64,000 bases of DNA from Nocardioides palaemonis (GTDB taxonomy: Bacteria; Actinomycetota; Actinomycetes; Propionibacteriales; Nocardioidaceae), in NCBI RefSeq assembly GCF_018275325.1, contig NZ_JAGVQR010000004.1, positions 620,001 to 684,000 of the forward strand, written 5' to 3'. Each line of letters begins with the position of its first letter. The first letter of the stretch is position 1. Positions 1 through 64,000 of this stretch are shown piece by piece. A model generated the notes under the pieces. The model was not told where the DNA came from. It worked only from the letters and a program-made list of their open reading frames with translations, and did no database searches. A program made the translations under genes and the position numbers.

Positions 1-732
1 GCCGCGGACGCGCTGATCACCCTGACGACCGGTGCGGCCGCCGAGATCCGCACCCGGTGGGGCCGCGACGCCGTGGTGCTCCCGCACCCGCACGTCGTCC
101 CCCTCGACGTGATGCGACGCACCGCCGCGATGCGCGAGGTGCGTCGCCGCGGCGTGCGCGACCGGGAGTTCCGCGTCGGCATCCACGTCAAGAGCCTCCG
201 CGCCGGGATGCACCCGCACCCCCTCGTCCCGGTGCTGGTCGAGACCCTGCGCGACCTCCCCGGGGCGGTGCTCCAGGTCAACGGGCACCGCGACGTGCTG
301 GAGCCGGACGGGGCGCGGTACGACGAGGGCCTGGCGACGGCCCTGCGCTCGCACGCCTCCCGCGGGGACATCGACCTGCGCATCCACGACTTCCTCGACG
401 ACGACGCACTGTGGGCCTACCTCTCCTCCCTCGACGTGTCGGTCCTGCCCTACCGGTTCGGCACGCACAGCGGCTGGCTGGAGGCGTGCCGCGACCTCGG
501 CACGGCCGTGGTGGCTCCCACCTGCGGCTACTTCGCCGACCAGGCGCCGGTGCTGACCTACACCCACGACGAGGAGCGGTTCAGTGCCGCCGGCCTCGCC
601 GACGCGGTACGGGCCGCCTACGCCGGGCACGTCGCCCCTGGGCCGACCGTCGAGGATCGGAGGCAGCAGCGCGCGCTGGTCTCGGCGGCGCACGACGAGC
701 TCTACCGCTCGCTGGCGGGCGGTGCACGGTGA
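1..732 (+). CDS. Glycosyltransferase, GT-B fold (5' truncated by window edge)
   Basis: The reading frame is open from base 1 to the TGA at 730-732, so the N-terminal part lies outside the window. The visible 243 residues look like the C-terminal Rossmann lobe of a GT-B glycosyltransferase. They run through a strand-helix segment before HVKSLRAG, a VLPYRFGTHSGW stretch that resembles the nucleotide-sugar loop, and an ACRDLGTAVVAP segment near the end. The sugar and acceptor cannot be read from the sequence. The next glycosyltransferase starts inside its stop codon (GTGA), so the two are translationally coupled at the head of a six-gene run. Family assignment rests on fold-like pattern only. 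Confidence 0.75.
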   Translation, partial: AADALITLTTGAAAEIRTRWGRDAVVLPHPHVVPLDVMRRTAAMREVRRRGVRDREFRVGIHVKSLRAGMHPHPLVPVLVETLRDLPGAVLQVNGHRDVLEPDGARYDEGLATALRSHASRGDIDLRIHDFLDDDALWAYLSSLDVSVLPYRFGTHSGWLEACRDLGTAVVAPTCGYFADQAPVLTYTHDEERFSAAGLADAVRAAYAGHVAPGPTVEDRRQQRALVSAAHDELYRSLAGGAR

Positions 733-1796
733 GGATCTGCCTCGTCGCGTCGAACCGCTTCGCGATCCGCGAGCCGTTCGCGGGCGGGCTGGAGTCGATG
801 ACCGCCACCCTGGCGCGCGGCCTGGCCGAGCGCGGCCACGAGGTGACGCTCTTCGCCGGGCCCGGCTCGCAGGTGCACCCCGAGGTGCGCCTGTCGCCGC
901 TCGCGGTCGTCGAGGTGAGCGCGGCGGCGATGGCCGACCGGTTCGCGCCCGGGCCCGAGTGGGTGGCCGACCACCACGCGTACCTCGCGCTGATGCTCTC
1001 CCTCGCCCGCACCGGCGCCGAGCAGTTCGACGTGGTGCACAACAACAGCCTCCACCACCTGCCGGTGTCGATGGCGCCGGCGCTCGCCGTGCCGGTCCTC
1101 ACCACCCTGCACACCCCGCCCCTGCCGCTGCTGGAGTCGGCCCTCGCCCTCAGCCCGGACGCATCCCGGTTCGTGGCGGTGAGCGAGTGGACCGCGGCGG
1201 CGTGGCGGCACGTGGTGGCGAGCGACGTGGTGCTCAACGGTCTCGACCTCGCCGCCTGGTCCCCCGGTCCGGGGGGCGGGCCGGCCGTGTGGTCGGGGCG
1301 GCTGGTGGCGGAGAAGGCGCCGCACCTGGCGATCGACGCCTGCCGCGCAGCCGGGGTGCCGCTCGTCCTGGCGGGCCCGGTGCAGGACGTGGACTACGTC
1401 GAACGGGAGGTCGTACCGCGGCTCGGCGGTGAGGTGACCTACGCCGGTCACCTCACCGGGGCCGCCCTCGCCCGGCTCCTGCAGGAGGCGTCCGTCGCCG
1501 TCGTCACCCCCGCCTGGGACGAGCCCTACGGCCTGGTCGCCGCCGAGGCCATGGCGTGCGGCACGCCCGTGGCGGCGTTCGCGCGGGGAGGTCTGGCCCA
1601 GGTCGTCTCGCCGGACTCGGGGGTGCTCGTCCCGCCCGGCGACGTGGCCGCCCTCGCCGCCGCGGTCGTGCGGGCCGCCCGGCTGGACCGTCGCGCCGTC
1701 CGCGCGCACGCCGAGGCCACCTGCGGAGCCGACGCGATGGTCGAGGGCTACCTCGCCCGCTACGCCGAGCTCGGGCAGCGGGTCGACGCCGCATGA
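729..1796 (+). CDS. Glycosyltransferase family 4 protein
   Basis: This 355-residue protein has the two-lobe GT4 plan. The N-terminal lobe carries GGLESMTATLARGL followed by a RGHEVTLF strand. The C-terminal lobe has WSGRLVAEKAP and the EX7E signature EPYGLVAAE (about residues 265-273), which in GT4 retaining enzymes contacts the nucleotide-sugar donor. The GTG start at 729 overlaps the previous stop and lies directly before the RICLVAS strand expected at residue 2-8, so it is preferred over the much longer open frame upstream. The ATG of the next gene overlaps its own stop at 1793. Donor and acceptor are unknown. The context suggests it adds one sugar in a multi-step glycan or glycolipid assembly. 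Confidence 0.85.
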   Translation: MRICLVASNRFAIREPFAGGLESMTATLARGLAERGHEVTLFAGPGSQVHPEVRLSPLAVVEVSAAAMADRFAPGPEWVADHHAYLALMLSLARTGAEQFDVVHNNSLHHLPVSMAPALAVPVLTTLHTPPLPLLESALALSPDASRFVAVSEWTAAAWRHVVASDVVLNGLDLAAWSPGPGGGPAVWSGRLVAEKAPHLAIDACRAAGVPLVLAGPVQDVDYVEREVVPRLGGEVTYAGHLTGAALARLLQEASVAVVTPAWDEPYGLVAAEAMACGTPVAAFARGGLAQVVSPDSGVLVPPGDVAALAAAVVRAARLDRRAVRAHAEATCGADAMVEGYLARYAELGQRVDAA

Positions 1797-2821
1797 GGAC
1801 GATCGGGTTCTACGTCCACCACGTCGGCAGCGGGCACCTGCACCGCGCCACCGCGCTCGCGCAGCGGCTGTCGTCTCCGTCGGTCCGCGTGGCCGGGCTG
1901 TCCTCGCTCGCGCGCCCGGCGTCGTGGGAGGGCGAGTGGGTGCACCTGCCGCGCGACGACGACGGGACGACCGCCGGCGTCACCGCGCGCGGACACCTGC
2001 ACTGGGCGCCGCTGCTGCACGCCGGTGCCCGAGCACGCGCCGCCCGACTGTCCGCGTGGATCGAGTCGGTGCGCCCCGACCTGCTCGTGGTGGACGTCTC
2101 GGTCGAGGTGCTGCTGCTCGCGCGCCTGCACGGCGTGCCGACGGTCGCCGTCGTCCTGCCCGGGCGGCGCGACGACCCCGCCCACCTGCTGGGTCTCGGG
2201 ACCGCGGAGGCACTGGTCGGCTTCTGGCCGGCACGGGCGACCGGCATGACGCCCGGTCTTCCCGCGAGCCTGCGCGAGCGCCTCGTCCCGGTGGGGGCCA
2301 TGTCGCGGCACCCGGTCCGAGCGCCGCACGGCGGCCGGCGCGACGGGCGCACCGTCGTCCTCATGCTGGGCTCCGGCGGCCACGGCGTGTCCGACGTCCA
2401 GGTCGCGGCTGCGCAGGAGTCCACGCCGCACTGGCGGTGGCAGGTGCTGGGCGCCGACGCGACCACCTGGGTGGCGGACCCCTCCCCCCACCTCGCGGCG
2501 TGCGACGTCGTGGTCACCCACGCCGGCCAGAACGCGGTGGCCGAGACCGCAGCGGCGCGTCGGCCCGCCGTCGTCCTGCCGCAGGCGCGCCCGCACGACG
2601 AGCAGCTCGCGACCGCGCGGGTGCTCGCGCAGGGCTGGCCGGCCGTGGTCCGCGAGTCGTGGCCGACCGGCGCCTGGCCCGCCCTGCTCGCGGAGGCGGC
2701 GTCGCTCGACGGCTCGCGATGGGCCGGCTGGTGCGACGGCAGCGCTGCGGACCGGTTCGCCGAGGTCGTCCTCGCCACCGCCGCCCGCACGCGCGCCCAG
2801 GTCTCGCAGGTGCCGGCATGA
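1793..2821 (+). CDS. MurG/GT28-like glycosyltransferase
   Basis: The 342-residue product begins with a GSGHLHRA motif near residue 12, the nucleotide-binding start typical of MurG-like and macrolide-type GT-B enzymes. It ends with VVTHAGQNAVAETAAA (about residues 240-255) and PQARPHDEQ, matching the C-terminal donor-binding loop of GT28 enzymes, where a conserved His-Ala-Gly segment and a downstream Gln contact UDP-sugar. The ATG at 1793 overlaps the previous stop (ATGA), and the next start overlaps its stop at 2818-2821. It is not peptidoglycan MurG, because its neighbours are other glycosyltransferases rather than division genes. The true substrate is unknown. Confidence 0.75.
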   Translation: MRTIGFYVHHVGSGHLHRATALAQRLSSPSVRVAGLSSLARPASWEGEWVHLPRDDDGTTAGVTARGHLHWAPLLHAGARARAARLSAWIESVRPDLLVVDVSVEVLLLARLHGVPTVAVVLPGRRDDPAHLLGLGTAEALVGFWPARATGMTPGLPASLRERLVPVGAMSRHPVRAPHGGRRDGRTVVLMLGSGGHGVSDVQVAAAQESTPHWRWQVLGADATTWVADPSPHLAACDVVVTHAGQNAVAETAAARRPAVVLPQARPHDEQLATARVLAQGWPAVVRESWPTGAWPALLAEAASLDGSRWAGWCDGSAADRFAEVVLATAARTRAQVSQVPA

Positions 2822-3660
2822 GCGGGGTCGCGGTCGTGACGATCGCCCACGGCCGGCACGACCACCTCGACGCCCAGCACCGCGCGCTCGCGCGGGGCTC
2901 CCGGCAGCCCGACCACCACGTCGTGGTCGCGATGGACGACCGTGGGATCCGCGCGCGCACCGAGGAGGGCCTGTCCCGCACCGTGGTCCACACGGGGCGC
3001 GCCGCCGACGGTCGGCTACCCCTCGCCGCCGCCCGCAACCTCGGCGTCCGCGTGGCGCTCGACGCCGGGGCCCAGGTCGTCGTGCTGCTCGACGTCGACT
3101 GCCTCCCCGGGTCGGCGCTCGTCAAGGCCTACGCCGCCGCGGTCCGCAGCGAGCCGGGCACCGTCTGGTCGGGTCCGGTCACCTACCTCCCACCCCCGCC
3201 CGCCGCCGGCTACCCGGACCACCCCGCCGACCTCGCCGCGTGGGACGACCCGCACCCCGCACGCCCCCGACCGGCCACGGGGGAGGTGGTGCGCGACCTG
3301 CACCCCGACCTGTTCTGGTCGCTGTCCTTCGCCGTCGCAGCACCGACCTGGCGCCGGGTCGGTGGCTTCTGCGAGGACTACACCGGATACGGCGCCGAGG
3401 ACACCGACCTCGGCCGCACCCTCGCGGCCGCCGGGGTCGCGCTCGGGGTGCTCGGCACCGCGCGCGCCTACCACCAGCACCACCCCGTCAGCAGCCCGCC
3501 GGTCGAGCACGTCGACGACATCCTGCGCAATGGTCGCCGGTTCCGCGACCGCTGGGGCACCTGGCCGATGACCGGCTGGCTGGACGAGCTGGAGCAGATG
3601 GGCCTGGTGCGCCAGGACGGACAGGACTGGGTACGGACACACCAGGAGGAGACCGCATGA
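2818..3660 (+). CDS. GT2-type glycosyltransferase with galactosyltransferase-like C-terminus
   Basis: This is a 280-residue GT-A fold enzyme. Visible features are the N-terminal VAVVTIAHGR strand, a metal-binding DVD within LLDVDCLPG (about residues 90-95), and a GGFCEDYTGYGAEDTD block (about residues 180-196). That block is the acidic-residue motif of the N-terminal-domain galactosyltransferase family fused to GT2. A His-rich segment (YHQHHP) follows. Start and stop both overlap their neighbours by ATGA, giving continuous coupling. The family normally transfers a hexose from a nucleotide sugar with inversion; donor and acceptor here are not known. Confidence 0.82.
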   Translation: MSGVAVVTIAHGRHDHLDAQHRALARGSRQPDHHVVVAMDDRGIRARTEEGLSRTVVHTGRAADGRLPLAAARNLGVRVALDAGAQVVVLLDVDCLPGSALVKAYAAAVRSEPGTVWSGPVTYLPPPPAAGYPDHPADLAAWDDPHPARPRPATGEVVRDLHPDLFWSLSFAVAAPTWRRVGGFCEDYTGYGAEDTDLGRTLAAAGVALGVLGTARAYHQHHPVSSPPVEHVDDILRNGRRFRDRWGTWPMTGWLDELEQMGLVRQDGQDWVRTHQEETA

Positions 3661-4094
3661 GCACCAACGTCCGCACGATCCACGCCACCCCCGAGCAGGT
3701 CTGGGAGGTGCTGGCCGACGGCTGGCTCTACCCGCTGTTCGTGGTCGGGGCGTCCCGGATGCGCGAGGTCGACACCGGCTGGCCGGCCGTCGGCACCCGG
3801 CTGCACCACAGCGTCGGCACCTGGCCACTCCTCGTCGACGACACCACCGAGGTGCTGGCGCTCGACGTGGGCCGCCACCTGCGGTTGGAGGCGCGCGCCT
3901 GGCCAGCCGGCCGCGCGCACGTCGACCTGCGGCTGGAGGAGTCCGGCGGCGCGACGCTGGTGACCATCGAGGAGGACGCGACCGGCGGGCCTGGCGTCCT
4001 GGTGCCCAAGCCGCTGCGCGACGTCCAGCTCCACGCGCGCAACACCGAGACGCTCCAGCGGCTGGCGTTCGTCGTGGAGGGCCGGACGAGGTGA
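3657..4094 (+). CDS. SRPBCC (START/Bet v1-like) family protein
   Basis: A 145-residue helix-grip protein. It has the N-terminal strand VRTIHATPEQVWEVLADG, a WP-rich central sheet, and a C-terminal helix ending at residue 145. SRPBCC proteins hold hydrophobic ligands, and some act as cyclases or aromatases. Sitting between glycosyltransferases and an FAD oxidoreductase of the PYROXD2/CrtI type, it may carry or shape a lipid or isoprenoid intermediate; that role is inference. The ATG at 3657 overlaps the upstream stop, and the following GTG overlaps its own stop (4091-4094). There are no catalytic residues that would define a reaction. Confidence 0.8.
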   Translation: MSTNVRTIHATPEQVWEVLADGWLYPLFVVGASRMREVDTGWPAVGTRLHHSVGTWPLLVDDTTEVLALDVGRHLRLEARAWPAGRAHVDLRLEESGGATLVTIEEDATGGPGVLVPKPLRDVQLHARNTETLQRLAFVVEGRTR

Positions 4095-5722
4095 GCGAGC
4101 GCGGGTCCTACGACGCCGTCGTCGTGGGCGCCGGACCCAACGGGCTGGTCGCGGCCAACCTGCTGGCCGACGCCGGCTGGTCGGTGCTCGTGCTCGAGGC
4201 GCAGCCGACGCCGGGTGGAGCAGTGCGCAGCGACCGCGAGGTCCATCCCGACTTCCTCCACGACACGTTCAGCGCCTTCTACCCGCTGGCGGTGGCCTCG
4301 CGCGCGATGCGCGGGCTCCGGCTGGAGGACCACGGCCTGGCGTGGCAGCACGCGCCCGCCGTGCTGGGCCACCCGTTCGGCGACGGGCAGTGGGGGGTGC
4401 TGCACCGTGACCGCGAGCGCACCGCGGTGGAGCTCGACGGGCTGCAGCCCGGCGACGGTGCCGCCTGGCTCGACCTCTGCGCGACGTGGGACCGGATCGG
4501 CGGTCCGCTCGTCGACGCGCTCACCTCGCCGTTCCCACCGGTCCGGGCGGGAGCGGCCCTCGTGCCGGCGGTCGTGCGCGCCGGCGGCCTGGACACCGTG
4601 CGCAGCCTCGCGACGCCCGTGGCGTCGCTGGGCCGCGAGCTGTTCACCGGGCCGGCGGGGCCGCTGCTCCTCGCCGGCAACGCCGGCCATGCCGACTTCC
4701 CCCTCACGTCGCCGGGATCCGGTGTCTTCGGGCTGCTGATGACGATGCTCGGCCAGACGGTGGGCTTCCCCGTCCCGCGCGGGGGCGCACAGGCGCTGAC
4801 CGACGCGCTGGTCACCCGGCTCGCGTCCCGCGGCGGCGAGCTCGTGACCGGCACCGAGGTCACGGGGATCGACGTCCGCGGCGGGCGGGTCACCGGCGTC
4901 AGGACCGCCGACGGCGGCCACGCGGCGCGCACGGTGCTGGCCGACGTGTCGGCGGTGCACCTGTTCGGCCGGCTGCTCGCACCGTCCGACGTCCCGCCCG
5001 GGGTGGTGCGCGGGATGCGTGGCTTCGAGCTCGACCCCGGGACCGTGAAGGTCGACTGGGCGCTGTCCGGGCCGGTGCCGTGGCGCAACCCGCCCGACCG
5101 GCTCCCGGGCACCGTGCACGTCGCGGACTCGGTCGAGGAGATGACCCGGGCGCTCGCCCAGGTGGCCGCGGGGACGATCCCCGACCGGCCGTTCCTGCTC
5201 ACCGGCCAGATGACCACGAGCGACCCGACCCGCTCGCCCGCCGGCACCGAGTCGTTCTGGGCCTACACCCACGTCCCCCAGCCCGGTGCCACGCGCGACG
5301 ACGCCGCCGGCGAGGTCCGCGGGACGTGGGACCACGACGACTGCGAGCGCTTCGCCGACCGGGTGCAGGCCCGGATCGAGGCTCTCGCCCCCGGATTCGG
5401 CGAGCGCGTGCTCGCCCGGCGGGTGCTGGGCCCCCACCAGCTCGAGCAGCGCAACGCCAACCTCATCGGCGGCGCCGTGAACGGCGGCACCTCGCAGCTG
5501 CACCAGGAGCTCGTCTTCCGGCCGGTCCCCGCGATGCGCGGTCGCGCCGCCACCGGTGTGGACGGGCTCTACCTCGCCTCCGCGTCCGCCCACCCCGGGG
5601 GCGGGGTGCACGGCGCCGCTGGCGCCAACGCCGCCCGGGCGGCGCTGTGGCACCACCGCACCCGCCGTCTCCGACCGTCCGGCGGCGGCGTGCTGGTCAG
5701 GATCGACCGGGACGAGGGATGA
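4091..5722 (+). CDS. FAD-dependent oxidoreductase, PYROXD2 / phytoene-desaturase-like
   Basis: The 543-residue protein starts with an FAD-binding Rossmann motif, GAGPNGLVAANLLADAG, near residue 12, then VLVLEAQPTPGGAVRS, and closes with GLYLASASAHPGGGVHGAAG. The closing segment is the C-terminal FAD-contact signature of the CrtI/PYROXD2 group. These enzymes dehydrogenate or isomerise polyene or retinoid-like lipids in bacteria, although PYROXD2 itself has no settled reaction. It is the last gene of the overlapping glycosyltransferase run and starts by GTGA overlap. Its 3' end overlaps the convergent CDGSH gene by 26 bases, so the two transcripts are partly antisense. No crtB or crtE-like gene is visible, so true carotenoid synthesis is not supported here. 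Confidence 0.85.
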   Translation: MSERGSYDAVVVGAGPNGLVAANLLADAGWSVLVLEAQPTPGGAVRSDREVHPDFLHDTFSAFYPLAVASRAMRGLRLEDHGLAWQHAPAVLGHPFGDGQWGVLHRDRERTAVELDGLQPGDGAAWLDLCATWDRIGGPLVDALTSPFPPVRAGAALVPAVVRAGGLDTVRSLATPVASLGRELFTGPAGPLLLAGNAGHADFPLTSPGSGVFGLLMTMLGQTVGFPVPRGGAQALTDALVTRLASRGGELVTGTEVTGIDVRGGRVTGVRTADGGHAARTVLADVSAVHLFGRLLAPSDVPPGVVRGMRGFELDPGTVKVDWALSGPVPWRNPPDRLPGTVHVADSVEEMTRALAQVAAGTIPDRPFLLTGQMTTSDPTRSPAGTESFWAYTHVPQPGATRDDAAGEVRGTWDHDDCERFADRVQARIEALAPGFGERVLARRVLGPHQLEQRNANLIGGAVNGGTSQLHQELVFRPVPAMRGRAATGVDGLYLASASAHPGGGVHGAAGANAARAALWHHRTRRLRPSGGGVLVRIDRDEG

Positions 5723-5903
5723 CCTTGTGGGTGCCGTCGCACCACGGCAGCCGGCTGGACTTGTCGCACCGGCACAGCGCCACCACCGGCCGGTCGACCC
5801 GGTGGACGGTGCCGTCGGCATCCTCGATCGACGAGGCACCGCGCACGAGCATCGGTCCGTGCCTGCGGACCACGACGTCGGGATAATCGAAGTCGTCGCT
5901 CAT
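5697..5903 (-). CDS. CDGSH iron-sulfur domain protein (mitoNEET-like)
   Basis: A 68-residue protein with one complete CDGSH motif, CRCDKSSRLPWCDGTH (about residues 44-59). The three Cys and one His are the ligands of a [2Fe-2S] cluster in the mitoNEET family. These small proteins transfer electrons or clusters. The start chosen is the ATG at 5903, which overlaps the stop of the upstream haem-oxygenase-like gene (ATGA); longer in-frame extensions are Arg-rich and lie inside that gene. The pairing with a haem-oxygenase-like redox protein suggests the CDGSH protein is its electron or iron-sulfur partner. Its 3' end overlaps the convergent FAD oxidoreductase gene. Confidence 0.9.
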   Translation of the reverse strand: MSDDFDYPDVVVRRHGPMLVRGASSIEDADGTVHRVDRPVVALCRCDKSSRLPWCDGTHKVIPRPGRS

Positions 5904-6859
5904 GCGTCCACGCCCCAGCTGTCGAGCAGCGCGTCGGCCAGCCGCGCCTCGACGTCGAGGCACGTGAAGGCGCCGAAGAGGATCTCACCGACCTGGCCCG
6001 GCTCGTCCTCTGCGAGGGTGCCGCACACGTCGTGCGCGGCCAGCTGCTCGTGGACGGCGTCGGCCTCGACGTGCTCGTCGTAGTAGCGCACCATCGGGCC
6101 GTCCAGCCCGAGCCGGTCGAGACCCTGGGCGATCTTGCGGGCCGGGATCGAGCTGGTCATCTCGAAGGCGGCGAGGTGGCCCATCGCCGCTCCGCGCAGG
6201 CGTCGCTGCAGGCCGAACAGCGACAGGACATTGTTGAGCTCGAGGGTCTCCGGCAGGGCGTCGTCGACGTAGGCGCCGTACTCCGGGCGCAGGCCGACCG
6301 ACTCCATCCCGCGGGCGAAGAGGTGGGCGTGGAGCCGGTTCGGGTCGCCGGTGCCGTACTCGTCGAACTGCACCTCCATCAGCGCGGCCTTGGCACGCAC
6401 GGGCAGGTGCGGCACGACCCACGTCGTGGGGTCGGCCTCCTTGAGCTGGTAGACCGAGCGCTGGCGCAGCAGCTCCAGCACCTGGTCCACGTCCGCACGA
6501 CGCCGGACGTGGTCGGCCAGCGACCGGCCCCCGTCGGCGGCGACGAGCGCCTCGAGGGCGGCCGGCACGTCGACCGGGTCAGGCGTCGTCGGGAACGAAC
6601 GGTGCTCGGCCCACCGGGCACGGAGCCGCTCCTCCAGGGAGTCCTCCAGCCGGTGGCGCAGGGCGATGAGCCCCGTGTCGCGCTCGGCCCGGTCGACCGC
6701 GTCCTCGAAACCGGCGTAGCAGAGCTCGTGCAACGTCCAGAGCGAGATCGCGGCGTCCTCGGCGGACTCGGGCGCGGCCGGCGCGTCGCCGGCTCCCCGG
6801 CCGGAGAGGCGCCCGACGACCCACTCGCTGAGGCAGCCGCGCGGCTTGGGGAGCCTCAC
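5900..6859 (-). CDS. Iron-containing redox enzyme, haem-oxygenase-like fold
   Basis: A 319-residue protein of the haem-oxygenase-like diiron group. Helix segments show LHELCYAGFED (about residues 43-53), LMEVQFDEYG (about 159-168) and HVEADAVHEQ (about 266-275). These are Glu/Asp/His-rich helices placed as expected for a diiron site, rather than the proximal-His pattern of true haem oxygenases. Family members carry out oxidative N-oxygenation or C-C cleavage, but no substrate can be assigned. The GTG start overlaps the stop of the upstream dehydrogenase (GTGA), and the CDGSH gene follows by ATGA overlap, so the three genes form one operon. Confidence 0.78.
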   Translation of the reverse strand: MRLPKPRGCLSEWVVGRLSGRGAGDAPAAPESAEDAAISLWTLHELCYAGFEDAVDRAERDTGLIALRHRLEDSLEERLRARWAEHRSFPTTPDPVDVPAALEALVAADGGRSLADHVRRRADVDQVLELLRQRSVYQLKEADPTTWVVPHLPVRAKAALMEVQFDEYGTGDPNRLHAHLFARGMESVGLRPEYGAYVDDALPETLELNNVLSLFGLQRRLRGAAMGHLAAFEMTSSIPARKIAQGLDRLGLDGPMVRYYDEHVEADAVHEQLAAHDVCGTLAEDEPGQVGEILFGAFTCLDVEARLADALLDSWGVDA

Positions 6860-8037
6860 GGGGTGAACACCACCTTCACCATCCCGTCCGCCTTGTCCCG
6901 GAAGGACCGGTAGGCGTGCGGCGCGTCCTCGAGCGGGAGGTGGTGGGTCGCGAAGGTCTCGACGCCGAGGACGTCCTCGTCCTTCTCGAGCAGCGCGAGG
7001 ATGTCGTCGCTCCAGCGGCGGACGTTGGCCTGCCCCATCCGCAGCTGCACCTGCTTGTCGAAGAGCTGGAACATCGGCATCGGGTCGGCGGCTCCGCCGT
7101 AGACCCCGGAGATGCTGACCGTGCCGCCGCGGCGCACCGCGTCGATGGCCGTCATCAGGGCGGCGAGCCGGTCCGAGCCGGCCTTGAGCATGACCTTCTC
7201 CTGCATCTTCTTCGGGAGCAGCCCCAGCGCCTTCTGCGCGGTCTCGGCGACCGGGGACCCGTGCGCCTCCATGCCCACCGCGTCGACGACGGCGTCGGCG
7301 CCGCGCCCGTCGGTCAGCTCGCGGACCCGTTCTGCGACGTCGTCGACCTGGGAGAAGTCGATGGTCTCCGCGCCGCGCCCGTGCACCCGCGCGAGCCGCT
7401 CACGCACCGAGTCGACCGTGATCACCTCGAGGCCGCGGTGCAGCGCGATCCGGGTGGCCATGTCACCGATCGGTCCGGCGCCGATGACCAGCAGCGTGCC
7501 GCCCTCCTCGACGTCGGCGTACTCCACGGCCTGCCAGGCGGTCGGCAGGACGTCGGACAGGAACAGGAAGCGGTCGTCGGGCGGCCCGTCGGGCACCTTG
7601 ATGGGCAGGGTGTCGCCGAACGGGACGCGCAGCAGCTCGGCCTGCCCGCCCGGGACGCGCCCGTAGAGCTTGCTGTAGCCGAAGAGGCTCGCCCCGGTGC
7701 CGTGGTCACGGTTCTGGGTGGTCTCGCACTGGCTGAAGAGCCCGCGCGAGCACGTCCAGCAGGTCCCGCAGCTGACGTTGAACGGCACCACGACCCGGTC
7801 ACCGGGCACCAGCGTCGTGACCGCCGAGCCGACCTCGCGCACCACGCCCATGGGTTCGTGCCCGACGACGTCGCCCGGGGTCATGAACGGGGTCAGCGGG
7901 TCGTAGAGGTGCAGGTCCGATCCGCACAGCCCGGTCGAGGTGATCTCGACGACGACGTCGCTGCGCTCCTCGATGACCGGGTCCGGGACCTCGACGACCT
8001 GGATGTCGTGCCTGCCTTGCCAGGTGACTGCCTTCAT
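6856..8037 (-). CDS. Zinc-dependent alcohol dehydrogenase (MDR family)
   Basis: This 393-residue enzyme has a GroES-like N-terminus with the catalytic zinc ligands in GLCGSDLHLYD and GHEPMG. A structural-zinc loop CGTCWTCSRGLFSQC supplies four Cys. A Rossmann domain follows with VIGAGPIGDMA and an acidic residue at ITVDS that favours NAD. Length and the GQANVRRW tail resemble the glutathione-independent formaldehyde-dehydrogenase-like subgroup; the natural alcohol is unknown. It is the first gene of the leftward operon with the haem-oxygenase-like and CDGSH genes. A large inverted repeat lies in the divergent spacer just upstream (8073-8131). Confidence 0.88.
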   Translation of the reverse strand: MKAVTWQGRHDIQVVEVPDPVIEERSDVVVEITSTGLCGSDLHLYDPLTPFMTPGDVVGHEPMGVVREVGSAVTTLVPGDRVVVPFNVSCGTCWTCSRGLFSQCETTQNRDHGTGASLFGYSKLYGRVPGGQAELLRVPFGDTLPIKVPDGPPDDRFLFLSDVLPTAWQAVEYADVEEGGTLLVIGAGPIGDMATRIALHRGLEVITVDSVRERLARVHGRGAETIDFSQVDDVAERVRELTDGRGADAVVDAVGMEAHGSPVAETAQKALGLLPKKMQEKVMLKAGSDRLAALMTAIDAVRRGGTVSISGVYGGAADPMPMFQLFDKQVQLRMGQANVRRWSDDILALLEKDEDVLGVETFATHHLPLEDAPHAYRSFRDKADGMVKVVFTP

Positions 8038-8072
8038 GGACCTCCAGTGCCCCGGTCGGCGTCGCGCATACG

Positions 8073-8131
8073 CCGTGCCTGACCTGCCTCGCCCGTGCGT
8101 GCGTGGCGGCGCGGCAGGTCCGGTGGCACGG
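8073..8131. promoter_or_regulatory. Two-layer inverted repeat in divergent spacer
   Basis: Arms CCGTGCC (8073-8079) and GGCACGG (8125-8131) enclose inner arms GACCTGCC (8081-8088) and GGCAGGTC (8113-8120). Both layers are exact inverted repeats. The element lies between the alcohol dehydrogenase start at 8037 (-) and the small protein gene at 8139 (+), ending 8 bases before that ATG. It could be a regulator binding region, or a 5'-leader hairpin that hides the start region of the rightward gene. Function is inferred from position only. Confidence 0.45.
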
Positions 8132-8138
8132 TCGGCGG

Positions 8139-8600
8139 ATGAGCAGCACTCCCGTCCCCGACGAGGACCACCAGCGCCCCGAGGGCGTCAGCGACGCGAC
8201 CGTCGAGGCCCTCGGCAAGCTCTCCGCAGCGCTCGACCACGTCGAGGACGCGCGCGGCCACCTCTACGCCTTCCACCGCCTGATGGGGAGCGCCGAGAGC
8301 ACGCTCGAGGAAGCGACTGCCATGGTCCGTGACGCCGGCCACGACGCGCTGGCCGACGCCCTCGACCGCGACGCCCTCGGTCAGAACCCGCTGCCCGGCA
8401 TGTGGTCGTTCCAGATGGTCGAGGCCTTCGACGACGGGTTCTACGCACGCACGAAGGCCCTCCACCAGCGCGCGCTCGACGAGCTGGTGGAGGGCCGCCG
8501 CCACGTGTTCGAGGCGGAGATGAAGGAGCTGCGTCGCACCCACGGCAGGGCCGGCCACGAGCCGACGCCGGAGGCGGCGTACGGCCAGCCGGGCAGCTGA
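8139..8600 (+). CDS. Conserved-looking hydrophilic protein of unknown function
   Basis: A 153-residue soluble protein that I do not recognise. It is predicted largely helical, with an N-terminal charged stretch, a segment around EDARGHLYAFHRLMGSAE, and a C-terminal helix rich in Glu and Arg (EGRRHVFEAEMKELRR). There is no signal peptide or membrane segment. The ATG at 8139 is preferred because the upstream in-frame codons are Arg-rich and fall in the inverted-repeat leader. No clear Shine-Dalgarno sequence is present. The gene is divergent from the dehydrogenase operon and convergent with the LuxR-type regulator gene, sharing a stop-codon hairpin with it. Confidence 0.65.
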   Translation: MSSTPVPDEDHQRPEGVSDATVEALGKLSAALDHVEDARGHLYAFHRLMGSAESTLEEATAMVRDAGHDALADALDRDALGQNPLPGMWSFQMVEAFDDGFYARTKALHQRALDELVEGRRHVFEAEMKELRRTHGRAGHEPTPEAAYGQPGS

Positions 8601-8617
8601 CCGCCCGGCCGGTCAGC
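8596..8617. terminator. Bidirectional hairpin at convergent stop codons
   Basis: GCTGACCG (8596-8603) and CGGTCAGC (8610-8617) form an exact 8-bp stem with a 6-base loop. Each arm contains the stop codon of one of the two converging genes. There is no T-run, so termination by this hairpin alone is a guess. Confidence 0.4.
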
Positions 8618-9410
8618 CGGCGAGCGCGGCTGCCGCGGCGCGACGACGGTTGGCCTCCTGCGCGGCGGCGATCGCCTCGGCCGTCGCCGGCGGGCGCGGC
8701 TGGCGGCGCACCGGAGGACGCCCGGCGACGGCACGGGCCGCGTCCGCCGGGATCGGCGTGGCGGCCACGGCCGGCGCGGCCGACTGGCCGGACAGGAGCA
8801 GGCCGTGCTGCACCGCCCACAGGACCGCCTGGGAGCGGGAGGTCACGCCGATCTTGGAGTAGGCGCCGCGGATGTAGGACTTCACCGAGTTGATGCTGAG
8901 GCTGGTGGCCTCGACGATCTCCTGGTTGGAGCGGCCCGAGGCGATCATGCCGAGCACCTCGGTCTCGCGCGGGGTCAGCGGCCACTCGTCGGGGGCCTTG
9001 CGGCCGGTCCGCGGCTGCGCGGCGCCGGTGTCGACCAGGACACGGCCCTCGGCGATCTGCAGCAGGTCGCGCACCAGGCGGCGGGCCGGCAGGGACTTGC
9101 TGACGAAGCCGGCAGCACCGCGCGCCATCTCGGTCGAGACGGCCTCGGGCGAGCAGTCCCAGCCGAACGCGACCATCCGGGCCGGGAAGCGCTGGGGGAT
9201 GCCGCGCCCGCCCGGCGTGGCGCGGTGGGCGGAGGGTTCGTAGAGGGTGAGGTCGCAGATGGGGGCGGGCGCGTCCATCCGGTGCGGCACCACCGTGATG
9301 ACCGCGGAGTGCGGCTCGAGCATGGCGCGCATGCCGTTCACGACGAGCTCGCTCTCGTCAAGGATGGCCACCTTGATGTGGCGGATCGCGGTCGGGGTCT
9401 GTCGTTCCAT
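8613..9410 (-). CDS. LuxR/NarL-type transcriptional regulator with atypical receiver
   Basis: 265 residues: a receiver-like N-terminal domain followed by a LuxR helix-turn-helix (about residues 145-195, LTPRETEVLGMIASGRSNQEIV). The acidic pair D18/E19 and K105 (GFVSKS) of receivers are present, but the residue aligned with the phospho-acceptor Asp is Glu (E58 in CDLTLYEPS), and the usual Thr/Ser switch strand is altered. This suggests regulation without phosphorylation. The C-terminal tail is Ala/Arg-rich and low complexity. The ATG at 9410 is chosen because a sigma-B-type promoter ends 8 bases upstream, while the longer frame starts inside a repeat array. Likely a DNA-binding regulator; its target is unknown and autoregulation is possible. 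Confidence 0.85.
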   Translation of the reverse strand: MERQTPTAIRHIKVAILDESELVVNGMRAMLEPHSAVITVVPHRMDAPAPICDLTLYEPSAHRATPGGRGIPQRFPARMVAFGWDCSPEAVSTEMARGAAGFVSKSLPARRLVRDLLQIAEGRVLVDTGAAQPRTGRKAPDEWPLTPRETEVLGMIASGRSNQEIVEATSLSINSVKSYIRGAYSKIGVTSRSQAVLWAVQHGLLLSGQSAAPAVAATPIPADAARAVAGRPPVRRQPRPPATAEAIAAAQEANRRRAAAAALAG

Positions 9411-9418
9411 GCCGCCCA

Positions 9419-9446
9419 GTACCCCGGTGGATCGACCCGCATGCGC
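9419..9446 (-). promoter_or_regulatory. Sigma-B-type promoter of the LuxR-type gene
   Basis: On the minus strand, GCGCATGC (9446-9439), 13 bases, then GGGGTAC (9425-9419), 8 bases before the ATG at 9410. GCAT-N16-GGGTAC fits the GNNT-N14-16-GGGTAC/T consensus reported for Streptomyces sigma-B. The short distance implies a leaderless or near-leaderless transcript. The same arrangement occurs at 10267-10293 and 11085-11111. Confidence 0.6.
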
Positions 9447-9508
9447 AAACCCGGGACAAACTTTGGACAAACCTGGGACAGAGTACGGACAGACCCGGGA
9501 CGACGGGT
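9443..9508. repeat. Array of 11-bp direct repeats (GGACA(A/G)A units)
   Basis: Five units begin at exactly 11-base steps: 9454, 9465, 9476, 9487 and 9498. The first four start GGACAAA or GGACAGA and the last GGACGAC. A weaker sixth unit (GCGCAAA) starts at 9443. The array fills the spacer between the stop of the GAF-ANTAR gene (9511) and the -35 region of the LuxR-gene promoter, so the units face one side of the DNA helix upstream of that promoter. It looks like a multi-site operator for a cooperative activator or repressor. The reverse complement core TTTGTCC also resembles part of an actinobacterial DnaA box. Confidence 0.6.
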
Positions 9509-9510
9509 GC

Positions 9511-10173
9511 TCAGCCGAGCAGGCAGCTGGCGACCCGGGCGGCCTGGACCTGGGTGACGCCGGCCTCCAGCGCCGCGCGGGCCAGGGCGTCGCAGGCCTC
9601 GGGCGTGGTCACCGCGGTGCGGGCCGCCAGCAGGCCGACCGCGACGTCGACGATGCGCTGCTCGCGCAGCCGCTCGGGCGCCTCCTCGGCGCGGCGCAGG
9701 GTCTCGAAGCCGAGGTCCGCGTTGGTGATCGCGCCCGCCTGCCAGGCACCGAGCGCGGAGACGAGACCGTCGATGCGGCCGGTGAAGGCGTGGGGCGTCG
9801 AGGCGTAGAGGTCGATGGTCAGCACGGCGCGCCCCTGCTCGACCACGGGGAGCGAGACCGAGCTGGCGATCCCCTCGAACGCGCGCTCGCGCGCCATGTC
9901 GGCCCACTCACGCTCGTCGAGCGCGTACGTCGTGGGGGGTGACTCGGCCGAGCGGTGCCGGGCGGGGCGCGCCGGACGGCGCACGCGGGAGTCGACGTCG
10001 TCGACGAGGGTGAAGGTGAGGTCCTCGTCGAGCAGCGTCACGCTCAGCGCCACGCACTCGGGCACCGTACGCACGGCCCAGCCCTCGATCACCCGCAGCA
10101 GGCCCTCGACGTCGTCCACCGACAGCGTGACGTACTCGTCCAGCGCCTCCCTGCTCTGGGGCAGCAGCTCCAT
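9511..10173 (-). CDS. GAF-ANTAR domain protein
   Basis: 220 residues. The N-terminal half (about 20-150) has a GAF-like pattern with RAVLTIDLYASTPHAF near its end. The C-terminal 65 residues match ANTAR (RIVDVAVGLLAARTAV, ARVASCLLG), a helical RNA-binding module that acts as an antiterminator at paired stem-loops. The ATG at 10173 has AGGA five bases upstream, and the further upstream open frame is Arg-rich non-coding sequence. It may sense a ligand through GAF and control termination of a nearby transcript, possibly that of the LuxR gene immediately downstream; this is inference. No ligand residues could be identified. Confidence 0.75.
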   Translation of the reverse strand: MELLPQSREALDEYVTLSVDDVEGLLRVIEGWAVRTVPECVALSVTLLDEDLTFTLVDDVDSRVRRPARPARHRSAESPPTTYALDEREWADMARERAFEGIASSVSLPVVEQGRAVLTIDLYASTPHAFTGRIDGLVSALGAWQAGAITNADLGFETLRRAEEAPERLREQRIVDVAVGLLAARTAVTTPEACDALARAALEAGVTQVQAARVASCLLG

Positions 10174-10266
10174 GACGATCCTGACGTCGACGACGGTTTC
10201 TCCGAGGCCTCGATGGTGCTCCGACGCCCTGCGCCACACCACACCCGCCCGGGCGATGGACCTTCG

Positions 10267-10293
10267 GCGCATGCGGGTCGACCGGCGGGGTAC
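10267..10293 (+). promoter_or_regulatory. Sigma-B-type promoter of the HAD gene
   Basis: GCGCATGC (10267-10274), 12 bases, then GGGGTAC (10287-10293), 9 bases before the GTG start at 10303. GCAT-N15-GGGTAC fits the sigma-B-family consensus. It is nearly identical to the element upstream of the LuxR-type gene, including the GGGTCGA that follows the -35 box. Confidence 0.6.
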
Positions 10294-10302
10294 GGCGTCG
10301 CC

Positions 10303-10980
10303 GTGACCGATGCTCCCACCTCCTCGAACCCCGTCGTCGTGCTCGACCTCGACGGCACCCTCGTCGACTCCGTCTACCACCACGTGGTGGCCTGGCAGTG
10401 CGCCTTCCGCGACGTCGGGCTACCGGTCCCGGCGCTGCGGGTCCACGAGGCGATCGGCATGGGCGGCGACCGGCTGGTGGCGCACGTGGCGGGTGCGAGC
10501 GCGGAGGCGGCGGTCGGCGACGACGTGCGCGACCTGCACGACAAGCACTTCCGTGCCACGCTGCGCAGCATCACCGCCCTCGACGGCGCCTCCGACATGG
10601 TCGCCTCGCTGGCCGATCGCGGTCACCGGGTCGCCCTCGCCAGCTCCGCCGAGGCGGGCCTGGTCGACGAGCTGCTCGACCTCGTCGACGAGCGCTCCCG
10701 GATCGCGACGGTGGTGACCGCGTCCGACGGCGTGGCCAGCAAGCCCGGCCCGGAGATGGTCGAGGAAGCCGTCGCACGTGCGGGCGGTGGCACCGCCGTG
10801 GTGGTCGGCGACGCCGTGTGGGACGCGCTCTCCGCCGAGGCCGCCGGCGTTCCCTGCATCGGGCTGCGCAGCGGCGGGGTCGGCGCGGAGCGACTGCTCT
10901 CGGCCGGTGCGTCCTGGGTCTACGACGACCCCCGCGACCTGCTCGAGCGTCTCGACCAGAGCCCGCTGCGCGCGCACTGA
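10303..10980 (+). CDS. HAD-superfamily hydrolase (phosphatase, PGMB/GPH-like)
   Basis: 225 residues with all HAD motifs. DLDGTLVDS (about residues 12-20) holds the nucleophile Asp, ALASSAEAG is motif II, and KPGPEMVEEA plus VVVGDAVWDALSA are motifs III and IV. A helical cap lies between motifs I and II, as in phosphoglycolate phosphatase and beta-phosphoglucomutase relatives. Substrate unknown. The GTG at 10303 is chosen because it follows a sigma-B-type promoter by 9 bases and places the DxD motif at the expected distance; the open frame extends upstream through the promoter and antisense DNA. Likely stress-induced. An exact hairpin (11046-11073) lies downstream. Confidence 0.88.
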   Translation: MTDAPTSSNPVVVLDLDGTLVDSVYHHVVAWQCAFRDVGLPVPALRVHEAIGMGGDRLVAHVAGASAEAAVGDDVRDLHDKHFRATLRSITALDGASDMVASLADRGHRVALASSAEAGLVDELLDLVDERSRIATVVTASDGVASKPGPEMVEEAVARAGGGTAVVVGDAVWDALSAEAAGVPCIGLRSGGVGAERLLSAGASWVYDDPRDLLERLDQSPLRAH

Positions 10981-11045
10981 CCGCATCCGCGGAGCGCCGG
11001 GGGCTCCTCCACGGCGTACGGGAGGGACCCCCGGCGGACCGGGCC

Positions 11046-11073
11046 GTCGAGGTCGCGGCGGGGCGACCTCGAC
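11046..11073. terminator. 10-bp perfect hairpin downstream of the HAD gene
   Basis: GTCGAGGTCG (11046-11055) pairs exactly with CGACCTCGAC (11064-11073) around an 8-base loop. It may terminate the HAD transcript, or the leftward RNA from the promoter at 11085-11111. No U-tract follows on either strand. Confidence 0.4.
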
Positions 11074-11084
11074 GTGGCACCGGA

Positions 11085-11111
11085 GTACCCCGGACGCGTC
11101 ATGGCATGCGC
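11085..11111 (-). promoter_or_regulatory. Sigma-B-type promoter-like element facing the HAD gene
   Basis: On the minus strand, GCGCATGC (11111-11104), 12 bases, then GGGGTAC (11091-11085): the same architecture and spacer as the HAD-gene promoter. It points left into the hairpin and the 3' end of the HAD gene, where I see no credible coding sequence. It could make a short or antisense RNA. Confidence 0.4.
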
Positions 11112-11124
11112 GCGGACGCAGAAC

Positions 11125-11150
11125 TCATCGCGACGGCGGCTCGGGGGTAC
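11125..11150 (+). promoter_or_regulatory. Sigma-B-type promoter (weaker -35) of the acidic small protein gene
   Basis: GGGGTAC (11144-11150) stands 9 bases before the ATG at 11160, exactly as at the HAD gene. The -35 position holds TCAT (11125-11128) with a 16-base spacer to GGGTAC, one base off the GNNT consensus. Confidence 0.5.
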
Positions 11151-11159
11151 GGGGGAACC

Positions 11160-11327
11160 ATGACCACCACAGGTGAGACCCCCGACCCGCAGGACGACCC
11201 GCAGACCCACGTCGACACCGACCCGGCCAACGACCCGGTCGACGACCCGGCGCACGACGTCGACGAGGACGAGGGCTGGACCTCCGAGGGCGGGGCCACC
11301 CCGTCCGGGCCCGCGACCGACACCTGA
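11160..11327 (+). CDS. Small acidic Asp/Pro-rich protein, 55 residues, unknown function
   Basis: A short open frame, MTTTGETPDPQDDPQT onward, made mostly of Asp, Pro, Thr and Glu with repeated (D/N)DP steps. It has almost no hydrophobic residues, so it is probably intrinsically disordered. No family is recognised. Support for a real gene comes from the GGGGTAC promoter box 9 bases upstream, which matches two neighbouring genes, and from the biased, non-Arg composition that distinguishes it from shadow frames. It stops 18 bases before the convergent lipoprotein gene. A role in stress or desiccation protection is possible but not shown. Confidence 0.6.
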   Translation: MTTTGETPDPQDDPQTHVDTDPANDPVDDPAHDVDEDEGWTSEGGATPSGPATDT

Positions 11328-11345
11328 GCCGTCGCGGGTGAGAGG

Positions 11346-11792
11346 TCAGCGGTTCGCGCAGACCAGGTCGGCCTGGAGCCGGTCGTCGGCCGAGAGCTCG
11401 ACGCCGGGCCCGCACACGAGGTCGAGCGGGTCGGCGGCCGCCTCCACCCGCACCACTGCCTCGTCGAACGCCGCGACCACGTCCGCGCACGCGTGCTCGA
11501 GGCCGATCCGGGTCAGCGCGGACGTGGCCGGGTCGCCGCTGAGCGCGAGCCGCACGGTCCACTCCGTGGCGGACGTGCGGGCGCAGTCGACCGACGCCGC
11601 CGCCCGCAGCGCGTCGAAGTCGTAGGTGTCGGAGCCGAGCTCGTCCTCGACGGCGGAGCGCCAGGCGGACGTGGCCGCGTCCTCCTGCGCCGACACCTCC
11701 CGGGCCCGGTCCGCCGGGTCGGGGGACCCGGCTCCCGAGCAGGCCGCGAGGGCGGGCAGCAGGAGCAGGGTCGCGAGGGCGGGAAGGCGCAT
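11346..11792 (-). CDS. Putative lipoprotein, unknown function
   Basis: 148 residues with a classic lipoprotein signal: MRLP, a hydrophobic Leu/Ala stretch, then the lipobox LAAC with Cys at residue 18. The mature part is small and acidic and has about four further Cys, which may form disulfides outside the membrane. No family is recognised. The start lies 7 bases after a TAGCCT -10 box, so the message is probably leaderless. It stands alone between the acidic small protein gene and the MDR oxidoreductase gene. Confidence 0.72.
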   Translation of the reverse strand: MRLPALATLLLLPALAACSGAGSPDPADRAREVSAQEDAATSAWRSAVEDELGSDTYDFDALRAAASVDCARTSATEWTVRLALSGDPATSALTRIGLEHACADVVAAFDEAVVRVEAAADPLDLVCGPGVELSADDRLQADLVCANR

Positions 11793-11799
11793 GCCGGGA

Positions 11800-11805
11800 A
11801 GGCTA
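11800..11805 (-). promoter_or_regulatory. -10 box of a leaderless promoter (lipoprotein gene)
   Basis: TAGCCT on the minus strand, 7 bases before the ATG at 11792, fits the TANNNT-N6-7-start pattern of actinobacterial leaderless genes. Confidence 0.45.
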
Positions 11806-11891
11806 GGAGCCGACCAGCCCCGCCGTCCGCGGAACGTTACCGATCAGTACGTGACGCTCGACTCATCAGCTGGTGCGAGCCCGGGCGGGTG

Positions 11892-12869
11892 TCACGGGCG
11901 GAACATGATCTTGCCCGAGCGCCCGGCGGACTGCGACGCACCGACGGCGCCGGCCGGGTCGTCGAGGCCGAAGGTGCCGCCGGAGGTCAGCACGAGGGAC
12001 CCGTCGAGGACGAGCTGGATCAGCTCGCCGAACAGCCGCGCACGGTCCTCGTCGGACATCCGAGCGCTCACCTTGGCGCCCCAGAAGCCCACGACCCTGA
12101 GGTGCTTGAAGATGACCGGGCCGCTGTTGATGACGAGCGGCTGGTTGCTGGCCGCGCCGAAGGTGACCAGCAGGCCGTCCTCGCCGAGCAGGTGGACCAG
12201 CGCACCGCCGACCTCACCGCCGACGGAGTCGACCGCCGCGCGGGCGCCGTCCTCGCCGATGATGGCCTGGGCCTGCTCGACCCAGTCCGGGGAGTCCGTG
12301 GCCACGACGTCCTCGATCCCGAGCGCGGCGAGCCCCGCCACCGCCTCCTGGCGACGGACCAGGTTGAGCAGCTTGAGCCCGCGGGCCTTCGCCAGGACGG
12401 CGACGACCTTGCCGACCGCGCCGTTGGCCGCGGTCTGGACGACCCAGTCGCCGGCCTCGACGTCGAGGAACTCCACCAGGCTGATCGCGCTGAACGGCAT
12501 GGCGACCAGCTGGGCAGCGGCCTCGTCGGACATCGCGTCCGGGACCGGGATGACGGTGGCGGCGGACGCGACGAAGAGCTCGGCCCAGGTGCCGGGAGTC
12601 CCGGCGACGGAGACACGGCGGCCGACGAGCGCGTCGTTGACACCCTCGCCGACGGCCTGGACGACCCCGACGGCCTCGGTGCCGCCGACGGCGGGCAGCT
12701 CGGGGCGTACGCCGTAGGTGCCGGTCACGGTGACCAGGTCGTGGTTGTGGATCGGCGCCAGCACCGTGCGCACCAGCACCTCGCCGGGGCCGGCCTCGGG
12801 AGCGGGGACCTCGCGGGTGGTGAGGACCTCCTCGGGGGCGCCGAAGGTGTCGTGGCCGATGCTGCGCAT
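11892..12869 (-). CDS. MDR-family NADPH:quinone-type oxidoreductase (zinc-free)
   Basis: 325 residues: GroES-like fold with HNHDLVTVTGTYG, then a Rossmann domain with VVQTAANGAVGKVV (about residues 140-153), where quinone reductases bind NADPH. The Cys and Glu zinc ligands of true alcohol dehydrogenases are absent, which places it with quinone oxidoreductases or enoyl reductases. The ATG at 12869 has AGGAGA five bases upstream. The longer open frame runs into the adjacent histidine kinase region and is not coding. Single-gene unit by position; substrate unknown. Confidence 0.85.
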   Translation of the reverse strand: MRSIGHDTFGAPEEVLTTREVPAPEAGPGEVLVRTVLAPIHNHDLVTVTGTYGVRPELPAVGGTEAVGVVQAVGEGVNDALVGRRVSVAGTPGTWAELFVASAATVIPVPDAMSDEAAAQLVAMPFSAISLVEFLDVEAGDWVVQTAANGAVGKVVAVLAKARGLKLLNLVRRQEAVAGLAALGIEDVVATDSPDWVEQAQAIIGEDGARAAVDSVGGEVGGALVHLLGEDGLLVTFGAASNQPLVINSGPVIFKHLRVVGFWGAKVSARMSDEDRARLFGELIQLVLDGSLVLTSGGTFGLDDPAGAVGASQSAGRSGKIMFRP

Positions 12870-12966
12870 GGGGGTCTCCTGCTGGGTGGTCGGGGGTGGG
12901 ACTACCCCTTCCACAACCCGGCGGCCCGGAGGTCGATTCCGGCGACGGGCGAGACGTGCGTCTCGG

Positions 12967-14976
12967 TCAGGCGCCCGTGGCGGGCAGGTCGAACCGGAAC
13001 ACCGATCCGGGTCCGTCCTCCACGGGCAGGCACGCGATGGTGCCGCCGTGGCGCTCCACGATGGCACGGCAGATCGAGAGGCCGATGCCGCTGCCGCGGG
13101 ACGCCGAACGCGTCGCGCCCGCGCGCTGGAACCGGTCGAACACCCGCTGCCGGTCCTCCTCGGGCACCCCGATGCCGTTGTCACGCACCGACACCACGAC
13201 GCGGTCACCCTCCCGGACGGCGCTCACCTCGACGCTCGGCGGGACGTCGGGTCGGGCGTACTTCAGCGCGTTGTCGACGAGGTTGGCCAGCACCTGCCGC
13301 ACGGCCCCGCGGTCGGCACGGACCGACGGGAGGCCACCGACCGCGCGCACGGTGCCCTGCGGCGTGGCGAGCAGCTCCACCACCTCGGCCAGCACGCCGT
13401 CGCGACCTCCCAGCACGACGACCTCGGGCGACAGCACGCCTCCCTCGGCCACCGCGTGGGCGAGCAGGTCGTCGATGAGGCGGCCCATCTGGTCCGTGCC
13501 GCGGTTGATCCGCTCGACCGACATCCGCAGGTGGTCGTCGGCGGCGACCGCGGGCGACTCGTCGAGCAGCGAGAGCCACGTGTGCATCACCGTCAGCGGG
13601 CCGCGGAGGTCGTGGGCGACCGTGGACGCGAAGTCGACGAGCGGTCGGAGGCCGGCGCGGTGCTCGGTGACCTCGCGCAGCACGAGCAGCCGGCCCGGCT
13701 CACGGGCGGCACCCGGGTCGGCGACGGGTGCCGACGTGACGGCCAGGACGACCTCCTCGCCGCCGGGGAGGTCGATCAGGACGTCGCCGGGGCCGAGCTC
13801 GGCGCGGCGGGCACGCCCGGCCGCCTCCATCGGGTCGAGCGCGGCCACCAGGCTCGTCAGAGCCGCGTGGTCGGCGGCGCCGGGGGTGAAGCGGCGCGCC
13901 AGGCGCAGGCTCGCGGCGTTGCTGAGCGCGACGCGTCCGGAGTGGTCGAGGACGACGAGGCCCTCGCCCATGCTCTCGGTGACGCCGCGCAGCAGGTCGG
14001 CGCGCCCGGCCGACTCGCGCAGCGACGACTCCAGCTCGCCGACGAGGTGGTCGATCCGGTCGCTCAGGGTGCCGACGCCCAGCGCGGTGAGGAAGCTGAC
14101 GAGGATGAAGACCTGGACGATCATCGCGTCGGACGCCGACGCGCCGGAGCCCGTGTAGGGCCCGTGGCCCAGGACGGTGAGCGCGAGGGCGACGACGCCC
14201 ATCGCGGCCGCCTGGACCGCAGCGAGGAACGTCGCGAACCGGGCCGCGCACCAGACGCTCAGCGGCACCAGCAGGAACACCAGGGGAAGCGGCTGGGTGA
14301 AGACGACGGAGGTCGCGACGGCCGTCGCGACGGCGAGCACCACGAGCTCGCGCGGCCCTCCCCCGTAGGCACGGGGACGCGGACGCTGGGTGAACCACTC
14401 CCAACCGAGGTGACCCACCCCACCGACGACCACCGCGCCTGCGAACTGGCGTCCCCACCAGGCGGCGTACTGGCCCGGGGAGGCCTCGGCCCCGGTGACC
14501 CACAGCCCGCTCGCGCCGATCACGGCCCCGACGAGGCACGCCAGCGCGACGACGAGCAGCACGACGCCGACCGTGCGCGGACTACGGACGCTCTCGTGGC
14601 CGCCGGCGCCGAGCAGGCGCGGCGTCCACCTCCGCAGGCCGACCACGATCGCGACCGACTGGACCCAGACGGAGAGCACGGCGAGCGCGACGAAGGCGGG
14701 CTCCGCACCGGTGACACCGAGACCGAGGACCAGCTCGGCTCCCACCAGGGCGAGGACCAGCGGCCAGCGGCGGGGCGTCTCGGCCATCAGCCAGAGCACC
14801 GCGACGCCGGCGGCCGGCCAGAAGAGGCTCACCGAGGCGCCCTCGGCCACGGTGGCGCGGCCCACGACGACCAGGAACAGGTGCAGCGCCGCGAAGCTGA
14901 CGGTACGGGTCGCCGACAACCCGGCCGGTCGGCCGGCCTCGCCGGCCAGGTCCCCCGCGGTCATGCTTGCGGCCAC
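12967..14976 (-). CDS. Membrane sensor histidine kinase with MASE1 domain
   Basis: 669 residues. The N-terminal 300 residues hold about eight membrane helices with the MASE1 pattern (SLFWPAAGVAVLWLM). A linker/PAS-like region (ESMGEGLVVLDHSGRVALSN) follows, then a HisKA helix with the phospho-His in VAHDLRGPL (about residue 452). The HATPase domain has N box LANLVDNALKYA, G1 DNGIGVP and G2 GSGIGLS. GTG at 14976 is chosen because AGAGAGG lies six bases upstream; GTG 14997 and ATG 14964 are alternatives. It is divergent from a single-domain response regulator, its likely partner. The signal sensed by MASE1 is unknown. Confidence 0.88.
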   Translation of the reverse strand: MAASMTAGDLAGEAGRPAGLSATRTVSFAALHLFLVVVGRATVAEGASVSLFWPAAGVAVLWLMAETPRRWPLVLALVGAELVLGLGVTGAEPAFVALAVLSVWVQSVAIVVGLRRWTPRLLGAGGHESVRSPRTVGVVLLVVALACLVGAVIGASGLWVTGAEASPGQYAAWWGRQFAGAVVVGGVGHLGWEWFTQRPRPRAYGGGPRELVVLAVATAVATSVVFTQPLPLVFLLVPLSVWCAARFATFLAAVQAAAMGVVALALTVLGHGPYTGSGASASDAMIVQVFILVSFLTALGVGTLSDRIDHLVGELESSLRESAGRADLLRGVTESMGEGLVVLDHSGRVALSNAASLRLARRFTPGAADHAALTSLVAALDPMEAAGRARRAELGPGDVLIDLPGGEEVVLAVTSAPVADPGAAREPGRLLVLREVTEHRAGLRPLVDFASTVAHDLRGPLTVMHTWLSLLDESPAVAADDHLRMSVERINRGTDQMGRLIDDLLAHAVAEGGVLSPEVVVLGGRDGVLAEVVELLATPQGTVRAVGGLPSVRADRGAVRQVLANLVDNALKYARPDVPPSVEVSAVREGDRVVVSVRDNGIGVPEEDRQRVFDRFQRAGATRSASRGSGIGLSICRAIVERHGGTIACLPVEDGPGSVFRFDLPATGA

Positions 14977-15149
14977 GCGGCACCTCTCTTCCGTCACGTC
15001 GGTTCCGGGTCGCGCGACGTCGTGGGGTCACGCTAGGGCCACCAGAGTCACCCCGTCCCCCGAACGTGGCCGAGGTCTTCATCACTTCTTGAGCAGACGC
15101 TGAACCAGTTCGGGCAGCACGTCACAGGTTCGAGGTCGATGATGACCGC

Positions 15150-15536
15150 ATGACGCGCATCCTCGTCACCGACGACGACGACGACATCCGCGAGTTCGTG
15201 AGCTTCGTGCTGGCCCGGGCCGGGCACGACGTGAGCACGGCGCGCGACGGTGCCGAGGCGATCGCGTTCCTCACCGCCGAGCACTTCGACCTGCTCGTGG
15301 TCGACCAGCACATGCCCCACGCCACCGGTGCCGAGGTGCTGCACGCCCTGCGCCAGCGCGACCCCCGGACCAAGGCGCTCCTGATGTCCGGCGACCACGA
15401 CATGGTGAGCGACGACGCGGTGGCGGAGGTCCAGCCGCACTTCCTGCGCAAGCCCTTCAACCTCACCGGCCTGATGGCGGCCGTCAACGCCCTCGTCGGC
15501 GACGACACCGTCCCGGCGACGGTCGTCCCCGCCTAG
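15150..15536 (+). CDS. Single-domain response regulator (CheY-like)
   Basis: 128 residues consisting only of a receiver. The acidic cluster (DDDDDIRE), phospho-acceptor Asp in LLVVDQHMP (about residue 53), LLMSGDH with the switch Ser, and FLRKPF with the conserved Lys are all present, so it should be phosphorylatable. With no output domain it must act by protein contact or phosphorelay. It is divergent from the MASE1 kinase, which is the likely donor. GATGAT six bases before the ATG may be a leaderless -10 box. Its TAG stop shares the CTAG tetranucleotide with the convergent rhomboid gene. Confidence 0.88.
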   Translation: MTRILVTDDDDDIREFVSFVLARAGHDVSTARDGAEAIAFLTAEHFDLLVVDQHMPHATGAEVLHALRQRDPRTKALLMSGDHDMVSDDAVAEVQPHFLRKPFNLTGLMAAVNALVGDDTVPATVVPA

Positions 15537-16108
15537 CGATCCCTCGTCTGCAGCACCCGCGCGGCCAGCGCGCCGCCGAGCGCTCCGAACAGGTGGCCCT
15601 GCCAGGAGACCCCCGGCTGGCCGGGCAGGACGCCGAGGAGCGCGCCGCTGTAGAGCAGGAACACCCCGACGCCGATGAGGATCTCGGTGCTGTTGCGGTT
15701 GAGCACGCCCCGCACCACGAGGTAGACGATCCACCCGAACACCAGCACCGACGCGCCCGCGTGGATGCCGCCGTCACCGGCCACCAGCCACACGCCGGCA
15801 CCGCCGACGACCCAGATGATCGCGGTCGCGAGCAGGCCGCGCGCGATCCCGGTCGCGAGGGTCAGGAACCCGAGCACGAGCACCGGCACGGTGTTGGCCG
15901 CGAGGTGGTCGAACCCGAAGTGCAGCACCGGCGCCGCGGCGACGCCGACCAGCCCGTCCTCGGTGCGCGGCGTGATCCCGTAGGCGTCGAGGCGGTGGCC
16001 GGAGACGGTGTCGACGACCTCCAGCACCCACAGCAGGACGACGAACGCCCCCGTGAGCACGGCCGCCTGCTGCCAGGCGGGCCGGCTCGCTGTCTCCATG
16101 GCGTCCAT
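15533..16108 (-). CDS. Rhomboid-family intramembrane serine protease
   Basis: 191 residues and about six membrane helices. The catalytic Ser sits in HAGASVLVFG (S120) and the catalytic His in WQGHLFGALGGA (H172), with the HFGFDHLAANT loop that precedes helix 2 in rhomboids. The Ser-His dyad is intact, so it is probably active. Rhomboids cleave single-span membrane proteins; the substrate here is unknown. It starts at MDAMET; a second ATG nine bases in is possible. Convergent with the response regulator, both stops lying in CTAG (15533-15536). Confidence 0.85.
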   Translation of the reverse strand: MDAMETASRPAWQQAAVLTGAFVVLLWVLEVVDTVSGHRLDAYGITPRTEDGLVGVAAAPVLHFGFDHLAANTVPVLVLGFLTLATGIARGLLATAIIWVVGGAGVWLVAGDGGIHAGASVLVFGWIVYLVVRGVLNRNSTEILIGVGVFLLYSGALLGVLPGQPGVSWQGHLFGALGGALAARVLQTRDR

Positions 16109-16129
16109 GGTGACAGCGGGGGTGAAGCC

Positions 16130-17707
16130 TCAGGTCCGTGCGTGCGTGTCCGACTCGGTGACCGGGTCCTCGACGTCCTTCGCGTCGTCGGCGTCGCCTC
16201 CGGGGTTGGCGCCGCCCTGCCCGGCCCGCACGGCCTCCTCGATCCGCTTGCCGGTGTCGGCGTCCACGGCCTTCCAGTAGTCGAAGGCACGCTCCAGCAC
16301 GGGCGACCGGACGCCGCCGAGGAGGTGTCCGGCGACGGTCTCGACGAACGTGTCGCGCTGCTCGTCGTCCCACACCTCGCGCACCAGCGCGCCGGCCTGC
16401 GAGAAGTCGTCGTCGTCCGCGCGCAGCGTGTAGGCCTGGCGGACCATCGCGCCGTCCGACTCCCAGCTCTCCTCGACCTCGCCGACCTCGTCGGCGTAGC
16501 CCCGACCCTCGCTGTTGGGCGCGTAGACCGGGTCGTCGCCGCGGTGGTCGTAGGCCATCGGCCCGTCCTGGGTGTAGGTGTTGAGCTCGACGTGCGGACG
16601 GTTCACCGGCAGCTGGAGGTAGTTGGGCCCGATGCGGTGCCGGTGCGTGTCGGCGTACGCGAACGCACGGCCCAGCAGCATCTTGTCCGGCGAGAACCCG
16701 ATGCCGGGCACCAGCGCGCTCGGCTCGAAGGCCGCCTGCTCGACCTGGGCGAAGAAGTTCTCCGGGTTCCGGTCGAGGGTCATGGTGCCGACCTCGACGA
16801 GCGGGTAGTCCGCGTGCGGCCAGACCTTGGTGAGGTCGAACGGGTTGATCCGGTAGTCGCGGGCGTCGTCGTAGGGCATCAGCTGCACCGAAAGCGTCCA
16901 GCTCGGGTGGTCGCCCCGCTCGATCGCCTCGTAGAGGTCGCGCCGGTGGAAGTCGGCGTCCTGGCCGGCGATCCGCTCCGCCTCCTCGCCGGTGAGCCCG
17001 ACGACGCCCTGGTTGCTGTGGAAGTGGTACTTCACCCAGTGCTTGTCGCCGGCCGCGTTGATCCAGAGGTAGGTGTGGCTGCCGTAGCCGTTCATCGTGC
17101 GATAGCTGCGCGGGATGCCGCGGTCGCCCATCAGGTAGGTCACCTGGTGCGCCGACTCGGGGTTGAGGCTCCAGAAGTCCCACTGCATGTGGTTGTCGCG
17201 CAGGCCGGATCCGCCGCGGCGCTTCTGGCTGCGGATGAAGTGCGGGAACTTCATCGTGTCGCGGATGAAGAAGACGGGAGTGTTGTTGCCGACCAGGTCG
17301 TAGTTGCCCTCGTCGGTGTAGAACTTCAGCGCGAAGCCGCGCGGGTCGCGCCAGGTGTCGGGCGAGCCCTGCTCGCCGGCCACGGTGGAGAAGCGGGCGA
17401 GCATCTCCGTGCGCGCGCCGGGCTGGAACAGCGCGGCCTTCGTGTAGGCGGACACGTCCTGGGTGGTCTCGAAGGTGCCGAAGGCCCCGGAGCCCTTCGC
17501 GTGCACGTTGCGCTCCGGGACGCGCTCCCGGTTGAAGTGGGCCATCTGGTTCAGGAAGTGCACGTCGTGGAGCAGGATCGGCCCGTCGGGGCCGACCGTC
17601 AGGCTGTTGCGGTCGCTGGGAGCGGGGGCGCCGGTGTCGGTCGTCGACCCGAGAGCGGCCTCCTCGCTGGGGGCGGTCTCCACGGAGGACTGGCGCTGGT
17701 CGGACAT
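16130..17707 (-). CDS. kat: Monofunctional haem catalase
   Basis: 525 residues, the length of small/medium-subunit clade 3 catalases plus short extensions. The active-site His is in [10 protein letters not shown] (H69), the distal Asn region in [10 protein letters not shown], and the proximal haem-ligand Tyr in [13 protein letters not shown] (about residue 352). It converts hydrogen peroxide to water and oxygen in the cytoplasm. GAGGTGACC precedes the ATG as a ribosome-binding site. The C-terminal 30 residues are acidic and variable. It stands as a single gene between rhomboid and the PPOX-fold protein; no adjacent furA or oxyR is seen. Confidence 0.95.
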
Positions 17708-17794
17708 GGGTGGTCACCTCGAGCGGTTGGGGGGGTCGGTCCTCCCACCCTCGCACCGCGCCGGGGTGCTCCCACCGCCCCTGCGGGTGGAGTG

Positions 17795-18268
17795 CTACGC
17801 CCCCAGCTCGGGCGGGAAGCCGCCGGTCGACACGGTGCTCCAGCGGGTCGGCGTGATCCGCAGCAGCGACTTGCCCTGCGTCACCATCGCGGAGCGGTAC
17901 TCCTCCCAGTCGGAGTGCTCGCCGGCGATGCTGCGGAAGTACTCCACGAAGGCGTCGAGCGCCTCCTCGCCGTCGACCGCGTCGAGCACCTCGCAGGTGC
18001 CGTCGACCTGCACCCACGCGTCGTCCCACTCGTCGGAGAGCACCAGCACCGACACGTCCGGGCGCTTGCGGGCGTTCCTCGTCTTCGCCCGCTGGGGATA
18101 GGTCGCCACGACGATGCGACCGGAGTCGTCGACGCCGCCGCTGACCGGGGACGCCTGCGGCGAGCCGTCCTTCCGCCGCGTCATCAGCACCATGTGGTGG
18201 CGCGTGCGGACGAAGTCGAGGAGCTCGTCGAGCTCGACGTCGGTGTTGGTCGCGGTGCGGGGAGCCAT
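17795..18268 (-). CDS. PPOX-class flavin/F420-binding split-barrel protein
   Basis: 157 residues of the pyridoxamine-5'-phosphate-oxidase-like split barrel. Visible are VLMTRRKDGSPQASPVSGGVDD near the start, a basic KTRNARKRPDVSVLVL strand that contacts cofactor phosphate in this family, and the closing WSTVSTGG. In actinobacteria such proteins often bind F420 rather than FMN; which one applies here cannot be told by eye. The start lies 6 bases from a TAGCCT box, suggesting a leaderless message. It is divergent from the SRPBCC gene at 18338. Confidence 0.82.
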   Translation of the reverse strand: MAPRTATNTDVELDELLDFVRTRHHMVLMTRRKDGSPQASPVSGGVDDSGRIVVATYPQRAKTRNARKRPDVSVLVLSDEWDDAWVQVDGTCEVLDAVDGEEALDAFVEYFRSIAGEHSDWEEYRSAMVTQGKSLLRITPTRWSTVSTGGFPPELGA

Positions 18269-18274
18269 GCGCCG

Positions 18275-18280
18275 AGGCTA
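18275..18280 (-). promoter_or_regulatory. -10 box of a leaderless promoter (PPOX gene)
   Basis: TAGCCT on the minus strand, 6 bases before the ATG at 18268. Confidence 0.45.
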
Positions 18281-18324
18281 GCGCCGCACCCCTTCGGGCG
18301 GTCTGGCCCCGGACGAGCCGTGCC

Positions 18325-18330
18325 TACCGT
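18325..18330 (+). promoter_or_regulatory. -10 box of a leaderless promoter (SRPBCC gene)
   Basis: TACCGT, 7 bases before the ATG at 18338. Divergent from the PPOX promoter, so both lie in the 69-base spacer. Confidence 0.4.
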
Positions 18331-18337
18331 CGCACCC

Positions 18338-18781
18338 ATGACCACCGTGAGCCGCACCTTCGACGTCCACCCCAGCCCGCCCGTCGTCATCGACTACCTT
18401 AAGGACTTCAGCAACGCCGAGGAGTGGGACCCCGGCACCGAGTCCTGCACCCGCAACGACACCGGCCCGGTCGCGGTCGGGTCGACCTGGCACAACACGT
18501 CCAAGATCGCCGGGGTCAGCACCGAGCTGACCTACACGCTCGAGAAGCTGACCGACGACACGATCGTGCTGGTCGGTCGCAACGACACCGCGACCTCCAC
18601 CGACACCATCACCGTCGTGCCGGCCCCGGAGGGCACCGGCAGTCGCGTGACCTACGAGGCGCACATCGAGATGAAGGGCGCGGCCAAGCTCGCCGACCCG
18701 ATCATGAAGGTCGTCTTCGAGAAGATCGGCAACGACACCGAGGACGACATGACGACCGTCCTCAACCGGCTCGCCGGCTGA
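18338..18781 (+). CDS. SRPBCC family protein (polyketide cyclase/CoxG-like)
   Basis: 147 residues with the N-terminal helix-grip pattern RTFDVHPSPPVVIDYLKDFSN, the WDPGT turn and a C-terminal amphipathic helix. It probably binds a hydrophobic ligand; no catalytic residues can be named. The ATG at 18338 is chosen because a leaderless -10 box precedes it; the very long open frame upstream is antisense to catalase and not coding. The next gene begins one base after its stop, so the two are an operon and may act on the same lipid or steroid-like molecule. Confidence 0.82.
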   Translation: MTTVSRTFDVHPSPPVVIDYLKDFSNAEEWDPGTESCTRNDTGPVAVGSTWHNTSKIAGVSTELTYTLEKLTDDTIVLVGRNDTATSTDTITVVPAPEGTGSRVTYEAHIEMKGAAKLADPIMKVVFEKIGNDTEDDMTTVLNRLAG

Positions 18782-18782
18782 C

Positions 18783-19607
18783 ATGTCGCTCGACACCGCC
18801 AACCTCCGCCGCGTCGCCGGCGCCTCGGCGCTGGTCGTCGGTGCGCTCCAGGGCGTCACGGCTGCCGTCGCGCTGCCGCGCGGGCGGCGCGACTACGCCG
18901 ACGGGGTGTGGGGCCCTGGTCTGGCCGGCGTCGCGCTGGTCGGGGCGACGCTCGGCACCGGTGACGGCGTACGCCGCTGGGCGCTCGCCGCGGGCACGGC
19001 CGCGTGGGCGGCGCGCCTGTCGTCGGTGATGGTGCCGCGGCTGCGCGACAGCGACGAGGAGGACGAGCGCTACACCGAGTTCCTCGAGGGCAGCTCGACC
19101 GCCGCCGCAGCCGCCAAGGTGTTCGGGACGCAGGCGCTCGCCCAGCTGCTGGTCTCGGCCCCGCTGCAGGTCGCGGCGGCGTCCTCACTCCCCCGCGGGC
19201 CGCGGCGGTGGCTGCTGCCCGCCGGCCTCGCGGTGATGGCCGCCGGCGCGGTCACCGAGGCGCTGGCCGACCGGCAGAAGGCCGCGTTCATGTCGCAGAA
19301 GTCGCGCGCCCGCGAGGACGGGCCGGACGACGACGTCCCCGACGAGCTGGAGGTGCTCGACTCGGGGCTGTGGGGCTGGTCGCGGCATCCGAACTACTTC
19401 GGCGACTCGCTGTTCTGGGACGGCGTCTGGCTGGCCTCGGCGGCCTCCGCCCCGGCCCTCGCGACCCTGCCCGCGCCCGCGGCGATGACGTGGTTCCTCG
19501 TCCACGCGACCGGCGCGAAGCGCACCGAGGAGCGGATGGAGGACCGGCCGGCGTACCGCGACTACCAGCAGCGGGTCGCCTTCTTCGTGCCTCGTCCTCC
19601 CGGCTGA
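18783..19607 (+). CDS. DUF1295 / steroid-5-alpha-reductase-like membrane protein
   Basis: 274 residues with several membrane helices. The C-terminal signature DSGLWGWSRHPNYFGD (about residues 194-209) belongs to the DUF1295 and isoprenylcysteine-methyltransferase-like superfamily, where the Arg-His-Pro-Asn-Tyr segment shapes the cofactor site. A basic loop (QKSRAREDG) precedes it. It could be a lipid reductase or a methyltransferase; the sequence does not decide. It is coupled to the SRPBCC gene with a one-base gap. Confidence 0.82.
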   Translation: MSLDTANLRRVAGASALVVGALQGVTAAVALPRGRRDYADGVWGPGLAGVALVGATLGTGDGVRRWALAAGTAAWAARLSSVMVPRLRDSDEEDERYTEFLEGSSTAAAAAKVFGTQALAQLLVSAPLQVAAASSLPRGPRRWLLPAGLAVMAAGAVTEALADRQKAAFMSQKSRAREDGPDDDVPDELEVLDSGLWGWSRHPNYFGDSLFWDGVWLASAASAPALATLPAPAAMTWFLVHATGAKRTEERMEDRPAYRDYQQRVAFFVPRPPG

Positions 19608-19617
19608 GGCTGGGCCG

Positions 19618-19623
19618 TAGGGT
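19618..19623 (+). promoter_or_regulatory. -10 box of a leaderless promoter (Nudix gene)
   Basis: TAGGGT, 7 bases before the ATG at 19631, matches the actinobacterial leaderless arrangement. Confidence 0.45.
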
Positions 19624-19630
19624 CGCTCCC

Positions 19631-20173
19631 ATGCCGTGGCCCGTGGTGTCGACCGAGAACGTCTACGAGAACCCGTGGATCTCGGTCCGCGAGGACGTCG
19701 TCACCACGCCCGGCGGCGGCGAGGGGCTCTACGGCGTCGTCACCGTCCGCAACGACTCCGTCTTCGTGGTCGCGCTGACTGAGGCGGACGAGGTGCTGCT
19801 CGTCGACGTCGACCGGCACACGGTCGGTCCGTCGCTCGAGGTCCCGGCCGGCGGCTCCGACGGCGAGGACCCTCTCGTCGCCGCCCAGCGCGAGCTGCTC
19901 GAGGAGACCGGGCACGAGGCCGCACGGTGGGTGCCGCTCGGCCGGCTGAACGCGCTCAACGGGGTCTGCGAGGCGCCCGAGCACTTCTTCCTCGCCCGGG
20001 ACCTGAGGCTCGTGAGCGACGACCGTGCGGCGCAAGCCGCCGAGGGCATCGGCGCCGTGCGCCGCGTCCCGGTGTCCGAGGTGCTCGACCTGGTCGGTCG
20101 AGGCGGCATCACCGACGGCGAGTCCGTCGCCGCGCTGATGCTCGCGCTCGTGCACCTCGGGCGGGTGCGCTGA
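19631..20173 (+). CDS. Nudix hydrolase (ADP-ribose pyrophosphatase-like)
   Basis: 180 residues. The Nudix box reads GGSDGEDPLVAAQRELLEETG (from about residue 75), with the REXXEE core that binds magnesium; the leading Gly is shifted by one residue from the strict consensus. The strand VENVYENPWISVREDVV near the N-terminus and the LNGVCEAPEHFFLA segment resemble ADP-sugar pyrophosphatases. It probably hydrolyses a nucleoside diphosphate linked to another group; the substrate is not certain. A short 23-base gap follows the DUF1295 gene, but a leaderless promoter of its own is visible. Confidence 0.85.
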   Translation: MPWPVVSTENVYENPWISVREDVVTTPGGGEGLYGVVTVRNDSVFVVALTEADEVLLVDVDRHTVGPSLEVPAGGSDGEDPLVAAQRELLEETGHEAARWVPLGRLNALNGVCEAPEHFFLARDLRLVSDDRAAQAAEGIGAVRRVPVSEVLDLVGRGGITDGESVAALMLALVHLGRVR

Positions 20174-20182
20174 CGGGTGCGG

Positions 20183-20266
20183 ACGTCATGAACCCGAGCG
20201 GTGCGAGCCGGAAATTGTCATGACGTCATGGGGCGTGGTCGCGGGACCGACCGTCGGCCATGACGT
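20183..20266. promoter_or_regulatory. Symmetric half-full-half array of TGACGTCA-type palindromes
   Basis: A perfect 12-base palindrome CATGACGTCATG (20219-20230) is flanked by ACGTCATG (20183-20190) and its exact mirror CATGACGT (20259-20266). Each flanking site is 28 bases from the central palindrome, so the whole block is symmetric about 20224/20225. It lies between two genes that converge, where promoters are not expected. It looks like a protein-binding array. Confidence 0.55.
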
Positions 20267-20293
20267 TGCACGGCGCGATCCCTGGTCACCCGC

Positions 20294-21307
20294 CTAGAGC
20301 AGCCCGATCGACCGCGCGTGCCGGCGTACGGCGTCGGAGTCGGCGGCCAGCACGAACGGCACGTCGTGGTCCCAGGCGTCCGAGACCTTCTCCACCCGGC
20401 CGTCGCCGGGGTCGAGCCGGACCTCGCGGATGTAGACGGCGAGGACGCGGCCGGGGTGCTCGCGGACGATGTCGGCGTAGACCTGCGGGTCCTTCTCGCC
20501 GGAGTCGCCGAGGAGCACGAACGGCAGGTCCGGGTGCAGGTCGAGGACCTCCCGGATCCGCTCGTGCTTCTGCTCGCGGCCCTCACGGGTGCCGAGCAGG
20601 TCGCGCAGCAGCACCGGCCCGAGCGGTAGGCCGCGGTGCTTCAGGAAGCCGACGAGGAACGAGTGCAGGTTCCACGGGCTCGAGGAGACGTAGAAGACGG
20701 GGTTCACCCCGGCCGCGAGGTCCTGGTAGAGCTCGACGACGCCGGGGAACGGCATCCGGGTGAGCGCAGAGCCGGTGAAGGTCTGCACGAGCATCTGCCG
20801 CACCCGCTGCACGCCGGTCACCAGGACGGTGTCGTCGACGTCGGACACCAGGCCGAAGCGGGCTGACGCGTCGGGCACCCGCACCTGCAGCGTCGCGCTC
20901 CGCGGCGGGTCGATGCCGCGGTACGCCTCGACGAGCTCGACCCGGCCCTCGGTCCACGGGCTGGTGAGCGCCGCGCGGTCGGTGGGCAGGCGGAGGAGGA
21001 AGTAGCCCTCGCGGTCGGTCGTCACCTCGACGCTGGTGCCCGCGACGGTGACCCGCAGCGGGACGCCGGGCAGCTCGTTGGTGAGGAAGTTGCCGAGCGT
21101 GCGGCGGGTCGCGGCCCGCGCACCCTCGTCCTCCTCGGCCTCGGACTCCAGCGGGTTGTCGAGCACCCGGCCGCGCACCACCGTGCCCTCGGGACCGCCG
21201 TGCGCGAGGTAGGTCTCGATCCGGAAGTGCTTCGGCGTGCGGTTGCGACGGCTGGGCCGGCCCTCCCACGCCCGCTCGGCGGCGACGACGATGCGCTGGA
21301 GGTCCAC
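20294..21307 (-). CDS. App1-like phosphatidate phosphatase (DUF2183)
   Basis: 337 residues. The N-terminal part forms a beta-rich domain with RGRVLDNP. The C-terminal HAD-like domain starts at LVSDVDDTVLVTG (the DxDxT nucleophile motif, about residue 177), continues with FYVSSSPWNLHSFL (motif II Ser) and ends with VLLGDSGEKDPQVY (motif IV). This is the arrangement of the App1/DUF2183 family, whose yeast member dephosphorylates phosphatidic acid. Bacterial substrates are not established. It starts with GTG at 21307. The aldo-keto reductase gene ends 27 bases upstream, so they may share a transcript. Confidence 0.85.
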   Translation of the reverse strand: MDLQRIVVAAERAWEGRPSRRNRTPKHFRIETYLAHGGPEGTVVRGRVLDNPLESEAEEDEGARAATRRTLGNFLTNELPGVPLRVTVAGTSVEVTTDREGYFLLRLPTDRAALTSPWTEGRVELVEAYRGIDPPRSATLQVRVPDASARFGLVSDVDDTVLVTGVQRVRQMLVQTFTGSALTRMPFPGVVELYQDLAAGVNPVFYVSSSPWNLHSFLVGFLKHRGLPLGPVLLRDLLGTREGREQKHERIREVLDLHPDLPFVLLGDSGEKDPQVYADIVREHPGRVLAVYIREVRLDPGDGRVEKVSDAWDHDVPFVLAADSDAVRRHARSIGLL

Positions 21308-21334
21308 GGGGTCACCGTATGCCGTGGCGGGACC

Positions 21335-22336
21335 TCACCAGCGCCCGTGCACCTGCTCGCGGATCCGCCGGTCGTAGAGCTCCCGCACGCCGTCGAGGAA
21401 CGACGCCGGCAGCGCGTCGACCAGCCCGGCGGCGGCGTTGGCCGCTGCCTGGTCGGTGTTGCGGGCGCCGGGGATGACGGTGGAGACGCCCGGCTGCTGC
21501 CAGATCCAGGCGATCGCGGCCTGCGCCGGCGTGACGTCGAGGCCCGAGTCGGCCACCAGCGCCGAGAACTCCTGCGCCGCCTCGACCCCGGTGGCGTAGT
21601 CGACGCCGGAGAAGGTCTCGCCGACGTCGAAGGCGCTGCCGTCGCGGTTGTACGTGCGGTGGTCGTCGGCGGCAAAGGTGGTGTCGAGGTCGTACTTCCC
21701 CGACAGCAGGCCGGAGGCGAGCGGCACGCGCGCGATGATCCCGACACCTGCGGCCGCGGCGGCCGGCAGCACCTCGTCGAGAGGCTTCGTCCGGAAGGCG
21801 TTGAGGATGATCTGGACGCTGGCGAGGTGCGGGCGGGCGATCGCGCTCAGCGCCTGCGCGCAGGTCTCGACGCTGACCCCGTACGCCGCGATCACGCCCT
21901 CGTCGACGAGACGGTCGAGCACGTCGTAGGTCGCGTCGTCCTCGATCACCTCGGACGGCGGGCAGTGCAGCTGGACGAGATCGATCGTGTCGACGCCGAG
22001 GTTGCGGCGCGAGCGGTCGAGCCACTCGCGGAAGTGGGCCTCGACGTAGCTCGACGGGACCTGCTCGGCCCGCCGGCCCATCTTGGTGGCGACGGTGAAG
22101 CCGGCGTCGGCGTGGTCGGCGAGGAACTGCCCGACGACCTGCTCGCTGCGACCGTCGCCGTAGACGTCGGCGGTGTCGTAGAACGTCACGCCGGCCTCGG
22201 CGGACGCCTCGAGCACGGCGCGGGCGTCGGTCTCGCTGACCTCGCCCCAGTCGGCGCCGAGCTGCCAGGTGCCGAGTCCGACGACCGAGACCTCGCGGCC
22301 GGTCCTGCCCAGGGTGCGGTGCTCCATGCGTGCCAT
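21335..22336 (-). CDS. Aldo/keto reductase
   Basis: 333 residues, TIM-barrel NADPH-dependent reductase. The catalytic tetrad is visible: Asp and Tyr in DTADVYGDG, Lys in VATKMG, and His in LVQLHCPP. GLGTWQLGADWG begins strand 1, and STVIPGARN near the end binds the cofactor phosphate. The ATG at 22336 has AGGA eight bases upstream; an internal ATG at 22327 is possible. Substrate unknown; many relatives reduce aldehydes from lipid or sugar breakdown. It is divergent from the PAS-ANTAR gene. Confidence 0.9.
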   Translation of the reverse strand: MARMEHRTLGRTGREVSVVGLGTWQLGADWGEVSETDARAVLEASAEAGVTFYDTADVYGDGRSEQVVGQFLADHADAGFTVATKMGRRAEQVPSSYVEAHFREWLDRSRRNLGVDTIDLVQLHCPPSEVIEDDATYDVLDRLVDEGVIAAYGVSVETCAQALSAIARPHLASVQIILNAFRTKPLDEVLPAAAAAGVGIIARVPLASGLLSGKYDLDTTFAADDHRTYNRDGSAFDVGETFSGVDYATGVEAAQEFSALVADSGLDVTPAQAAIAWIWQQPGVSTVIPGARNTDQAAANAAAGLVDALPASFLDGVRELYDRRIREQVHGRW

Positions 22337-22369
22337 GGGGACAGTCCTACCTCCCGCGACAAGTGAGCG

Positions 22370-22398
22370 TTGCCCCGGTCGCCCGGTCCGAGCAGAAT
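22370..22398 (+). promoter_or_regulatory. Promoter of the PAS-ANTAR gene
   Basis: TTGCCC (22370-22375), 17 bases, CAGAAT (22393-22398). Transcription would begin at about 22405, at the GTG start codon, giving a leaderless message. Confidence 0.45.
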
Positions 22399-22405
22399 CA
22401 GGGAC

Positions 22406-23065
22406 GTGGACCGACGGGTGGCGGGAGACGGATTCTCGGCGTCGCACGCGTCCGTGGTCGGGCACTACACCTACCTCCCGGCCTCCGACTCGTGGACGTG
22501 GTCGGACGAGGTGTTCCGGATCCACGGGTTCGAGCCGCACGAGGTGGTGCCCACCAGCGCACTGGTGCTGCGACACATCCACGCGGACGACCGGGCGGCC
22601 GCCAAGGAGTCGCGCGCCGCCGCGCTCGAGCGCCACCAGCCGTTCTCCCTGCTCCACCGCATCATCACCGCGCAGGGGCAGGAACGCGTCGTGATGTCGG
22701 CGGGTCACGTCGAGCGCGGCCCCGACGGAGGACCGGTGGTGTCGGGCCACCTGATCGACCTCACCGACGTCCGCCGCTCCGCCGTCGACGACGAGCTCGA
22801 CGACGCGGTCGTCGACTTCGTGGTCCACCGCGCCGTCATCGAGCAGGCCAAGGGCGTGCTGACCCAGCTCTACAGCGTGGACACCGACACCGCGTTCGCG
22901 ATCCTGCGGGTCTTCTCGATGCACACCCACACCCGGATCCGCGAGGTGGCCGACCACCTCGTCGCGGCCGCGAGCGTCGACGACACTCCCACCAAGGGCC
23001 TGGCGCCGCCCGCGCACGACATGCTCGAGCGGCTGTTCCCCGGCAGGGGCACTGCTCAGGCCTGA
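22406..23065 (+). CDS. PAS-ANTAR domain protein
   Basis: 219 residues. A PAS domain of the PAS-fold-3 type (about 15-125) shows WTWSDEVFRIHGFEP and HADDRAA. It is followed by an ANTAR domain with VIEQAKGVLTQLYSVDTDTAF and IREVADHLV (about 145-205). ANTAR binds paired hexaloop hairpins in nascent RNA and prevents termination; PAS would supply the signal input. GTG at 22406 is chosen because it coincides with the predicted transcription start. No target hairpin pair was recognised nearby. Its stop codon overlaps that of the convergent universal stress gene in TCAGGCCTGA (23056-23065). Confidence 0.85.
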   Translation: MDRRVAGDGFSASHASVVGHYTYLPASDSWTWSDEVFRIHGFEPHEVVPTSALVLRHIHADDRAAAKESRAAALERHQPFSLLHRIITAQGQERVVMSAGHVERGPDGGPVVSGHLIDLTDVRRSAVDDELDDAVVDFVVHRAVIEQAKGVLTQLYSVDTDTAFAILRVFSMHTHTRIREVADHLVAAASVDDTPTKGLAPPAHDMLERLFPGRGTAQA

Positions 23066-23427
23066 CCCGGCTTGACCGCCAGCACCGGGCACGTCGCCTC
23101 CAGGAGGATCCGCTGCGCGGTGCTGCCAAACACGAGCTTGCCGACCGGGGTGCGCTCGCGCAGGCCGAGCACGACCAGCCGGGCATCGAGGCGCTGGGCG
23201 ACCTGGACGACGGCGTCCGCCGGGTCGCCGAGGTCGGCGCGCTCGACCGTGAGCCGGTCACCCCCGGCCGGCCAGCGCCGGGCGAGCTCGTCGGAGTCAG
23301 GCACCGCTGCCCCGCGCACGGCCGGGACCAGCACGACCGGCTCGGACTCGCGAGCGGACTCGACGAGCGCGGCGGCGACCGCGGCGTGGCCGGGCGGGGT
23401 GTCGGCGTAGGCGACGACGATGCTCAC
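23056..23427 (-). CDS. Universal stress protein (UspA family)
   Basis: 123 residues, one Usp domain. It begins VSIVVAYADTPPG and ends with the ATP-binding-type signature LVVLGLRERTPVGKLVFGSTAQRI (about residues 82-105; the G-2x-G-9x-G(S/T) pattern is approximate), then CPVLAVKP. Usp proteins bind nucleotides and modulate stress survival. It starts by GTGA overlap with the stop of the transporter gene, so it is cotranscribed with the tricarboxylate transporter. Usp genes are found next to many membrane transporters, where they may sense energy status. Confidence 0.88.
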   Translation of the reverse strand: MSIVVAYADTPPGHAAVAAALVESARESEPVVLVPAVRGAAVPDSDELARRWPAGGDRLTVERADLGDPADAVVQVAQRLDARLVVLGLRERTPVGKLVFGSTAQRILLEATCPVLAVKPGQA

Positions 23428-25490
23428 TGGAGGACTCCCATCGGCAGGTCCACGGGCAGCAGGGACGGCAGCGCGAGCAGCACGACCCCGAGGACGAGGG
23501 TGTAGACGATCGCGGTCCGGGTGCGGGCCCGCGCCGCGTAGAGCAGGAAGGCCGGGACGAAGACCAGCGTGGCGGCGAGGTAGCCGCCCAGCATCACCAG
23601 CACGAGGAACGTCGCCATCGCGGCGAAGGTGCGTCCGGCGATCACCAGGTCGCGCTGACGGGTCAGCGCCTTGGTGTCGACGACCGTCGCAGGTCGGGTC
23701 AGCACGGCGGTGCCTCCCCCACCGAGCGGCTCGTCGGCGACCGGCTCGGCCGGAGCATCCGCCGGGCGGCCTCGTCGGGTCCGCAGCTCCTGCCACGAGA
23801 GCACGAGCGCGAGGACCAGGCCGCCGCCGGCGACCAGCCGCGGCATCAGCGCTGCCTCCTCGGAGAACGAGCCGCTCAGCCACAGCGCACCGGCGAAGAC
23901 CAGCGCAGCGATCGCCGCGAGCGCCGCCGACCAAGTCGTACCGGCCATCGAGCCCTCGAGGTCGTCGAGGCCGTGGTCGTCGTCGGCCTCGTGCTCGTCA
24001 CGGTGGCCGTCGTCGGCCTGCCCGGCGGTGCCGCGCAGCCGCTTGACCAGCGACCAGAGGACCGGCACGACCAGCACCGCGGCGAAGACCAGCACGCCCG
24101 GGCGGGCCATCCAGCTCACCCCGTCGTAGAGGTTGGCGGTGAGGTAGTAGTAGCGCTCCATCGGGATGGCGAGCACGAAGCCGATCAGGAACGGCGCGCG
24201 CGGCATGCCCGTCGCCTTGAGGAAGAAGCCGACGACGCCCAGCAGCACCATCACCCACAGGTCGCCGATCTGGCCGCCCTCCTGGAACGCGCCGAGCAGC
24301 ATGATCACGAGCAGGCCGGGGCCGAGGACCGCGAACGGCACCTTGGTGAGCTTGGCCAGCGAGCCGGTGGCGAGGAAGCAGAGGAACGCACCGGCGACCG
24401 AGGCGATCGCGAACGCCCAGACGATGAGGTACATCAGGTCGAGGTGCTCGGTGACGATCGCGGGCCCCGGCTGGATGCCGTAGGTCAGCAGCATCCCGAG
24501 CAGCATCGCGGACGGCACGCCGCCGGGGATGCCGAAGAGGAACGTGGGGATCAGGTCGCCGGCCTCGACGGAGTTGTTGGCGCTCTCCGGGCCGACGATG
24601 CCGCGCGGGTCGCCCTTGCCGAACTTCCGCTTGTCCTTCGCGGTCGCCACCGCCTGGCCGTACGCCAGCCAGGTGCCGGCGGTCGCGCCGACGCCCGGGA
24701 GCACGCCGGCCCAGATGCCGATGAGCGCACCGCGGATCACGTGGGTCCAGTGGGTCAGCCACTCGCGGATGCCCGAGCCCCAGCCGCCGGTGAGCTCGAC
24801 CGGCTGCTCGGTGATCGTGCGCTGCCCGACGCGGCTGGCGATCTCGGCGAGGCCGAAGATGCCGAGCGCCACCGCGACCAGCGAGACCCCGTCGCTGAGG
24901 AACAGCGAGCCGAAGGAGAACCGCTCCTCGGCCGTCGTCGGCGAGGTGCCGACCAGGCCCAGCAGCAGCCCGAGGAAACCGGCGGTCAGGCCCTTGACCA
25001 CGTTGCCGCGCGACAGCACGGCGGCGAGCGAGACACCGAGGATGGTCAGCATGAACAGCTCGGGGCTGCCGAACGACAGCACCATCGGCCGCGCCAGCGG
25101 GATCGCGAGCGTCAGGCCGACCGCGCCGATGAGGCCGCCGGCCATGGAGGAGAGGAAGGCCAGCGACAGGGCGCGCTTGGCCTGTCCCTGCCGGGCCATC
25201 GAGTAGCCGTCGAGCATCGTCACGCTCGCCGACGCGGAGCCGGGCGCGCCGAGCAGGACCGCCGCGACGGTGTCGGAGGTGTGCACCACGGCGAGGGCGC
25301 CGATCAGCATCGCGAGCGCGGGCTCGGGGTCCATGCCGAACGTGACCGGCAGCAGGATCGCCACGGCGCCGGTCCCGCCGAGGCCGGGGATCAGGCCGAT
25401 CACCAGGCCGGCGAGCACGCCGACGGCGAGCATGAGGAGGAGCGAGGGGTCGGCCAGGGAGGCCAGGGCGGAGAAGGCAGCGTCAGTCAT
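23424..25490 (-). CDS. tctAB: Tripartite tricarboxylate transporter, TctA-TctB fusion
   Basis: 688 residues. Residues 1 to about 500 are TctA: a dozen membrane helices with GLIPGLGGTGAVAILLP, SDTVAAVLLGAPGSA and the second GVLPGVGATAGTW repeat, plus SVEAGDLIPTFLFGIPG. A cytoplasmic, His/Asp-rich linker (about 505-530) leads to a four-helix TctB-like segment (about 535-688). The two proteins are normally separate genes, so this is a natural fusion. It imports a carboxylate by proton or sodium symport, using the binding protein encoded 8 bases upstream. The adjacent PrpF-family gene suggests an aconitate-like or oxalomesaconate-type substrate; this is inference. Confidence 0.88.
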   Translation of the reverse strand: MTDAAFSALASLADPSLLLMLAVGVLAGLVIGLIPGLGGTGAVAILLPVTFGMDPEPALAMLIGALAVVHTSDTVAAVLLGAPGSASASVTMLDGYSMARQGQAKRALSLAFLSSMAGGLIGAVGLTLAIPLARPMVLSFGSPELFMLTILGVSLAAVLSRGNVVKGLTAGFLGLLLGLVGTSPTTAEERFSFGSLFLSDGVSLVAVALGIFGLAEIASRVGQRTITEQPVELTGGWGSGIREWLTHWTHVIRGALIGIWAGVLPGVGATAGTWLAYGQAVATAKDKRKFGKGDPRGIVGPESANNSVEAGDLIPTFLFGIPGGVPSAMLLGMLLTYGIQPGPAIVTEHLDLMYLIVWAFAIASVAGAFLCFLATGSLAKLTKVPFAVLGPGLLVIMLLGAFQEGGQIGDLWVMVLLGVVGFFLKATGMPRAPFLIGFVLAIPMERYYYLTANLYDGVSWMARPGVLVFAAVLVVPVLWSLVKRLRGTAGQADDGHRDEHEADDDHGLDDLEGSMAGTTWSAALAAIAALVFAGALWLSGSFSEEAALMPRLVAGGGLVLALVLSWQELRTRRGRPADAPAEPVADEPLGGGGTAVLTRPATVVDTKALTRQRDLVIAGRTFAAMATFLVLVMLGGYLAATLVFVPAFLLYAARARTRTAIVYTLVLGVVLLALPSLLPVDLPMGVLQ

Positions 25491-25498
25491 CGGGGGCC

Positions 25499-26647
25499 TC
25501 AGTCGATCGTGATGTCGTAGTCGGAGGCGAGCAGGTCGAGGACGTCCTCGCGGACGTCGTCGTCGACGCGGTAGGCGTCGCCGATCCGCTCGGCGAGGTC
25601 GGTGGAGGCGTCGATCGGGTAACCCCCGAGCACCTCGGCGGCCGACGTCTGGAACGCCGGGTCGGCGCCCATCTCCTCGGCGGTCGAGCGCAGCAGCTCG
25701 AGCGCCTCGTCGGGAGTGTCCTCAGGGACCCAGAGGGCCTTCTGGTACGTGTAGGTCAGCGCGAGGATCGCGGTGTAGGTCGCGAGCGCGTCGGCGTCGG
25801 GCCGGATGCCGTTGAGCTCCTCGTAGACCTCGACCACGGTCGGGACGTCCGGGAAGTTCGGGTCGCGGACCACCGCGTTGTCCTCGTCGACCTGGCCGAG
25901 CGAGAAGAGCGGCACGGCCGTGCCGTCGTCCACCAGCGGCTGCACGGCCGGTCCGTAGGACGACGTGGTCTGGTAGTCGATGTCGACCTCGCCGCGCTGG
26001 AGCGCGAGGTTGACCGGCCCGCGGCCCTCGAAGCCGAAGGTCGCCTTCACGTCGGCGCCGAGCAGGTCGAAGGCGAGGAGCGTGGTGAGGTCCAGGCTGG
26101 TGGCGGCGATCCCGCCGAACACGAGCGGCTTGTCCCGGTCGACGAGGTCCTTCACCCCGCGCACCCCGGCGCCCGTGCGGGCGTAGACGACCGCGCCGGT
26201 GCCGTTGGCCAGGATCGGCCTGAGGTCGGAGAAGTCGTAGCGCACCGACGGCATGCCGAGCAGGTACGGCACGACGGTCGAGGCCGTGCTCACCAGCACC
26301 TCGGTGCCGTCGGCGCGCGCCGAGGACATGAAGTGGTTGGTGCCGAGGATGCCCTCGCCACCGTCGTCGTTCACCGGCGCCAGGCCGGGCGAGCCCGGGA
26401 CCTCGTGGGTCAGCTCGGTCGCGACGAAGCGCGCCCAGGTGTCGGTGCCTCCGCCCTCGGCGAGCGGGATCATCATCTCGACGGTCTCGCCGGCGTAGTC
26501 GCCGTCGGTCGTGGAGGCAGCCGGGTTGAGCAGGCCGCCGCCGACCAGCGAGACGCCGACCGCGAGCGCCGTGAAGCCGGCGACGACGGACGCGGCGACC
26601 CGCGGGCTCGGTGCCGGACGGTCCGGCTCGGGGACGTGCTGGGTCAT
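25499..26647 (-). CDS. tctC: Tripartite tricarboxylate transporter substrate-binding protein (TctC)
   Basis: 382 residues. An N-terminal segment with one hydrophobic helix (about 17-40) exports or anchors the protein; no lipobox is visible. The Bug/TctC fold follows: VEMMIPLAEGGGTDTWAR (pocket loop), NHFMSS, and a closing region with GYPIDASTDL. It delivers a carboxylate to the TctAB membrane part. GGAGG lies five to six bases before the ATG. The gene order PrpF-TctC-TctAB-Usp runs leftward, facing the LysR regulator at 28031. Confidence 0.85.
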   Translation of the reverse strand: MTQHVPEPDRPAPSPRVAASVVAGFTALAVGVSLVGGGLLNPAASTTDGDYAGETVEMMIPLAEGGGTDTWARFVATELTHEVPGSPGLAPVNDDGGEGILGTNHFMSSARADGTEVLVSTASTVVPYLLGMPSVRYDFSDLRPILANGTGAVVYARTGAGVRGVKDLVDRDKPLVFGGIAATSLDLTTLLAFDLLGADVKATFGFEGRGPVNLALQRGEVDIDYQTTSSYGPAVQPLVDDGTAVPLFSLGQVDEDNAVVRDPNFPDVPTVVEVYEELNGIRPDADALATYTAILALTYTYQKALWVPEDTPDEALELLRSTAEEMGADPAFQTSAAEVLGGYPIDASTDLAERIGDAYRVDDDVREDVLDLLASDYDITID

Positions 26648-26708
26648 GAGTTCCTCCAGGTGAAGCGAGCCTCGTGGGGGGCGGGTGTGTCAAGGGGGCG
26701 CGGGCCGC

Positions 26709-27818
26709 TCATGCGGACACCGACGGCAGCAGGGGCGGGTCGGGCAGTAGCACCGAGCCGGACGCGAGGCGGCGGTAGGTCCGCACCACGCCGACGACCG
26801 GCGAGCCGTCGTGCTGCTCCACGAAGGTGCGGACACACCCGGCGGGGGTGTCGAGGCGCAGGCCCTCGTCGGGGCGATCGGGCGCCACGACCTCGTGGAC
26901 GACGGTCCCGGCGCTGCCGGCCGCGAGGGTGAGGGCGACGGAGCCGGTGACCGGCACGGCCGGGTGGAAGCGGCCCATCGACAGCATCCGCACGGTGAGG
27001 TCGGTCTCCGGCCCCTCCGCCTCCGTGGGCGCGGACACCACGGCGAGCTTCGGCACGGCACGCTCGACGGCCTCCTCCGAGTCGGCCAGCCCCATCAGCA
27101 CGCCCGCCTCACGGCGTACGGCGTCGAGGTGCTCGAGCAGCCCGGGCACCACGTCGAGGTCGGCGATCTCCTCGTCGCCACGGAGGCCGACGTCGGCGGC
27201 CCGGACCGCGACGACCGGCGCGCCCGCGTCGACGAGGGTGACGCTCACGCCACCGACCGCGTCGGACAGGCGGTCGCGCTCCCTCCCGGTCGGGAAGAGG
27301 CGGCCGGTGCTGCGACCGGCCGGGTCGAGGAAGCCCATCCGCACCGGTGCTCCCGGGAACGGGACTCCGGGGATGTGCTCGGTGGCGCCCTCCTCGAGCC
27401 GGCCGCGCGGGGTCGGCACCGACTGGAGGATCACCTGGCCGGTGTTGGTGTTGCGCACCCGGACCGAGGTCTCGGGCGCGGTCGTCGCCACCCAGCCCTC
27501 GCGGATCGCGAACGGCGCGACCACGGCCGAGCAGTTGCCGCAGTTGCTGCCCCAGTCGACCTTCGCCTCGTCGATGCCGACCTGGGCGAACGTGTAGTCC
27601 ACGTCGACCTCGGGGTCGTCCGACGGAGCGAGGATGACGGCCTTGCTGGTGGTGGAGGTGCCGCCGCCCACGCCGTCCACCTGGCGGTGGTCGGGGCTCC
27701 CGTAGAGCCGCAGCAGCACCTCGTCGACGGACAGGTCCGGGACCCGCAGGTCGTCGCGGCGGAACACCCAGCACTTGCTGGTCCCCCCGCGCATCCACGT
27801 CGCCTCGATCTCGCGCAT
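26709..27818 (-). CDS. PrpF-family isomerase (aconitate/oxalomesaconate type)
   Basis: 369 residues of the PrpF/DUF453 family: two similar diaminopimelate-epimerase-like halves. MRGGTSKC (about residues 9-16) and WGSNCGNCSAVV (C93, C96) frame the active site, and the second half has HPAVPVTG. PrpF isomerises trans- and cis-aconitate-type acids; relatives include 4-oxalomesaconate tautomerase (GalD). Which reaction applies is open. ATG 27818 is preceded by GGGAGG, and the upstream in-frame extension is in the operator region. It is the first gene of the operon with the TctABC transporter, so its substrate is probably what that system imports. Confidence 0.85.
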   Translation of the reverse strand: MREIEATWMRGGTSKCWVFRRDDLRVPDLSVDEVLLRLYGSPDHRQVDGVGGGTSTTSKAVILAPSDDPEVDVDYTFAQVGIDEAKVDWGSNCGNCSAVVAPFAIREGWVATTAPETSVRVRNTNTGQVILQSVPTPRGRLEEGATEHIPGVPFPGAPVRMGFLDPAGRSTGRLFPTGRERDRLSDAVGGVSVTLVDAGAPVVAVRAADVGLRGDEEIADLDVVPGLLEHLDAVRREAGVLMGLADSEEAVERAVPKLAVVSAPTEAEGPETDLTVRMLSMGRFHPAVPVTGSVALTLAAGSAGTVVHEVVAPDRPDEGLRLDTPAGCVRTFVEQHDGSPVVGVVRTYRRLASGSVLLPDPPLLPSVSA

Positions 27819-27863
27819 CCGGCCTCCCGGTCTCGTCGTCCGGCGGCTCCGGACCACGACAGG

Positions 27864-28030
27864 TTGCGCGCGCAATGACGTGTAGCACAATCACGATCTG
27901 GCACACGTTCCTGTAGCAACGCTTCATGGTCGGTGGCGCTCGTCACTCACTCTCGTGCCGACCGGGGCCCTGTACGCGCACTGGACGGACCTTCATGGTC
28001 TTGTAGCAGCCCTTCAGGCAGACTGCTGCC
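27864..28030. promoter_or_regulatory. LysR-type operator region between prpF-like and lysR genes
   Basis: The divergent spacer holds an exact 12-base palindrome TTGCGCGCGCAA (27864-27875), three copies of TGTAGCA (27881, 27912, 28002) and two copies of CTTCATGGTC (27922-27931, 27991-28000). The first two TGTAGCA copies are 31 bases apart, near three helical turns. The palindrome has the T-N-A spacing typical of LysR sites. Binding by the adjacent LysR protein is likely but inferred. Confidence 0.5.
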
Positions 28031-28933
28031 GTGCTCGACGTCAAACGACTCCAGGTGCTCCTCGCGATCGTCGAGGAGGGCTCCGTGACCGCCGCGGCGA
28101 CCGCGCTCGGCTACACGCCGTCCGCGGTCTCGCAGCAGCTGCTGCGCCTCGAGCGCGAGGCCGGGCAGCCGCTGCTCGACCGGCACGCCCGCGGCATGAC
28201 CCCCACGGACGCCGGACTCGTCCTCGCCACCCACGCGCGCAAGGTGCTGCGCCAGCTGATGGCCGCCGAGGCAGACCTGCAGGACATCGCCGGCGTGCGG
28301 CGGGGCAGCGTCACGCTCGGCACCTTCCCCACGGTCGGCAGCTCGTTCCTGCCGCTGGCGGTCCGCCGCTACCGCGAGCTCTACCCCAACATCGCGCTGA
28401 CCATCAGCAGCGGGCGCGAGGACCACCTCGTGCGGATGCTCGAGGAGGGACGGGTCGCGATGTCGTTCCTCTGGGACTACGCGTGGGCGCGGGTCGACGA
28501 CGACGAGCTGGTGCTCACCGAGCTCTTCACCGACCCGACCGTGCTGCTGGTCGGAGCGACCCACCGCCTGGCCCGGCGCCGCACGGTCCAGCTGGCCGAC
28601 CTCGGCGACGAGCCGTGGATCATCCGCGCCGGCGGCCACCCCGTCGTCGAGGTGCTGGAGCGCAGCGCCGTGGCGGCGGGCTTCACCCCGACGATCGCGT
28701 TCCAGGCCAACGACTACCAGGAGGCGCAGGCGATGGTCAGCGTCGGCCTCGGCATCGCGCTGGCGCCGCGGACCGCGACGGTCAACCAGCACCCCGACGT
28801 CCGCGTGGTCTCGCTCGGGTCCAGCGCCCCGTCGCGGCGGGTGCTCGTCGCCCACCGCTCCGGGCGGGTGCGCAGCGCCGCCGAGCTCGCGCTCCACGAC
28901 GTGCTGGTCGAGACCGCGGCGACCTACGCCTGA
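28031..28933 (+). CDS. LysR-family transcriptional regulator
   Basis: 300 residues. The N-terminal winged helix-turn-helix (residues 1-65) reads VKRLQVLLAIVEEGSVTAAATALGYTPSAVSQQ, followed by a linker helix and a periplasmic-binding-like effector domain. It is divergent from the PrpF-TctABC-Usp operon and is its probable regulator, sensing the imported carboxylate. The GTG at 28031 sits after a GGCAG-N4-CTGCC dyad; no Shine-Dalgarno sequence is visible. A 12-bp hairpin terminator follows at 28943-28980. Confidence 0.88.
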   Translation: MLDVKRLQVLLAIVEEGSVTAAATALGYTPSAVSQQLLRLEREAGQPLLDRHARGMTPTDAGLVLATHARKVLRQLMAAEADLQDIAGVRRGSVTLGTFPTVGSSFLPLAVRRYRELYPNIALTISSGREDHLVRMLEEGRVAMSFLWDYAWARVDDDELVLTELFTDPTVLLVGATHRLARRRTVQLADLGDEPWIIRAGGHPVVEVLERSAVAAGFTPTIAFQANDYQEAQAMVSVGLGIALAPRTATVNQHPDVRVVSLGSSAPSRRVLVAHRSGRVRSAAELALHDVLVETAATYA

Positions 28934-28942
28934 GGCGGAGAC

Positions 28943-28980
28943 GCCACAGGGGCCACGCCGGATGGCGAGGCCCCTGTGGC
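28943..28980. terminator. Bidirectional hairpin terminator
   Basis: GCCACAGGGGCC (28943-28954) and GGCCCCTGTGGC (28969-28980) form an exact 12-bp stem with a 14-base loop between the convergent LysR and rhamnosidase genes. Confidence 0.6.
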
Positions 28981-28996
28981 GGGAGGGCAGGTGGGG

Positions 28997-31900
28997 TCAG
29001 CCCGCCGCCCGCTTGATCCGCAGGGTGGTCCGGAACAGGACCTCGCCCTTGCGGTCGAGGACCCGCAGGACCTTGCGGCCCGAGAGGTTCTCCGGCACCA
29101 CCTTCCGCGCCACGAACCGGCCGTCGACCACCTTCACCACGGCCAGCTTCCGGCCGCCGAGCGTGATCCGGACCTTGGCGGCGGCCACGTCACGACCGCG
29201 GACCTTCAGCACCTTCCCGGCACGCACGGTCCGCTTGACCCGGACCGTCGGCTCCACCGCCGGCGGCGTGGGCGTCGGGGTGGCGGTCGGGCTGGGCGTC
29301 GGGGTGGGCGTGGGGCTCGAGGTCGGCGGGACGGTCGGCTCGTCCTCGCCGGTGTACTCGACGTCCACGAACGGCACGATCTTCGCCTGCTGCGGGCCGA
29401 AGGCGAAGTAGTCCACCTTCAGGTTCCACCAGTTCCGGTAGTGGGGCGTCACCGTGCCGATGCCGCGGCTGAGCTGCAGGTTCGACAAAGACGAGGCGTA
29501 GTCGATGACGATCTCGTTCTCACCGTCGACCAGGAGGCCACTGATGTCGGCGACGGGGTCGGTCCAGCTGACGCCGCCGGTGTAGAGGTCGTCGCCGACC
29601 AGAGGGACCTGGGTGCCGGTGCCGTCGTCGATCGTGGGCTTGCCCACGCCTCCCACGTCACGCCTCACCTTGGTGGGGTTGGTCGACACGTGACCACCGA
29701 CCTTGTGACCGTTGACCCAGACCTCCATGCTCTCGACGAAGCCGTCACCGAGGTCGACGTAGGCCCCGGATGCAGCGTCCGCGTCCCAGTCGAACGTGGC
29801 CTCGTAGTGCCCCGTCCCCGAGACGTTCCTGCCGACCTCCGGGATCTGGTCCCAGGTCTTGAGCGTGTCGAGGCTGACGTCGATCGGCGTGGTGACGGTC
29901 GACGTCTTCTTGTTGGTGGTGGTCACCCCGTCGACCGACTCGGTGCGGACGAGGTTGCCCGCCACGGGGTTGGGAGTCCACTTCTGGACCGTGAGGTCCC
30001 AGTCCCTGATGTCGTAGGGCTGCGGCACCTCGACCTGCTCGGAGACGTCCTCACCGTTGCTGAGCGCGGCGGTCACCCTCCCACTGCGGGTCGTGCGGAC
30101 GGCCACGCCGTCCTGGGTCGCGAACGCGGAGTCGGCGTTGGTCGAGACCACGTGGAGGCGGCTCTCGTCGGCCTTCTCGAAGGCCAGGAGCGCGATGTTG
30201 TTGTAGTCGAGCTCGATCGGGACGATCGTCTTGCCGTCCTCCCAGCGGTAGTCGGCGAGCTCGGTGACGTTGCCGGTCCACGGATCGATCGAGTACGGCA
30301 CGAAGGTGCCGGGCTTGACCAGGTCGGTCGAGGCGTGCGGACCGGTGCCCGCGTTGCGCACGCTCGGCTTGAGGCTGTTGGCGTGGTACGACCCGTCGTC
30401 GAAGTTGTAGACGTAGGTGTACTGGTTGCCGGCGTCGTCCTGGCGGGTCTGCGTGAGCAGCTGCAGGTTCTCCTCGGAGAACCCGGTGTAGGGCTGGACG
30501 CCGAGCTCCTGGAGCTTCTCCATGACGTTGTCGTCGTAGCCGCCCGGCGCGTTGCTGAAGTAGTCGAAGTCGTCGTAGACCGTCGCCTGGCGCACCGTCG
30601 GCAGCGTCTTGAGCTCGTCCATGACCTTCTTCAGCGCGCCGCTCTTGCCGTCGTTGAACGGCGTGCGCGAGGCAGCGTCCTCCAGCACGACGACCTTCAG
30701 GCCCTGCTTGGCCCACGCGAGGATGCGCTTCGCGCCCTCGATGTCGAGCCAGTCCTGGTAGAGGACGATCGCCTTGTAGCCGGCCTTCTCGATCGTCTTC
30801 GTCCTCGTGTCGAAGTGGACGTCGTCGTCGAACAGGAACTTCGGGCTGAAGTAGTCGTAGGTGTAGCCGTTGTCCTGCAGCTGCGTGGAGCGGTACGAGA
30901 TGCCCTGGTGGGCGAGGTTCCAGTTCATCACGCCGTTGTCGTTGCCGATGCCGGCGTTCTTGCTCATGCCGTGGATCCACTGCTGGCGCACGAACCCGAC
31001 GTCGGCACGTGCCTTGCCGGTCTGCAGCAGCTGCTGCACGCGGCCGAGGTGGGCGTTGAACTCGTCGTAGTCCGCAGAGGTGGGGTTGCGCGAGCCGAGC
31101 TGGCGGAAGCCGGTGGGGTTGTGGCCCGGAAGGCGGTGTTGCCGTAGCTGAAGCCCGCGCCCCACACGTGCCAGACGATCCGCTGGAAGCCGGCCGCATA
31201 CTGCGTGTAGGCGTCGGTGAGGTCGGCCTGCCGGGTGGCGGAGTAGACCGGCATCTGCGCGCCTGTCTCGGTCGACAGGACCTTGTTCTCGAGCTTGGCG
31301 CCGCCGGTCCACAGCCGGAAGAGGTCGAGCTGGTTGTACTGGTTGTAGTTCTCGGCCTCGGGGTAGTCGACATCCATGATCGGCTCAGATATCTCCAGCG
31401 GCTTGCCGTAGGAGATCTGCGCGCGGGTCTCGATGCCCACCGAGTTGAGCCACTCCTTCAGGGGCCGCAGCATCCGCTCCCGGTAGAGCTGGGTCAGCAC
31501 GTCCTGGTAGTCGCTGATGATCTGCTCGCGCTTCACGTTCTGGCCTGCGATGCGGTAGTTGCCCGTGTCGTCGAGGTCGAAGTAGGCGTCGAACGAGAAG
31601 GACTGCACACCCTTGACGAGGAACAGCCACGGCGTGATGTCGTAGCCCTTGCGCTTCTTGAACTCGGCGGCCATGTCCTCGGACCAGAAGGTGAACTGCG
31701 GTGCGGTCGCGACCTTCGCCGTCCACTCACTGCTGCCGCCGGGGTGGATCTCGAGGGAGTCCATGAACAGCTGGACGTCGCCCTCGAGGATCTTGGCCCG
31801 GAGTGCCGGGTCGGCGAGGTAGTGCTCCTGCCAGAACGCCTTGAGCGCCTCGACGCCGCGCTTGTCGAAGTAGTTGGTGGTGTAGCTGGGCGTCGCGGCC

Positions 31901-32730
31901 GGGCTCGAGGCCTGGTACGTGCCCTGGGTCCACATGGCGAAGACCCGATAGGTGCCGTCGGACGGGGCCGTCCAGCTCTTGTTCTGCTCCCAAGAGGTGG
32001 CTCCCTGGGTCACCTGGGTGGACAGGTCGACGAAGCTGCTGGGGTCGAGGGTGTCGCCCTCGACGACCCGGTAGGCGTAGGCGGTGACGAACTTCGCGGC
32101 CGCCTTCTGCACGCCGACCGGAGGCGTCGGCAGGACTGAGATGCTCTCAGCCGGCGCCACGGTGGAGGTGCCGAGGGTGAGGTTCTGCATCGCGGCCTGG
32201 CTGTCGGGGTCGAGACCGGGCACGTTCGACGTCGCCCAGTTCGTGCCGGACGTCAGGTAGACCCCCATGCCGAGATCGAGGAGCTTGTTCATCATGAGGT
32301 CCCACTTGTGGGCCCACATCGGACTGCCGTAGCCGTAGGTCGCGTCGGGAGCGACGTTGTCGCCCTGCATCGCGAGCTCGACGCCGCGGTAGCCGCCGTC
32401 GTAGAGGTTCTGGATCTCCTCGAGGAGGGTCTCGTCGGTGTGGGACGCCTCCCCCAGCCACCACCGCACGTCGGTGCTGTAGACGCGGTCGGGGTCGACG
32501 TACTTCTTCTCGAGCTGCTGGGCGAATTCAGAGGTCTTCTTGACGGCGGGCGACTTCAGGACCGGCGTCGCGACGACCGCTCCGGCAGCCGGTTCGGCCG
32601 AGGAGGGGCCCGCTGCGGCGCCGAGCAGGGTGGTCGACGCGCCGACGGCGAGGGCGACGGCGGCGGCGAGCGCCGGGCGCCGGCCTCGCGACGTGGGTAC
32701 CGGCCCGAGGGCCGACGGTGTGGGACTCAT
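28997..32730 (-). pseudogene. Secreted GH106 alpha-L-rhamnosidase, one-base frameshift
   Basis: Two overlapping frames, 32730 to about 31130 and about 31130 to 28997, together give a protein near 1245 residues. The parts in order are a signal peptide (LAAAVALAVGAST), the GH106 start RVYSTDVRWWLGEASHTD, a catalytic-domain segment FMDSLEIHPGGSSEW, a beta-sandwich (MEVWVNGHKVGG), a Pro/Thr linker and a basic C-terminal domain. The frame breaks near 31125-31130, where one C or G is missing in a CCGGG context. The break may be a sequencing error. GH106 enzymes release L-rhamnose outside the cell. AGGAG precedes the ATG, and a LacI-type operator lies 185 bases upstream. Confidence 0.85.
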
Positions 32731-32914
32731 GGTGCTCCTTGGGAGTGAGGTGGTCTTCCCGCGTGCAGGCACGCGGACGCACCGCGTCGACGCAGGGGGC
32801 TCGCGGATCCCCTGCGGCGCCGACGGGATGAAACGATCAATTCGTGTCATCGGCCGAAGGTGTTCGACAGCACTGACCCGGAGTGAGAGTGGTAACCGGC
32901 CTCAGTCGACAGGA

Positions 32915-32929
32915 ACGAAACGTTTCAAC
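32915..32929. promoter_or_regulatory. LacI-type operator upstream of the rhamnosidase
   Basis: ACGAAACGTTTCAAC contains the 10-base palindrome GAAACGTTTC (32917-32926), and its right half CGTTTCAAC is identical to the site before the lacI gene at 46834-46842. The rest of the 297-base spacer (32731-33027) shows no gene. Confidence 0.55.
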
Positions 32930-33027
32930 TGCTGACAGAACCTTCACACGCTGTGGCGGGCGTCACAAGACGTGTACGGCGCACTGATGGTTCTGGCACG
33001 CCATCACCGGCAGTCATGCCGCAGAGG

Positions 33028-33945
33028 TCACCCGCGTGCGACAGCCTCGACGACCTCGAGGAACCATCGCACCCCTGGGTCGTTGCGCCGGACGGGGTCG
33101 CAGTGCAGCTGGTAGGGCAGCAGCGGGACCGACCACGGCGCCTCGAGGACCGCGACGCCGGCGGCGCCCGCCAGGCGCCGCGCCAGTCGTCCACCGACCA
33201 GGCCGAGCAGCTCGGTGCCGGCGACGAGGAAGGGAACGGCCGCGAAGGTCTGGGCCGTCACCCGCACGTCCATCGTGACGCCGAGGTTCGACAGCAACCG
33301 CTGACCGGGGACGAACCCGTGGAAGGACGTGGCGACGAAGCCTCGTCCGGCGAGGTCGTCCACGGTCCAGCCACGCGCGTCCTCGGCCATCGAGGGGTCG
33401 CAGACGAGTGTCCACCGCTCGGTGAGCAGGTGTCCGGTGGAAGGGAGGTGGTCGTCCTGCCCGGCGGGCAGGAGCATCGCGTCGACCGAGCCGAGCTGGT
33501 CGTGGACGGGAGGACCGGCCAGGTCGACGATCTCGAGGGAGGCCAGCGGTGCACCTGCGAGCAGCGCCTGCACCAGGTCGCCGCCACGGGTCACCACGAA
33601 GTAGTCGCTCGCCGCCAGGGTGAAACGGCGTCGCGTCTGCGCAGGGTCGAAGTCGTCCCGCTGGGTGAGGACGTCGCCGAGGCGTCGCACCAGCTCCTCG
33701 ACCTCGGGGAGGAGCGTGGCGGCGAAGGGGGTGAGCACGCTGGTGCGACCTGCCCGCACGAGGAGGTCGTCGCCGAAGTGCTGGCGCAGACGCTGGAGCG
33801 ACTTGCTCACCGCGGGCTGGGTGAGACCGACCCGACGTGCGGCGGCGCTGACGCTCCTCTCGACGAGCACGGCGTGCAGCGGCACGACGAGGTTGAGGTC
33901 GAGGCGACGCAGGTCGAAGACCTCTGCGGGAGACGGACCGTCCAC
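33028..33945 (-). CDS. LysR-family regulator, last gene of the rhamnose/lactate operon
   Basis: 305 residues, NodD/LeuO-like LysR subtype. The HTH reads LDLNLVVPLHAVLVERSVSAAARRVGLTQPAVS, followed by the effector domain with TLAASDYF. The GTG at 33945 lies 4 bases after the lutC stop, so it is cotranscribed with lutABC and the rha genes rather than divergent as LysR genes usually are. A link to lactate or rhamnose control is inferred from position. A LacI regulator already governs the operon head, so this protein may act on a different promoter. Confidence 0.83.
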   Translation of the reverse strand: MDGPSPAEVFDLRRLDLNLVVPLHAVLVERSVSAAARRVGLTQPAVSKSLQRLRQHFGDDLLVRAGRTSVLTPFAATLLPEVEELVRRLGDVLTQRDDFDPAQTRRRFTLAASDYFVVTRGGDLVQALLAGAPLASLEIVDLAGPPVHDQLGSVDAMLLPAGQDDHLPSTGHLLTERWTLVCDPSMAEDARGWTVDDLAGRGFVATSFHGFVPGQRLLSNLGVTMDVRVTAQTFAAVPFLVAGTELLGLVGGRLARRLAGAAGVAVLEAPWSVPLLPYQLHCDPVRRNDPGVRWFLEVVEAVARG

Positions 33946-33949
33946 GTCG

Positions 33950-34534
33950 TCAACCCACGACCACCACGCGCAGGGTCCGCGGACCGTGGACGCCCTCGAC
34001 CCGGTCGAGCTCGATGTCGCTGGTGGCCGACGGGCCGCTGATCCAGGTCAGCGGTCGCGACGGGTCGAGCAGCGCTAGCGCGTCGGCGACGTCGGCGACG
34101 ACCTGCGCGGCGTCGACGACGCAGACGTGGAGGTCGGGCACGAGCGTGATCGCACGACGCCCCTGGTCGTCGCGGTGGTCGAGGACGATCGTGCCGGTCT
34201 CGGCGACGCCGACCGCGGCGCGGGTGACGACCGCGTCGAGCGCGTCGAGGTCGGCAGCGGTGAGCCCGTCGTCAACAACCGATCCGGCGACCTCGATGCC
34301 CAGACCCGGCGGGACGACGGGGCGCGCCGTCCCGAGGGCCGCGGCCACGACCGCGGCCACCTCGTCGGGCGCGCAGCGGGTGACCTCGGCTCGGTAGTCC
34401 TCGACCCGCTCCGCGAACAGCGCGACCAGGTCGCCACGGTCGGGTACGCGCGGGGCCGCAGGGAGGTCGGTCACGGGCGACACGCCGTCCAGGGCGGAGC
34501 GGACACGCCGCAGGATGTCGTCGCGAGCGCTCAC
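33950..34534 (-). CDS. lutC: Lactate utilization protein C (LUD domain)
   Basis: 194 residues, a single LUD domain with RDDILRRVRSAL at the start, VGVAETGTIVLDH in the middle and WISGPSATSDIELDRVEGVHGPR near the end, which is the closing signature of LutC/YkgG. LutC is the third part of the LutABC L-lactate dehydrogenase complex. The GTG at 34534 overlaps the lutB stop (GTGA); the longer frame is antisense-type Arg-rich sequence. It would complete oxidation of the L-lactate produced from L-lactaldehyde in the upstream rhamnose steps. Confidence 0.88.
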   Translation of the reverse strand: MSARDDILRRVRSALDGVSPVTDLPAAPRVPDRGDLVALFAERVEDYRAEVTRCAPDEVAAVVAAALGTARPVVPPGLGIEVAGSVVDDGLTAADLDALDAVVTRAAVGVAETGTIVLDHRDDQGRRAITLVPDLHVCVVDAAQVVADVADALALLDPSRPLTWISGPSATSDIELDRVEGVHGPRTLRVVVVG

Positions 34535-36054
34535 GTCGGGCCCTCCCCCGTGTGACCAGGCTCTGAGCGGCCGCCGTCGGTCCGCTCCCACCACTCCCGG
34601 AACGACTCCTCCGGCGGGGCGGGCAGGTCGCGGGCGCCGGTCCACGCCGCGCCAGGCCCCGGCAGGCGTCCGGCGGCGGCGCGGCCGCCGGGCAGGGACG
34701 TACGGGAGAACCGGCCGAGCAGTCGGCCCCCGAGGCCGGACGCGCGCTCGGCCAGCGCCAGGCGCTTCGCGGACGAGAAGGTCCACGCGGCCGCCTTCAT
34801 GGCCACCGCCTCAGGCCAATGAGATCCACGCCGTGGGACCCGGTCGCCGCGGTGGGAGTCGACGACCGCGGCGCGCTGGTCGACCAGCACCGACGGGATG
34901 TCGATCCGGACGGGGCAGACCTCGAAGCACGCGCCGCAGAGCGAGGAGGCGTAGGGCAGGGAGGCGGTCTGCTCGTCCTCGATGCCCCTCAGCAGCGGAT
35001 TGAGGATCGCGCCGATCGGGCCGGGGTAGACCGAGCCGTAGGCGTGGCCGCCCGTCCGCTCGTAGACCGGGCAGACGTTGAGGCACGCCGAGCAGCGGAT
35101 GCAGCGCAGCGCCTGGCGCCCGACGTCGTCGGCGAGCGCGCGGGTGCGGCCGTTGTCGAGCAGGACGACGTGGACCTCCTGCGGCCCGTCGCCGGGCGTC
35201 ACGCCCGACCAGGTCGACGTATAGGGATTCATCCGCTCGCCGGTCGACGAGCGCGGCAGCAGCCGCAGCATGGGGTCGAGGTCGGACCAGGTGGCGACGA
35301 CCTTCTCGATGCCGACGACGCTGACCAGGACCGCGGGGAGCGTCAGGCACATCCGGCCGTTGCCCTCGGACTCGACGACGACGAGGGTGCCGGTGTCGGC
35401 CACCGCGAAGTTCGCGCCGCTCACGCCGACCTTGGCGCGCAGGAACTTCTCGCGCAGGTGCTCGCGGGCGGCGCCGGCGAGCACCGCGGGCTCGTCGGTC
35501 AGGTCGGCCGGGGCGGGTCGCCCGACGGCGGCCATCCGGCGCAGGAAGATCTCGCGCACCTCGGCGCGGTTGCGGTGGATCGCCGGCACGAGGATGTGGG
35601 ACGGCAGGTCCTCGCCGAGCTGGACGATGAGCTCGGCCAGGTCGGTCTCCCAGGCGGCGATGCCCTCGGCCTCGAGCGCCTCGTTGAGCCCGATCTCCGC
35701 GGTCGCCATCGACTTGACCTTCACGACCTCGTCGGCGCCGTGGTCCTTCGCGACGGACGCGACGATCGCGCACGCCTCCTCGGCGTCGCGAGCCCAGTGG
35801 ACGGTGGCGCCGGCCCGGACCAGCGAGGCCTCGAGGGTCTCGAGGTGGGTGGCGAGGTCGCGCAGCGCGGCCTCCTTGACCGCGGCGCCGGCGACGCGGA
35901 GCTCCTCCCAGTCCTCGACCTCGGCGACCACCTTCGCGCGCTTGTCGCGGATGGTGCGGGTGGCGTGGGCGAGGTTGCGCCGCAGCTGGGTGTCGCCGAG
36001 GGCGGCACGCGCGGCCTCGGGGAAGGCCGGCATCCCGACGAACGTGGCGCTCAT
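34531..36054 (-). CDS. lutB: Lactate utilization iron-sulfur protein LutB
   Basis: 507 residues: an N-terminal LUD domain (DTGTLVVVESEGNGRM) followed by two ferredoxin-type clusters, CIRCSACLNVCPVY (about residues 320-333) and CGACFEVCPVRIDIP (about 368-382), each with the CxxCxxCxxxCP pattern for [4Fe-4S]. A C-terminal DUF3390-type tail follows. It is the electron-transfer core of LutABC. It starts by ATGA overlap with lutA, and lutC starts in its stop. The product works on the cytoplasmic membrane side, passing electrons from L-lactate to quinone. Confidence 0.92.
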   Translation of the reverse strand: MSATFVGMPAFPEAARAALGDTQLRRNLAHATRTIRDKRAKVVAEVEDWEELRVAGAAVKEAALRDLATHLETLEASLVRAGATVHWARDAEEACAIVASVAKDHGADEVVKVKSMATAEIGLNEALEAEGIAAWETDLAELIVQLGEDLPSHILVPAIHRNRAEVREIFLRRMAAVGRPAPADLTDEPAVLAGAAREHLREKFLRAKVGVSGANFAVADTGTLVVVESEGNGRMCLTLPAVLVSVVGIEKVVATWSDLDPMLRLLPRSSTGERMNPYTSTWSGVTPGDGPQEVHVVLLDNGRTRALADDVGRQALRCIRCSACLNVCPVYERTGGHAYGSVYPGPIGAILNPLLRGIEDEQTASLPYASSLCGACFEVCPVRIDIPSVLVDQRAAVVDSHRGDRVPRRGSHWPEAVAMKAAAWTFSSAKRLALAERASGLGGRLLGRFSRTSLPGGRAAAGRLPGPGAAWTGARDLPAPPEESFREWWERTDGGRSEPGHTGEGPT

Positions 36055-36788
36055 GCGTCCTCCTCCGTGCTGGCCAGGACCTCGGCGAGGTGCATGACTC
36101 GTACGCCCGCGCGCTGCCGCGACAGCACGCCACCGACGTGCATCAGGCACGAGCTGTCGCCCGCGACCAGGACCTCGGCGCCGGTGTCGCGGACGTGGCG
36201 GGCCTTGTCGGCGCCCATCGCGACGGACGTGTCGGCGTTCTTGACCGCGAACGTCCCGCCGAACCCGCAGCACTCGGTCGCGTGGGGCAGGTCGACCAGC
36301 TCGATGCCGCGCACCGCCTCGAGCAGCCGGGTGGGCCGGTCGCCGACCCCGAGCATCCGCAGGCTGTGGCAGGTCGGGTGGTAGGTCACGCGATGCGGGA
36401 AGTAGGCCCCCACGTCGGTCACGCCGAGCACGTCGACGAGGAACTCGGTCAGCTCGTGGGTCCGCGGGCCGGTCTTCGCGACCGCCGCCGCCAGCGCCGG
36501 GTCACCCGAGCGCTCCGCGACGATCGAGTGCTGGTGGCGCGCTGAGCCGGCGCACGATCCCGACGGCGTGACGATCGCGTCGTAGCCGGCGAACGCGTCG
36601 ACGAAGGTCCGCACGACCGGCACCGCCTCGTCGAGGTAGCCGGTGTTGACCATCGGCTGCCCGCAGCACGTCTGCGCGGCCGGGAAGTCGACGTCGACCC
36701 CGAGGCGCCGCAGCAGCCGCACGACCGCCTTCCCCACGTCGGGGAACATCGCGTCGTTGACGCAGGTGACCTGCAGGGCGATCCTCAC
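36051..36788 (-). CDS. lutA: Lactate utilization CCG-domain protein LutA
   Basis: 245 residues with two cysteine-rich CCG domains: QTCCGQPMVNTGY (about residue 37) and ATECCGFGGTF (about 168), the ligand motifs of the non-canonical clusters seen in LutA and heterodisulfide reductase B. GTG at 36788 is chosen because it overlaps the rhaB stop (GTGA) and has GGGAGG nine bases upstream; the ATG at 36797 lies too close to that site. It forms the LutABC complex with the next two genes and links rhamnose breakdown to pyruvate. Confidence 0.9.
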   Translation of the reverse strand: MRIALQVTCVNDAMFPDVGKAVVRLLRRLGVDVDFPAAQTCCGQPMVNTGYLDEAVPVVRTFVDAFAGYDAIVTPSGSCAGSARHQHSIVAERSGDPALAAAVAKTGPRTHELTEFLVDVLGVTDVGAYFPHRVTYHPTCHSLRMLGVGDRPTRLLEAVRGIELVDLPHATECCGFGGTFAVKNADTSVAMGADKARHVRDTGAEVLVAGDSSCLMHVGGVLSRQRAGVRVMHLAEVLASTEEDA

Positions 36789-38272
36789 GTCTCGCATCCT
36801 CCCACCACGCGCCGCTCGGCCGCGTCCCAGTCGAGACCGGCACGCGGGTCGTGCCGGCGTACGTCGTGGGTCTCGCGCACGAGCGCACGCATCGCGGAGA
36901 GGTCGGGGAGGTCGGCGCCGAGGGCGCGGGCCTGGACGAGCGCGTTGCCGAGGGCGGCGGCCTCGGCGGGGCCGGCGAGCACCGGGACGCCGAGGGCGTC
37001 CGCGGTGAGCTGGCAGAGCAGGTGGTTGTGCGCGCCGCCGCCGACGACGTGCACGACGTCGAGGTCCTGCCCGGCCAACCGGGCGGCGGTGCGCAGGTGG
37101 CGGCGGTAGGCCAGGGCCAGGCTGTCGAGGACGCAGCGGGTGATCTCGCCCGGGGTCTGGGGCACCGGCTCACCGGCGGCCCGCGCGAGCGCGACGACCC
37201 GCTCGGGCATCGGGTCGGTCGCGGTGCCGGGGCCGAGCAGCGAGGGGTGGTTGATGTCGATGACGGTGCGCAGCGGCGCCGCGGTGCTCGCGCCGGAGAG
37301 GAGGGACGCGAGGTCGGTGGCAGGAGTGCCTCGGTCCTTCCACGCGCGCAGGCACTCCGAGAGCACCCACAGGCCCATCACGTTCTTGAGGAAGCGGATC
37401 GTGCCGTCGACGCCGCCCTCGTTGGTGAAGTCGGCCTCGCGCGCCTCGTCGGTCAGGACGGGGGCGTCGAGCTCGAGGCCGACGAGCGACCACGTGCCGG
37501 ACGAGATGTAGCCGAAGCCCGGCTCGGAGGCCGGGACGGCGACGACGGCCGACGCGGTGTCGTGCGACCCGACGGCGACCACCGGCACGTCGTCGGTGCC
37601 GAGGTCGGCGGCCACCTCCGGGCGCAGCGGGCCGACCACCGAGCCGGCGTCGCGCAGGGCGGGGAGGATCGACCACGGCAGTCCGAGGCGCCGCGCGAGG
37701 TCGCTGGACCACTCCCCCGTCGTCACGTCGAGCAGGCCGGTGGTGGAGGCGTTGGTGCGCTCGGCGCCGACCTGCCCGGTCAGCCAGTAGTCGAGCAGGT
37801 CGGGCAGCAGCAACAACGTGTGGGCCGACTCCAGGGCCGCGCTGCCACGGGCGGCGACAAGCTGGAAGACGGTGGTGAACGGCAGCTGCTGGAGGCCGTT
37901 CACGGCGTACTGCTCCCGCACGTCGACGGTCCTCGCGACGAGCTCCGGTACGTCGCGGGTCCGCGGGTCGCGGTGGCTGTGGGGGTTGCCGAGCAGCTCC
38001 CCGTCGCGGTCGAGCAGGCCGTAGTCGACCGCCCACGAGTCGACGCCGATGCCGTGGAGGTCGCCGGTCCGGGCGACCTCGGCGATCCCGGCGAGCACCT
38101 CGCGGTGGATCCCGAGGACGTCCCAGAACAGCGAACCGCCGACCGGCACTCCCCCGTTGGGGAACCGGTGCGCCTCGGTCAGCGTGAGCACCCCGGGCCC
38201 CACGCGCGCGGCCATCACCCGGCCGCTGGTCGCGCCGAGGTCGACGGCCGCGACGCGCAGGGTCGCGGTCAC
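36785..38272 (-). CDS. rhaB: Rhamnulokinase
   Basis: 495 residues, FGGY carbohydrate kinase fold. The N-terminal phosphate loop is VDLGATSGRV; GIGVDSWAVDYGLLD and GSHDTASAVVAVP mark the sugar and hinge regions; VVGGGAHNHLLCQLTAD binds the adenine. The DSWAVDYG segment and length match RhaB, which phosphorylates L-rhamnulose at C1. It starts by GTGA overlap with the aldolase-dehydrogenase gene, and lutA follows by GTGA overlap, all leftward. Together with RhaI and the RhaEW-type enzyme it completes the phosphorylated rhamnose pathway. Confidence 0.93.
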   Translation of the reverse strand: MTATLRVAAVDLGATSGRVMAARVGPGVLTLTEAHRFPNGGVPVGGSLFWDVLGIHREVLAGIAEVARTGDLHGIGVDSWAVDYGLLDRDGELLGNPHSHRDPRTRDVPELVARTVDVREQYAVNGLQQLPFTTVFQLVAARGSAALESAHTLLLLPDLLDYWLTGQVGAERTNASTTGLLDVTTGEWSSDLARRLGLPWSILPALRDAGSVVGPLRPEVAADLGTDDVPVVAVGSHDTASAVVAVPASEPGFGYISSGTWSLVGLELDAPVLTDEAREADFTNEGGVDGTIRFLKNVMGLWVLSECLRAWKDRGTPATDLASLLSGASTAAPLRTVIDINHPSLLGPGTATDPMPERVVALARAAGEPVPQTPGEITRCVLDSLALAYRRHLRTAARLAGQDLDVVHVVGGGAHNHLLCQLTADALGVPVLAGPAEAAALGNALVQARALGADLPDLSAMRALVRETHDVRRHDPRAGLDWDAAERRVVGGCET

Positions 38273-40326
38273 CGCAGGAACGCCGCGGCCACGCCGGCGT
38301 CGACGGGGATGTGCAGGCCGGTGGTGTGGCTGAGCTCGGCGGAGCAGAGCACGAAGACCGCGTTGGCGATGTTGTCCGGCAGCACCTCGCGCTTGAGGAT
38401 CGTGCGCTGGGCGTAGAACTTGCCGAGGTCCTGCTCCTCCACGCCGTAGACGGCGGCGCGGTTCGCGCCCCAGCCCGACGCGAAGATGCCCGAGCCCTGG
38501 ACGACGCCGTCGGGGTTGACGCCGTTGACCTTGATGCCGTGCTCGCCGAGCTCGGCGGCCAGCAGCCGCACCTGGTGGGCCTGGTCGGCCTTGGCGGCGC
38601 CGTAGGCGACGTTGTTGGGGCCGGCGAAGATCGAGTTCTTCGAGGAGATGTAGACGATGTCGCCGCCCATCCCCTGCGCGATCATCGCCCGCGCGGCGGC
38701 CTGCGCGACGAGGAACGAGCCCTTGGCCATCACGTCGTGCTGGAGGTCCCAGTCCTGCTCGGTGGTCTCGAGCAGGGAGCGCGAGAGCGAGAGGCCGGCG
38801 TTGTTGACGACGAGGTCGACGCCGCCGAAGGCGAGCACCGTCGCGTCGACGGCGGCCTGCACAGCGGCGGCGTCCGACACGTCGACCTGCACGCCGACCG
38901 CGACGTCGGTCGAGCCGCCAAGCTCATCGGAAATGGCTGCCGCAGCCGCCTGCGCCTTCTCCAGCGACAGGTCGGCGATGACGACGGCCGCGCCCTCGGC
39001 GGCGAGCCTGCGCGCCGTGGCGAGGCCGATGCCGGACGCGGCGCCGGTGACCAGCGCGACACGGGTCGCCAGCGGCTTCGGCTTCGGCATCCGCTGGAGC
39101 TTGGCCTCCTCGAGCGCCCAGTACTCGATGCGGAACTTCTCCGCCTCGTCGATCGGGGCGTACGACGACAGCCCCTCGGCCCCGCGCATCACGTTGATCG
39201 CGTTGACGTAGAACTCGCCGGCGACGCGGGCGGTCTGCTTGTCCTTGCCGAAGCTGAACATGCCGACGCCGGGCACCAGCACGATGAGGGGGTCCTTGCC
39301 GCGGATCGCCGGGCTGTCGGGGGTGGCGTGGCGGTCGTAGTAGGCCTGGTAGTCCTCGCGGTAGGACACCGCGAGCTCCTGGAGCCGGGCGATGCTGTCC
39401 TCCACGGAGGCAGAGGCCGGGAGGTCGAGGACCAGTGGCTTGACCTTGGTGCGGAGGAAGTGGTCGGGGCACGAGGTGCCGAGCGCGCCGAGTCGGGGGT
39501 GCTCGGCGTGGGCGAGGAAGTCGAGGACCTCGTCGGTGTCGGTGAAGTGGCCGACCATCGGCCGGTCCGCCGACGCGATACCGCGGACCGTCGGCGCGAG
39601 GGCCGCGGCCTTCGCCCGGCGCTCGTCCTCCGGCAGGGCGGCGTAGCCCTCGAGCGCGGGGCCGAACGGCTCGGCCTTCGAGTGCTCGGCGATGTAGGAG
39701 GCGGCGGCCTCGATGATCCAGAGGCTGTTGGCCTCGGCCTCCTCGCTCGTGTCGCCCCACGCGGTGATGCCGTGGCCACCGAGGATGCAGCCGCGCGCCT
39801 GCGGGTTCTTCTCCTTGATCTCGGCGATGTCGAGGCCGAGCTGGAAGCCGGGACGGCGCCACGGCACCCACACGACCTGGTCGCCGAAGATCGTGGTGGT
39901 GAGCTCCTGGCCGTCGGCGGACGTCGCGATCGCGATGCCGGAGTCGGGGTGCAGGTGGTCGACGTGGGCGGCGTCGACGAGCCCGTGCATCGCGGTGTCG
40001 ATCGACGGCGCGGCGCCGCCCTTGCCGTGCAGGCAGTAGTCGAACGCCGCGACCATCTCGTCCTCGCGCTCGAGCCCGGGGTAGACGTCGACGAGCGCCC
40101 GCATCCGGTCCAGGCGGAGCACGGCCAGGCCCGACGGGGTCAGGGTGCCGAGGTCGCCGCCGGAACCCTTCACCCAGACCAGCTCGACGTCCTCGCCGGT
40201 GACCGGGTCGGTCTCGGTGCCCTTGGCGGAGGTGTTGCCGCCGGCGTAGTTGGTGTTGCGGGGGTCGGCGCCCAGCCGGTTCGAGCGCTCGACGAGCGCG
40301 GCGACGGTGGGGTTGAGGTCGTTCAC
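38269..40326 (-). CDS. rhaEW: Bifunctional rhamnulose-1-phosphate aldolase / lactaldehyde dehydrogenase (RhaEW type)
   Basis: 685 residues in two domains. Residues 1 to about 420 are a class II (fuculose/rhamnulose) aldolase, with NYAGGNTSAKG, VWVKGSGGDLG and zinc-ligand region HPDSGIAIATSADG. Residues about 430-685 are a short-chain dehydrogenase: VTGAASGIGLATARRL, NNAGLS, a catalytic Ser-Tyr-Lys set in ISSKNSIFAGPNNVAYGAAK, and VNGVNPDGVVQGSG. The aldolase gives DHAP and L-lactaldehyde; the dehydrogenase would oxidise lactaldehyde to L-lactate for LutABC. The GTG at 40326 has AAGGAA eight bases upstream. The longer open frame upstream is not coding. Confidence 0.92.
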   Translation of the reverse strand: MNDLNPTVAALVERSNRLGADPRNTNYAGGNTSAKGTETDPVTGEDVELVWVKGSGGDLGTLTPSGLAVLRLDRMRALVDVYPGLEREDEMVAAFDYCLHGKGGAAPSIDTAMHGLVDAAHVDHLHPDSGIAIATSADGQELTTTIFGDQVVWVPWRRPGFQLGLDIAEIKEKNPQARGCILGGHGITAWGDTSEEAEANSLWIIEAAASYIAEHSKAEPFGPALEGYAALPEDERRAKAAALAPTVRGIASADRPMVGHFTDTDEVLDFLAHAEHPRLGALGTSCPDHFLRTKVKPLVLDLPASASVEDSIARLQELAVSYREDYQAYYDRHATPDSPAIRGKDPLIVLVPGVGMFSFGKDKQTARVAGEFYVNAINVMRGAEGLSSYAPIDEAEKFRIEYWALEEAKLQRMPKPKPLATRVALVTGAASGIGLATARRLAAEGAAVVIADLSLEKAQAAAAAISDELGGSTDVAVGVQVDVSDAAAVQAAVDATVLAFGGVDLVVNNAGLSLSRSLLETTEQDWDLQHDVMAKGSFLVAQAAARAMIAQGMGGDIVYISSKNSIFAGPNNVAYGAAKADQAHQVRLLAAELGEHGIKVNGVNPDGVVQGSGIFASGWGANRAAVYGVEEQDLGKFYAQRTILKREVLPDNIANAVFVLCSAELSHTTGLHIPVDAGVAAAFLR

Positions 40327-40358
40327 GGTGCAGTTCCTTCGGGTCGGGACGGAGGTCG

Positions 40359-41537
40359 TCAGTTCCAGCTCAGCTGCGAGCCACCGACGCGGTCGGCCTC
40401 GATCTGCTGCTGGTGGCCGGAGTCGAGGTAGGCGCGCATCGGGTCGCCCGGCAGGCCGCGCTCCTCGCGCCACGCGGCGAGGTCGGCGCGCACGTCGGTG
40501 TAGAAGGCGTCCATGAAGACCTGGTTGGCCAGCAGCACGTCGCCGGACTCGCGGGCGGCGTCGAGCGCCTCGGTGTCGAGCAGCAGCGCGCGGGCGGTCA
40601 TCTCCTGCACGTTGAGCACCGAGCGGATCTGGCCGGGGATCTTGGCCTCGATGTTGTGGCACTGGTCGAGCATCAGCGCGACGTTGTTGGGCGTGCCGTC
40701 GGCCTGGTTGCCGAAGCCGCCGCCGCGGACCACCTCGACCATGATCCGGAAGAGCTGGAACGGGTCGGCCGCGCCGACGATCAGGTCGTCGTCGGCGTAG
40801 AAGCGGCTGTTGAAGTCGAAGGAGCCGAGCTTCCCGAGCCGCAGGAGCTGGGCGACGATGAACTCGATGTTGGTGCCCGGCGCGTGGTGGCCGGTGTCGA
40901 GGCACACCATCGCGCGTTCGCCGAGGGCGGCCACGTGGGCGTACGACGTGCCCCAGTCCGGGACGTCGGTGTGGTAGAACGCCGGCTCGAAGAACTTGTA
41001 CTCCAGCACCAGCCGCTGGTCCTCGGAGAGCTGGTCGTAGATGGTGCGCAGGCCCTCGGCCAGCCGGTCCTGGCGGGCGCGCATGTCGCCCTGGCCGGGG
41101 TAGTTCGTGCCCTCGGCGAGCCAGATCTTGAGGTCGCGCGAGCCGGTCCGGTTCATCACCTCGATGCACTCGAGGTGGTGGTCGACCGCCTTCTGCCGGA
41201 TGCGGGCGTCGGTGTGGGTGAGCGCGCCGAGCTTGTAGTCGTCGTCCTGGAAGGTGTTGGAGTTGATCGTGCCGAGCGCGACGCCCTGCTCCTTGGCGTA
41301 CGCCGCGAGCGCGGCGTAGTCGTCGACGGCGTCCCACGGGATGTGCAGCGCCACCGTCGGGGCGAGGCCGGTGAAGGCGTGGACCGTCGCGGCGTCGGCG
41401 ATCTTCTCCTCGACGGTGCGCGGGGTGCCGGGCGAGCCGAACACCTTGAAGCGGGTGCCGGAGTTGCCGTAGGCCCAGGACGGGACCTCGATGGCGAGCT
41501 CGCCGAGCCGGTCGCTGATCTGGGAGAAGGAAGTCAT
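40359..41537 (-). CDS. rhaI: L-rhamnose isomerase, RhaI type
   Basis: 392 residues, xylose-isomerase-like TIM barrel of the RhaI branch rather than RhaA. Metal-binding and catalytic stretches include KIWLAEGTNYPGQGDMR, LEYKFFEPAFYHTD, MVCLDTGHHAPGTNIEF and GSFDFNSRFYADDD. It converts L-rhamnose to L-rhamnulose with a divalent metal. The ATG at 41537 shares its A with the stop of the mutarotase gene (TGATG), so translation is coupled. The 32-base gap to the next gene holds the RhaEW ribosome-binding site. Confidence 0.92.
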   Translation of the reverse strand: MTSFSQISDRLGELAIEVPSWAYGNSGTRFKVFGSPGTPRTVEEKIADAATVHAFTGLAPTVALHIPWDAVDDYAALAAYAKEQGVALGTINSNTFQDDDYKLGALTHTDARIRQKAVDHHLECIEVMNRTGSRDLKIWLAEGTNYPGQGDMRARQDRLAEGLRTIYDQLSEDQRLVLEYKFFEPAFYHTDVPDWGTSYAHVAALGERAMVCLDTGHHAPGTNIEFIVAQLLRLGKLGSFDFNSRFYADDDLIVGAADPFQLFRIMVEVVRGGGFGNQADGTPNNVALMLDQCHNIEAKIPGQIRSVLNVQEMTARALLLDTEALDAARESGDVLLANQVFMDAFYTDVRADLAAWREERGLPGDPMRAYLDSGHQQQIEADRVGGSQLSWN

Positions 41538-41899
41538 CACTGGTCCGTCGCTGGTGTCGTGGTGGTGTGGGCGGCGAGCTGGTCCTCGAGGTGGAAGACC
41601 TCGGCCAGCTGCAGGAAGCCCTGGTCGGGCAGCAGGTCGAGCTCCTCGAAGAACTCGCCCATCTCGGCCTGCCACCGGGCGTTGACGTCGGTGGCGGCCA
41701 TGCCGGCCTGGGCCGCGGCGAGGTCTGGGGTCTCGAGGTAGCCCACGAGCAGGCCGTCGTCGCGGAGGAAGAGGGAGTAGTTGTGCCAACCCGTGTCGTG
41801 CAGCGCCCGGAGCATGTCGGGCCACACGGCCGCGTGACGCTCGGCGTACTCCTCCATGCGGTCGGGCTTGACCTGGAGGGTGAAGCAGACGCGGTGCAT
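41537..41899 (-). CDS. rhaM: L-rhamnose mutarotase
   Basis: 120 residues of the RhaM/YiiL dimeric ferredoxin-like family. HRVCFTLQVKPDRMEEYAERHAAVW carries the conserved His near residue 20, and WHNYSLFLRDDGLLVGYLE the central strands. It speeds interconversion of alpha- and beta-L-rhamnose so that RhaI is supplied. ATG 41899 follows AGAGAGG by nine bases. It is the first gene of the catabolic block and lies downstream of the importer's binding-protein gene, separated from it by a palindromic repeat element (41924-42004). Confidence 0.92.
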   Translation of the reverse strand: MHRVCFTLQVKPDRMEEYAERHAAVWPDMLRALHDTGWHNYSLFLRDDGLLVGYLETPDLAAAQAGMAATDVNARWQAEMGEFFEELDLLPDQGFLQLAEVFHLEDQLAAHTTTTPATDQ

Positions 41900-41923
41900 C
41901 GTGCCTGGCCTCTCTGGTTGCCG

Positions 41924-42004
41924 TTGGTCGAGGAGGGCCCTCCGGGGCCCGTCACGAGACCCGGTCAGGGGTCTCGTGACGGGACTTCGTCCCTCCTCGA
42001 CCAA
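41924..42004. repeat. REP-like palindromic repeat, copy 1
   Basis: Nested inverted repeats: outer arms TTGGTCGAGGAGGG (41924-41937) and CCCTCCTCGACCAA (41991-42004), inner arms CCCGTCACGAGACCC (41948-41962) and GGGTCTCGTGACGGG (41969-41983) with a 6-base loop. The right half recurs at 52382-52419. In the transcript it would fold into a very stable hairpin between the importer and catabolic genes, possibly lowering readthrough or protecting the upstream message. Confidence 0.75.
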
Positions 42005-42034
42005 CGAGGTGGTGGTGCGGGGCGAGCTCGACGA

Positions 42035-43078
42035 TCAGAAGTCGAAGTCGGCGATGTTGGACTCGTCGAAGGTGAAGGGCTCGCCGAGCAGGACGGTGCC
42101 GTCGGCGCCGACCTCGAAGGTGCCGAGGTCGCCGGCCTCGAAGGAGTCGCCCTCCTCGCCCGAGATGTCGCCGTTGACCAGCGCGGCCGCGGCGTAGGTG
42201 GCGAGGTAGCCCAGGTCGCCCGGGTTCCACAGCGCGAACGCCGTCACGGTGCCGTTGTCGACGTACTCGCGCATCTGGTTGGGGGTGCCGAGGCCGGTGA
42301 GGGCGACCTTGCCCTTGTACTGGCTGTCGGACAGGTAGCGCGCCGCGGCGGCGATGCCGACCGTGGTGGGCGAGATGATGCCCTTGAGGTCGGGGTGGTT
42401 CTGCAGCAACGCCTCGGTCTGGTCGAAGGACTTCTGGTCCTCGTCGTCGCCGTAGACCGTGTCGACGAGTTCGATGTCGGCGTAGTCGGGGTTGTCCGCG
42501 AGCTCGGACTCCATCATGTCGATCCACGCGTTCTGGTTGGTCGCGTTGGCCGAGGCCGACAGGATCGCGATCTCGCCCTTGCCGCCGATCTGCTCCGAGA
42601 TCAGCTCGAGCTGCTTGGCGGCGATGCCCTCGGCGGTGGCCTGGTTGATGAACAGGTCGCGGCAGTCGGGGTTGGTGTCGGCGTCGAAGGTCACGACCTT
42701 CACGTCGGCGCTGCGGGCCTCGTCGATCGCGTCGCACAGCGCGTCCGGGTCGTTGGCCGAGAGGATCAGCGCGTTCTTGCCCTGCTGGGCGACGGTGTTG
42801 ATGTAGGACACCTGGGCGTCGGGGCTGGCGGTGTCGGGCCCGACCTCCTCGAAGTCGGCCTCGAGCTCGTCGGCGGCCTTCTCGGCACCGTCGGTGCTGG
42901 TGTCGAAGTACGCGTTGCCGAGGTTCTTCGGCAGCATGGTGATGCTCAGGTCACCGCCACCGCTGCCGCCGGCCGAGCCGCCGTCGCCGCCGTCGTCACC
43001 ACCGCAGGCGGTGAAGGCGAACGATGCGGTGAGCAGCAGCGCGGCGATGGCAGCAGGCCGCCTCTTCTGGAACTTCAT
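42035..43078 (-). CDS. rhaS: Rhamnose ABC transporter substrate-binding lipoprotein
   Basis: 347 residues. Lipoprotein signal KFQKRRPAAIAALLLTASF ending at the lipobox FTAC (Cys about residue 25), then a Gly/Asp linker. The type I periplasmic-binding fold (DUF4198-free, RbsB/RhaS-like) has GGDLSITMLPKNLGNAYFD at its start and ILSANDPDALCDAIDEA. It captures the sugar outside the membrane. Rhamnose specificity is inferred from the surrounding genes and from the similarity of order to rhaSTPQ operons. GAGAGG lies nine bases before the ATG. Confidence 0.88.
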   Translation of the reverse strand: MKFQKRRPAAIAALLLTASFAFTACGGDDGGDGGSAGGSGGGDLSITMLPKNLGNAYFDTSTDGAEKAADELEADFEEVGPDTASPDAQVSYINTVAQQGKNALILSANDPDALCDAIDEARSADVKVVTFDADTNPDCRDLFINQATAEGIAAKQLELISEQIGGKGEIAILSASANATNQNAWIDMMESELADNPDYADIELVDTVYGDDEDQKSFDQTEALLQNHPDLKGIISPTTVGIAAAARYLSDSQYKGKVALTGLGTPNQMREYVDNGTVTAFALWNPGDLGYLATYAAAALVNGDISGEEGDSFEAGDLGTFEVGADGTVLLGEPFTFDESNIADFDF

Positions 43079-43100
43079 CTGTGTCTACCTCTCGGATGTC

Positions 43101-44141
43101 TCAGACGCCGGCGGTCGCCGGGTCCTTGCTGGGTGCCTTGCGGGGCAGCCGCGAGCCGGCCCACCCAAGGACGCTGGGGAGGATCACCGAGGCCACCAGG
43201 AGGAGGCCGACGATGATGTTGGTGACGTTGACCGTCACCGACTCCAGGCGGAGCGCGCTGGAGATGACGCCGATCAGCACGACCCCGGCGAGCACGCCGT
43301 GGAGCCGGCCGCGGCCGCCGAAGATCGAGACGCCGCCGAGCAGCACCGCCGCGATCACCTGCAGCTCGTAGCCCGTGGCGTTGTCACCGCGCGCCGAGCC
43401 GTAGCGGAGCGTGAAGTAGATGCCCGCGAGCGCCGAGACGACGCCGGAGAGCAGGAACAGCACCAGCTTGGTGCGGGCGACGTCGACGCCGGTGAAGCGC
43501 GCCGCCTCGTCGTTGAGACCGATCTCGTAGACGCCGCGGCCGAAGGTCGAGAAGTGCAGCAGCACCGTGAACGCCACCGCCAGGACCGCGAACGGGATCA
43601 TCACCAGCGGGATCCGGGTCTCGCCGATCGTGTCGGTGGCGAGGTCGGCCCACCTCTCGGTGAAGTCGGTGATCGCGGTGGTGCCGAGCAGGCCGACGGC
43701 GATCCCGCGGAACAGCGCGAGCGTGCCGATGGTGACCGCCAGCGACGGCAGCCCGACGTAGGCGATCAGGAAGCCGTTGAGCGCCCCGCACGCCAGGCCG
43801 GCGAGCAGCGCCAGCAGCGCCGCGGTCGGGACCGAGAAGCCCGCGTCGTGGAGCACGCCGAGCAGCACGCTGCTCAGGCCCATGATGCTCGCGACCGACA
43901 GGTCGATCTCGCCGGTGATGATGATCAGCGTCATCGGCAGCGCGATGAGCAGGATCGGGGCGATGTCCTGGAGGAGGAACTTCAGCGTCAGGGGGCCGTC
44001 GAAGTTGGGCACGTTGGCGAGCGAGTAGAGGACCACCGCGGCGGTCAGGGCGATCACGGCCGTCTCGCGGGTCAGCAGCCAGCGCCGCCACAGCGGCGCC
44101 GAGTAGTCGGCGTAGGTCCGGGTGCTCGTCGTGGCACTCAT
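43101..44141 (-). CDS. rhaQ: Rhamnose ABC transporter permease (second)
   Basis: 346 residues, BPD_transp_2 (ribose/RhaPQ-type) permease with about nine to ten membrane helices. Typical motifs are LIIITGEIDLSVASIMGLSSVLLGV, the second GGVSIFGGRGRLHGVLAG and the short cytoplasmic RGVYEIGLNDEAARFTGV, which contacts the ATPase. The ATG at 44141 overlaps the upstream permease stop (ATGA). The C-terminal tail ends shortly before the binding-protein gene. P and Q labels are by order only. Confidence 0.88.
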   Translation of the reverse strand: MSATTSTRTYADYSAPLWRRWLLTRETAVIALTAAVVLYSLANVPNFDGPLTLKFLLQDIAPILLIALPMTLIIITGEIDLSVASIMGLSSVLLGVLHDAGFSVPTAALLALLAGLACGALNGFLIAYVGLPSLAVTIGTLALFRGIAVGLLGTTAITDFTERWADLATDTIGETRIPLVMIPFAVLAVAFTVLLHFSTFGRGVYEIGLNDEAARFTGVDVARTKLVLFLLSGVVSALAGIYFTLRYGSARGDNATGYELQVIAAVLLGGVSIFGGRGRLHGVLAGVVLIGVISSALRLESVTVNVTNIIVGLLLVASVILPSVLGWAGSRLPRKAPSKDPATAGV

Positions 44142-45211
44142 GCGTGGTCCCTCGATTCTGCGAGCTTGCGGGCCTGCCGACGGGACAGGACGCGGTCGAG
44201 CACGATCGCGCCGAGGATCAGCACGCCGACCACGGCGCGCTGCCAGAAGTCCTCGATGCCGAGGCTGGGCAGGGCCCGGTTGATGGTGATGAGCAGGAAG
44301 GCGCCGATGGCAGCGCCCCAGACCGTGCCGCTGCCACCGAAGATCGCGATGCCACCGATGACCGCGGCGGCCACGGCCTGCAGCTCGATGCCGGAGCCGA
44401 CGCTCGAGCTGACCGTGCCGTAGCGCGCGGTGTAGAGGACCCCGGCCAGCCCGGCCAGCGCGCCGCTGAGGACGAACGCGGCGAGCAGGCGACGGCGTAC
44501 GGGCAGGCCGTAGAGGACGGCCGCGTCCGGGTCGGAGCCGATCGCGTAGAGCTCGCGCCCGCCGCGCGCGGTGTGGAGGTAGTAGCCCACCGCGGCGAGC
44601 ACGACGACGGCGATGAGGGTCAGCACCGGGATGGTGAGGACGGTCTTCGTGCCGAGGGCGAGGAAGTCGCGCGGGAGGTCGCCGGCGTTGATCCGGTCGC
44701 TGCCGGCCCAGGTGAGCATGATCCCGCGGTAGATGTAGAGGGTGCCGAGGGTGATCACCAGCGCCGGCACCTTGCCGTAGGCCACGAGCAGGCCGTTGAC
44801 CAGCCCGAGCGCGGCGCCGAGGGCGAGGCACGCCAGGACCACGACGACGATCGGGAGGTTCGGCTGGTCGACGAAGAGCCGGCCCGTCAGGTACGCCGTG
44901 AGCGCCATCGTCGAGCCGACCGACAGGTCGACGTTGCGGGTGATGATCACGACCGCCTGGCCGACCGCCAGGAGCAGCAGGATCGACGGGTTGAGCAGGA
45001 AGTTGCGCCAGCCGTCGGAGCTGAAGAGGAAGCCGTTGTTCTTGGTGGTGGCCAGCACGACGACGGCGACCAGCACGAGGAAGATCGACAGCTCGCGCGA
45101 GCGCAGGACGGTGGTCAGCGCGCGGCGTCCGGGCGAGAGCCGGCTGGGCTCGACCAGGAGCGCCTCGCCCGTGGAGACCTGGGCGTCCGTGGTGTCGGTG
45201 GGGGTGCTCAT
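44138..45211 (-). CDS. rhaP: Rhamnose ABC transporter permease (first)
   Basis: 357 residues, same permease family as its neighbour. VIITRNVDLSVGSTMALTAYL and GGIAIFGGSGTVWGAAIGAF are the two conserved halves, and RELYAIGSDPDAAVLYGLPV is the ATPase-contact loop. A longer N-terminal cytoplasmic stretch (about 30 residues) is present. It starts by ATGA overlap with the ATPase gene and couples to the second permease. Together they form a heterodimeric channel for sugar import. Confidence 0.88.
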   Translation of the reverse strand: MSTPTDTTDAQVSTGEALLVEPSRLSPGRRALTTVLRSRELSIFLVLVAVVVLATTKNNGFLFSSDGWRNFLLNPSILLLLAVGQAVVIITRNVDLSVGSTMALTAYLTGRLFVDQPNLPIVVVVLACLALGAALGLVNGLLVAYGKVPALVITLGTLYIYRGIMLTWAGSDRINAGDLPRDFLALGTKTVLTIPVLTLIAVVVLAAVGYYLHTARGGRELYAIGSDPDAAVLYGLPVRRRLLAAFVLSGALAGLAGVLYTARYGTVSSSVGSGIELQAVAAAVIGGIAIFGGSGTVWGAAIGAFLLITINRALPSLGIEDFWQRAVVGVLILGAIVLDRVLSRRQARKLAESRDHA

Positions 45212-46716
45212 GAGGCGTCCTCGAGGTGGTGGGTGGCCGCGTGCATCACGGCCTCGGGGGTGGCCTCGGCTCGGTCGAGCTCGGCGGTGATCCGGCCCTC
45301 GCAGAGGACGAGCACGCGGTCGGCCATGCCGAGCACCTCGGGCAGCTCGGAGGAGATCATCAAGATCGCCAGCCCCTGGCCGGCCAGCTCGGAGAGCAGG
45401 CGGTGGACCTCGGCCTTGGTGCCGACGTCGATGCCGCGGGTGGGCTCGTCGATGATCAGCAGCCGGGGGTCGGTCGCCAGCCACTTGGCGATGACCACCT
45501 TCTGCTGGTTGCCGCCGCTCATCGTGGCGGCGGTCATGTCGAGCGCGCTGGTCTTGACCTCGAGGCGTCCGGCCCACGGACCGGCCGCGCGGTTCTCCAT
45601 CGCGCCCGTGACCAGGCCGGCGCGGGCGATGCCCCGCCGGATGACGGCCGCGACGTTGCCGCTGACCGAGGAGTCGATCACCAGGCCCTGCTTGCGCCGG
45701 TCCTCGGGGATGAACGCCATGCCCGCCCGGATCGCGGCGCGCGGGTCGCGCGCCTTCACGATCGTGCCCGACATCGTGACCGAGCCCGAGTCGTAGGCGT
45801 CGACGCCGAACACCGCGCGGGCGACCTCGCTGCGTCCGGCCCCCACGAGCCCGGCGAGGCCGACGATCTCGCCCGCCCGGACCTCGAGGTCGACGTCGTG
45901 GAAGACCCCGGCGCGCGTCAGTCCGCGGACCTGGAGGACCGGCTCGCCGATCTCGGCGGCGACCTTGGGGAAGAGCTCGTCGACGTCGCGGCCGACCATG
46001 AGGGAGACCAGCTCGGAGGGCGTCGTGTCCTCGACGCGGCGGGTGTCGACGTAGGAGCCGTCGCGCATCACCGTGACGGTGTCGCAGAGGGCGAAGACCT
46101 CGTCGAAGCGGTGGGAGATGAAGACCAGCGCGCGGCCCTCGTCGCGCAGGCTCCGGGCGACCGCGAAGAGGCGCTCGACCTCGACACCGCTGAGGGCGGC
46201 GGTCGGCTCGTCCATGACGAGCAGCCGCGCGTCGAGCGAGATGGCCTTGGCGATCTCGATGATCTGCTGGTCGGCGATCGAGAGGCCCTCGGCGGGACGG
46301 CGCGGGTCGATCCGCACCCCGAGCCGGTCGAAGAGGCGCTCGGCCTCGGCGACCATCGCGGCCCGGTCGATGCGCCGCCAGCGGGCGAGCGGCTGGCGGC
46401 CCATGAAGATGTTCTCGGTGACCGAGAGGTCGGGGAAGAGCGTGGGCTCCTGGTAGATCACGGCTACGCCGGCCGCCTTGGACTCGGCGGTGGAGCCGAA
46501 GTCGACGGCCTCTCCCCCGAGGGCGAAGGTCCCGCCGTCGCGGCGGTGCACCCCGGCGACGACCTTGACGAGCGTCGACTTGCCGGCGCCGTTCTCGCCG
46601 ATCAGCGCGTGGATCGAGCCCGCGTCCACGCGCAGGCTGCCCGAGCGCAGGGCGACCACGGGGCCGAACGACTTCGAGACGTCGCCCAGCTCGAGGACCG
46701 GTGCTGCGGTGGCCAT
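45208..46716 (-). CDS. rhaT: Sugar ABC transporter double ATPase (RhaT type)
   Basis: 502 residues, two fused ABC ATPase domains as in RbsA/XylG. Domain 1 (about 10-240) has Walker A GENGAGKST, signature LSIADQQ and Walker B LLVMDEPTAAL. Domain 2 (about 255-495) has the degenerate Walker A VGAGRSEVAR typical of this class, signature MSGGNQQKVV and LLIIDEPTRGIDVG. It powers rhamnose import. The ATG at 46716 follows GAAGGAG. It is the first gene of the leftward operon and lies directly downstream of the LacI operator. Confidence 0.92.
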   Translation of the reverse strand: MATAAPVLELGDVSKSFGPVVALRSGSLRVDAGSIHALIGENGAGKSTLVKVVAGVHRRDGGTFALGGEAVDFGSTAESKAAGVAVIYQEPTLFPDLSVTENIFMGRQPLARWRRIDRAAMVAEAERLFDRLGVRIDPRRPAEGLSIADQQIIEIAKAISLDARLLVMDEPTAALSGVEVERLFAVARSLRDEGRALVFISHRFDEVFALCDTVTVMRDGSYVDTRRVEDTTPSELVSLMVGRDVDELFPKVAAEIGEPVLQVRGLTRAGVFHDVDLEVRAGEIVGLAGLVGAGRSEVARAVFGVDAYDSGSVTMSGTIVKARDPRAAIRAGMAFIPEDRRKQGLVIDSSVSGNVAAVIRRGIARAGLVTGAMENRAAGPWAGRLEVKTSALDMTAATMSGGNQQKVVIAKWLATDPRLLIIDEPTRGIDVGTKAEVHRLLSELAGQGLAILMISSELPEVLGMADRVLVLCEGRITAELDRAEATPEAVMHAATHHLEDAS

Positions 46717-46724
46717 GGTGCTCC

Positions 46725-46746
46725 TTCGTTGAAAGGTTTCAACGAA
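46725..46746. promoter_or_regulatory. LacI-family operator of the rhamnose transport operon
   Basis: TTCGTTGAAA (46725-46734), GG, TTTCAACGAA (46737-46746): a perfect inverted repeat with 10-base arms. It sits 9 bases before the ATPase start codon, where a bound repressor would block the leftward transcript. Confidence 0.75.
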
Positions 46747-46833
46747 AGGTAGGTGAGGGCCGTCACACGTGTCAAGCGTCACTGGGTCACGAATTGGATG
46801 CGGATGTCGTACGCTCCGGTCTGCAGCCTTCAT

Positions 46834-46842
46834 CGTTTCAAC
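46834..46842. promoter_or_regulatory. LacI operator half-site before the lacI gene
   Basis: CGTTTCAAC repeats the right half of the operator at 32915-32929 and, apart from the central base, that at 46737-46743. It lies 18 bases before the lacI ATG, consistent with autoregulation. Confidence 0.45.
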
Positions 46843-46859
46843 ATCCGAGAGGGGACGGC

Positions 46860-47873
46860 ATGGCACGGGCCCCCTCGGTCAAGGACGTCGCCGCGCGCGC
46901 CGGGGTCTCCCTCGGCACGGTGAGCAACGTGCTCAACCGGCCCGAGCGGGTCTCCCCCGCCACCCGCGCCCGGGTCGAGGACGCCATGCGCGAGCTCGGC
47001 TTCGTGCGCAACGAGTCGGCGCGCCAGCTGCGCGCCGGCCACAGCCGCACGCTTGCCTACGTCCTGCTCGACGCCCGCAACCCGTTCTTCACCGACGTCG
47101 CGGAGGGTGCGGAGCGCGCCGCCGAGGCCGCGGGCCTGTCGCTGTTCCTCTGCCACTCCGACAACCGCGCGGCGCGCGAGAGCGACTACCTCGCCCACCT
47201 CGTGGAGCAGCGTGTGCAGGGCGTCCTGGTCACGCCCGTCGACCCGCAGGCCCAGGTCCTCAGCGACGTGCGCCGCAACGGCACGCCGCTCGTCATCGTC
47301 GACCGCACCCGCCAGGACGAGGCGTTCTGCTCGGTGGCCGTCGACGACGTCCTCGGCGGGCGGCTCGCCGTCGAGCACCTCGTCGACCGCGGACACACCA
47401 GGGTCGCGTTCATCGGCGGGCCCGAGACGATCGGCCAGGTGCGCGACCGCCTCGCCGGCGCCCGCGCCGCGTGGGCCGACGCCGGCCTGCCCGACGACCA
47501 GCTCACCGTCGTGACGACCGACGGGCTGACCGTCGTCGAGGGCCGCTCCGCCGGGGAGCGGCTGATGGGGCTGAGCCACCGCACCCGACCCACCGCCGCG
47601 TTCTGCGGCAACGACCTGCTCGCCCTCGGCCTGCTCCAGCAGCTCAGCACCGCGGGCCTCTCGGTCCCGGGCGACCTCGCGATCGTGGGCTACGACGACA
47701 TCGAGTACGCCGCTGCCGCCGCAGTGCCGCTCACGTCGGTGCGCCAGCCGCGCCAGGAGCTCGGGCGCCGGGCCACCGAGCTGGTCCTCGACGAGGCCGA
47801 CAACCCCGACCACCACCACCAGCAGCTGGTCTTCACCCCCGAGCTCGTCGCCCGGCGCTCGACGCTGGGCTGA
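46860..47873 (+). CDS. LacI-family regulator of rhamnose use
   Basis: 337 residues. The N-terminal HTH reads VKDVAARAGVSLGTVSNVLNRPERVSP, followed by the hinge helix and a ribose-binding-type effector domain (NPFFTDVAEGAERAAE, VIVDRTRQDEAF, FCGNDLLALGLL). It is divergent from the rhamnose importer, and palindromes matching LacI operators lie in the spacer. It is the likely repressor, released by rhamnose or a pathway intermediate; the effector is not known. The ATG at 46860 follows GAGAGGGG. Its stop shares a hairpin with the convergent TetR gene. Confidence 0.9.
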   Translation: MARAPSVKDVAARAGVSLGTVSNVLNRPERVSPATRARVEDAMRELGFVRNESARQLRAGHSRTLAYVLLDARNPFFTDVAEGAERAAEAAGLSLFLCHSDNRAARESDYLAHLVEQRVQGVLVTPVDPQAQVLSDVRRNGTPLVIVDRTRQDEAFCSVAVDDVLGGRLAVEHLVDRGHTRVAFIGGPETIGQVRDRLAGARAAWADAGLPDDQLTVVTTDGLTVVEGRSAGERLMGLSHRTRPTAAFCGNDLLALGLLQQLSTAGLSVPGDLAIVGYDDIEYAAAAAVPLTSVRQPRQELGRRATELVLDEADNPDHHHQQLVFTPELVARRSTLG

Positions 47874-47889
47874 GGCCCAACCGCCTCAG
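47870..47889. terminator. Hairpin at convergent LacI/TetR stop codons
   Basis: CTGAGGC (47870-47876) and GCCTCAG (47883-47889), an exact 7-bp stem with both stop codons in its arms. No T-run. Confidence 0.35.
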
Positions 47890-48464
47890 GGCTCCGCGAC
47901 GATCCCGCGCAGGACGTGGTCGAGCAGCTGGTCGGCGAAGGCGACGTCGATGCCGAGGTCGGGGATCAGCAGCCGGTGGTAGCAGGCGCCCCAGAGCTGG
48001 TCGACGACCGTCGCGGGGTCGACGCCCTCGCGCACCTGGCCGCGCGCGACCGCGAGCCCGATCCGGTCGACGGCGAGCTGGCGACGCGGCGCCGCGTAGG
48101 TGGTGAGGTAGGCCTCCATCAGGGCCGGGTCGCGCTGCGCCTCGCCGATCAGGCCGCGCAGCACGGTGCCGGCCGGCGTGGCGGTCAGCAGCTCGACGAA
48201 CGCGTGGAGCTGGGTGCGCAGGTCGGCGCCGAGGTCGCCGGTGTCGGGGAAGGCGAGCAGCGGCTCGACGGTGCTGAAGTAGGCGTCGAGCGCGAGCGCG
48301 CCCTTGGAGGCCCAGAGCTTGTAGATGGTGACCTTGCTGGCACCGCTCTCGGCGGCGACCCGCTCGATCGTGAAGCCGGTCATGCCCTCCGCGAGCAGCA
48401 TTCGGCCGGCCGCCGCGAGGACGTCGCGCCGTACCTCGTCGGTGGGGCGACGTCCTCTCGGCAT
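47886..48464 (-). CDS. TetR-family regulator
   Basis: 192 residues. The N-terminal HTH reads GMTGFTIERVAAESGASKVTIYKLW (about 27-51), and the C-terminal ligand domain is of the TetR_C_11-like kind with PAGTVLRGLIGEAQRDPALMEAY. It lies downstream of two short-chain dehydrogenase genes on the same strand with a 4-base gap, so it is the last gene of their operon. It probably binds the twin TGAACG-N3-CGTTCA sites at 50124-50165. Ligand unknown. Confidence 0.88.
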   Translation of the reverse strand: MPRGRRPTDEVRRDVLAAAGRMLLAEGMTGFTIERVAAESGASKVTIYKLWASKGALALDAYFSTVEPLLAFPDTGDLGADLRTQLHAFVELLTATPAGTVLRGLIGEAQRDPALMEAYLTTYAAPRRQLAVDRIGLAVARGQVREGVDPATVVDQLWGACYHRLLIPDLGIDVAFADQLLDHVLRGIVAEP

Positions 48465-48468
48465 GGGC

Positions 48469-49368
48469 TCATCCCATCACGGGTGCGAGGAGGTCCGGCA
48501 GCCCGATCCGGCGGTAGAACTCCGTCCGCACGCGGTCGCCGACGGCGTTGACCACCTCGGCGCCGTCGTCGGCGGGATCGACGTGGACCCGGAACGGGCG
48601 GGTGCCCTTCGGCAGGTCGACCAGCCGGGCGATCGCCCGGGCCACCTCAGTGGGGTCCTGGTCGTCCGGGGCGAGCTCGGCGAGCCGCTCGGCGACCTGG
48701 TCCATCAGCCCGGCGTACTCCACCTCGTAGGCCGCGACGACCTCGCCGTCCTCGGCGTGGCCGGCGTTGGCGAAGTGGTTCGTGCCGACGGTGAACGAGC
48801 CCGGCACCACGATCGAGGTGTCCACCCCGAACCGGGCCAGCTCGGCGGCATAGCTCACCGCGAGCGCGTCCATCCCGGCCTTCGCCGCGAAGTAGGGCGC
48901 GAGGTAGGGCGGGGTCCCGCCGCGGGTGCTCGAGGAGCCGACCCACACGACGAGGCCGTCGCGCTGCGCGCGCAGGTGCGGCAGCACCGCGCGGTTGACG
49001 CGCTGGGTCGACAGCACGTTGACGTCGTAGGCCGCGGCGAGCTGATCGGGGGTGAACGCCTCGGTCGGGCCGAGCACCATGTGGCCGGCGTTGTGGACCA
49101 CGACGTCGATGCGGCCCGACGCGGCCACGACCCGGCGCACCGCCTCGTCGACCGACGCCTGGTCGACGACGTCGAGCTCGACCGGGCGCAGGTCGACGTC
49201 GTGCTGGTCAGCGTACGCCGTGGCGTCCGCCGCGGCGCGCTGGTTGCGGCCGGCGAGGTCGCGCATCCCGGCGTGGACGGCGTGCCCGGCGTCGGCGAGG
49301 GCGCGCACGGTCATCGCGCCGAAGCCGCTGGAGGCGCCGGTGACGAGGACGACCTTCGCGGTGCTCAT
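48469..49368 (-). CDS. Short-chain dehydrogenase/reductase
   Basis: 299 residues, classical SDR. Cofactor motif VTGASSGFGAMTVRAL (about residues 9-24), NAG at VVHNAGHM, and the active-site set Ser in WVGSSSTRGG and Tyr-Lys in YLAPYFAAKAG (the usual YxxxK with an F before AAK). A long C-terminus contacts substrate. It resembles oxidoreductases found beside TetR regulators that act on xenobiotic or quinone-like compounds. It starts by ATGA overlap with the other SDR gene. Confidence 0.85.
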   Translation of the reverse strand: MSTAKVVLVTGASSGFGAMTVRALADAGHAVHAGMRDLAGRNQRAAADATAYADQHDVDLRPVELDVVDQASVDEAVRRVVAASGRIDVVVHNAGHMVLGPTEAFTPDQLAAAYDVNVLSTQRVNRAVLPHLRAQRDGLVVWVGSSSTRGGTPPYLAPYFAAKAGMDALAVSYAAELARFGVDTSIVVPGSFTVGTNHFANAGHAEDGEVVAAYEVEYAGLMDQVAERLAELAPDDQDPTEVARAIARLVDLPKGTRPFRVHVDPADDGAEVVNAVGDRVRTEFYRRIGLPDLLAPVMG

Positions 49369-50099
49369 GCGATGCCCCCGTTCACGTAGAGGACCTGGCC
49401 GTTGGTCCAGCGGGCCGGGCCGGCGAGGTGGGCGACGGTCTCGGCGATGTCCTCGGGCCGGCCGAGCCGCTCGAGCGGAGCCATGGCCGCCAGGCTGTCG
49501 ACCGCCTCCTGCGGCTTGCCCTCGAGGAACAGCGGCGTCGCGGTCGGACCGGGGGCGACGGCGTTGACGGTGACGTCACGCCCGCGCAGCTCCTTCGCGA
49601 GGATCATGGTCATCGCGTCGACGGCGCCCTTGGTGGCGGCGTAGGCCGCGTAGGTCGGCAGCGCGAGGCGCACGACGCTGCTGGAGAAGTTGACGATCGC
49701 TCCGCCGCGTCGGACCCGGCGGGCCGCCTCGCGGTTGACGACGAAGGTGCCGCGGACGTTGGTGCGGTGCATGGCGTCGAGCTCGTCGAGGTCGAGGTCG
49801 GCCAGCGGCGACAGCTTCATCACGCCGGCGGTGTGGACGAGGACGTCGAGCCCGCCGAGGGCCTCCTCGACCTCGTCGAACATGGCGGCGACCGCTGCCT
49901 CGTCGGCGACGTCGGCGCCGACGACGACGGTCGGGACGTCGTGGCGGCGGGCGAGGTCGGCGACCTGCTCGGCGCGGTCACGGTTGCCGGCGTAGTGGAT
50001 CGCCAGCCCGAAGCCGTCGGCGGCGAGGCGCTCGACGATCGCGGTCCCGATCCCGCCGGAGGCCCCGGTCACCAGGGCGGTGCGGCTGACGTGGGTCAT
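49365..50099 (-). CDS. Short-chain dehydrogenase/reductase
   Basis: 244 residues, classical SDR. TALVTGASGGIGTAIVERL (about 7-25), VHTAGVMKLSP, Ser in VNFSSSVVRLALPTYAAYAATKGA with the YxxxK pair, and VNAVAPGPTATPLF. The C-terminus TNGQVLYVNGGIA is the family's usual ending. It is the first gene of the SDR-SDR-TetR operon. The ATG at 50099 has AGGAG seven bases upstream; a GTG three bases earlier is possible. Confidence 0.87.
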   Translation of the reverse strand: MTHVSRTALVTGASGGIGTAIVERLAADGFGLAIHYAGNRDRAEQVADLARRHDVPTVVVGADVADEAAVAAMFDEVEEALGGLDVLVHTAGVMKLSPLADLDLDELDAMHRTNVRGTFVVNREAARRVRRGGAIVNFSSSVVRLALPTYAAYAATKGAVDAMTMILAKELRGRDVTVNAVAPGPTATPLFLEGKPQEAVDSLAAMAPLERLGRPEDIAETVAHLAGPARWTNGQVLYVNGGIA

Positions 50100-50123
50100 C
50101 ACGTGCTCCTGTTCGGTCGGTTG

Positions 50124-50165
50124 TGAACGTACCGTCCATATAATCATAAATGAACGGCGCGTTCA
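50124..50165. promoter_or_regulatory. Twin TetR operators TGAACG-N3-CGTTCA
   Basis: TGAACGGCGCGTTCA (50151-50165) is a perfect dyad with 6-base arms and 3-base centre. TGAACGTACCGTCCA (50124-50138) is the same site with one mismatch, 27 bases away. They bracket the promoter of the SDR-SDR-tetR operon. Confidence 0.65.
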
Positions 50166-50166
50166 A
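50138..50166 (-). promoter_or_regulatory. Promoter of the SDR-SDR-tetR operon
   Basis: Minus strand: TTGAAC (50166-50161), 17 bases, TTATAT (50143-50138). The -35 box overlaps the right operator. This A/T-rich patch stands out in the GC-rich window. Confidence 0.5.
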
Positions 50167-50176
50167 TACCTGCCGG

Positions 50177-51555
<1,379 letters not shown>

Positions 51556-51644
51556 CCTCGATGATGGGGGCGCGGGCTGCTCCGCCGCAAGGGATTCGTT
51601 GCGCTGTACGCAAGGCGTCGCACGATGCGCAACGCGGACATGAA

Positions 51645-51678
51645 GACTCCCCCGGGGTCTCGGGTCCCCGGGGGAGTC
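51645..51678 (-). terminator. 13-bp perfect hairpin terminator after tRNA-Thr
   Basis: GACTCCCCCGGGG (51645-51657) and CCCCGGGGGAGTC (51666-51678), loop of 8. It begins 2 bases after the tRNA 3' end, with TTC following on the minus strand. Confidence 0.75.
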
Positions 51679-51680
51679 GG

Positions 51681-51753
51681 AGCCGCCTGTCGGAATCGAA
51701 CCGACGACCTAGTCATTACGAGTGACTCGCTCTACCGACTGAGCTAAGGCGGC
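51681..51753 (-). tRNA. tRNA-Thr (anticodon CGT)
   Basis: 73 bases forming a full cloverleaf. The acceptor stem GCCGCCT pairs with AGGCGGC, the D arm is GCTC/GAGC, the anticodon stem AGTCA/TGACT carries loop CTCGTAA (anticodon CGT, reads ACG), and the T arm GTCGG/CCGAC carries loop TTCGATT. The discriminator base is T and CCA is not encoded. Confidence 0.97.
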
Positions 51754-51788
51754 GTGGCTGCCGAGCGCTGCTCGACGGGCCGCGGGCG

Positions 51789-51818
51789 AGTATACGGAGC
51801 GCCGGGCCCGGGACCGAA
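51789..51818 (-). promoter_or_regulatory. Promoter of tRNA-Thr
   Basis: Minus strand: TTCGGT (51818-51813), 18 bases, TATACT (51794-51789), about 36 bases before the mature tRNA 5' end. The -10 box is strong for this GC-rich genome. Confidence 0.5.
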
Positions 51819-51914
51819 TTCAGGCCGGGCTCACGGCCGGCCCGCGGGCCCGCAGGGGTGTGGTGGGGGTGACTAGGGTCGAGATGACTGTTCAGTCTTC
51901 AACGAGGAGGATCC

Positions 51915-52358
51915 ATGCCCACACGCTCCGCTCGTACCGCCTGGAACGGCGGCCTGCAGGACGGCTCCGGCCAGGTCGAGCTCACCAGCTCGGGCGTCGG
52001 GACCTACGACGTGTCGTTCCCCAAGCGCGCGGCCGAGGACGCCGGCGGGACCACCAGCCCCGAGGAGCTCATCGCCGCGGCGCACTCCTCCTGCTACGCC
52101 ATGCAGCTCTCCGCCCTGATCGCCGAGGCCGGCGGCACGCCGCAGGCCCTCGAGGTGACGGCCGACGTCTCGCTGGGCGAGGACAAGGAGGCCGGCGGGT
52201 TCAAGCTCACCGGCATCACGCTCACCGTGCGCGGTGAGGTCGAGGGCCTCGACGAGGCCGGCTTCAGGGACGCCGCCGAGAAGGCGAAGGCCGGCTGCCC
52301 GGTCAGCAAGGCGCTCACCGGCGTCGACATCACGCTCGACGCCGCGCTGGAGGGCTGA
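51915..52358 (+). CDS. osmC: OsmC-family peroxiredoxin
   Basis: 147 residues. The two catalytic Cys are C60 in AAAHSSCYAM and C128 in AKAGCPVSKAL, with the SPEELIAAAHSSC motif that defines OsmC. It reduces organic hydroperoxides through a thiol relay, probably with lipoyl or mycothiol-linked partners. AGGAGGATCC before the ATG is a strong ribosome-binding site. It is a single gene, facing away from tRNA-Thr. A palindromic repeat follows its stop. Confidence 0.93.
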   Translation: MPTRSARTAWNGGLQDGSGQVELTSSGVGTYDVSFPKRAAEDAGGTTSPEELIAAAHSSCYAMQLSALIAEAGGTPQALEVTADVSLGEDKEAGGFKLTGITLTVRGEVEGLDEAGFRDAAEKAKAGCPVSKALTGVDITLDAALEG

Positions 52359-52363
52359 GCCCC

Positions 52364-52420
52364 GTCGAAGTCCTGTCACGCGACCCGGTCTCGTGACAGG
52401 ACTTCGTCCTTCCTCGACCA
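52364..52420. repeat. REP-like palindromic repeat, copy 2
   Basis: CGAAGTCCTGTCACG (52366-52380) and CGTGACAGGACTTCG (52392-52406) form a 15-bp stem with an 11-base loop. The right side, from GACCCGGTC through CCTCGACCA, is nearly the same as the right half of the element at 41924-42004. It lies between the convergent osmC and hydrolase genes and could terminate both. Confidence 0.72.
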
Positions 52421-52427
52421 GCGGCCC

Positions 52428-53996
52428 TCAGCAGGTCGTGCCGTCGTCGGGGACCACCCCGTCGACGAGGTAGTCCTCGACCGTGGTGTCGATGCACTCG
52501 TTGCCGGAGTTGTAGGCGGTGTGGCCGTCGCCGTCGCGCTCGACCAGCACGCCGGAGTCGAGCTGGTCGGCCAGCGCGACCGCCCACTTCATCGGGGTCG
52601 CCGGGTCGCGGGTGGTGCCGAGCACGAGGATCGGCGCGGCGCCCTCGCCGCGGATCTCGATCGGGTCCTCGGTGGTCCGCGTCGTGCTGCCCCGGCACCC
52701 GGTGAGGCCCCAGGCGAAGACGTCGCCGAAGGTGGGCGACGCCTCCTCGAACTCCGCGATCTTCGACGGCACCCGGGCGAACGGGATCGAGGTCGGGTCG
52801 TCGAGGCAGTTGATCGCGTAGATCGCCTCCATCGAGTTGTTCTCGTAGGTCCCGTCGGCCTTGCGCGAGGCGTAGAGGTCGGAGAGCTCCATCAGCGCGG
52901 ACCCCTTGCCCTCCAGCGCGGAGGACAGCGCGGTGGAGAGCAGGAACCAGTAGTCGCGGTTGTAGAGCGGCGCCACGATCCCGTAGAACGCGTTGCCGAT
53001 CGCGAGCTCGCGGTCGCCGGCCGGGAGCGGCTGCTCCTCGACGTCGTCGAGGAATCCGCTGATCGTGGCCAGGCCCTCGTCGACCGTGTCGCCGAGGAAG
53101 CAGTTGTCGGTGGAGTCCAGGCAGTTCTGGACGTAGGCCCGCAGCGCCGTCTCGAAGCCGGCCGCCTGGTCGAGCGCCATCGTCTCGGCGTCGAGCGAGA
53201 CGTCGACGGCACCGTCGAGCACGAGGCGACCGACCCGCTCGGGGAACAACTCGGCATAGGTCGCGCCCAGCTTGGTGCCGTACGAGGCGCCCAGGTAGGT
53301 CAGCTTCTCCTCCCCCAGGGCTGCGCGCAGCACGTCCATGTCGCGCGCCGCCTCGATCGTCGACACGTGTGCGAGCAGCGGACCGGTGTTGGCCGCGCAC
53401 GCCGCCCCGAAGCCGAGGACGGACGCCCGGTAGTCGGCGACCTCCGCGGCGTCGTCCGGCGTCGGGTCGCCCGCGACGTAGGCGTCGAGCTCCTCGTCGC
53501 TCAGGCAGTCGACCGGCGTGGAGCGCCCGGTGCCGCGCGGGTCGAACCCGACCACGTCGTACGCGTCGAGCAGTGGTGCGCGGAAGACCAGCCCGGCCGC
53601 CGCAGCGTAGGTCGTGCCGGGGGCGCCGGGACCGCCCGGGTTGACCACCATCGAGCCGACCCGCGCGCCGCGTGCCGGGACGCGCAGCAGCGCGAGGTCG
53701 ATGGTGTCGCCGGTCGGGTCGGCGTAGTCGACCGGGACGGTGAGGGTGCCGCAGTCCTGCTCGTCGTTGCTCTCGCAGGGCTGCCAGTCGATCCGCTGGG
53801 AGTAGATCTCGGCCAGCGCGGGCGACGGTGGCTGCGTCACCGACGCCGGCGGCGGGGTGGTCGGGGAGGGCGTCGGCCGGGCGGCGGGCGCGTCGGAGGA
53901 GCCGTCGCCTCCGCCGCGGCCGAGCGAGAGCCCGAGGGCGAGGAACGCCGACAGGGCGAGGGCGAGGACCGCGACCAGCGCGACGACCTTCTTCAC
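52428..53996 (-). CDS. Alpha/beta hydrolase, tripeptidyl-aminopeptidase (TAP) family
   Basis: 522 residues. One N-terminal hydrophobic helix (VVALVAVLALALSAFLAL) anchors or exports it, followed by a Pro/Thr-rich spacer. The hydrolase domain has an oxyanion loop VVNPGGPGAPG, nucleophile Ser in YLGASYGTKLG, and catalytic His in DGDGHTAYNSG near the end, inside a TAP_C domain. Conserved Cys pairs suit an extracellular enzyme. It probably trims peptides from the N-terminus outside the cell. The GTG at 53996 overlaps the holB stop (GTGA); the longer frame is antisense to holB. Confidence 0.85.
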   Translation of the reverse strand: MKKVVALVAVLALALSAFLALGLSLGRGGGDGSSDAPAARPTPSPTTPPPASVTQPPSPALAEIYSQRIDWQPCESNDEQDCGTLTVPVDYADPTGDTIDLALLRVPARGARVGSMVVNPGGPGAPGTTYAAAAGLVFRAPLLDAYDVVGFDPRGTGRSTPVDCLSDEELDAYVAGDPTPDDAAEVADYRASVLGFGAACAANTGPLLAHVSTIEAARDMDVLRAALGEEKLTYLGASYGTKLGATYAELFPERVGRLVLDGAVDVSLDAETMALDQAAGFETALRAYVQNCLDSTDNCFLGDTVDEGLATISGFLDDVEEQPLPAGDRELAIGNAFYGIVAPLYNRDYWFLLSTALSSALEGKGSALMELSDLYASRKADGTYENNSMEAIYAINCLDDPTSIPFARVPSKIAEFEEASPTFGDVFAWGLTGCRGSTTRTTEDPIEIRGEGAAPILVLGTTRDPATPMKWAVALADQLDSGVLVERDGDGHTAYNSGNECIDTTVEDYLVDGVVPDDGTTC

Positions 53997-55150
53997 GAGC
54001 GACCTCCGGGCAGCCGCAGCGCGGTCGCCATCGACTCCAGCGCCAGCTGCGGCGGGACGTTGAACTCCAGCATCTGCTCGCGGGCGGCGAAGACCGCGTC
54101 GATCATCCGCAGCAGCTCCTCGGGCGAGGACGCGCGGGCGACGGACTCGACGTCGCCCCGGATCTCCTCGTTGACCAGGTCGCCGGGTGCGCCGACGCGC
54201 AGCGCGATCGCGTCGCGGTAGACCGAGACGAGGTCCATCAGCGCCCGGTCGATGACGTCGAGGACGCGTCGCCTGGCCTTCTGCTTCTGCAGCTTCTCCA
54301 GCGACGACAGCGCCGCCCGGTAGGCCCGGCTCGAGGTGTCCTTGCGCTCGCTGCCGAAGATCGACTGCAGCGACTCGAGCTCGCGACGCTCGGCCTGCTC
54401 GGTGATCGCGGCGGTCTCCTCCTTGGCGATCTCGGCGAGGCTCGTCGCCGCGGTCATCACGGCACCGATCGACGTGAGCCGGGCGGGCAACGAGACCACC
54501 TCGCGGCGCCGACGGCGGGCGTCCTCGTCGACGCAGAGCGCCCGCGCCCGGCCGATGTGGCCCTGGCTGGCCCGGGCAGCGAACGACGCGGTGGTGGGCT
54601 CGATGCCCTGGCGGACCAGGAAGTCGGTGACCTCGGGGGCGGTGGGGGTGGCGAGGGTGACGTGGCGCGAGCGCGACGCGATCGTCGGGAGCACGTCGGC
54701 GCGTGTCGGCGCGCAGAGCAGCCACAGCGTGCGGGGCGTGGGCTCCTCGATCGCCTTGAGCAGCGCGTTGCCGGTGCGGGGGTTCTCCGGCGTGCCGAGC
54801 CGGTCGGCGTCCTCGACCAGGATGATCTGCCAGCGCCCGATCGAGGGGAACTTGGCCGACGCCTGCACCAGCTCGCGCATGTCGTCGACGTAGAGCACGG
54901 TGGTCTCGGAGCGGACCAGCGTCACGTCGGGGTGGGAGCCGCTGGTGACGAGGCGGCACGCCTCGCACGCACCGCAGCCGGTGCCGTGCTCGCACTGCAG
55001 GGCCGCGGCGAAGGCGCGCGCGACGTTGGAGCGACCCGAGCCGGGCGGACCGGTGAACAGCCAGGCGTGCGTCATGCCGTGGCCGGCGACGGCCTGCTGG
55101 AGCAGGTCGATGACCGGGCGCTGGCCGACGAGGTCCTCCCAGACGGTCAC
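53993..55150 (-). CDS. holB: DNA polymerase III subunit delta'
   Basis: 385 residues of the clamp-loader AAA+ family. The P-loop reads GPPGSGRSN (Arg in place of the usual Lys, a change seen in delta' subunits that do not hydrolyse ATP). A zinc-binding CEHGTGCGACEAC follows at about residue 53, then ILVEDADRLG (Walker B-like), LKAIEEPTPRTLWLLC and SRSRH (sensor/arginine region). It forms part of the replicative clamp loader. The GTG at 55150 overlaps the tmk stop. The tmk-holB pair is a common conserved arrangement. Confidence 0.9.
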   Translation of the reverse strand: MTVWEDLVGQRPVIDLLQQAVAGHGMTHAWLFTGPPGSGRSNVARAFAAALQCEHGTGCGACEACRLVTSGSHPDVTLVRSETTVLYVDDMRELVQASAKFPSIGRWQIILVEDADRLGTPENPRTGNALLKAIEEPTPRTLWLLCAPTRADVLPTIASRSRHVTLATPTAPEVTDFLVRQGIEPTTASFAARASQGHIGRARALCVDEDARRRRREVVSLPARLTSIGAVMTAATSLAEIAKEETAAITEQAERRELESLQSIFGSERKDTSSRAYRAALSSLEKLQKQKARRRVLDVIDRALMDLVSVYRDAIALRVGAPGDLVNEEIRGDVESVARASSPEELLRMIDAVFAAREQMLEFNVPPQLALESMATALRLPGGRS

Positions 55151-55785
55151 GCGCGGCCCATGCTCTGCTCGACCCGCGTCCGGACGGCGGCCGCGATCTC
55201 GTCGATCGGGGCGCGCGCGTCGAGGACGAGGTAGTGGTCGGGGTCGGCGGCCGCGAGGTCGAGGAAGCCCTGCCGGACCCGCTGGTGGAACTCCAGGGAC
55301 TGCCCCTCGATCCGGTCGCGCTCCTCGAAGCGCCCCAGCCCGGTCTCGGGCTCGAGGTCGAGCACGACGGTGAGGTGGGGGCGCAGGTCCCCGGTGGCCC
55401 ACCGGGCGACCGCCTCGACCTCCGCGACGGCGAGCGTGCGGCCGGCGCCCTGGTAGGCCAGCGTCGAGTCGACGTACCGGTCGGTGATGACCACCTCGCC
55501 GCGGGCGAGGGCCGGCAGCACCACGTGGTCGACGTGCTCGGCCTTGTCGGCGGCGTAGAGCAGTGCCTCGGTGCGGTCGGAGAGGTCGCCGGTGGCCGGG
55601 TCGAGCACGATCCGGCGCAGCTCCTTGCCGACGGCGGTGTCGCCGGGCTCGAAGGTGAGCAGGACGGTCTCGCCGCGCTCGACGAGCCAGTCGCGCAGCA
55701 GGCGCGACTGGGTCGACTTGCCGGCGCCCTCGCCGCCCTCGAAGCAGACGAAGAGCCCGCGGTCGGAAAACACCCCTGGGTTCAC
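55147..55785 (-). CDS. tmk: Thymidylate kinase
   Basis: 212 residues. P-loop FEGGEGAGKSTQ (about residues 15-26), then DRYVDSTLAYQGAGR, the DR-Y motif that holds dTMP, and LVLDLEPETGLGRFEERDRIE with the LID Arg residues. It phosphorylates dTMP to dTDP for DNA synthesis. The GTG at 55785 gives the expected N-terminus; a second GTG four codons later is an alternative. It is followed by holB through GTGA overlap. Confidence 0.92.
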   Translation of the reverse strand: MNPGVFSDRGLFVCFEGGEGAGKSTQSRLLRDWLVERGETVLLTFEPGDTAVGKELRRIVLDPATGDLSDRTEALLYAADKAEHVDHVVLPALARGEVVITDRYVDSTLAYQGAGRTLAVAEVEAVARWATGDLRPHLTVVLDLEPETGLGRFEERDRIEGQSLEFHQRVRQGFLDLAAADPDHYLVLDARAPIDEIAAAVRTRVEQSMGRA

Positions 55786-55823
55786 GCGGACACCCTACGG
55801 GCGCGGTGGGACAGGGGCGCTGG

Positions 55824-57239
55824 TCAGGACCGGCGGACCTTGATCGTCCGCTTCGCCAGCACCTTCTTCGACCCCTTCGCCGTGAGCTCGACGCGGACCT
55901 TCACGACCTTCCCGGGACGCAGTCGCTTCAGGCCCTTCTTCGACAGCGCCACCGTGACCTTGGCCTTCTTGCCCGGCTTCACGGCGTACGCCCTGGCCTT
56001 CCCCAGGCTCTTGCCGCCCCTGGCCAGCTCGAGACCGACGCGTCCGCGGCAGCCTCCGGCGGTGCCCTTCGGGCACTTCACGGGGACGACGACCTTGCCG
56101 CGCCGGACCGGGGTGACGCCCTTGACCTTCGGGATCGTGCCGACCGACGCAGCGCCCGGCGAGGGCGGCTCGGTCGTGCCGGGCGCGATCATCGTGACCC
56201 CGTCGCCGAGGTCGATGTTGGTCGTCGCGAGCTGGTCGGTGGTGACCCGGACGATCGCGTTGTTCTTCGCGTCGGTGAACCAGATCGCGCCGTCGGCGGC
56301 GAACGTCAGCGAGGTCGGCTCGTAGTTGCCGACGGACGCGATCGCGCCGACCCCGCCCGCCGAGATGTGGCCGATGCCCGGGGCCGCGCCGGCGTTGGTG
56401 AACCACATCTGGCCGTCGGGGCCCTTCACGAGGTCCTGCGGTGCGGTGCGCGAGCCGGTCTTCCAGATCTGCGTCGCCCCGCTCGCGGCGTCGAGGTAGC
56501 CGACGGAGCCGCTGCTGGGGCTGGTGAAGATGGTGCCGCTGCTGCTGCGGGTGAACCAGATCGACCCGACCGGTCCCGCCGCCAGCGCGTTGGGGTACGT
56601 CGCGTCGCTCGGCAGCGGGTAGGTGGTGCCGCTGTTGGCGTCGGGGCCGACCTTGACGACCGTGTCCAAGCCGCCGCCCTGGCACCACATCGTCCCGTCC
56701 GCGGCCTCGCCCAGCACGTCCTCGCACTCGGGAGCGTTGGCGGTCCAGCTGTAGGGCTGGCCCGGCACGATCCGGACGATCCCGGATTCGTCGTAGTTCA
56801 TGGTGATCCAGGCGGCGCCGTCCGGCCCGACGCGGACCGCACCTCCGTACGGGTAGGCGCCGAGCCCGTAGCCGGTGGCGTTGCCGGTGGTGGGGTCGAT
56901 GCTTGCGGCCTTCCAGCCCGAGTCGTAGACGACCCAAACCTTGCCGTCGGGCGCGACGTCGAGGTCCATCACCCGGCTGTCGTCAGTGGTCTGGGCACCG
57001 AGGCCGTACTCGGTGATCTGTCCACCGGGCGTGATCCGGCCGATCTTGTTGGTGTCCTCCTCGACGAACCACATGGTGCCGTCGGGCGCCGTGGTGATCC
57101 GTCCGAGCCCGGCACTGCTGGTCGGGACCGGGTAGACGGTGACCGCGGCCTGCGCTGGCGAGGTGGTGGTGAGGACCAGCAGCGGGCTGGCGAGGAGCAC
57201 CAGCGCAGCGGTGCGGGCGGTCAGGGCAGTGGCGGCCAT
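55824..57239 (-). CDS. Secreted beta-propeller protein, streptogramin-lyase-like
   Basis: 471 residues. A signal peptide (LVLLASPLLVLTTTSPAQA, cleavage after AQA at about residue 32) precedes a seven-bladed propeller of WFVEEDTNKIGRITPGG and IWFTDAKNNAIVRV type repeats, as in virginiamycin B lyase relatives. The last 120 residues form a Lys/Arg-rich Ig-like domain ending RTIKVRRS, perhaps binding cell wall. It is probably exported and structural or carbohydrate-binding. Antibiotic lyase activity is not supported by any clear active-site set here. Confidence 0.78.
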   Translation of the reverse strand: MAATALTARTAALVLLASPLLVLTTTSPAQAAVTVYPVPTSSAGLGRITTAPDGTMWFVEEDTNKIGRITPGGQITEYGLGAQTTDDSRVMDLDVAPDGKVWVVYDSGWKAASIDPTTGNATGYGLGAYPYGGAVRVGPDGAAWITMNYDESGIVRIVPGQPYSWTANAPECEDVLGEAADGTMWCQGGGLDTVVKVGPDANSGTTYPLPSDATYPNALAAGPVGSIWFTRSSSGTIFTSPSSGSVGYLDAASGATQIWKTGSRTAPQDLVKGPDGQMWFTNAGAAPGIGHISAGGVGAIASVGNYEPTSLTFAADGAIWFTDAKNNAIVRVTTDQLATTNIDLGDGVTMIAPGTTEPPSPGAASVGTIPKVKGVTPVRRGKVVVPVKCPKGTAGGCRGRVGLELARGGKSLGKARAYAVKPGKKAKVTVALSKKGLKRLRPGKVVKVRVELTAKGSKKVLAKRTIKVRRS

Positions 57240-57361
57240 CAGGTCGTCGCTCTCTTCCGCGGCGGCGCGATCCCCCCATGGTCACGCGTCCCGCCGTGGT
57301 GTCCACCTAACCAACTCCGGCCCGGTTCAAACACCGACCGAGGGATGAAACCGGTCAGCGC

Positions 57362-58065
57362 TCAGCCGGCCCGGCCGCCGCCGAACAGGACCAGCGCGAG
57401 CAGGAGAGCCCACCCACCGGTGAGGCGTCGACGGCCGGGGCGCGGGCGCGGCATGCCGAGCGGTCCGCCGAGGACGACGAACGCCAGCGCGCCCACCGGC
57501 CCCCGAGCACCACGAGCCAGCCCCACGCCCAGCGGGTCGCGCGCCAGGGCGCCGGCGCACCGACGAGGACGAGGAAGGTGGCGAACCAGACCGCGAGGTA
57601 CGCCCCCACGAAGGGACCGGGGGCTCGCCATTCCCGACCGGTCCAGGAGAACGAGGTCGCCGACGGGTGGCCGACCTGCTGCTCGACGCGCGCTCCCAGG
57701 TCCTCCAGGTACGCCACCGGGTCGCCGTAGATCCTGTTGCCTCGCGCGGGCGCCGCGGAGAGCCGGGGCCGCACCACGGCGTCGGCGTACCGCCGGATCC
57801 CGTGGTCGCGCCACGACAGCGTGACCGGGATGCGGGCGCCGGCGTCGTGGTCGGGCTGGAGCAGCACCACGTCGACCACCGACCCGTCCCGGACACCGCG
57901 CTCGAGGTCACCGAGGGTCCGCTGCTCCTGGGCCACGAAGAGCGCGGCCGTCAGCACCGCGAACCACGCCACGACGAGCGCGAGGCCGGTCAGCCGCCAG
58001 CGCCGGTCGAGCCACTCGTCGCGCCCGGACGCCGACGGAGCCGGCAGCGTGGTGGTGACCTCCAT
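57362..58065 (-). pseudogene. Unknown membrane protein with one-base frameshift
   Basis: Two overlapping frames merge near 57500-57504 to give about 234 residues. The first part reads MEVTTTLP, a membrane helix (GLALVVAWFAVLTAALFVA), a soluble domain with VVLLQPDHDAGARIPVTLSWRDHG, and a second helix (GAYLAVWFATFLVLVG). After the break the frame continues as GPVGALAFVVLGGPLGM and WALLLALVLFGGG, two more helices. The coding strand has five G where six would restore the frame. No family is recognised. Probably an intact gene with a sequence error. Confidence 0.6.
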
Positions 58066-58146
58066 GGCCAGAGGATAGGGCTCCGTACGAGCGGCCGACA
58101 GTGGAGCGTGCGGCCCGACCTACCGGCCCGGCACTCCACCCTCGGG

Positions 58147-60867
58147 TCAGGACTTCTTGGCCGCCGTCTTCTTCGTCGTCTTCTTGGCGGCCGTCTTCTT
58201 CGCCGTGGTCTTCTTGGCAGCCGTCTTCTTGGCCGCCGTCTTCTTCGCAGGAGCCTTCTTCGCGCCCTTCTTGGCCGCCTTCTTCGCCGGGCCGCGCTCA
58301 CGCCGCTCGGCGAGCAGCTCGGCAGCACGCTCGAGGGTGATCGACTCGACGGTGTCGTCCTTGCGCAGCGTGGCGTTGTACTCGCCGTCGGTGACGTACT
58401 CGCCGAAGCGGCCGGCCTTCACGATGACCGGCTGGCCCGAGACCGGGTCGTTGCCGAGCTCCTTGAGCGGCGGGGTGGCCGCGCCGCGGCCGCGCTGCTT
58501 GGGCTGGGCGTAGATCGCCTTGGCCTGGTCGAGGGTGATGTCGAAGATCTGGTCCTCCGACGTCAGGCTGCGCGAGTCGGTGCCCTTCTTCAGGTACGGC
58601 CCGTAGCGGCCGTTCTGGGCGGTGATCTCGGTGCCGTCCTCGTCGGTGCCGACGATCCGCGGCAGGTCGAGCAGCCGGACCGCCTGCTCGAGCGTCACGG
58701 TGTCGAGGGTCATCGACTTGAAGAGCGAGCCGGTGCGGGGCTTGGCGCTCTTGGGCGCGTCCTCGGGCAGCACCTCGGTGACGTAGGGGCCGAAGCGGCC
58801 GTTCTTCGCGACGATCTGCAGGCCGGTGTCGGGGTGCTCGCCGATCACCTGCTCCTCGCCGGCCGGGTTGGCGAGCAGCTCCTTGGCCTTGGCCACGGTG
58901 AGCTCGTCGGGCGGCAGGTCGTCGGGGACGTTGGCGCGCACGGGCGCGGCGTCACCGCCGTCGGGACCGGGGCCCTCGACGTACGGCCCGTAGCGGCCGA
59001 CCCGCAGGTCGATGCCCTCCCCGATCGGGAAGGTGGCCATCTCCTTGGCGTCGATGTCGCCGAGCTCGGTGACGAGGGTCTTGAGCCCGATGACGTCGCC
59101 GCCGCCGTAGTAGAACTCGCCGAGCTCGGTGACCCGGTCGCGGCGACCGCCGGCGATGTCGTCGAGGACGTCCTCCATCGACGCGGTGAACTCGTAGGAC
59201 ACCTGGCGCGGGAAGTGGTCCTCGAGCAGGCGCACGACCGAGAAGGCCAGCCACGCCGGCACCAGGGCGGTGCCCTTCTTGTAGACGTAGCCGCGGTTGA
59301 GGATCGTGCCGATGATCGAGGCGTAGGTCGACGGGCGACCGATCTCGCGGTCCTCGAGCTCCTTGATCAGCGTGGCCTCGGTGTAGCGGGCCGGCGGCTT
59401 GGTCTCGTGGCCCTCCGGCGACAGCGTGGCGGCGGAGACGGCGGCGCCCTCGGTGAGGTTGGGCAGGCGGGTCTCGGCGTCGTCGCGGCGCTTGGAGGCG
59501 TCGTCGATGTCCTCGACGTAGGCCTTGAGGAAGCCGTGGAAGGTGATCGTGCGGCCGCTGGCGCTGAACACCACGTCGCGGCCGTCGGCGGCGGCGCCGC
59601 CGAGGCGGATCGTCACCGAGTTGCCGGTGGCGTCCTTCATCTGGGAGGCGACGGTGCGCATCCAGATCAGCTCGTAGAGGCGGAACTGCTCGCCCGACAG
59701 GCCGGTCTGGGCGGGCGTGCGGAAGGTGTCGCCGGCGGGGCGGATCGCCTCGTGCGCCTCCTGGGCGTTCTTGACCTTGGAGGTGTAGGTGCGCGGGGAG
59801 TCGGGGAGGTACTCCGCGCCGTAGAGCTCGCGGACCTGGTCGCGGGCCGCGCCGACCGCCGCGCCCGACAGGGTCGTGGAGTCGGTACGCATGTAGGTGA
59901 TGTAGCCGTTCTCGTAGAGGCGCTGCGCGACCGACATGGTCACGCTGGCGCTCATCCCGAGCTTGCGCGAGGCCTCCTGCTGGAGGGTGGTCGTGCGGAA
60001 CGGCGGGTAGGGCGAGCGGCGGTAGGGCTTGGACTCGACCGAGCGGACGGCGTACGACGTGTCGGCGAGGCCGGTGGCGAGCGCCTCGGCGTCGGCACGG
60101 CTGAGGTGGACCCGCTCGGCGCGACCCTTGAGCTCACCGGTGTTGTCGAAGTCGGCGCCGCGGGCGACCCGGACGTCGTCGACGCTGTAGAGCTTGGCGG
60201 GGAACATCCGCGGGTCGTGGCCGGTGCCGGCGTCGAAGGTGGCGTCGAGGTCCCAGTAGGAGGCGACCTTGAACTTCATCCGCTCGCGCTCGCGGTCGAC
60301 GACGAGGCGGGTCGCCACCGACTGCACGCGGCCGGCGGACAGGCCGGACATGACCTTCTTCCACAGCACCGGGGAGACCTCGTAGCCGTAGAGGCGGTCG
60401 AGGATGCGGCGCGCCTCCTGGGCCTCGACGAGGTCGTCGTTGATCTCGCGCGGGTTCTCGACCGCGGCCAGGATCGCGGGCTTGGTGATCTCGTGGAAGA
60501 CCATCCGGTGGACCGGCAGGCCCTTCGGCGGCTTGAGCTCGTCGAGCAGGTGCCACGCGATGGCCTCGCCCTCGCGGTCCTCATCGGTGGCGAGGTAGAG
60601 GGCGTCGGCGTCCTTGACCAGCTTCTTCAGCTTGGAGATGTGGCTCTTCTTGTCGCGGGGCACGACGTAGTAGGGCTCGAAGCCGTTGTCGACGTCGACC
60701 GCGAGGCGGCCCCACGGCTTGTCCTTGATCTTGGCCGGGGTGTCCGCCGCGTTGTTCGGGAGGTCACGGATGTGACCGATCGAGGACTCGACGACGTAGT
60801 CCTTGCCGAGGTAGCCGCCGATGGTGCGGGCCTTGGCAGGCGACTCGACGATGACGAGCTTTGCCAC
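58147..60867 (-). CDS. topA: DNA topoisomerase I
   Basis: 906 residues of type IA topoisomerase. The N-terminal TOPRIM domain has LVIVESPAKARTIGGYLG and ATDEDREGEAIAWHL; the catalytic Tyr is in GYITYMRTDSTTLS (about residue 322). Several C-terminal repeats with FGPYV/RYGPYL motifs replace zinc fingers, and a Lys/Ala/Thr-rich tail (AKKTAAKKT repeats) ends the protein, as in actinobacteria, where it raises processivity. It relaxes negative supercoils. GTG at 60867 is chosen from the start of the fold; GTG 60876 is an alternative. Confidence 0.95.
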   Translation of the reverse strand: MAKLVIVESPAKARTIGGYLGKDYVVESSIGHIRDLPNNAADTPAKIKDKPWGRLAVDVDNGFEPYYVVPRDKKSHISKLKKLVKDADALYLATDEDREGEAIAWHLLDELKPPKGLPVHRMVFHEITKPAILAAVENPREINDDLVEAQEARRILDRLYGYEVSPVLWKKVMSGLSAGRVQSVATRLVVDRERERMKFKVASYWDLDATFDAGTGHDPRMFPAKLYSVDDVRVARGADFDNTGELKGRAERVHLSRADAEALATGLADTSYAVRSVESKPYRRSPYPPFRTTTLQQEASRKLGMSASVTMSVAQRLYENGYITYMRTDSTTLSGAAVGAARDQVRELYGAEYLPDSPRTYTSKVKNAQEAHEAIRPAGDTFRTPAQTGLSGEQFRLYELIWMRTVASQMKDATGNSVTIRLGGAAADGRDVVFSASGRTITFHGFLKAYVEDIDDASKRRDDAETRLPNLTEGAAVSAATLSPEGHETKPPARYTEATLIKELEDREIGRPSTYASIIGTILNRGYVYKKGTALVPAWLAFSVVRLLEDHFPRQVSYEFTASMEDVLDDIAGGRRDRVTELGEFYYGGGDVIGLKTLVTELGDIDAKEMATFPIGEGIDLRVGRYGPYVEGPGPDGGDAAPVRANVPDDLPPDELTVAKAKELLANPAGEEQVIGEHPDTGLQIVAKNGRFGPYVTEVLPEDAPKSAKPRTGSLFKSMTLDTVTLEQAVRLLDLPRIVGTDEDGTEITAQNGRYGPYLKKGTDSRSLTSEDQIFDITLDQAKAIYAQPKQRGRGAATPPLKELGNDPVSGQPVIVKAGRFGEYVTDGEYNATLRKDDTVESITLERAAELLAERRERGPAKKAAKKGAKKAPAKKTAAKKTAAKKTTAKKTAAKKTTKKTAAKKS

Positions 60868-60971
60868 TTCTTTCACTGCTCCCTCTTGGTGCTGGCCGAG
60901 ATGGGCTCGGCGCGGCAACGGTAGCGCCACATCGCCAGATGACCACCCCGGGCCGTCCACAGGGCTGCCGG

Positions 60972-62435
60972 TCAGGCCTCCAGGAACCCCTCGGCGAGCA
61001 GGTCGCGGACGACCGGGAGGTAGGTCGCGCGGAGGTCGTCCTCGTCGCGCTCGAGCAGGGCGCCGAGCGCACCGAGGATCTGGCCGACGGACAGGTCGCC
61101 GTCGCTGGCCCCGACGAACGCCGCCTCCACCGTGTCGGCGGTGCGCGCCCGGCGGAAGCCGCGCTGCTGGCGCAGCACGATGGCCTCCGGGTCCTCGGCG
61201 CCGGGTCGCCCGACGGTCTCCTGCTGGACGTCCTCGCGCGCCCGCAGGTGGCGGCCGAGCAGGTCGTCGTCGCCGAGGCCCGCGAGGTCGCGCGTCGCGG
61301 TGCCCCAGTCGTGGATCGCCGGCGCGATCGGCTGCTCGACGTCGTAGGGCCACTCCTGCAGGTCGTGGCGTCCGCTGCCGCCGAGCCGGACGTTGATCCA
61401 GCCGAAGCCGACGCCCTCGATGCCGGTCTGCTCGAGCCAGGAGAGCCAGGTGTCGTAGCGCTCGGCGTAGTCCCGGCCGCCGTGGTGGCCGGAGTCCTTG
61501 AGCCACAGCTCGACGTACGACGCCGGGTCGAGGGTCTCGCGCTGGACGACGAGGGCGTCGCAGTCGGGCCGCAGCCACGAGCCGATCCGCTCGTCCCACG
61601 GGGTGCCGTCGACGATCGCCCAGTTGGCCAGGACCTGCAGCCAGCCGCCGTCGGTGAGGTGGTCGGGCCCGGTCCGGACGATGTGCTCGACGACGCGGTC
61701 GCCGGGGAGCCCGGAGTCGCGGTAGACCAGCCGCTCGCCGGTCGCGGGCGAGATCACGAACGGCGGGTTGGTCGCGACCAGGTCGAACCGCTCGCCGGCC
61801 ACCGGCTCGAAGAACGAGCCGTCGCGGACGTCGACCTCGACCTCGTTGAGCGCGGCGTTGAGGCGCGTCATCCAGAGCGCGCGGGCGTTGACGTCGGTCG
61901 CGACGACGCGCTCGGCGTGCCCGGCGAGGTGCAGCGCCTGCACGCCGCAGCCGGTGCCGAGGTCGAGCGCGCTGCCGACCGGCTCGCGCATCGTCAGCTG
62001 GGCCAGGCTGGTCGAGGCGCTGGAGATGCCGAGGACGTGGTCGGGCCCGACCGCCACCGGTGCGCCGTCCAGGCCGGGCGTGAGGTCGGAGACCACCCAC
62101 AGGTCGCGGTCGTCCGCGGCGTAGGGACGGCAGTCGGTGCGGGCGGCGACCTCGCTGACGCTCTGCTCGAGCAGGCCGACGTTGCAGAGCCGGTCAACGA
62201 GCCCGGGGAGCGCCGCGTCGGCGGAGTCGCGCGACACCGGGGTCTGGAGGAGGAACAGCCGCACCAGCGTGTCGAGCGGCGAGCCCGACGTGGTGCGGCG
62301 CAGCGCCGGGCGGGTCTCGTTGCGTCCGAGCGCGCGGTGCGCGTCCTCGCCGATCGCCTCGGCGACCCGGTCGTAGGTGAAGTCGACGGCGAGCAGTGCC
62401 TCGCGCAGCGGGCCGGTGACGTCGAGGTCGCTCAT
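60972..62435 (-). CDS. Class I SAM-dependent methyltransferase (RsmC/PrmC-like)
   Basis: 487 residues. An N-terminal helical domain (about 1-130) precedes a SAM-binding fold with LDLGTGCGVQALHLAG (about residue 157) and VATDVNARAL. The NPPF motif at about 222 is the catalytic signature of amino-methyltransferases acting on Gln, Asn or nucleic-acid amines. A C-terminal extension of about 150 residues follows. Target unknown; an rRNA or protein substrate is likely. It starts by ATGA overlap with the phosphoesterase stop. Confidence 0.82.
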   Translation of the reverse strand: MSDLDVTGPLREALLAVDFTYDRVAEAIGEDAHRALGRNETRPALRRTTSGSPLDTLVRLFLLQTPVSRDSADAALPGLVDRLCNVGLLEQSVSEVAARTDCRPYAADDRDLWVVSDLTPGLDGAPVAVGPDHVLGISSASTSLAQLTMREPVGSALDLGTGCGVQALHLAGHAERVVATDVNARALWMTRLNAALNEVEVDVRDGSFFEPVAGERFDLVATNPPFVISPATGERLVYRDSGLPGDRVVEHIVRTGPDHLTDGGWLQVLANWAIVDGTPWDERIGSWLRPDCDALVVQRETLDPASYVELWLKDSGHHGGRDYAERYDTWLSWLEQTGIEGVGFGWINVRLGGSGRHDLQEWPYDVEQPIAPAIHDWGTATRDLAGLGDDDLLGRHLRAREDVQQETVGRPGAEDPEAIVLRQQRGFRRARTADTVEAAFVGASDGDLSVGQILGALGALLERDEDDLRATYLPVVRDLLAEGFLEA

Positions 62436-63244
62436 GCGCGCACGCTCTCACGCTCGTGGTAGCCGGTGACGGCCTCCCCGGCCCGCCACTCGGCGAGCAT
62501 CCCGCGGTAGAGGCCGTGCCGCAGCTCGAGCTCGTAGCCGTCGTACTGAGGCACCCCGAGCCGCCGGGCCGCCTCGAGCTCGGCCTCGACGTCGTAGGGC
62601 ACCCGCACGTAGCTGACCGCCCACGGCGCAGGTTCCGGCGAGTCGACGACCCCCTCGAGGATGCAGTAGAGCGGGGTCGCGTCGCCCATGCAGTTGCCCA
62701 CCGAGCCGGTGTTGAAGGCGGTGCGCCCCTCGAGCTGGCACTCGTAGAACGGGTCGTGCGTGTCGCCGTAGCCGACGAGGTCGGGCTCGGGGTGGTCGAA
62801 GCCGGTCGCCTCGGTGTTGGTGAACAGTGCCTCGTACTCGGCCTGCGAGCGGACGTAGCGCACCCGGCGGTGGACGGTCTCCTCGCTCGCGTGGAACAGC
62901 CGCACCCGCCGCCCGGAGAGCAGGAAGTCGTGGCTGAACGGCAGCGACCGCAGCCACTCCCCCTGTCCCGGACCGAGCTCGTCGCGCCACCACCGCAGGT
63001 CGTCGTTGTCGAAGGTGCGGTCCGGGTCGGGGAGGAAGTCGTCCCAGTTGCCGAGCAGGTTGACCTCGCACCGCTCGCGGCAGAGGTCGACCACCTCCCG
63101 CCCGCGGGGGCCCTTGCCGACGTAGTCGCCGAGGTTGAAGATCCGCGTGATCCCGCGGGACTCGATGTCGGCCAGCACCGCCTCGAGCGCCGTCAGGTTG
63201 CCGTGGACGTCCGAGATGAGCGCGATGCGCGTGGGAGCGGGCAC
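62432..63244 (-). CDS. Calcineurin-like metallophosphoesterase
   Basis: 270 residues. Metal-binding blocks are ISDVHGNLTALEAVL (D-x-H), FNLGDYVGKGP (GD-x-V), NLLGNWDDF where most relatives have GNHD/E, and GYGDTHDPF with GSVG near the end. It resembles YfcE/MJ0936-type single-domain phosphodiesterases. The Trp in place of His in the GNHD motif is unusual but is shared by some family members. Substrate unknown. It starts with GTG and is upstream of the methyltransferase gene. Confidence 0.85.
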   Translation of the reverse strand: MPAPTRIALISDVHGNLTALEAVLADIESRGITRIFNLGDYVGKGPRGREVVDLCRERCEVNLLGNWDDFLPDPDRTFDNDDLRWWRDELGPGQGEWLRSLPFSHDFLLSGRRVRLFHASEETVHRRVRYVRSQAEYEALFTNTEATGFDHPEPDLVGYGDTHDPFYECQLEGRTAFNTGSVGNCMGDATPLYCILEGVVDSPEPAPWAVSYVRVPYDVEAELEAARRLGVPQYDGYELELRHGLYRGMLAEWRAGEAVTGYHERESVRA

Positions 63245-63266
63245 CCGGTCAGCGTAGGTGACCCGG

Positions 63267-63632
63267 TCAGGGGCAGAAGCCGTGCAGCACGCCGGGCTCG
63301 CCGTCCAGCCAGATGCCGTAGCCGACCTCCGCCGTCGCCAGCCGGGGCCCGCCGTCCGGCAGAGTCACGACCGCCCGGGTCGGCGCCGGCGCTCCGGCGG
63401 GCGCCGCATCGCTCCAGCACCCGTGCTCGGCCATCAGGACGGCGACACGGGCGGCCCGCCGCTCGGCGCGGGTGTCGCGGGTCGTCCGCGCGCCCTCGTC
63501 GGCCGCGTCGTCGGCGGGCGCCTGGACGAGCGCGGGGGTCGCGAGCAGCGACGCCACCGCCAGCACCGCGGCGGCGACCGCGCACCCGACGACGGCCCGC
63601 ACCACGGCCGTCCGCGCGAGGGAGCGGATCAC
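63267..63632 (-). CDS. Small secreted or membrane-anchored protein, unknown
   Basis: 121 residues. A basic N-terminus (IRSLARTAVVR) and hydrophobic helix (AVVGCAVAAAVLAVASLLA) form a signal or anchor, followed by an acidic stretch (DDAADEGAR) and a C-terminal domain with two Cys (EHGCWSD and HGFCP) that could form a disulfide. No family recognised. The GTG at 63632 overlaps the stop of the upstream gene (GTGA), so they are an operon; the GTG at 63644 is less likely. Probably works with that neighbour outside the membrane. Confidence 0.65.
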   Translation of the reverse strand: MIRSLARTAVVRAVVGCAVAAAVLAVASLLATPALVQAPADDAADEGARTTRDTRAERRAARVAVLMAEHGCWSDAAPAGAPAPTRAVVTLPDGGPRLATAEVGYGIWLDGEPGVLHGFCP

Positions 63633-64000
63633 GACGCCCCGCACGCCTCGCGCCGCTCCTGCACCGCGGTGGCGACCTCCTGCACCCGCTCGCCGTACGT
63701 CCCGGCGAGGGCGCCGTCGCGGATCTCGCGGTACGCCTCGGCGCGGGCGTCGCCGTCGAGGCGTCGGGCCTCGCGCAGGTCCTGGCGCAGCTCGGCCGGC
63801 AGTGCGCGGCGGACCGCGCGTACGCGGTCGTCACGTCGCTCGGCGAAGCGCTGGACGCGCGAGCCGTAGTCGCCGTCGAGGGCGTCGCGGCGGATCTCGC
63901 GCAGCGCGTCGGCGCGCTCGCCGGTCGGGAGGTCCCGCACCGCGGTCAGGTCGTCGCGCAGGTCCTGGGGCAGCCGGGACCACACGGCACCGCACGGCAC
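63629..64000 (-). CDS. Arg/Asp-rich helical repeat protein (5' truncated by window edge)
   Basis: The frame is open to the window end, so the N-terminus (possibly a signal peptide) is missing. The visible 123 residues contain two similar units of about 52-57 residues: LPQDLRDDLTAVRDL with DALREIRRDALDGDYGSRVQ, then LPAELRQDLREARRL with EAYREIRDGALAGTYGERVQ. This is an internal duplication of a helical, charged module. No family is recognised. It is coupled to the small anchored protein by GTGA overlap. Confidence 0.65.
   Translation of the reverse strand: MPCGAVWSRLPQDLRDDLTAVRDLPTGERADALREIRRDALDGDYGSRVQRFAERRDDRVRAVRRALPAELRQDLREARRLDGDARAEAYREIRDGALAGTYGERVQEVATAVQERREACGAS

Follow-up and report, generated by a model that had tools for sequence, protein, structure and literature searches.

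CarH and LitR proteins are known chiefly as switches of carotenoid genes. The published CarH repeat is nnnnTnnACAn (PMC9304148; PMC8156234). Among known systems, the operators of CarH in Thermus thermophilus, Bacillus megaterium and the myxobacteria come closest to the array discussed here, and operators that combine one full repeat with degenerate ones, as this array does, are bound (PMC9304148, PMC8156234); the myxobacterial protein, for example, binds operators in which a single full repeat has degenerate neighbours (PMC9304148). The LitR-LitS-crtE system of Streptomyces is similar in that an actinobacterial B12-binding MerR photosensor controls a sigma factor gene (PMC12705666). The class II LitR proteins of Pseudomonas, PplR1 and PmlR2, are of the same LitR/CarH family and use sites of the form TGTACA-N12-TGTACA, the half-site of which resembles TGTCCA (PMC9758184). 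One of these Pseudomonas sites overlaps a -35 element; in the Nocardioides array only the weak unit does. A limited search of the open-access literature returned no paper linking CarH with regulation in Nocardioides or with Dps.

The window is a 64-kb stretch of DNA from the soil bacterium Nocardioides palaemonis (G000:C4:620001-684000), and the related loci are also from Nocardioides. On the sequence comparisons described below, we consider it likely that an array of 11-bp direct repeats in this window is the operator of a CarH/LitR-type photoreceptor, and that CarH carrying adenosylcobalamin (AdoCbl) blocks the SigB-type promoter of a luxR gene in the dark and is released by light. The features of the locus are as follows.

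8613..9410, minus strand: gene for a LuxR/NarL-type orphan regulator with a GerE HTH domain (luxR), the putative regulated gene
9419..9424, minus strand: -10 element GGGTAC, conserved in orthologous spacers
9441..9444, minus strand: -35 element GCAT of the SigB-type promoter; GNAT-N15/16-GGGTAC is kept in orthologous spacers
9443..9449, minus strand: weak in-phase unit TTTGCGC (plus strand GCGCAAA), overlapping the -35 element, from sequence
9454..9460, minus strand: unit 1, TTTGTCC (plus strand GGACAAA), 11-mer TTTGTCCCGGG, closest to the promoter, from sequence and motif score
9465..9471, minus strand: unit 2, TTTGTCCAAAG (plus strand GGACAAA), from sequence and motif score
9476..9482, minus strand: unit 3, TCTGTCCCAGG (plus strand GGACAGA), from sequence and motif score
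9487..9493, minus strand: unit 4, TCTGTCCGTAC (plus strand GGACAGA), from sequence and motif score
9498..9504, minus strand: unit 5, weaker, GTCGTCCCGGG (plus strand GGACGAC), from sequence and motif score
9511..10173, minus strand: ANTAR-like gene, the upstream neighbour, with a domain score just below the Pfam cut-off

Both genes lie on the minus strand, and the stop codon of the ANTAR-like gene (9511-9513) borders the array. A domain search detected no receiver domain in the LuxR-type protein (8613-9410). Read in the direction of transcription, the array runs GTCGTCCCGGG TCTGTCCGTAC TCTGTCCCAGG TTTGTCCAAAG TTTGTCCCGGG TTTGCGCATGC and is followed directly by the promoter GCAT-N16-GGGTAC and the ATG. 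The first-pass annotation had placed plus-strand units at 9454, 9465, 9476 and 9487, with GGACGAC at 9498 and a weak unit at 9443, and all of them are found there, each at an exact 11-base step from the next. It had also described the array as adjoining the SigB-type luxR promoter and filling the spacer up to the neighbouring stop codon, and the array does occupy this whole spacer. The promoter element CGCATGCGGGTCGA..GGGGTAC (9445-9419, minus strand) recurs nearly letter for letter at 10268-10293 on the plus strand, upstream of a HAD hydrolase gene (10303-10980).

A run of five GGAC words, each 11 bp from the next (9454-9504), occurs at one place in the 64-kb window, at 9454, and in none of 60 Markov-1 random sequences of the window's length. 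The array is likewise picked up by TRF, a tandem repeat search. The sole denser periodicity in the window is a 15-bp repeat elsewhere that is probably coding; it lies at 58153-58285 (CTTCTTGGCCGCCGT) and is probably the tail of a Lys/Ala-rich protein.

On the sense strand the unit reads TTTGTCC-N4, which is nnnTGGACAAA on the other strand. A pattern search for two exact TTTGTCC words separated by N0-N30 in 197 Nocardioides genomes gave 32 places, of which 17 have the N4 spacing of an 11-bp step (binomial 2e-17 against equal spacing) and two a 22-bp step. Inspection of the flanking sequence placed several of the arrays immediately in front of MerR-type genes that also encode B12-binding domains. 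Each of the 13 genomes in which an exact 11-bp pair occurs has a CarH homolog, against a base rate of 61/197 (Fisher 9e-8), as do 3 of the 11 genomes with off-phase pairs; the array-bearing genomes are mostly of one clade, and these counts are not phylogenetically independent. One genome with a 22-bp pair (G166) falls outside the homolog cut-off used, yet its array precedes a gene with MerR and B12-binding domains. Outside the genus exact 11-bp pairs are rare: of 297 genomes sampled across the class, 4 have them; exact TTTGTCC pairs there (L221-L225) have different N4 letters, namely GTCG, GTCA and GCAA.

A phased array or pair was found upstream of carH/litR-type genes, encoding MerR and B12-binding domains, in 26 of the 30 Nocardioides promoters examined. 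In the commonest design, two pairs are offset by 47 bp from start to start, and a -10-like TACCCT adjoins the second. Many Nocardioides have two tandem CarH homologs (L154, L155 and other carH loci, some of whose promoters were read). The N. palaemonis genome has its own CarH homolog, and arrays located by pattern searches lie at this gene and at three further places.

G000:C1:740255-741112: CarH/LitR-type photoreceptor gene (carH, protein P0001), distant from the window, assigned from domains and alignment
C1:740170-740234: array upstream of carH
C1:2373713-2373752: array at a SigB/F-type sigma gene, for which the best NCBIfam model is SigBFG, slightly below cut-off
C4:836787-836815: array at dps, of which the L076 ortholog is a ferritin-like protein
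C1:7537-7565: array at a fasciclin gene, adjoining an ECF sigma gene and an amine oxidase/DUF1365 gene

P0001 has MerR_1, B12-binding_2 and B12-binding domains, the composition expected of CarH/LitR, and residues 2-241 match T. thermophilus CarH (5c8d/3whp) at about 1e-29. Aligned to 3whp/5c8d, it keeps W-x9-EH and the cobalt lower-ligand His (WQRGQVTVAGEH and RHELG), which we take to have the roles they have in CarH. It scores 135.9 bits against the NCBIfam CarH equivalog NF052513, the best-scoring model for it, and the cut-off is 400, so P0001 is a family member but not the same protein by the NCBIfam standard. The putative cognate protein is accompanied by a matching array at its own gene, and the promoter of carH (gene at C1:740255) contains two 11-bp pairs; among the 16 MerR_1 matches in the genome, an array is found at carH only. 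A three-unit pattern was found in this genome at the luxR, sigma and fasciclin sites only. One pattern match (G000:C4:485087, L151) was discarded with a score of just 3.2 bits. In two species (L082:9675-10574, L076:9358-10221) the dps array has a gene for a MerR-DICT regulator close by; this gene was considered, and its own promoter (L143) has no array.

The motif links the array in the window to these carH promoters. A weight matrix was built from 88 units of carH promoters, with N. palaemonis and its sister species excluded, and on both strands of the 64 kb it ranked the window array first, four of its units together scoring 38.3 bits. All other places in the window scored 0 or less, and the random-sequence maximum was -3.9. 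The carH-derived unit reads CnnTGGACAAA on the other strand. Position 8 is A in all 88 units although it lay outside the selection criteria, and this invariant A, together with the selected TGT, gives TnnACA on the other strand, which is the published CarH repeat. An array of at least three tandem 11-bp direct repeats is expected of a CarH operator, with TnnACA in at least one unit and the rest degenerate. The window array has five units at exact steps. The full motif occurs in unit 2 only (TGGACA, plus strand, 9464-9469), which is also the top single 11-mer of the window at 21.1 bits, and the other units have GnnACA or CnnACA, with ACG in place of ACA in the fifth. This scarcity of the full motif counts against a CarH operator, as do the strand of the motif, which relative to the gene is the reverse of that in the published operators, the low equivalog score of P0001 and the lack of an array at luxR in other CarH-bearing Nocardioides.

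Three other assignments of the array have to be weighed. A 7+4 box architecture is typical of some OmpR/PhoB, SARP and BldC-type families, and it was this architecture that first suggested OmpR/PhoB or SARP boxes, a guess that was dropped once arrays appeared at carH promoters. That some such regulator of head-to-tail 11-bp direct repeats uses the array is improbable, since the arrays go together with carH promoters and with the presence of a CarH homolog in the genome, and the unit carries the TnnACA of CarH. The first-pass annotation had suggested the LuxR-type protein itself as the binder. The array does lie in the promoter of its gene, and self-regulation is frequent among regulators; LuxR/NarL sites, however, are usually inverted repeats, the arrays are also found at unrelated genes (carH, sigma, dps and fasciclin), and 18 of 20 ortholog promoters have none, which makes autoregulation through the array very improbable. 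Orthologous spacers without periodic units had been named beforehand as evidence against an operator, but what these 18 spacers count against is LuxR autoregulation and not the operator.

A likeness to the DnaA box had also been pointed out, and it holds in part. The actinobacterial DnaA box consensus is TTGTCCACA, and the units of carH promoters, often TTTGTCCACAG, contain it, but no unit in the window is TTGTCCACA and no such box occurs in 9443-9508. DnaA is, to our knowledge, universal, yet exact 11-bp pairs are confined to genomes that encode a CarH homolog, and a DnaA-box cluster is the least probable of these assignments. In all likelihood, then, neither LuxR nor DnaA is the protein that binds the array. 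The DnaA box within TTTGTCCACAG of carH promoters (L163-L184) might allow crosstalk, or might mislead searches for oriC.

For the operator of a CarH homolog the following mechanism can be proposed. In the dark, the adenosylcobalamin-bound protein would oligomerise, with its MerR-type DNA-binding domains head to tail on successive 11-bp repeats along one face of the DNA. A cooperative operator on one helix face beside a sigma-B-type promoter is what the first-pass annotation had proposed, and the sequence comparisons support it. The oligomer would cover the -35 region and block the SigB-type RNA polymerase. Blue-green light would cleave the Co-C bond, the oligomer would fall off and the LuxR-type regulator would be made. 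We infer the binding, its dependence on AdoCbl, the dark oligomer and the light-triggered release at the array from the analysis above. The same switch may act on carH, the SigB/F-type sigma gene, dps and the fasciclin-ECF sigma-amine oxidase/DUF1365 cluster, and the outcome would be a photo-oxidative stress regulon without carotenoids. The luxR gene is probably light-switched together with the sigma factor and DNA-protection protein genes.

The direction of control is less certain. If transcription of luxR is taken to start near 9412, the units extend from about -31 to about -92. The -35 GCAT (9441-9444) is overlapped by the weak unit at 9443-9449 only, and the strong units lie upstream of it, so that CarH might act as an activator or compete with one. 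In light, LitR of S. coelicolor is reported to promote the transcription of litS (PMC12705666), and a CarH operator that acts positively, through light activation or a dark activator, would be comparable. Such positive action seems unlikely, although less so than a regulator of another family. We favour repression, given that the weak unit lies over the -35 element and that the other arrays, those of dps and carH, lie on or beside core elements of their promoters, where a repressor would be expected; known CarH operators also repress (PMC8156234).

The luxR gene appears to be a recent target. The promoter GNAT-N15/16-GGGTAC, with the ATG about 9 nt past the -10 element (9408-9424, minus strand, in the window), occurs in each of the 20 orthologous spacers that were read, 18 by pattern match and two (L012 and L018, where the protein match begins later) by reading the spacer. 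Because the -10 GGGTAC ends so close to the ATG in the orthologs too, the luxR mRNA is probably leaderless. The array itself is found in 2 of the 20, N. palaemonis and its sister species G012 (90% protein identity), and not at the luxR promoters of other CarH-bearing Nocardioides such as G017, G019 and G029. In G012 the three nearest units are almost unchanged and the remaining spacer has diverged; conservation of unit 5 is not clear. Among the closest orthologs of the sigma gene, those of G012, G029, G017, G007 and G019 retain the array, and those of G052 and G044, two genomes with no CarH homolog, do not have it. On the sequences compared, the sigma-gene array is older than the luxR array. 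A second SigB/F-type sigma gene (G000:C4:615641-616318), a paralog of the array-bearing one some 4 kb before the window starts, has no array.

No phytoene synthase (PF00494) was detected in the N. palaemonis genome, which is 99.98% complete, and a classical carotenoid output is therefore probably absent. We lean slightly towards a broader reading, in which a B12-based photoreceptor without a carotenoid output now runs a general photo-oxidative stress network that includes a SigB/F-type sigma factor, dps, an ECF-sigma cluster and, newly, luxR. The SigB-type promoter of luxR would then make this a light-gated feed-forward loop.

A probable CarH operator that can be read in Nocardioides from sequence offers a testable regulon in a genome with no detectable phytoene synthase; it would comprise a two-component-type regulator along with Dps and a general-stress sigma factor. 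The recent gain of such an operator by a promoter that is itself conserved would be a clear case of regulon growth, and the new 11-bp unit could serve B12-based optogenetics in actinobacteria. Compared with the CarH operators of Thermus, Bacillus and the myxobacteria, the Nocardioides unit TGGACAAA has an extra conserved GG, and its motif is read from the other strand with respect to the gene. The promoter is SigB-type here and a housekeeping promoter there, and the target is a LuxR-type regulator here and carotenoid genes there. Unlike in the Streptomyces LitR-LitS-crtE system, the sigma factor is SigB/F-type and not LitS, and the Nocardioides genome has no detectable phytoene synthase. The class II LitR sites of Pseudomonas differ in their spacing, and PmlR2 uses a LOV partner.
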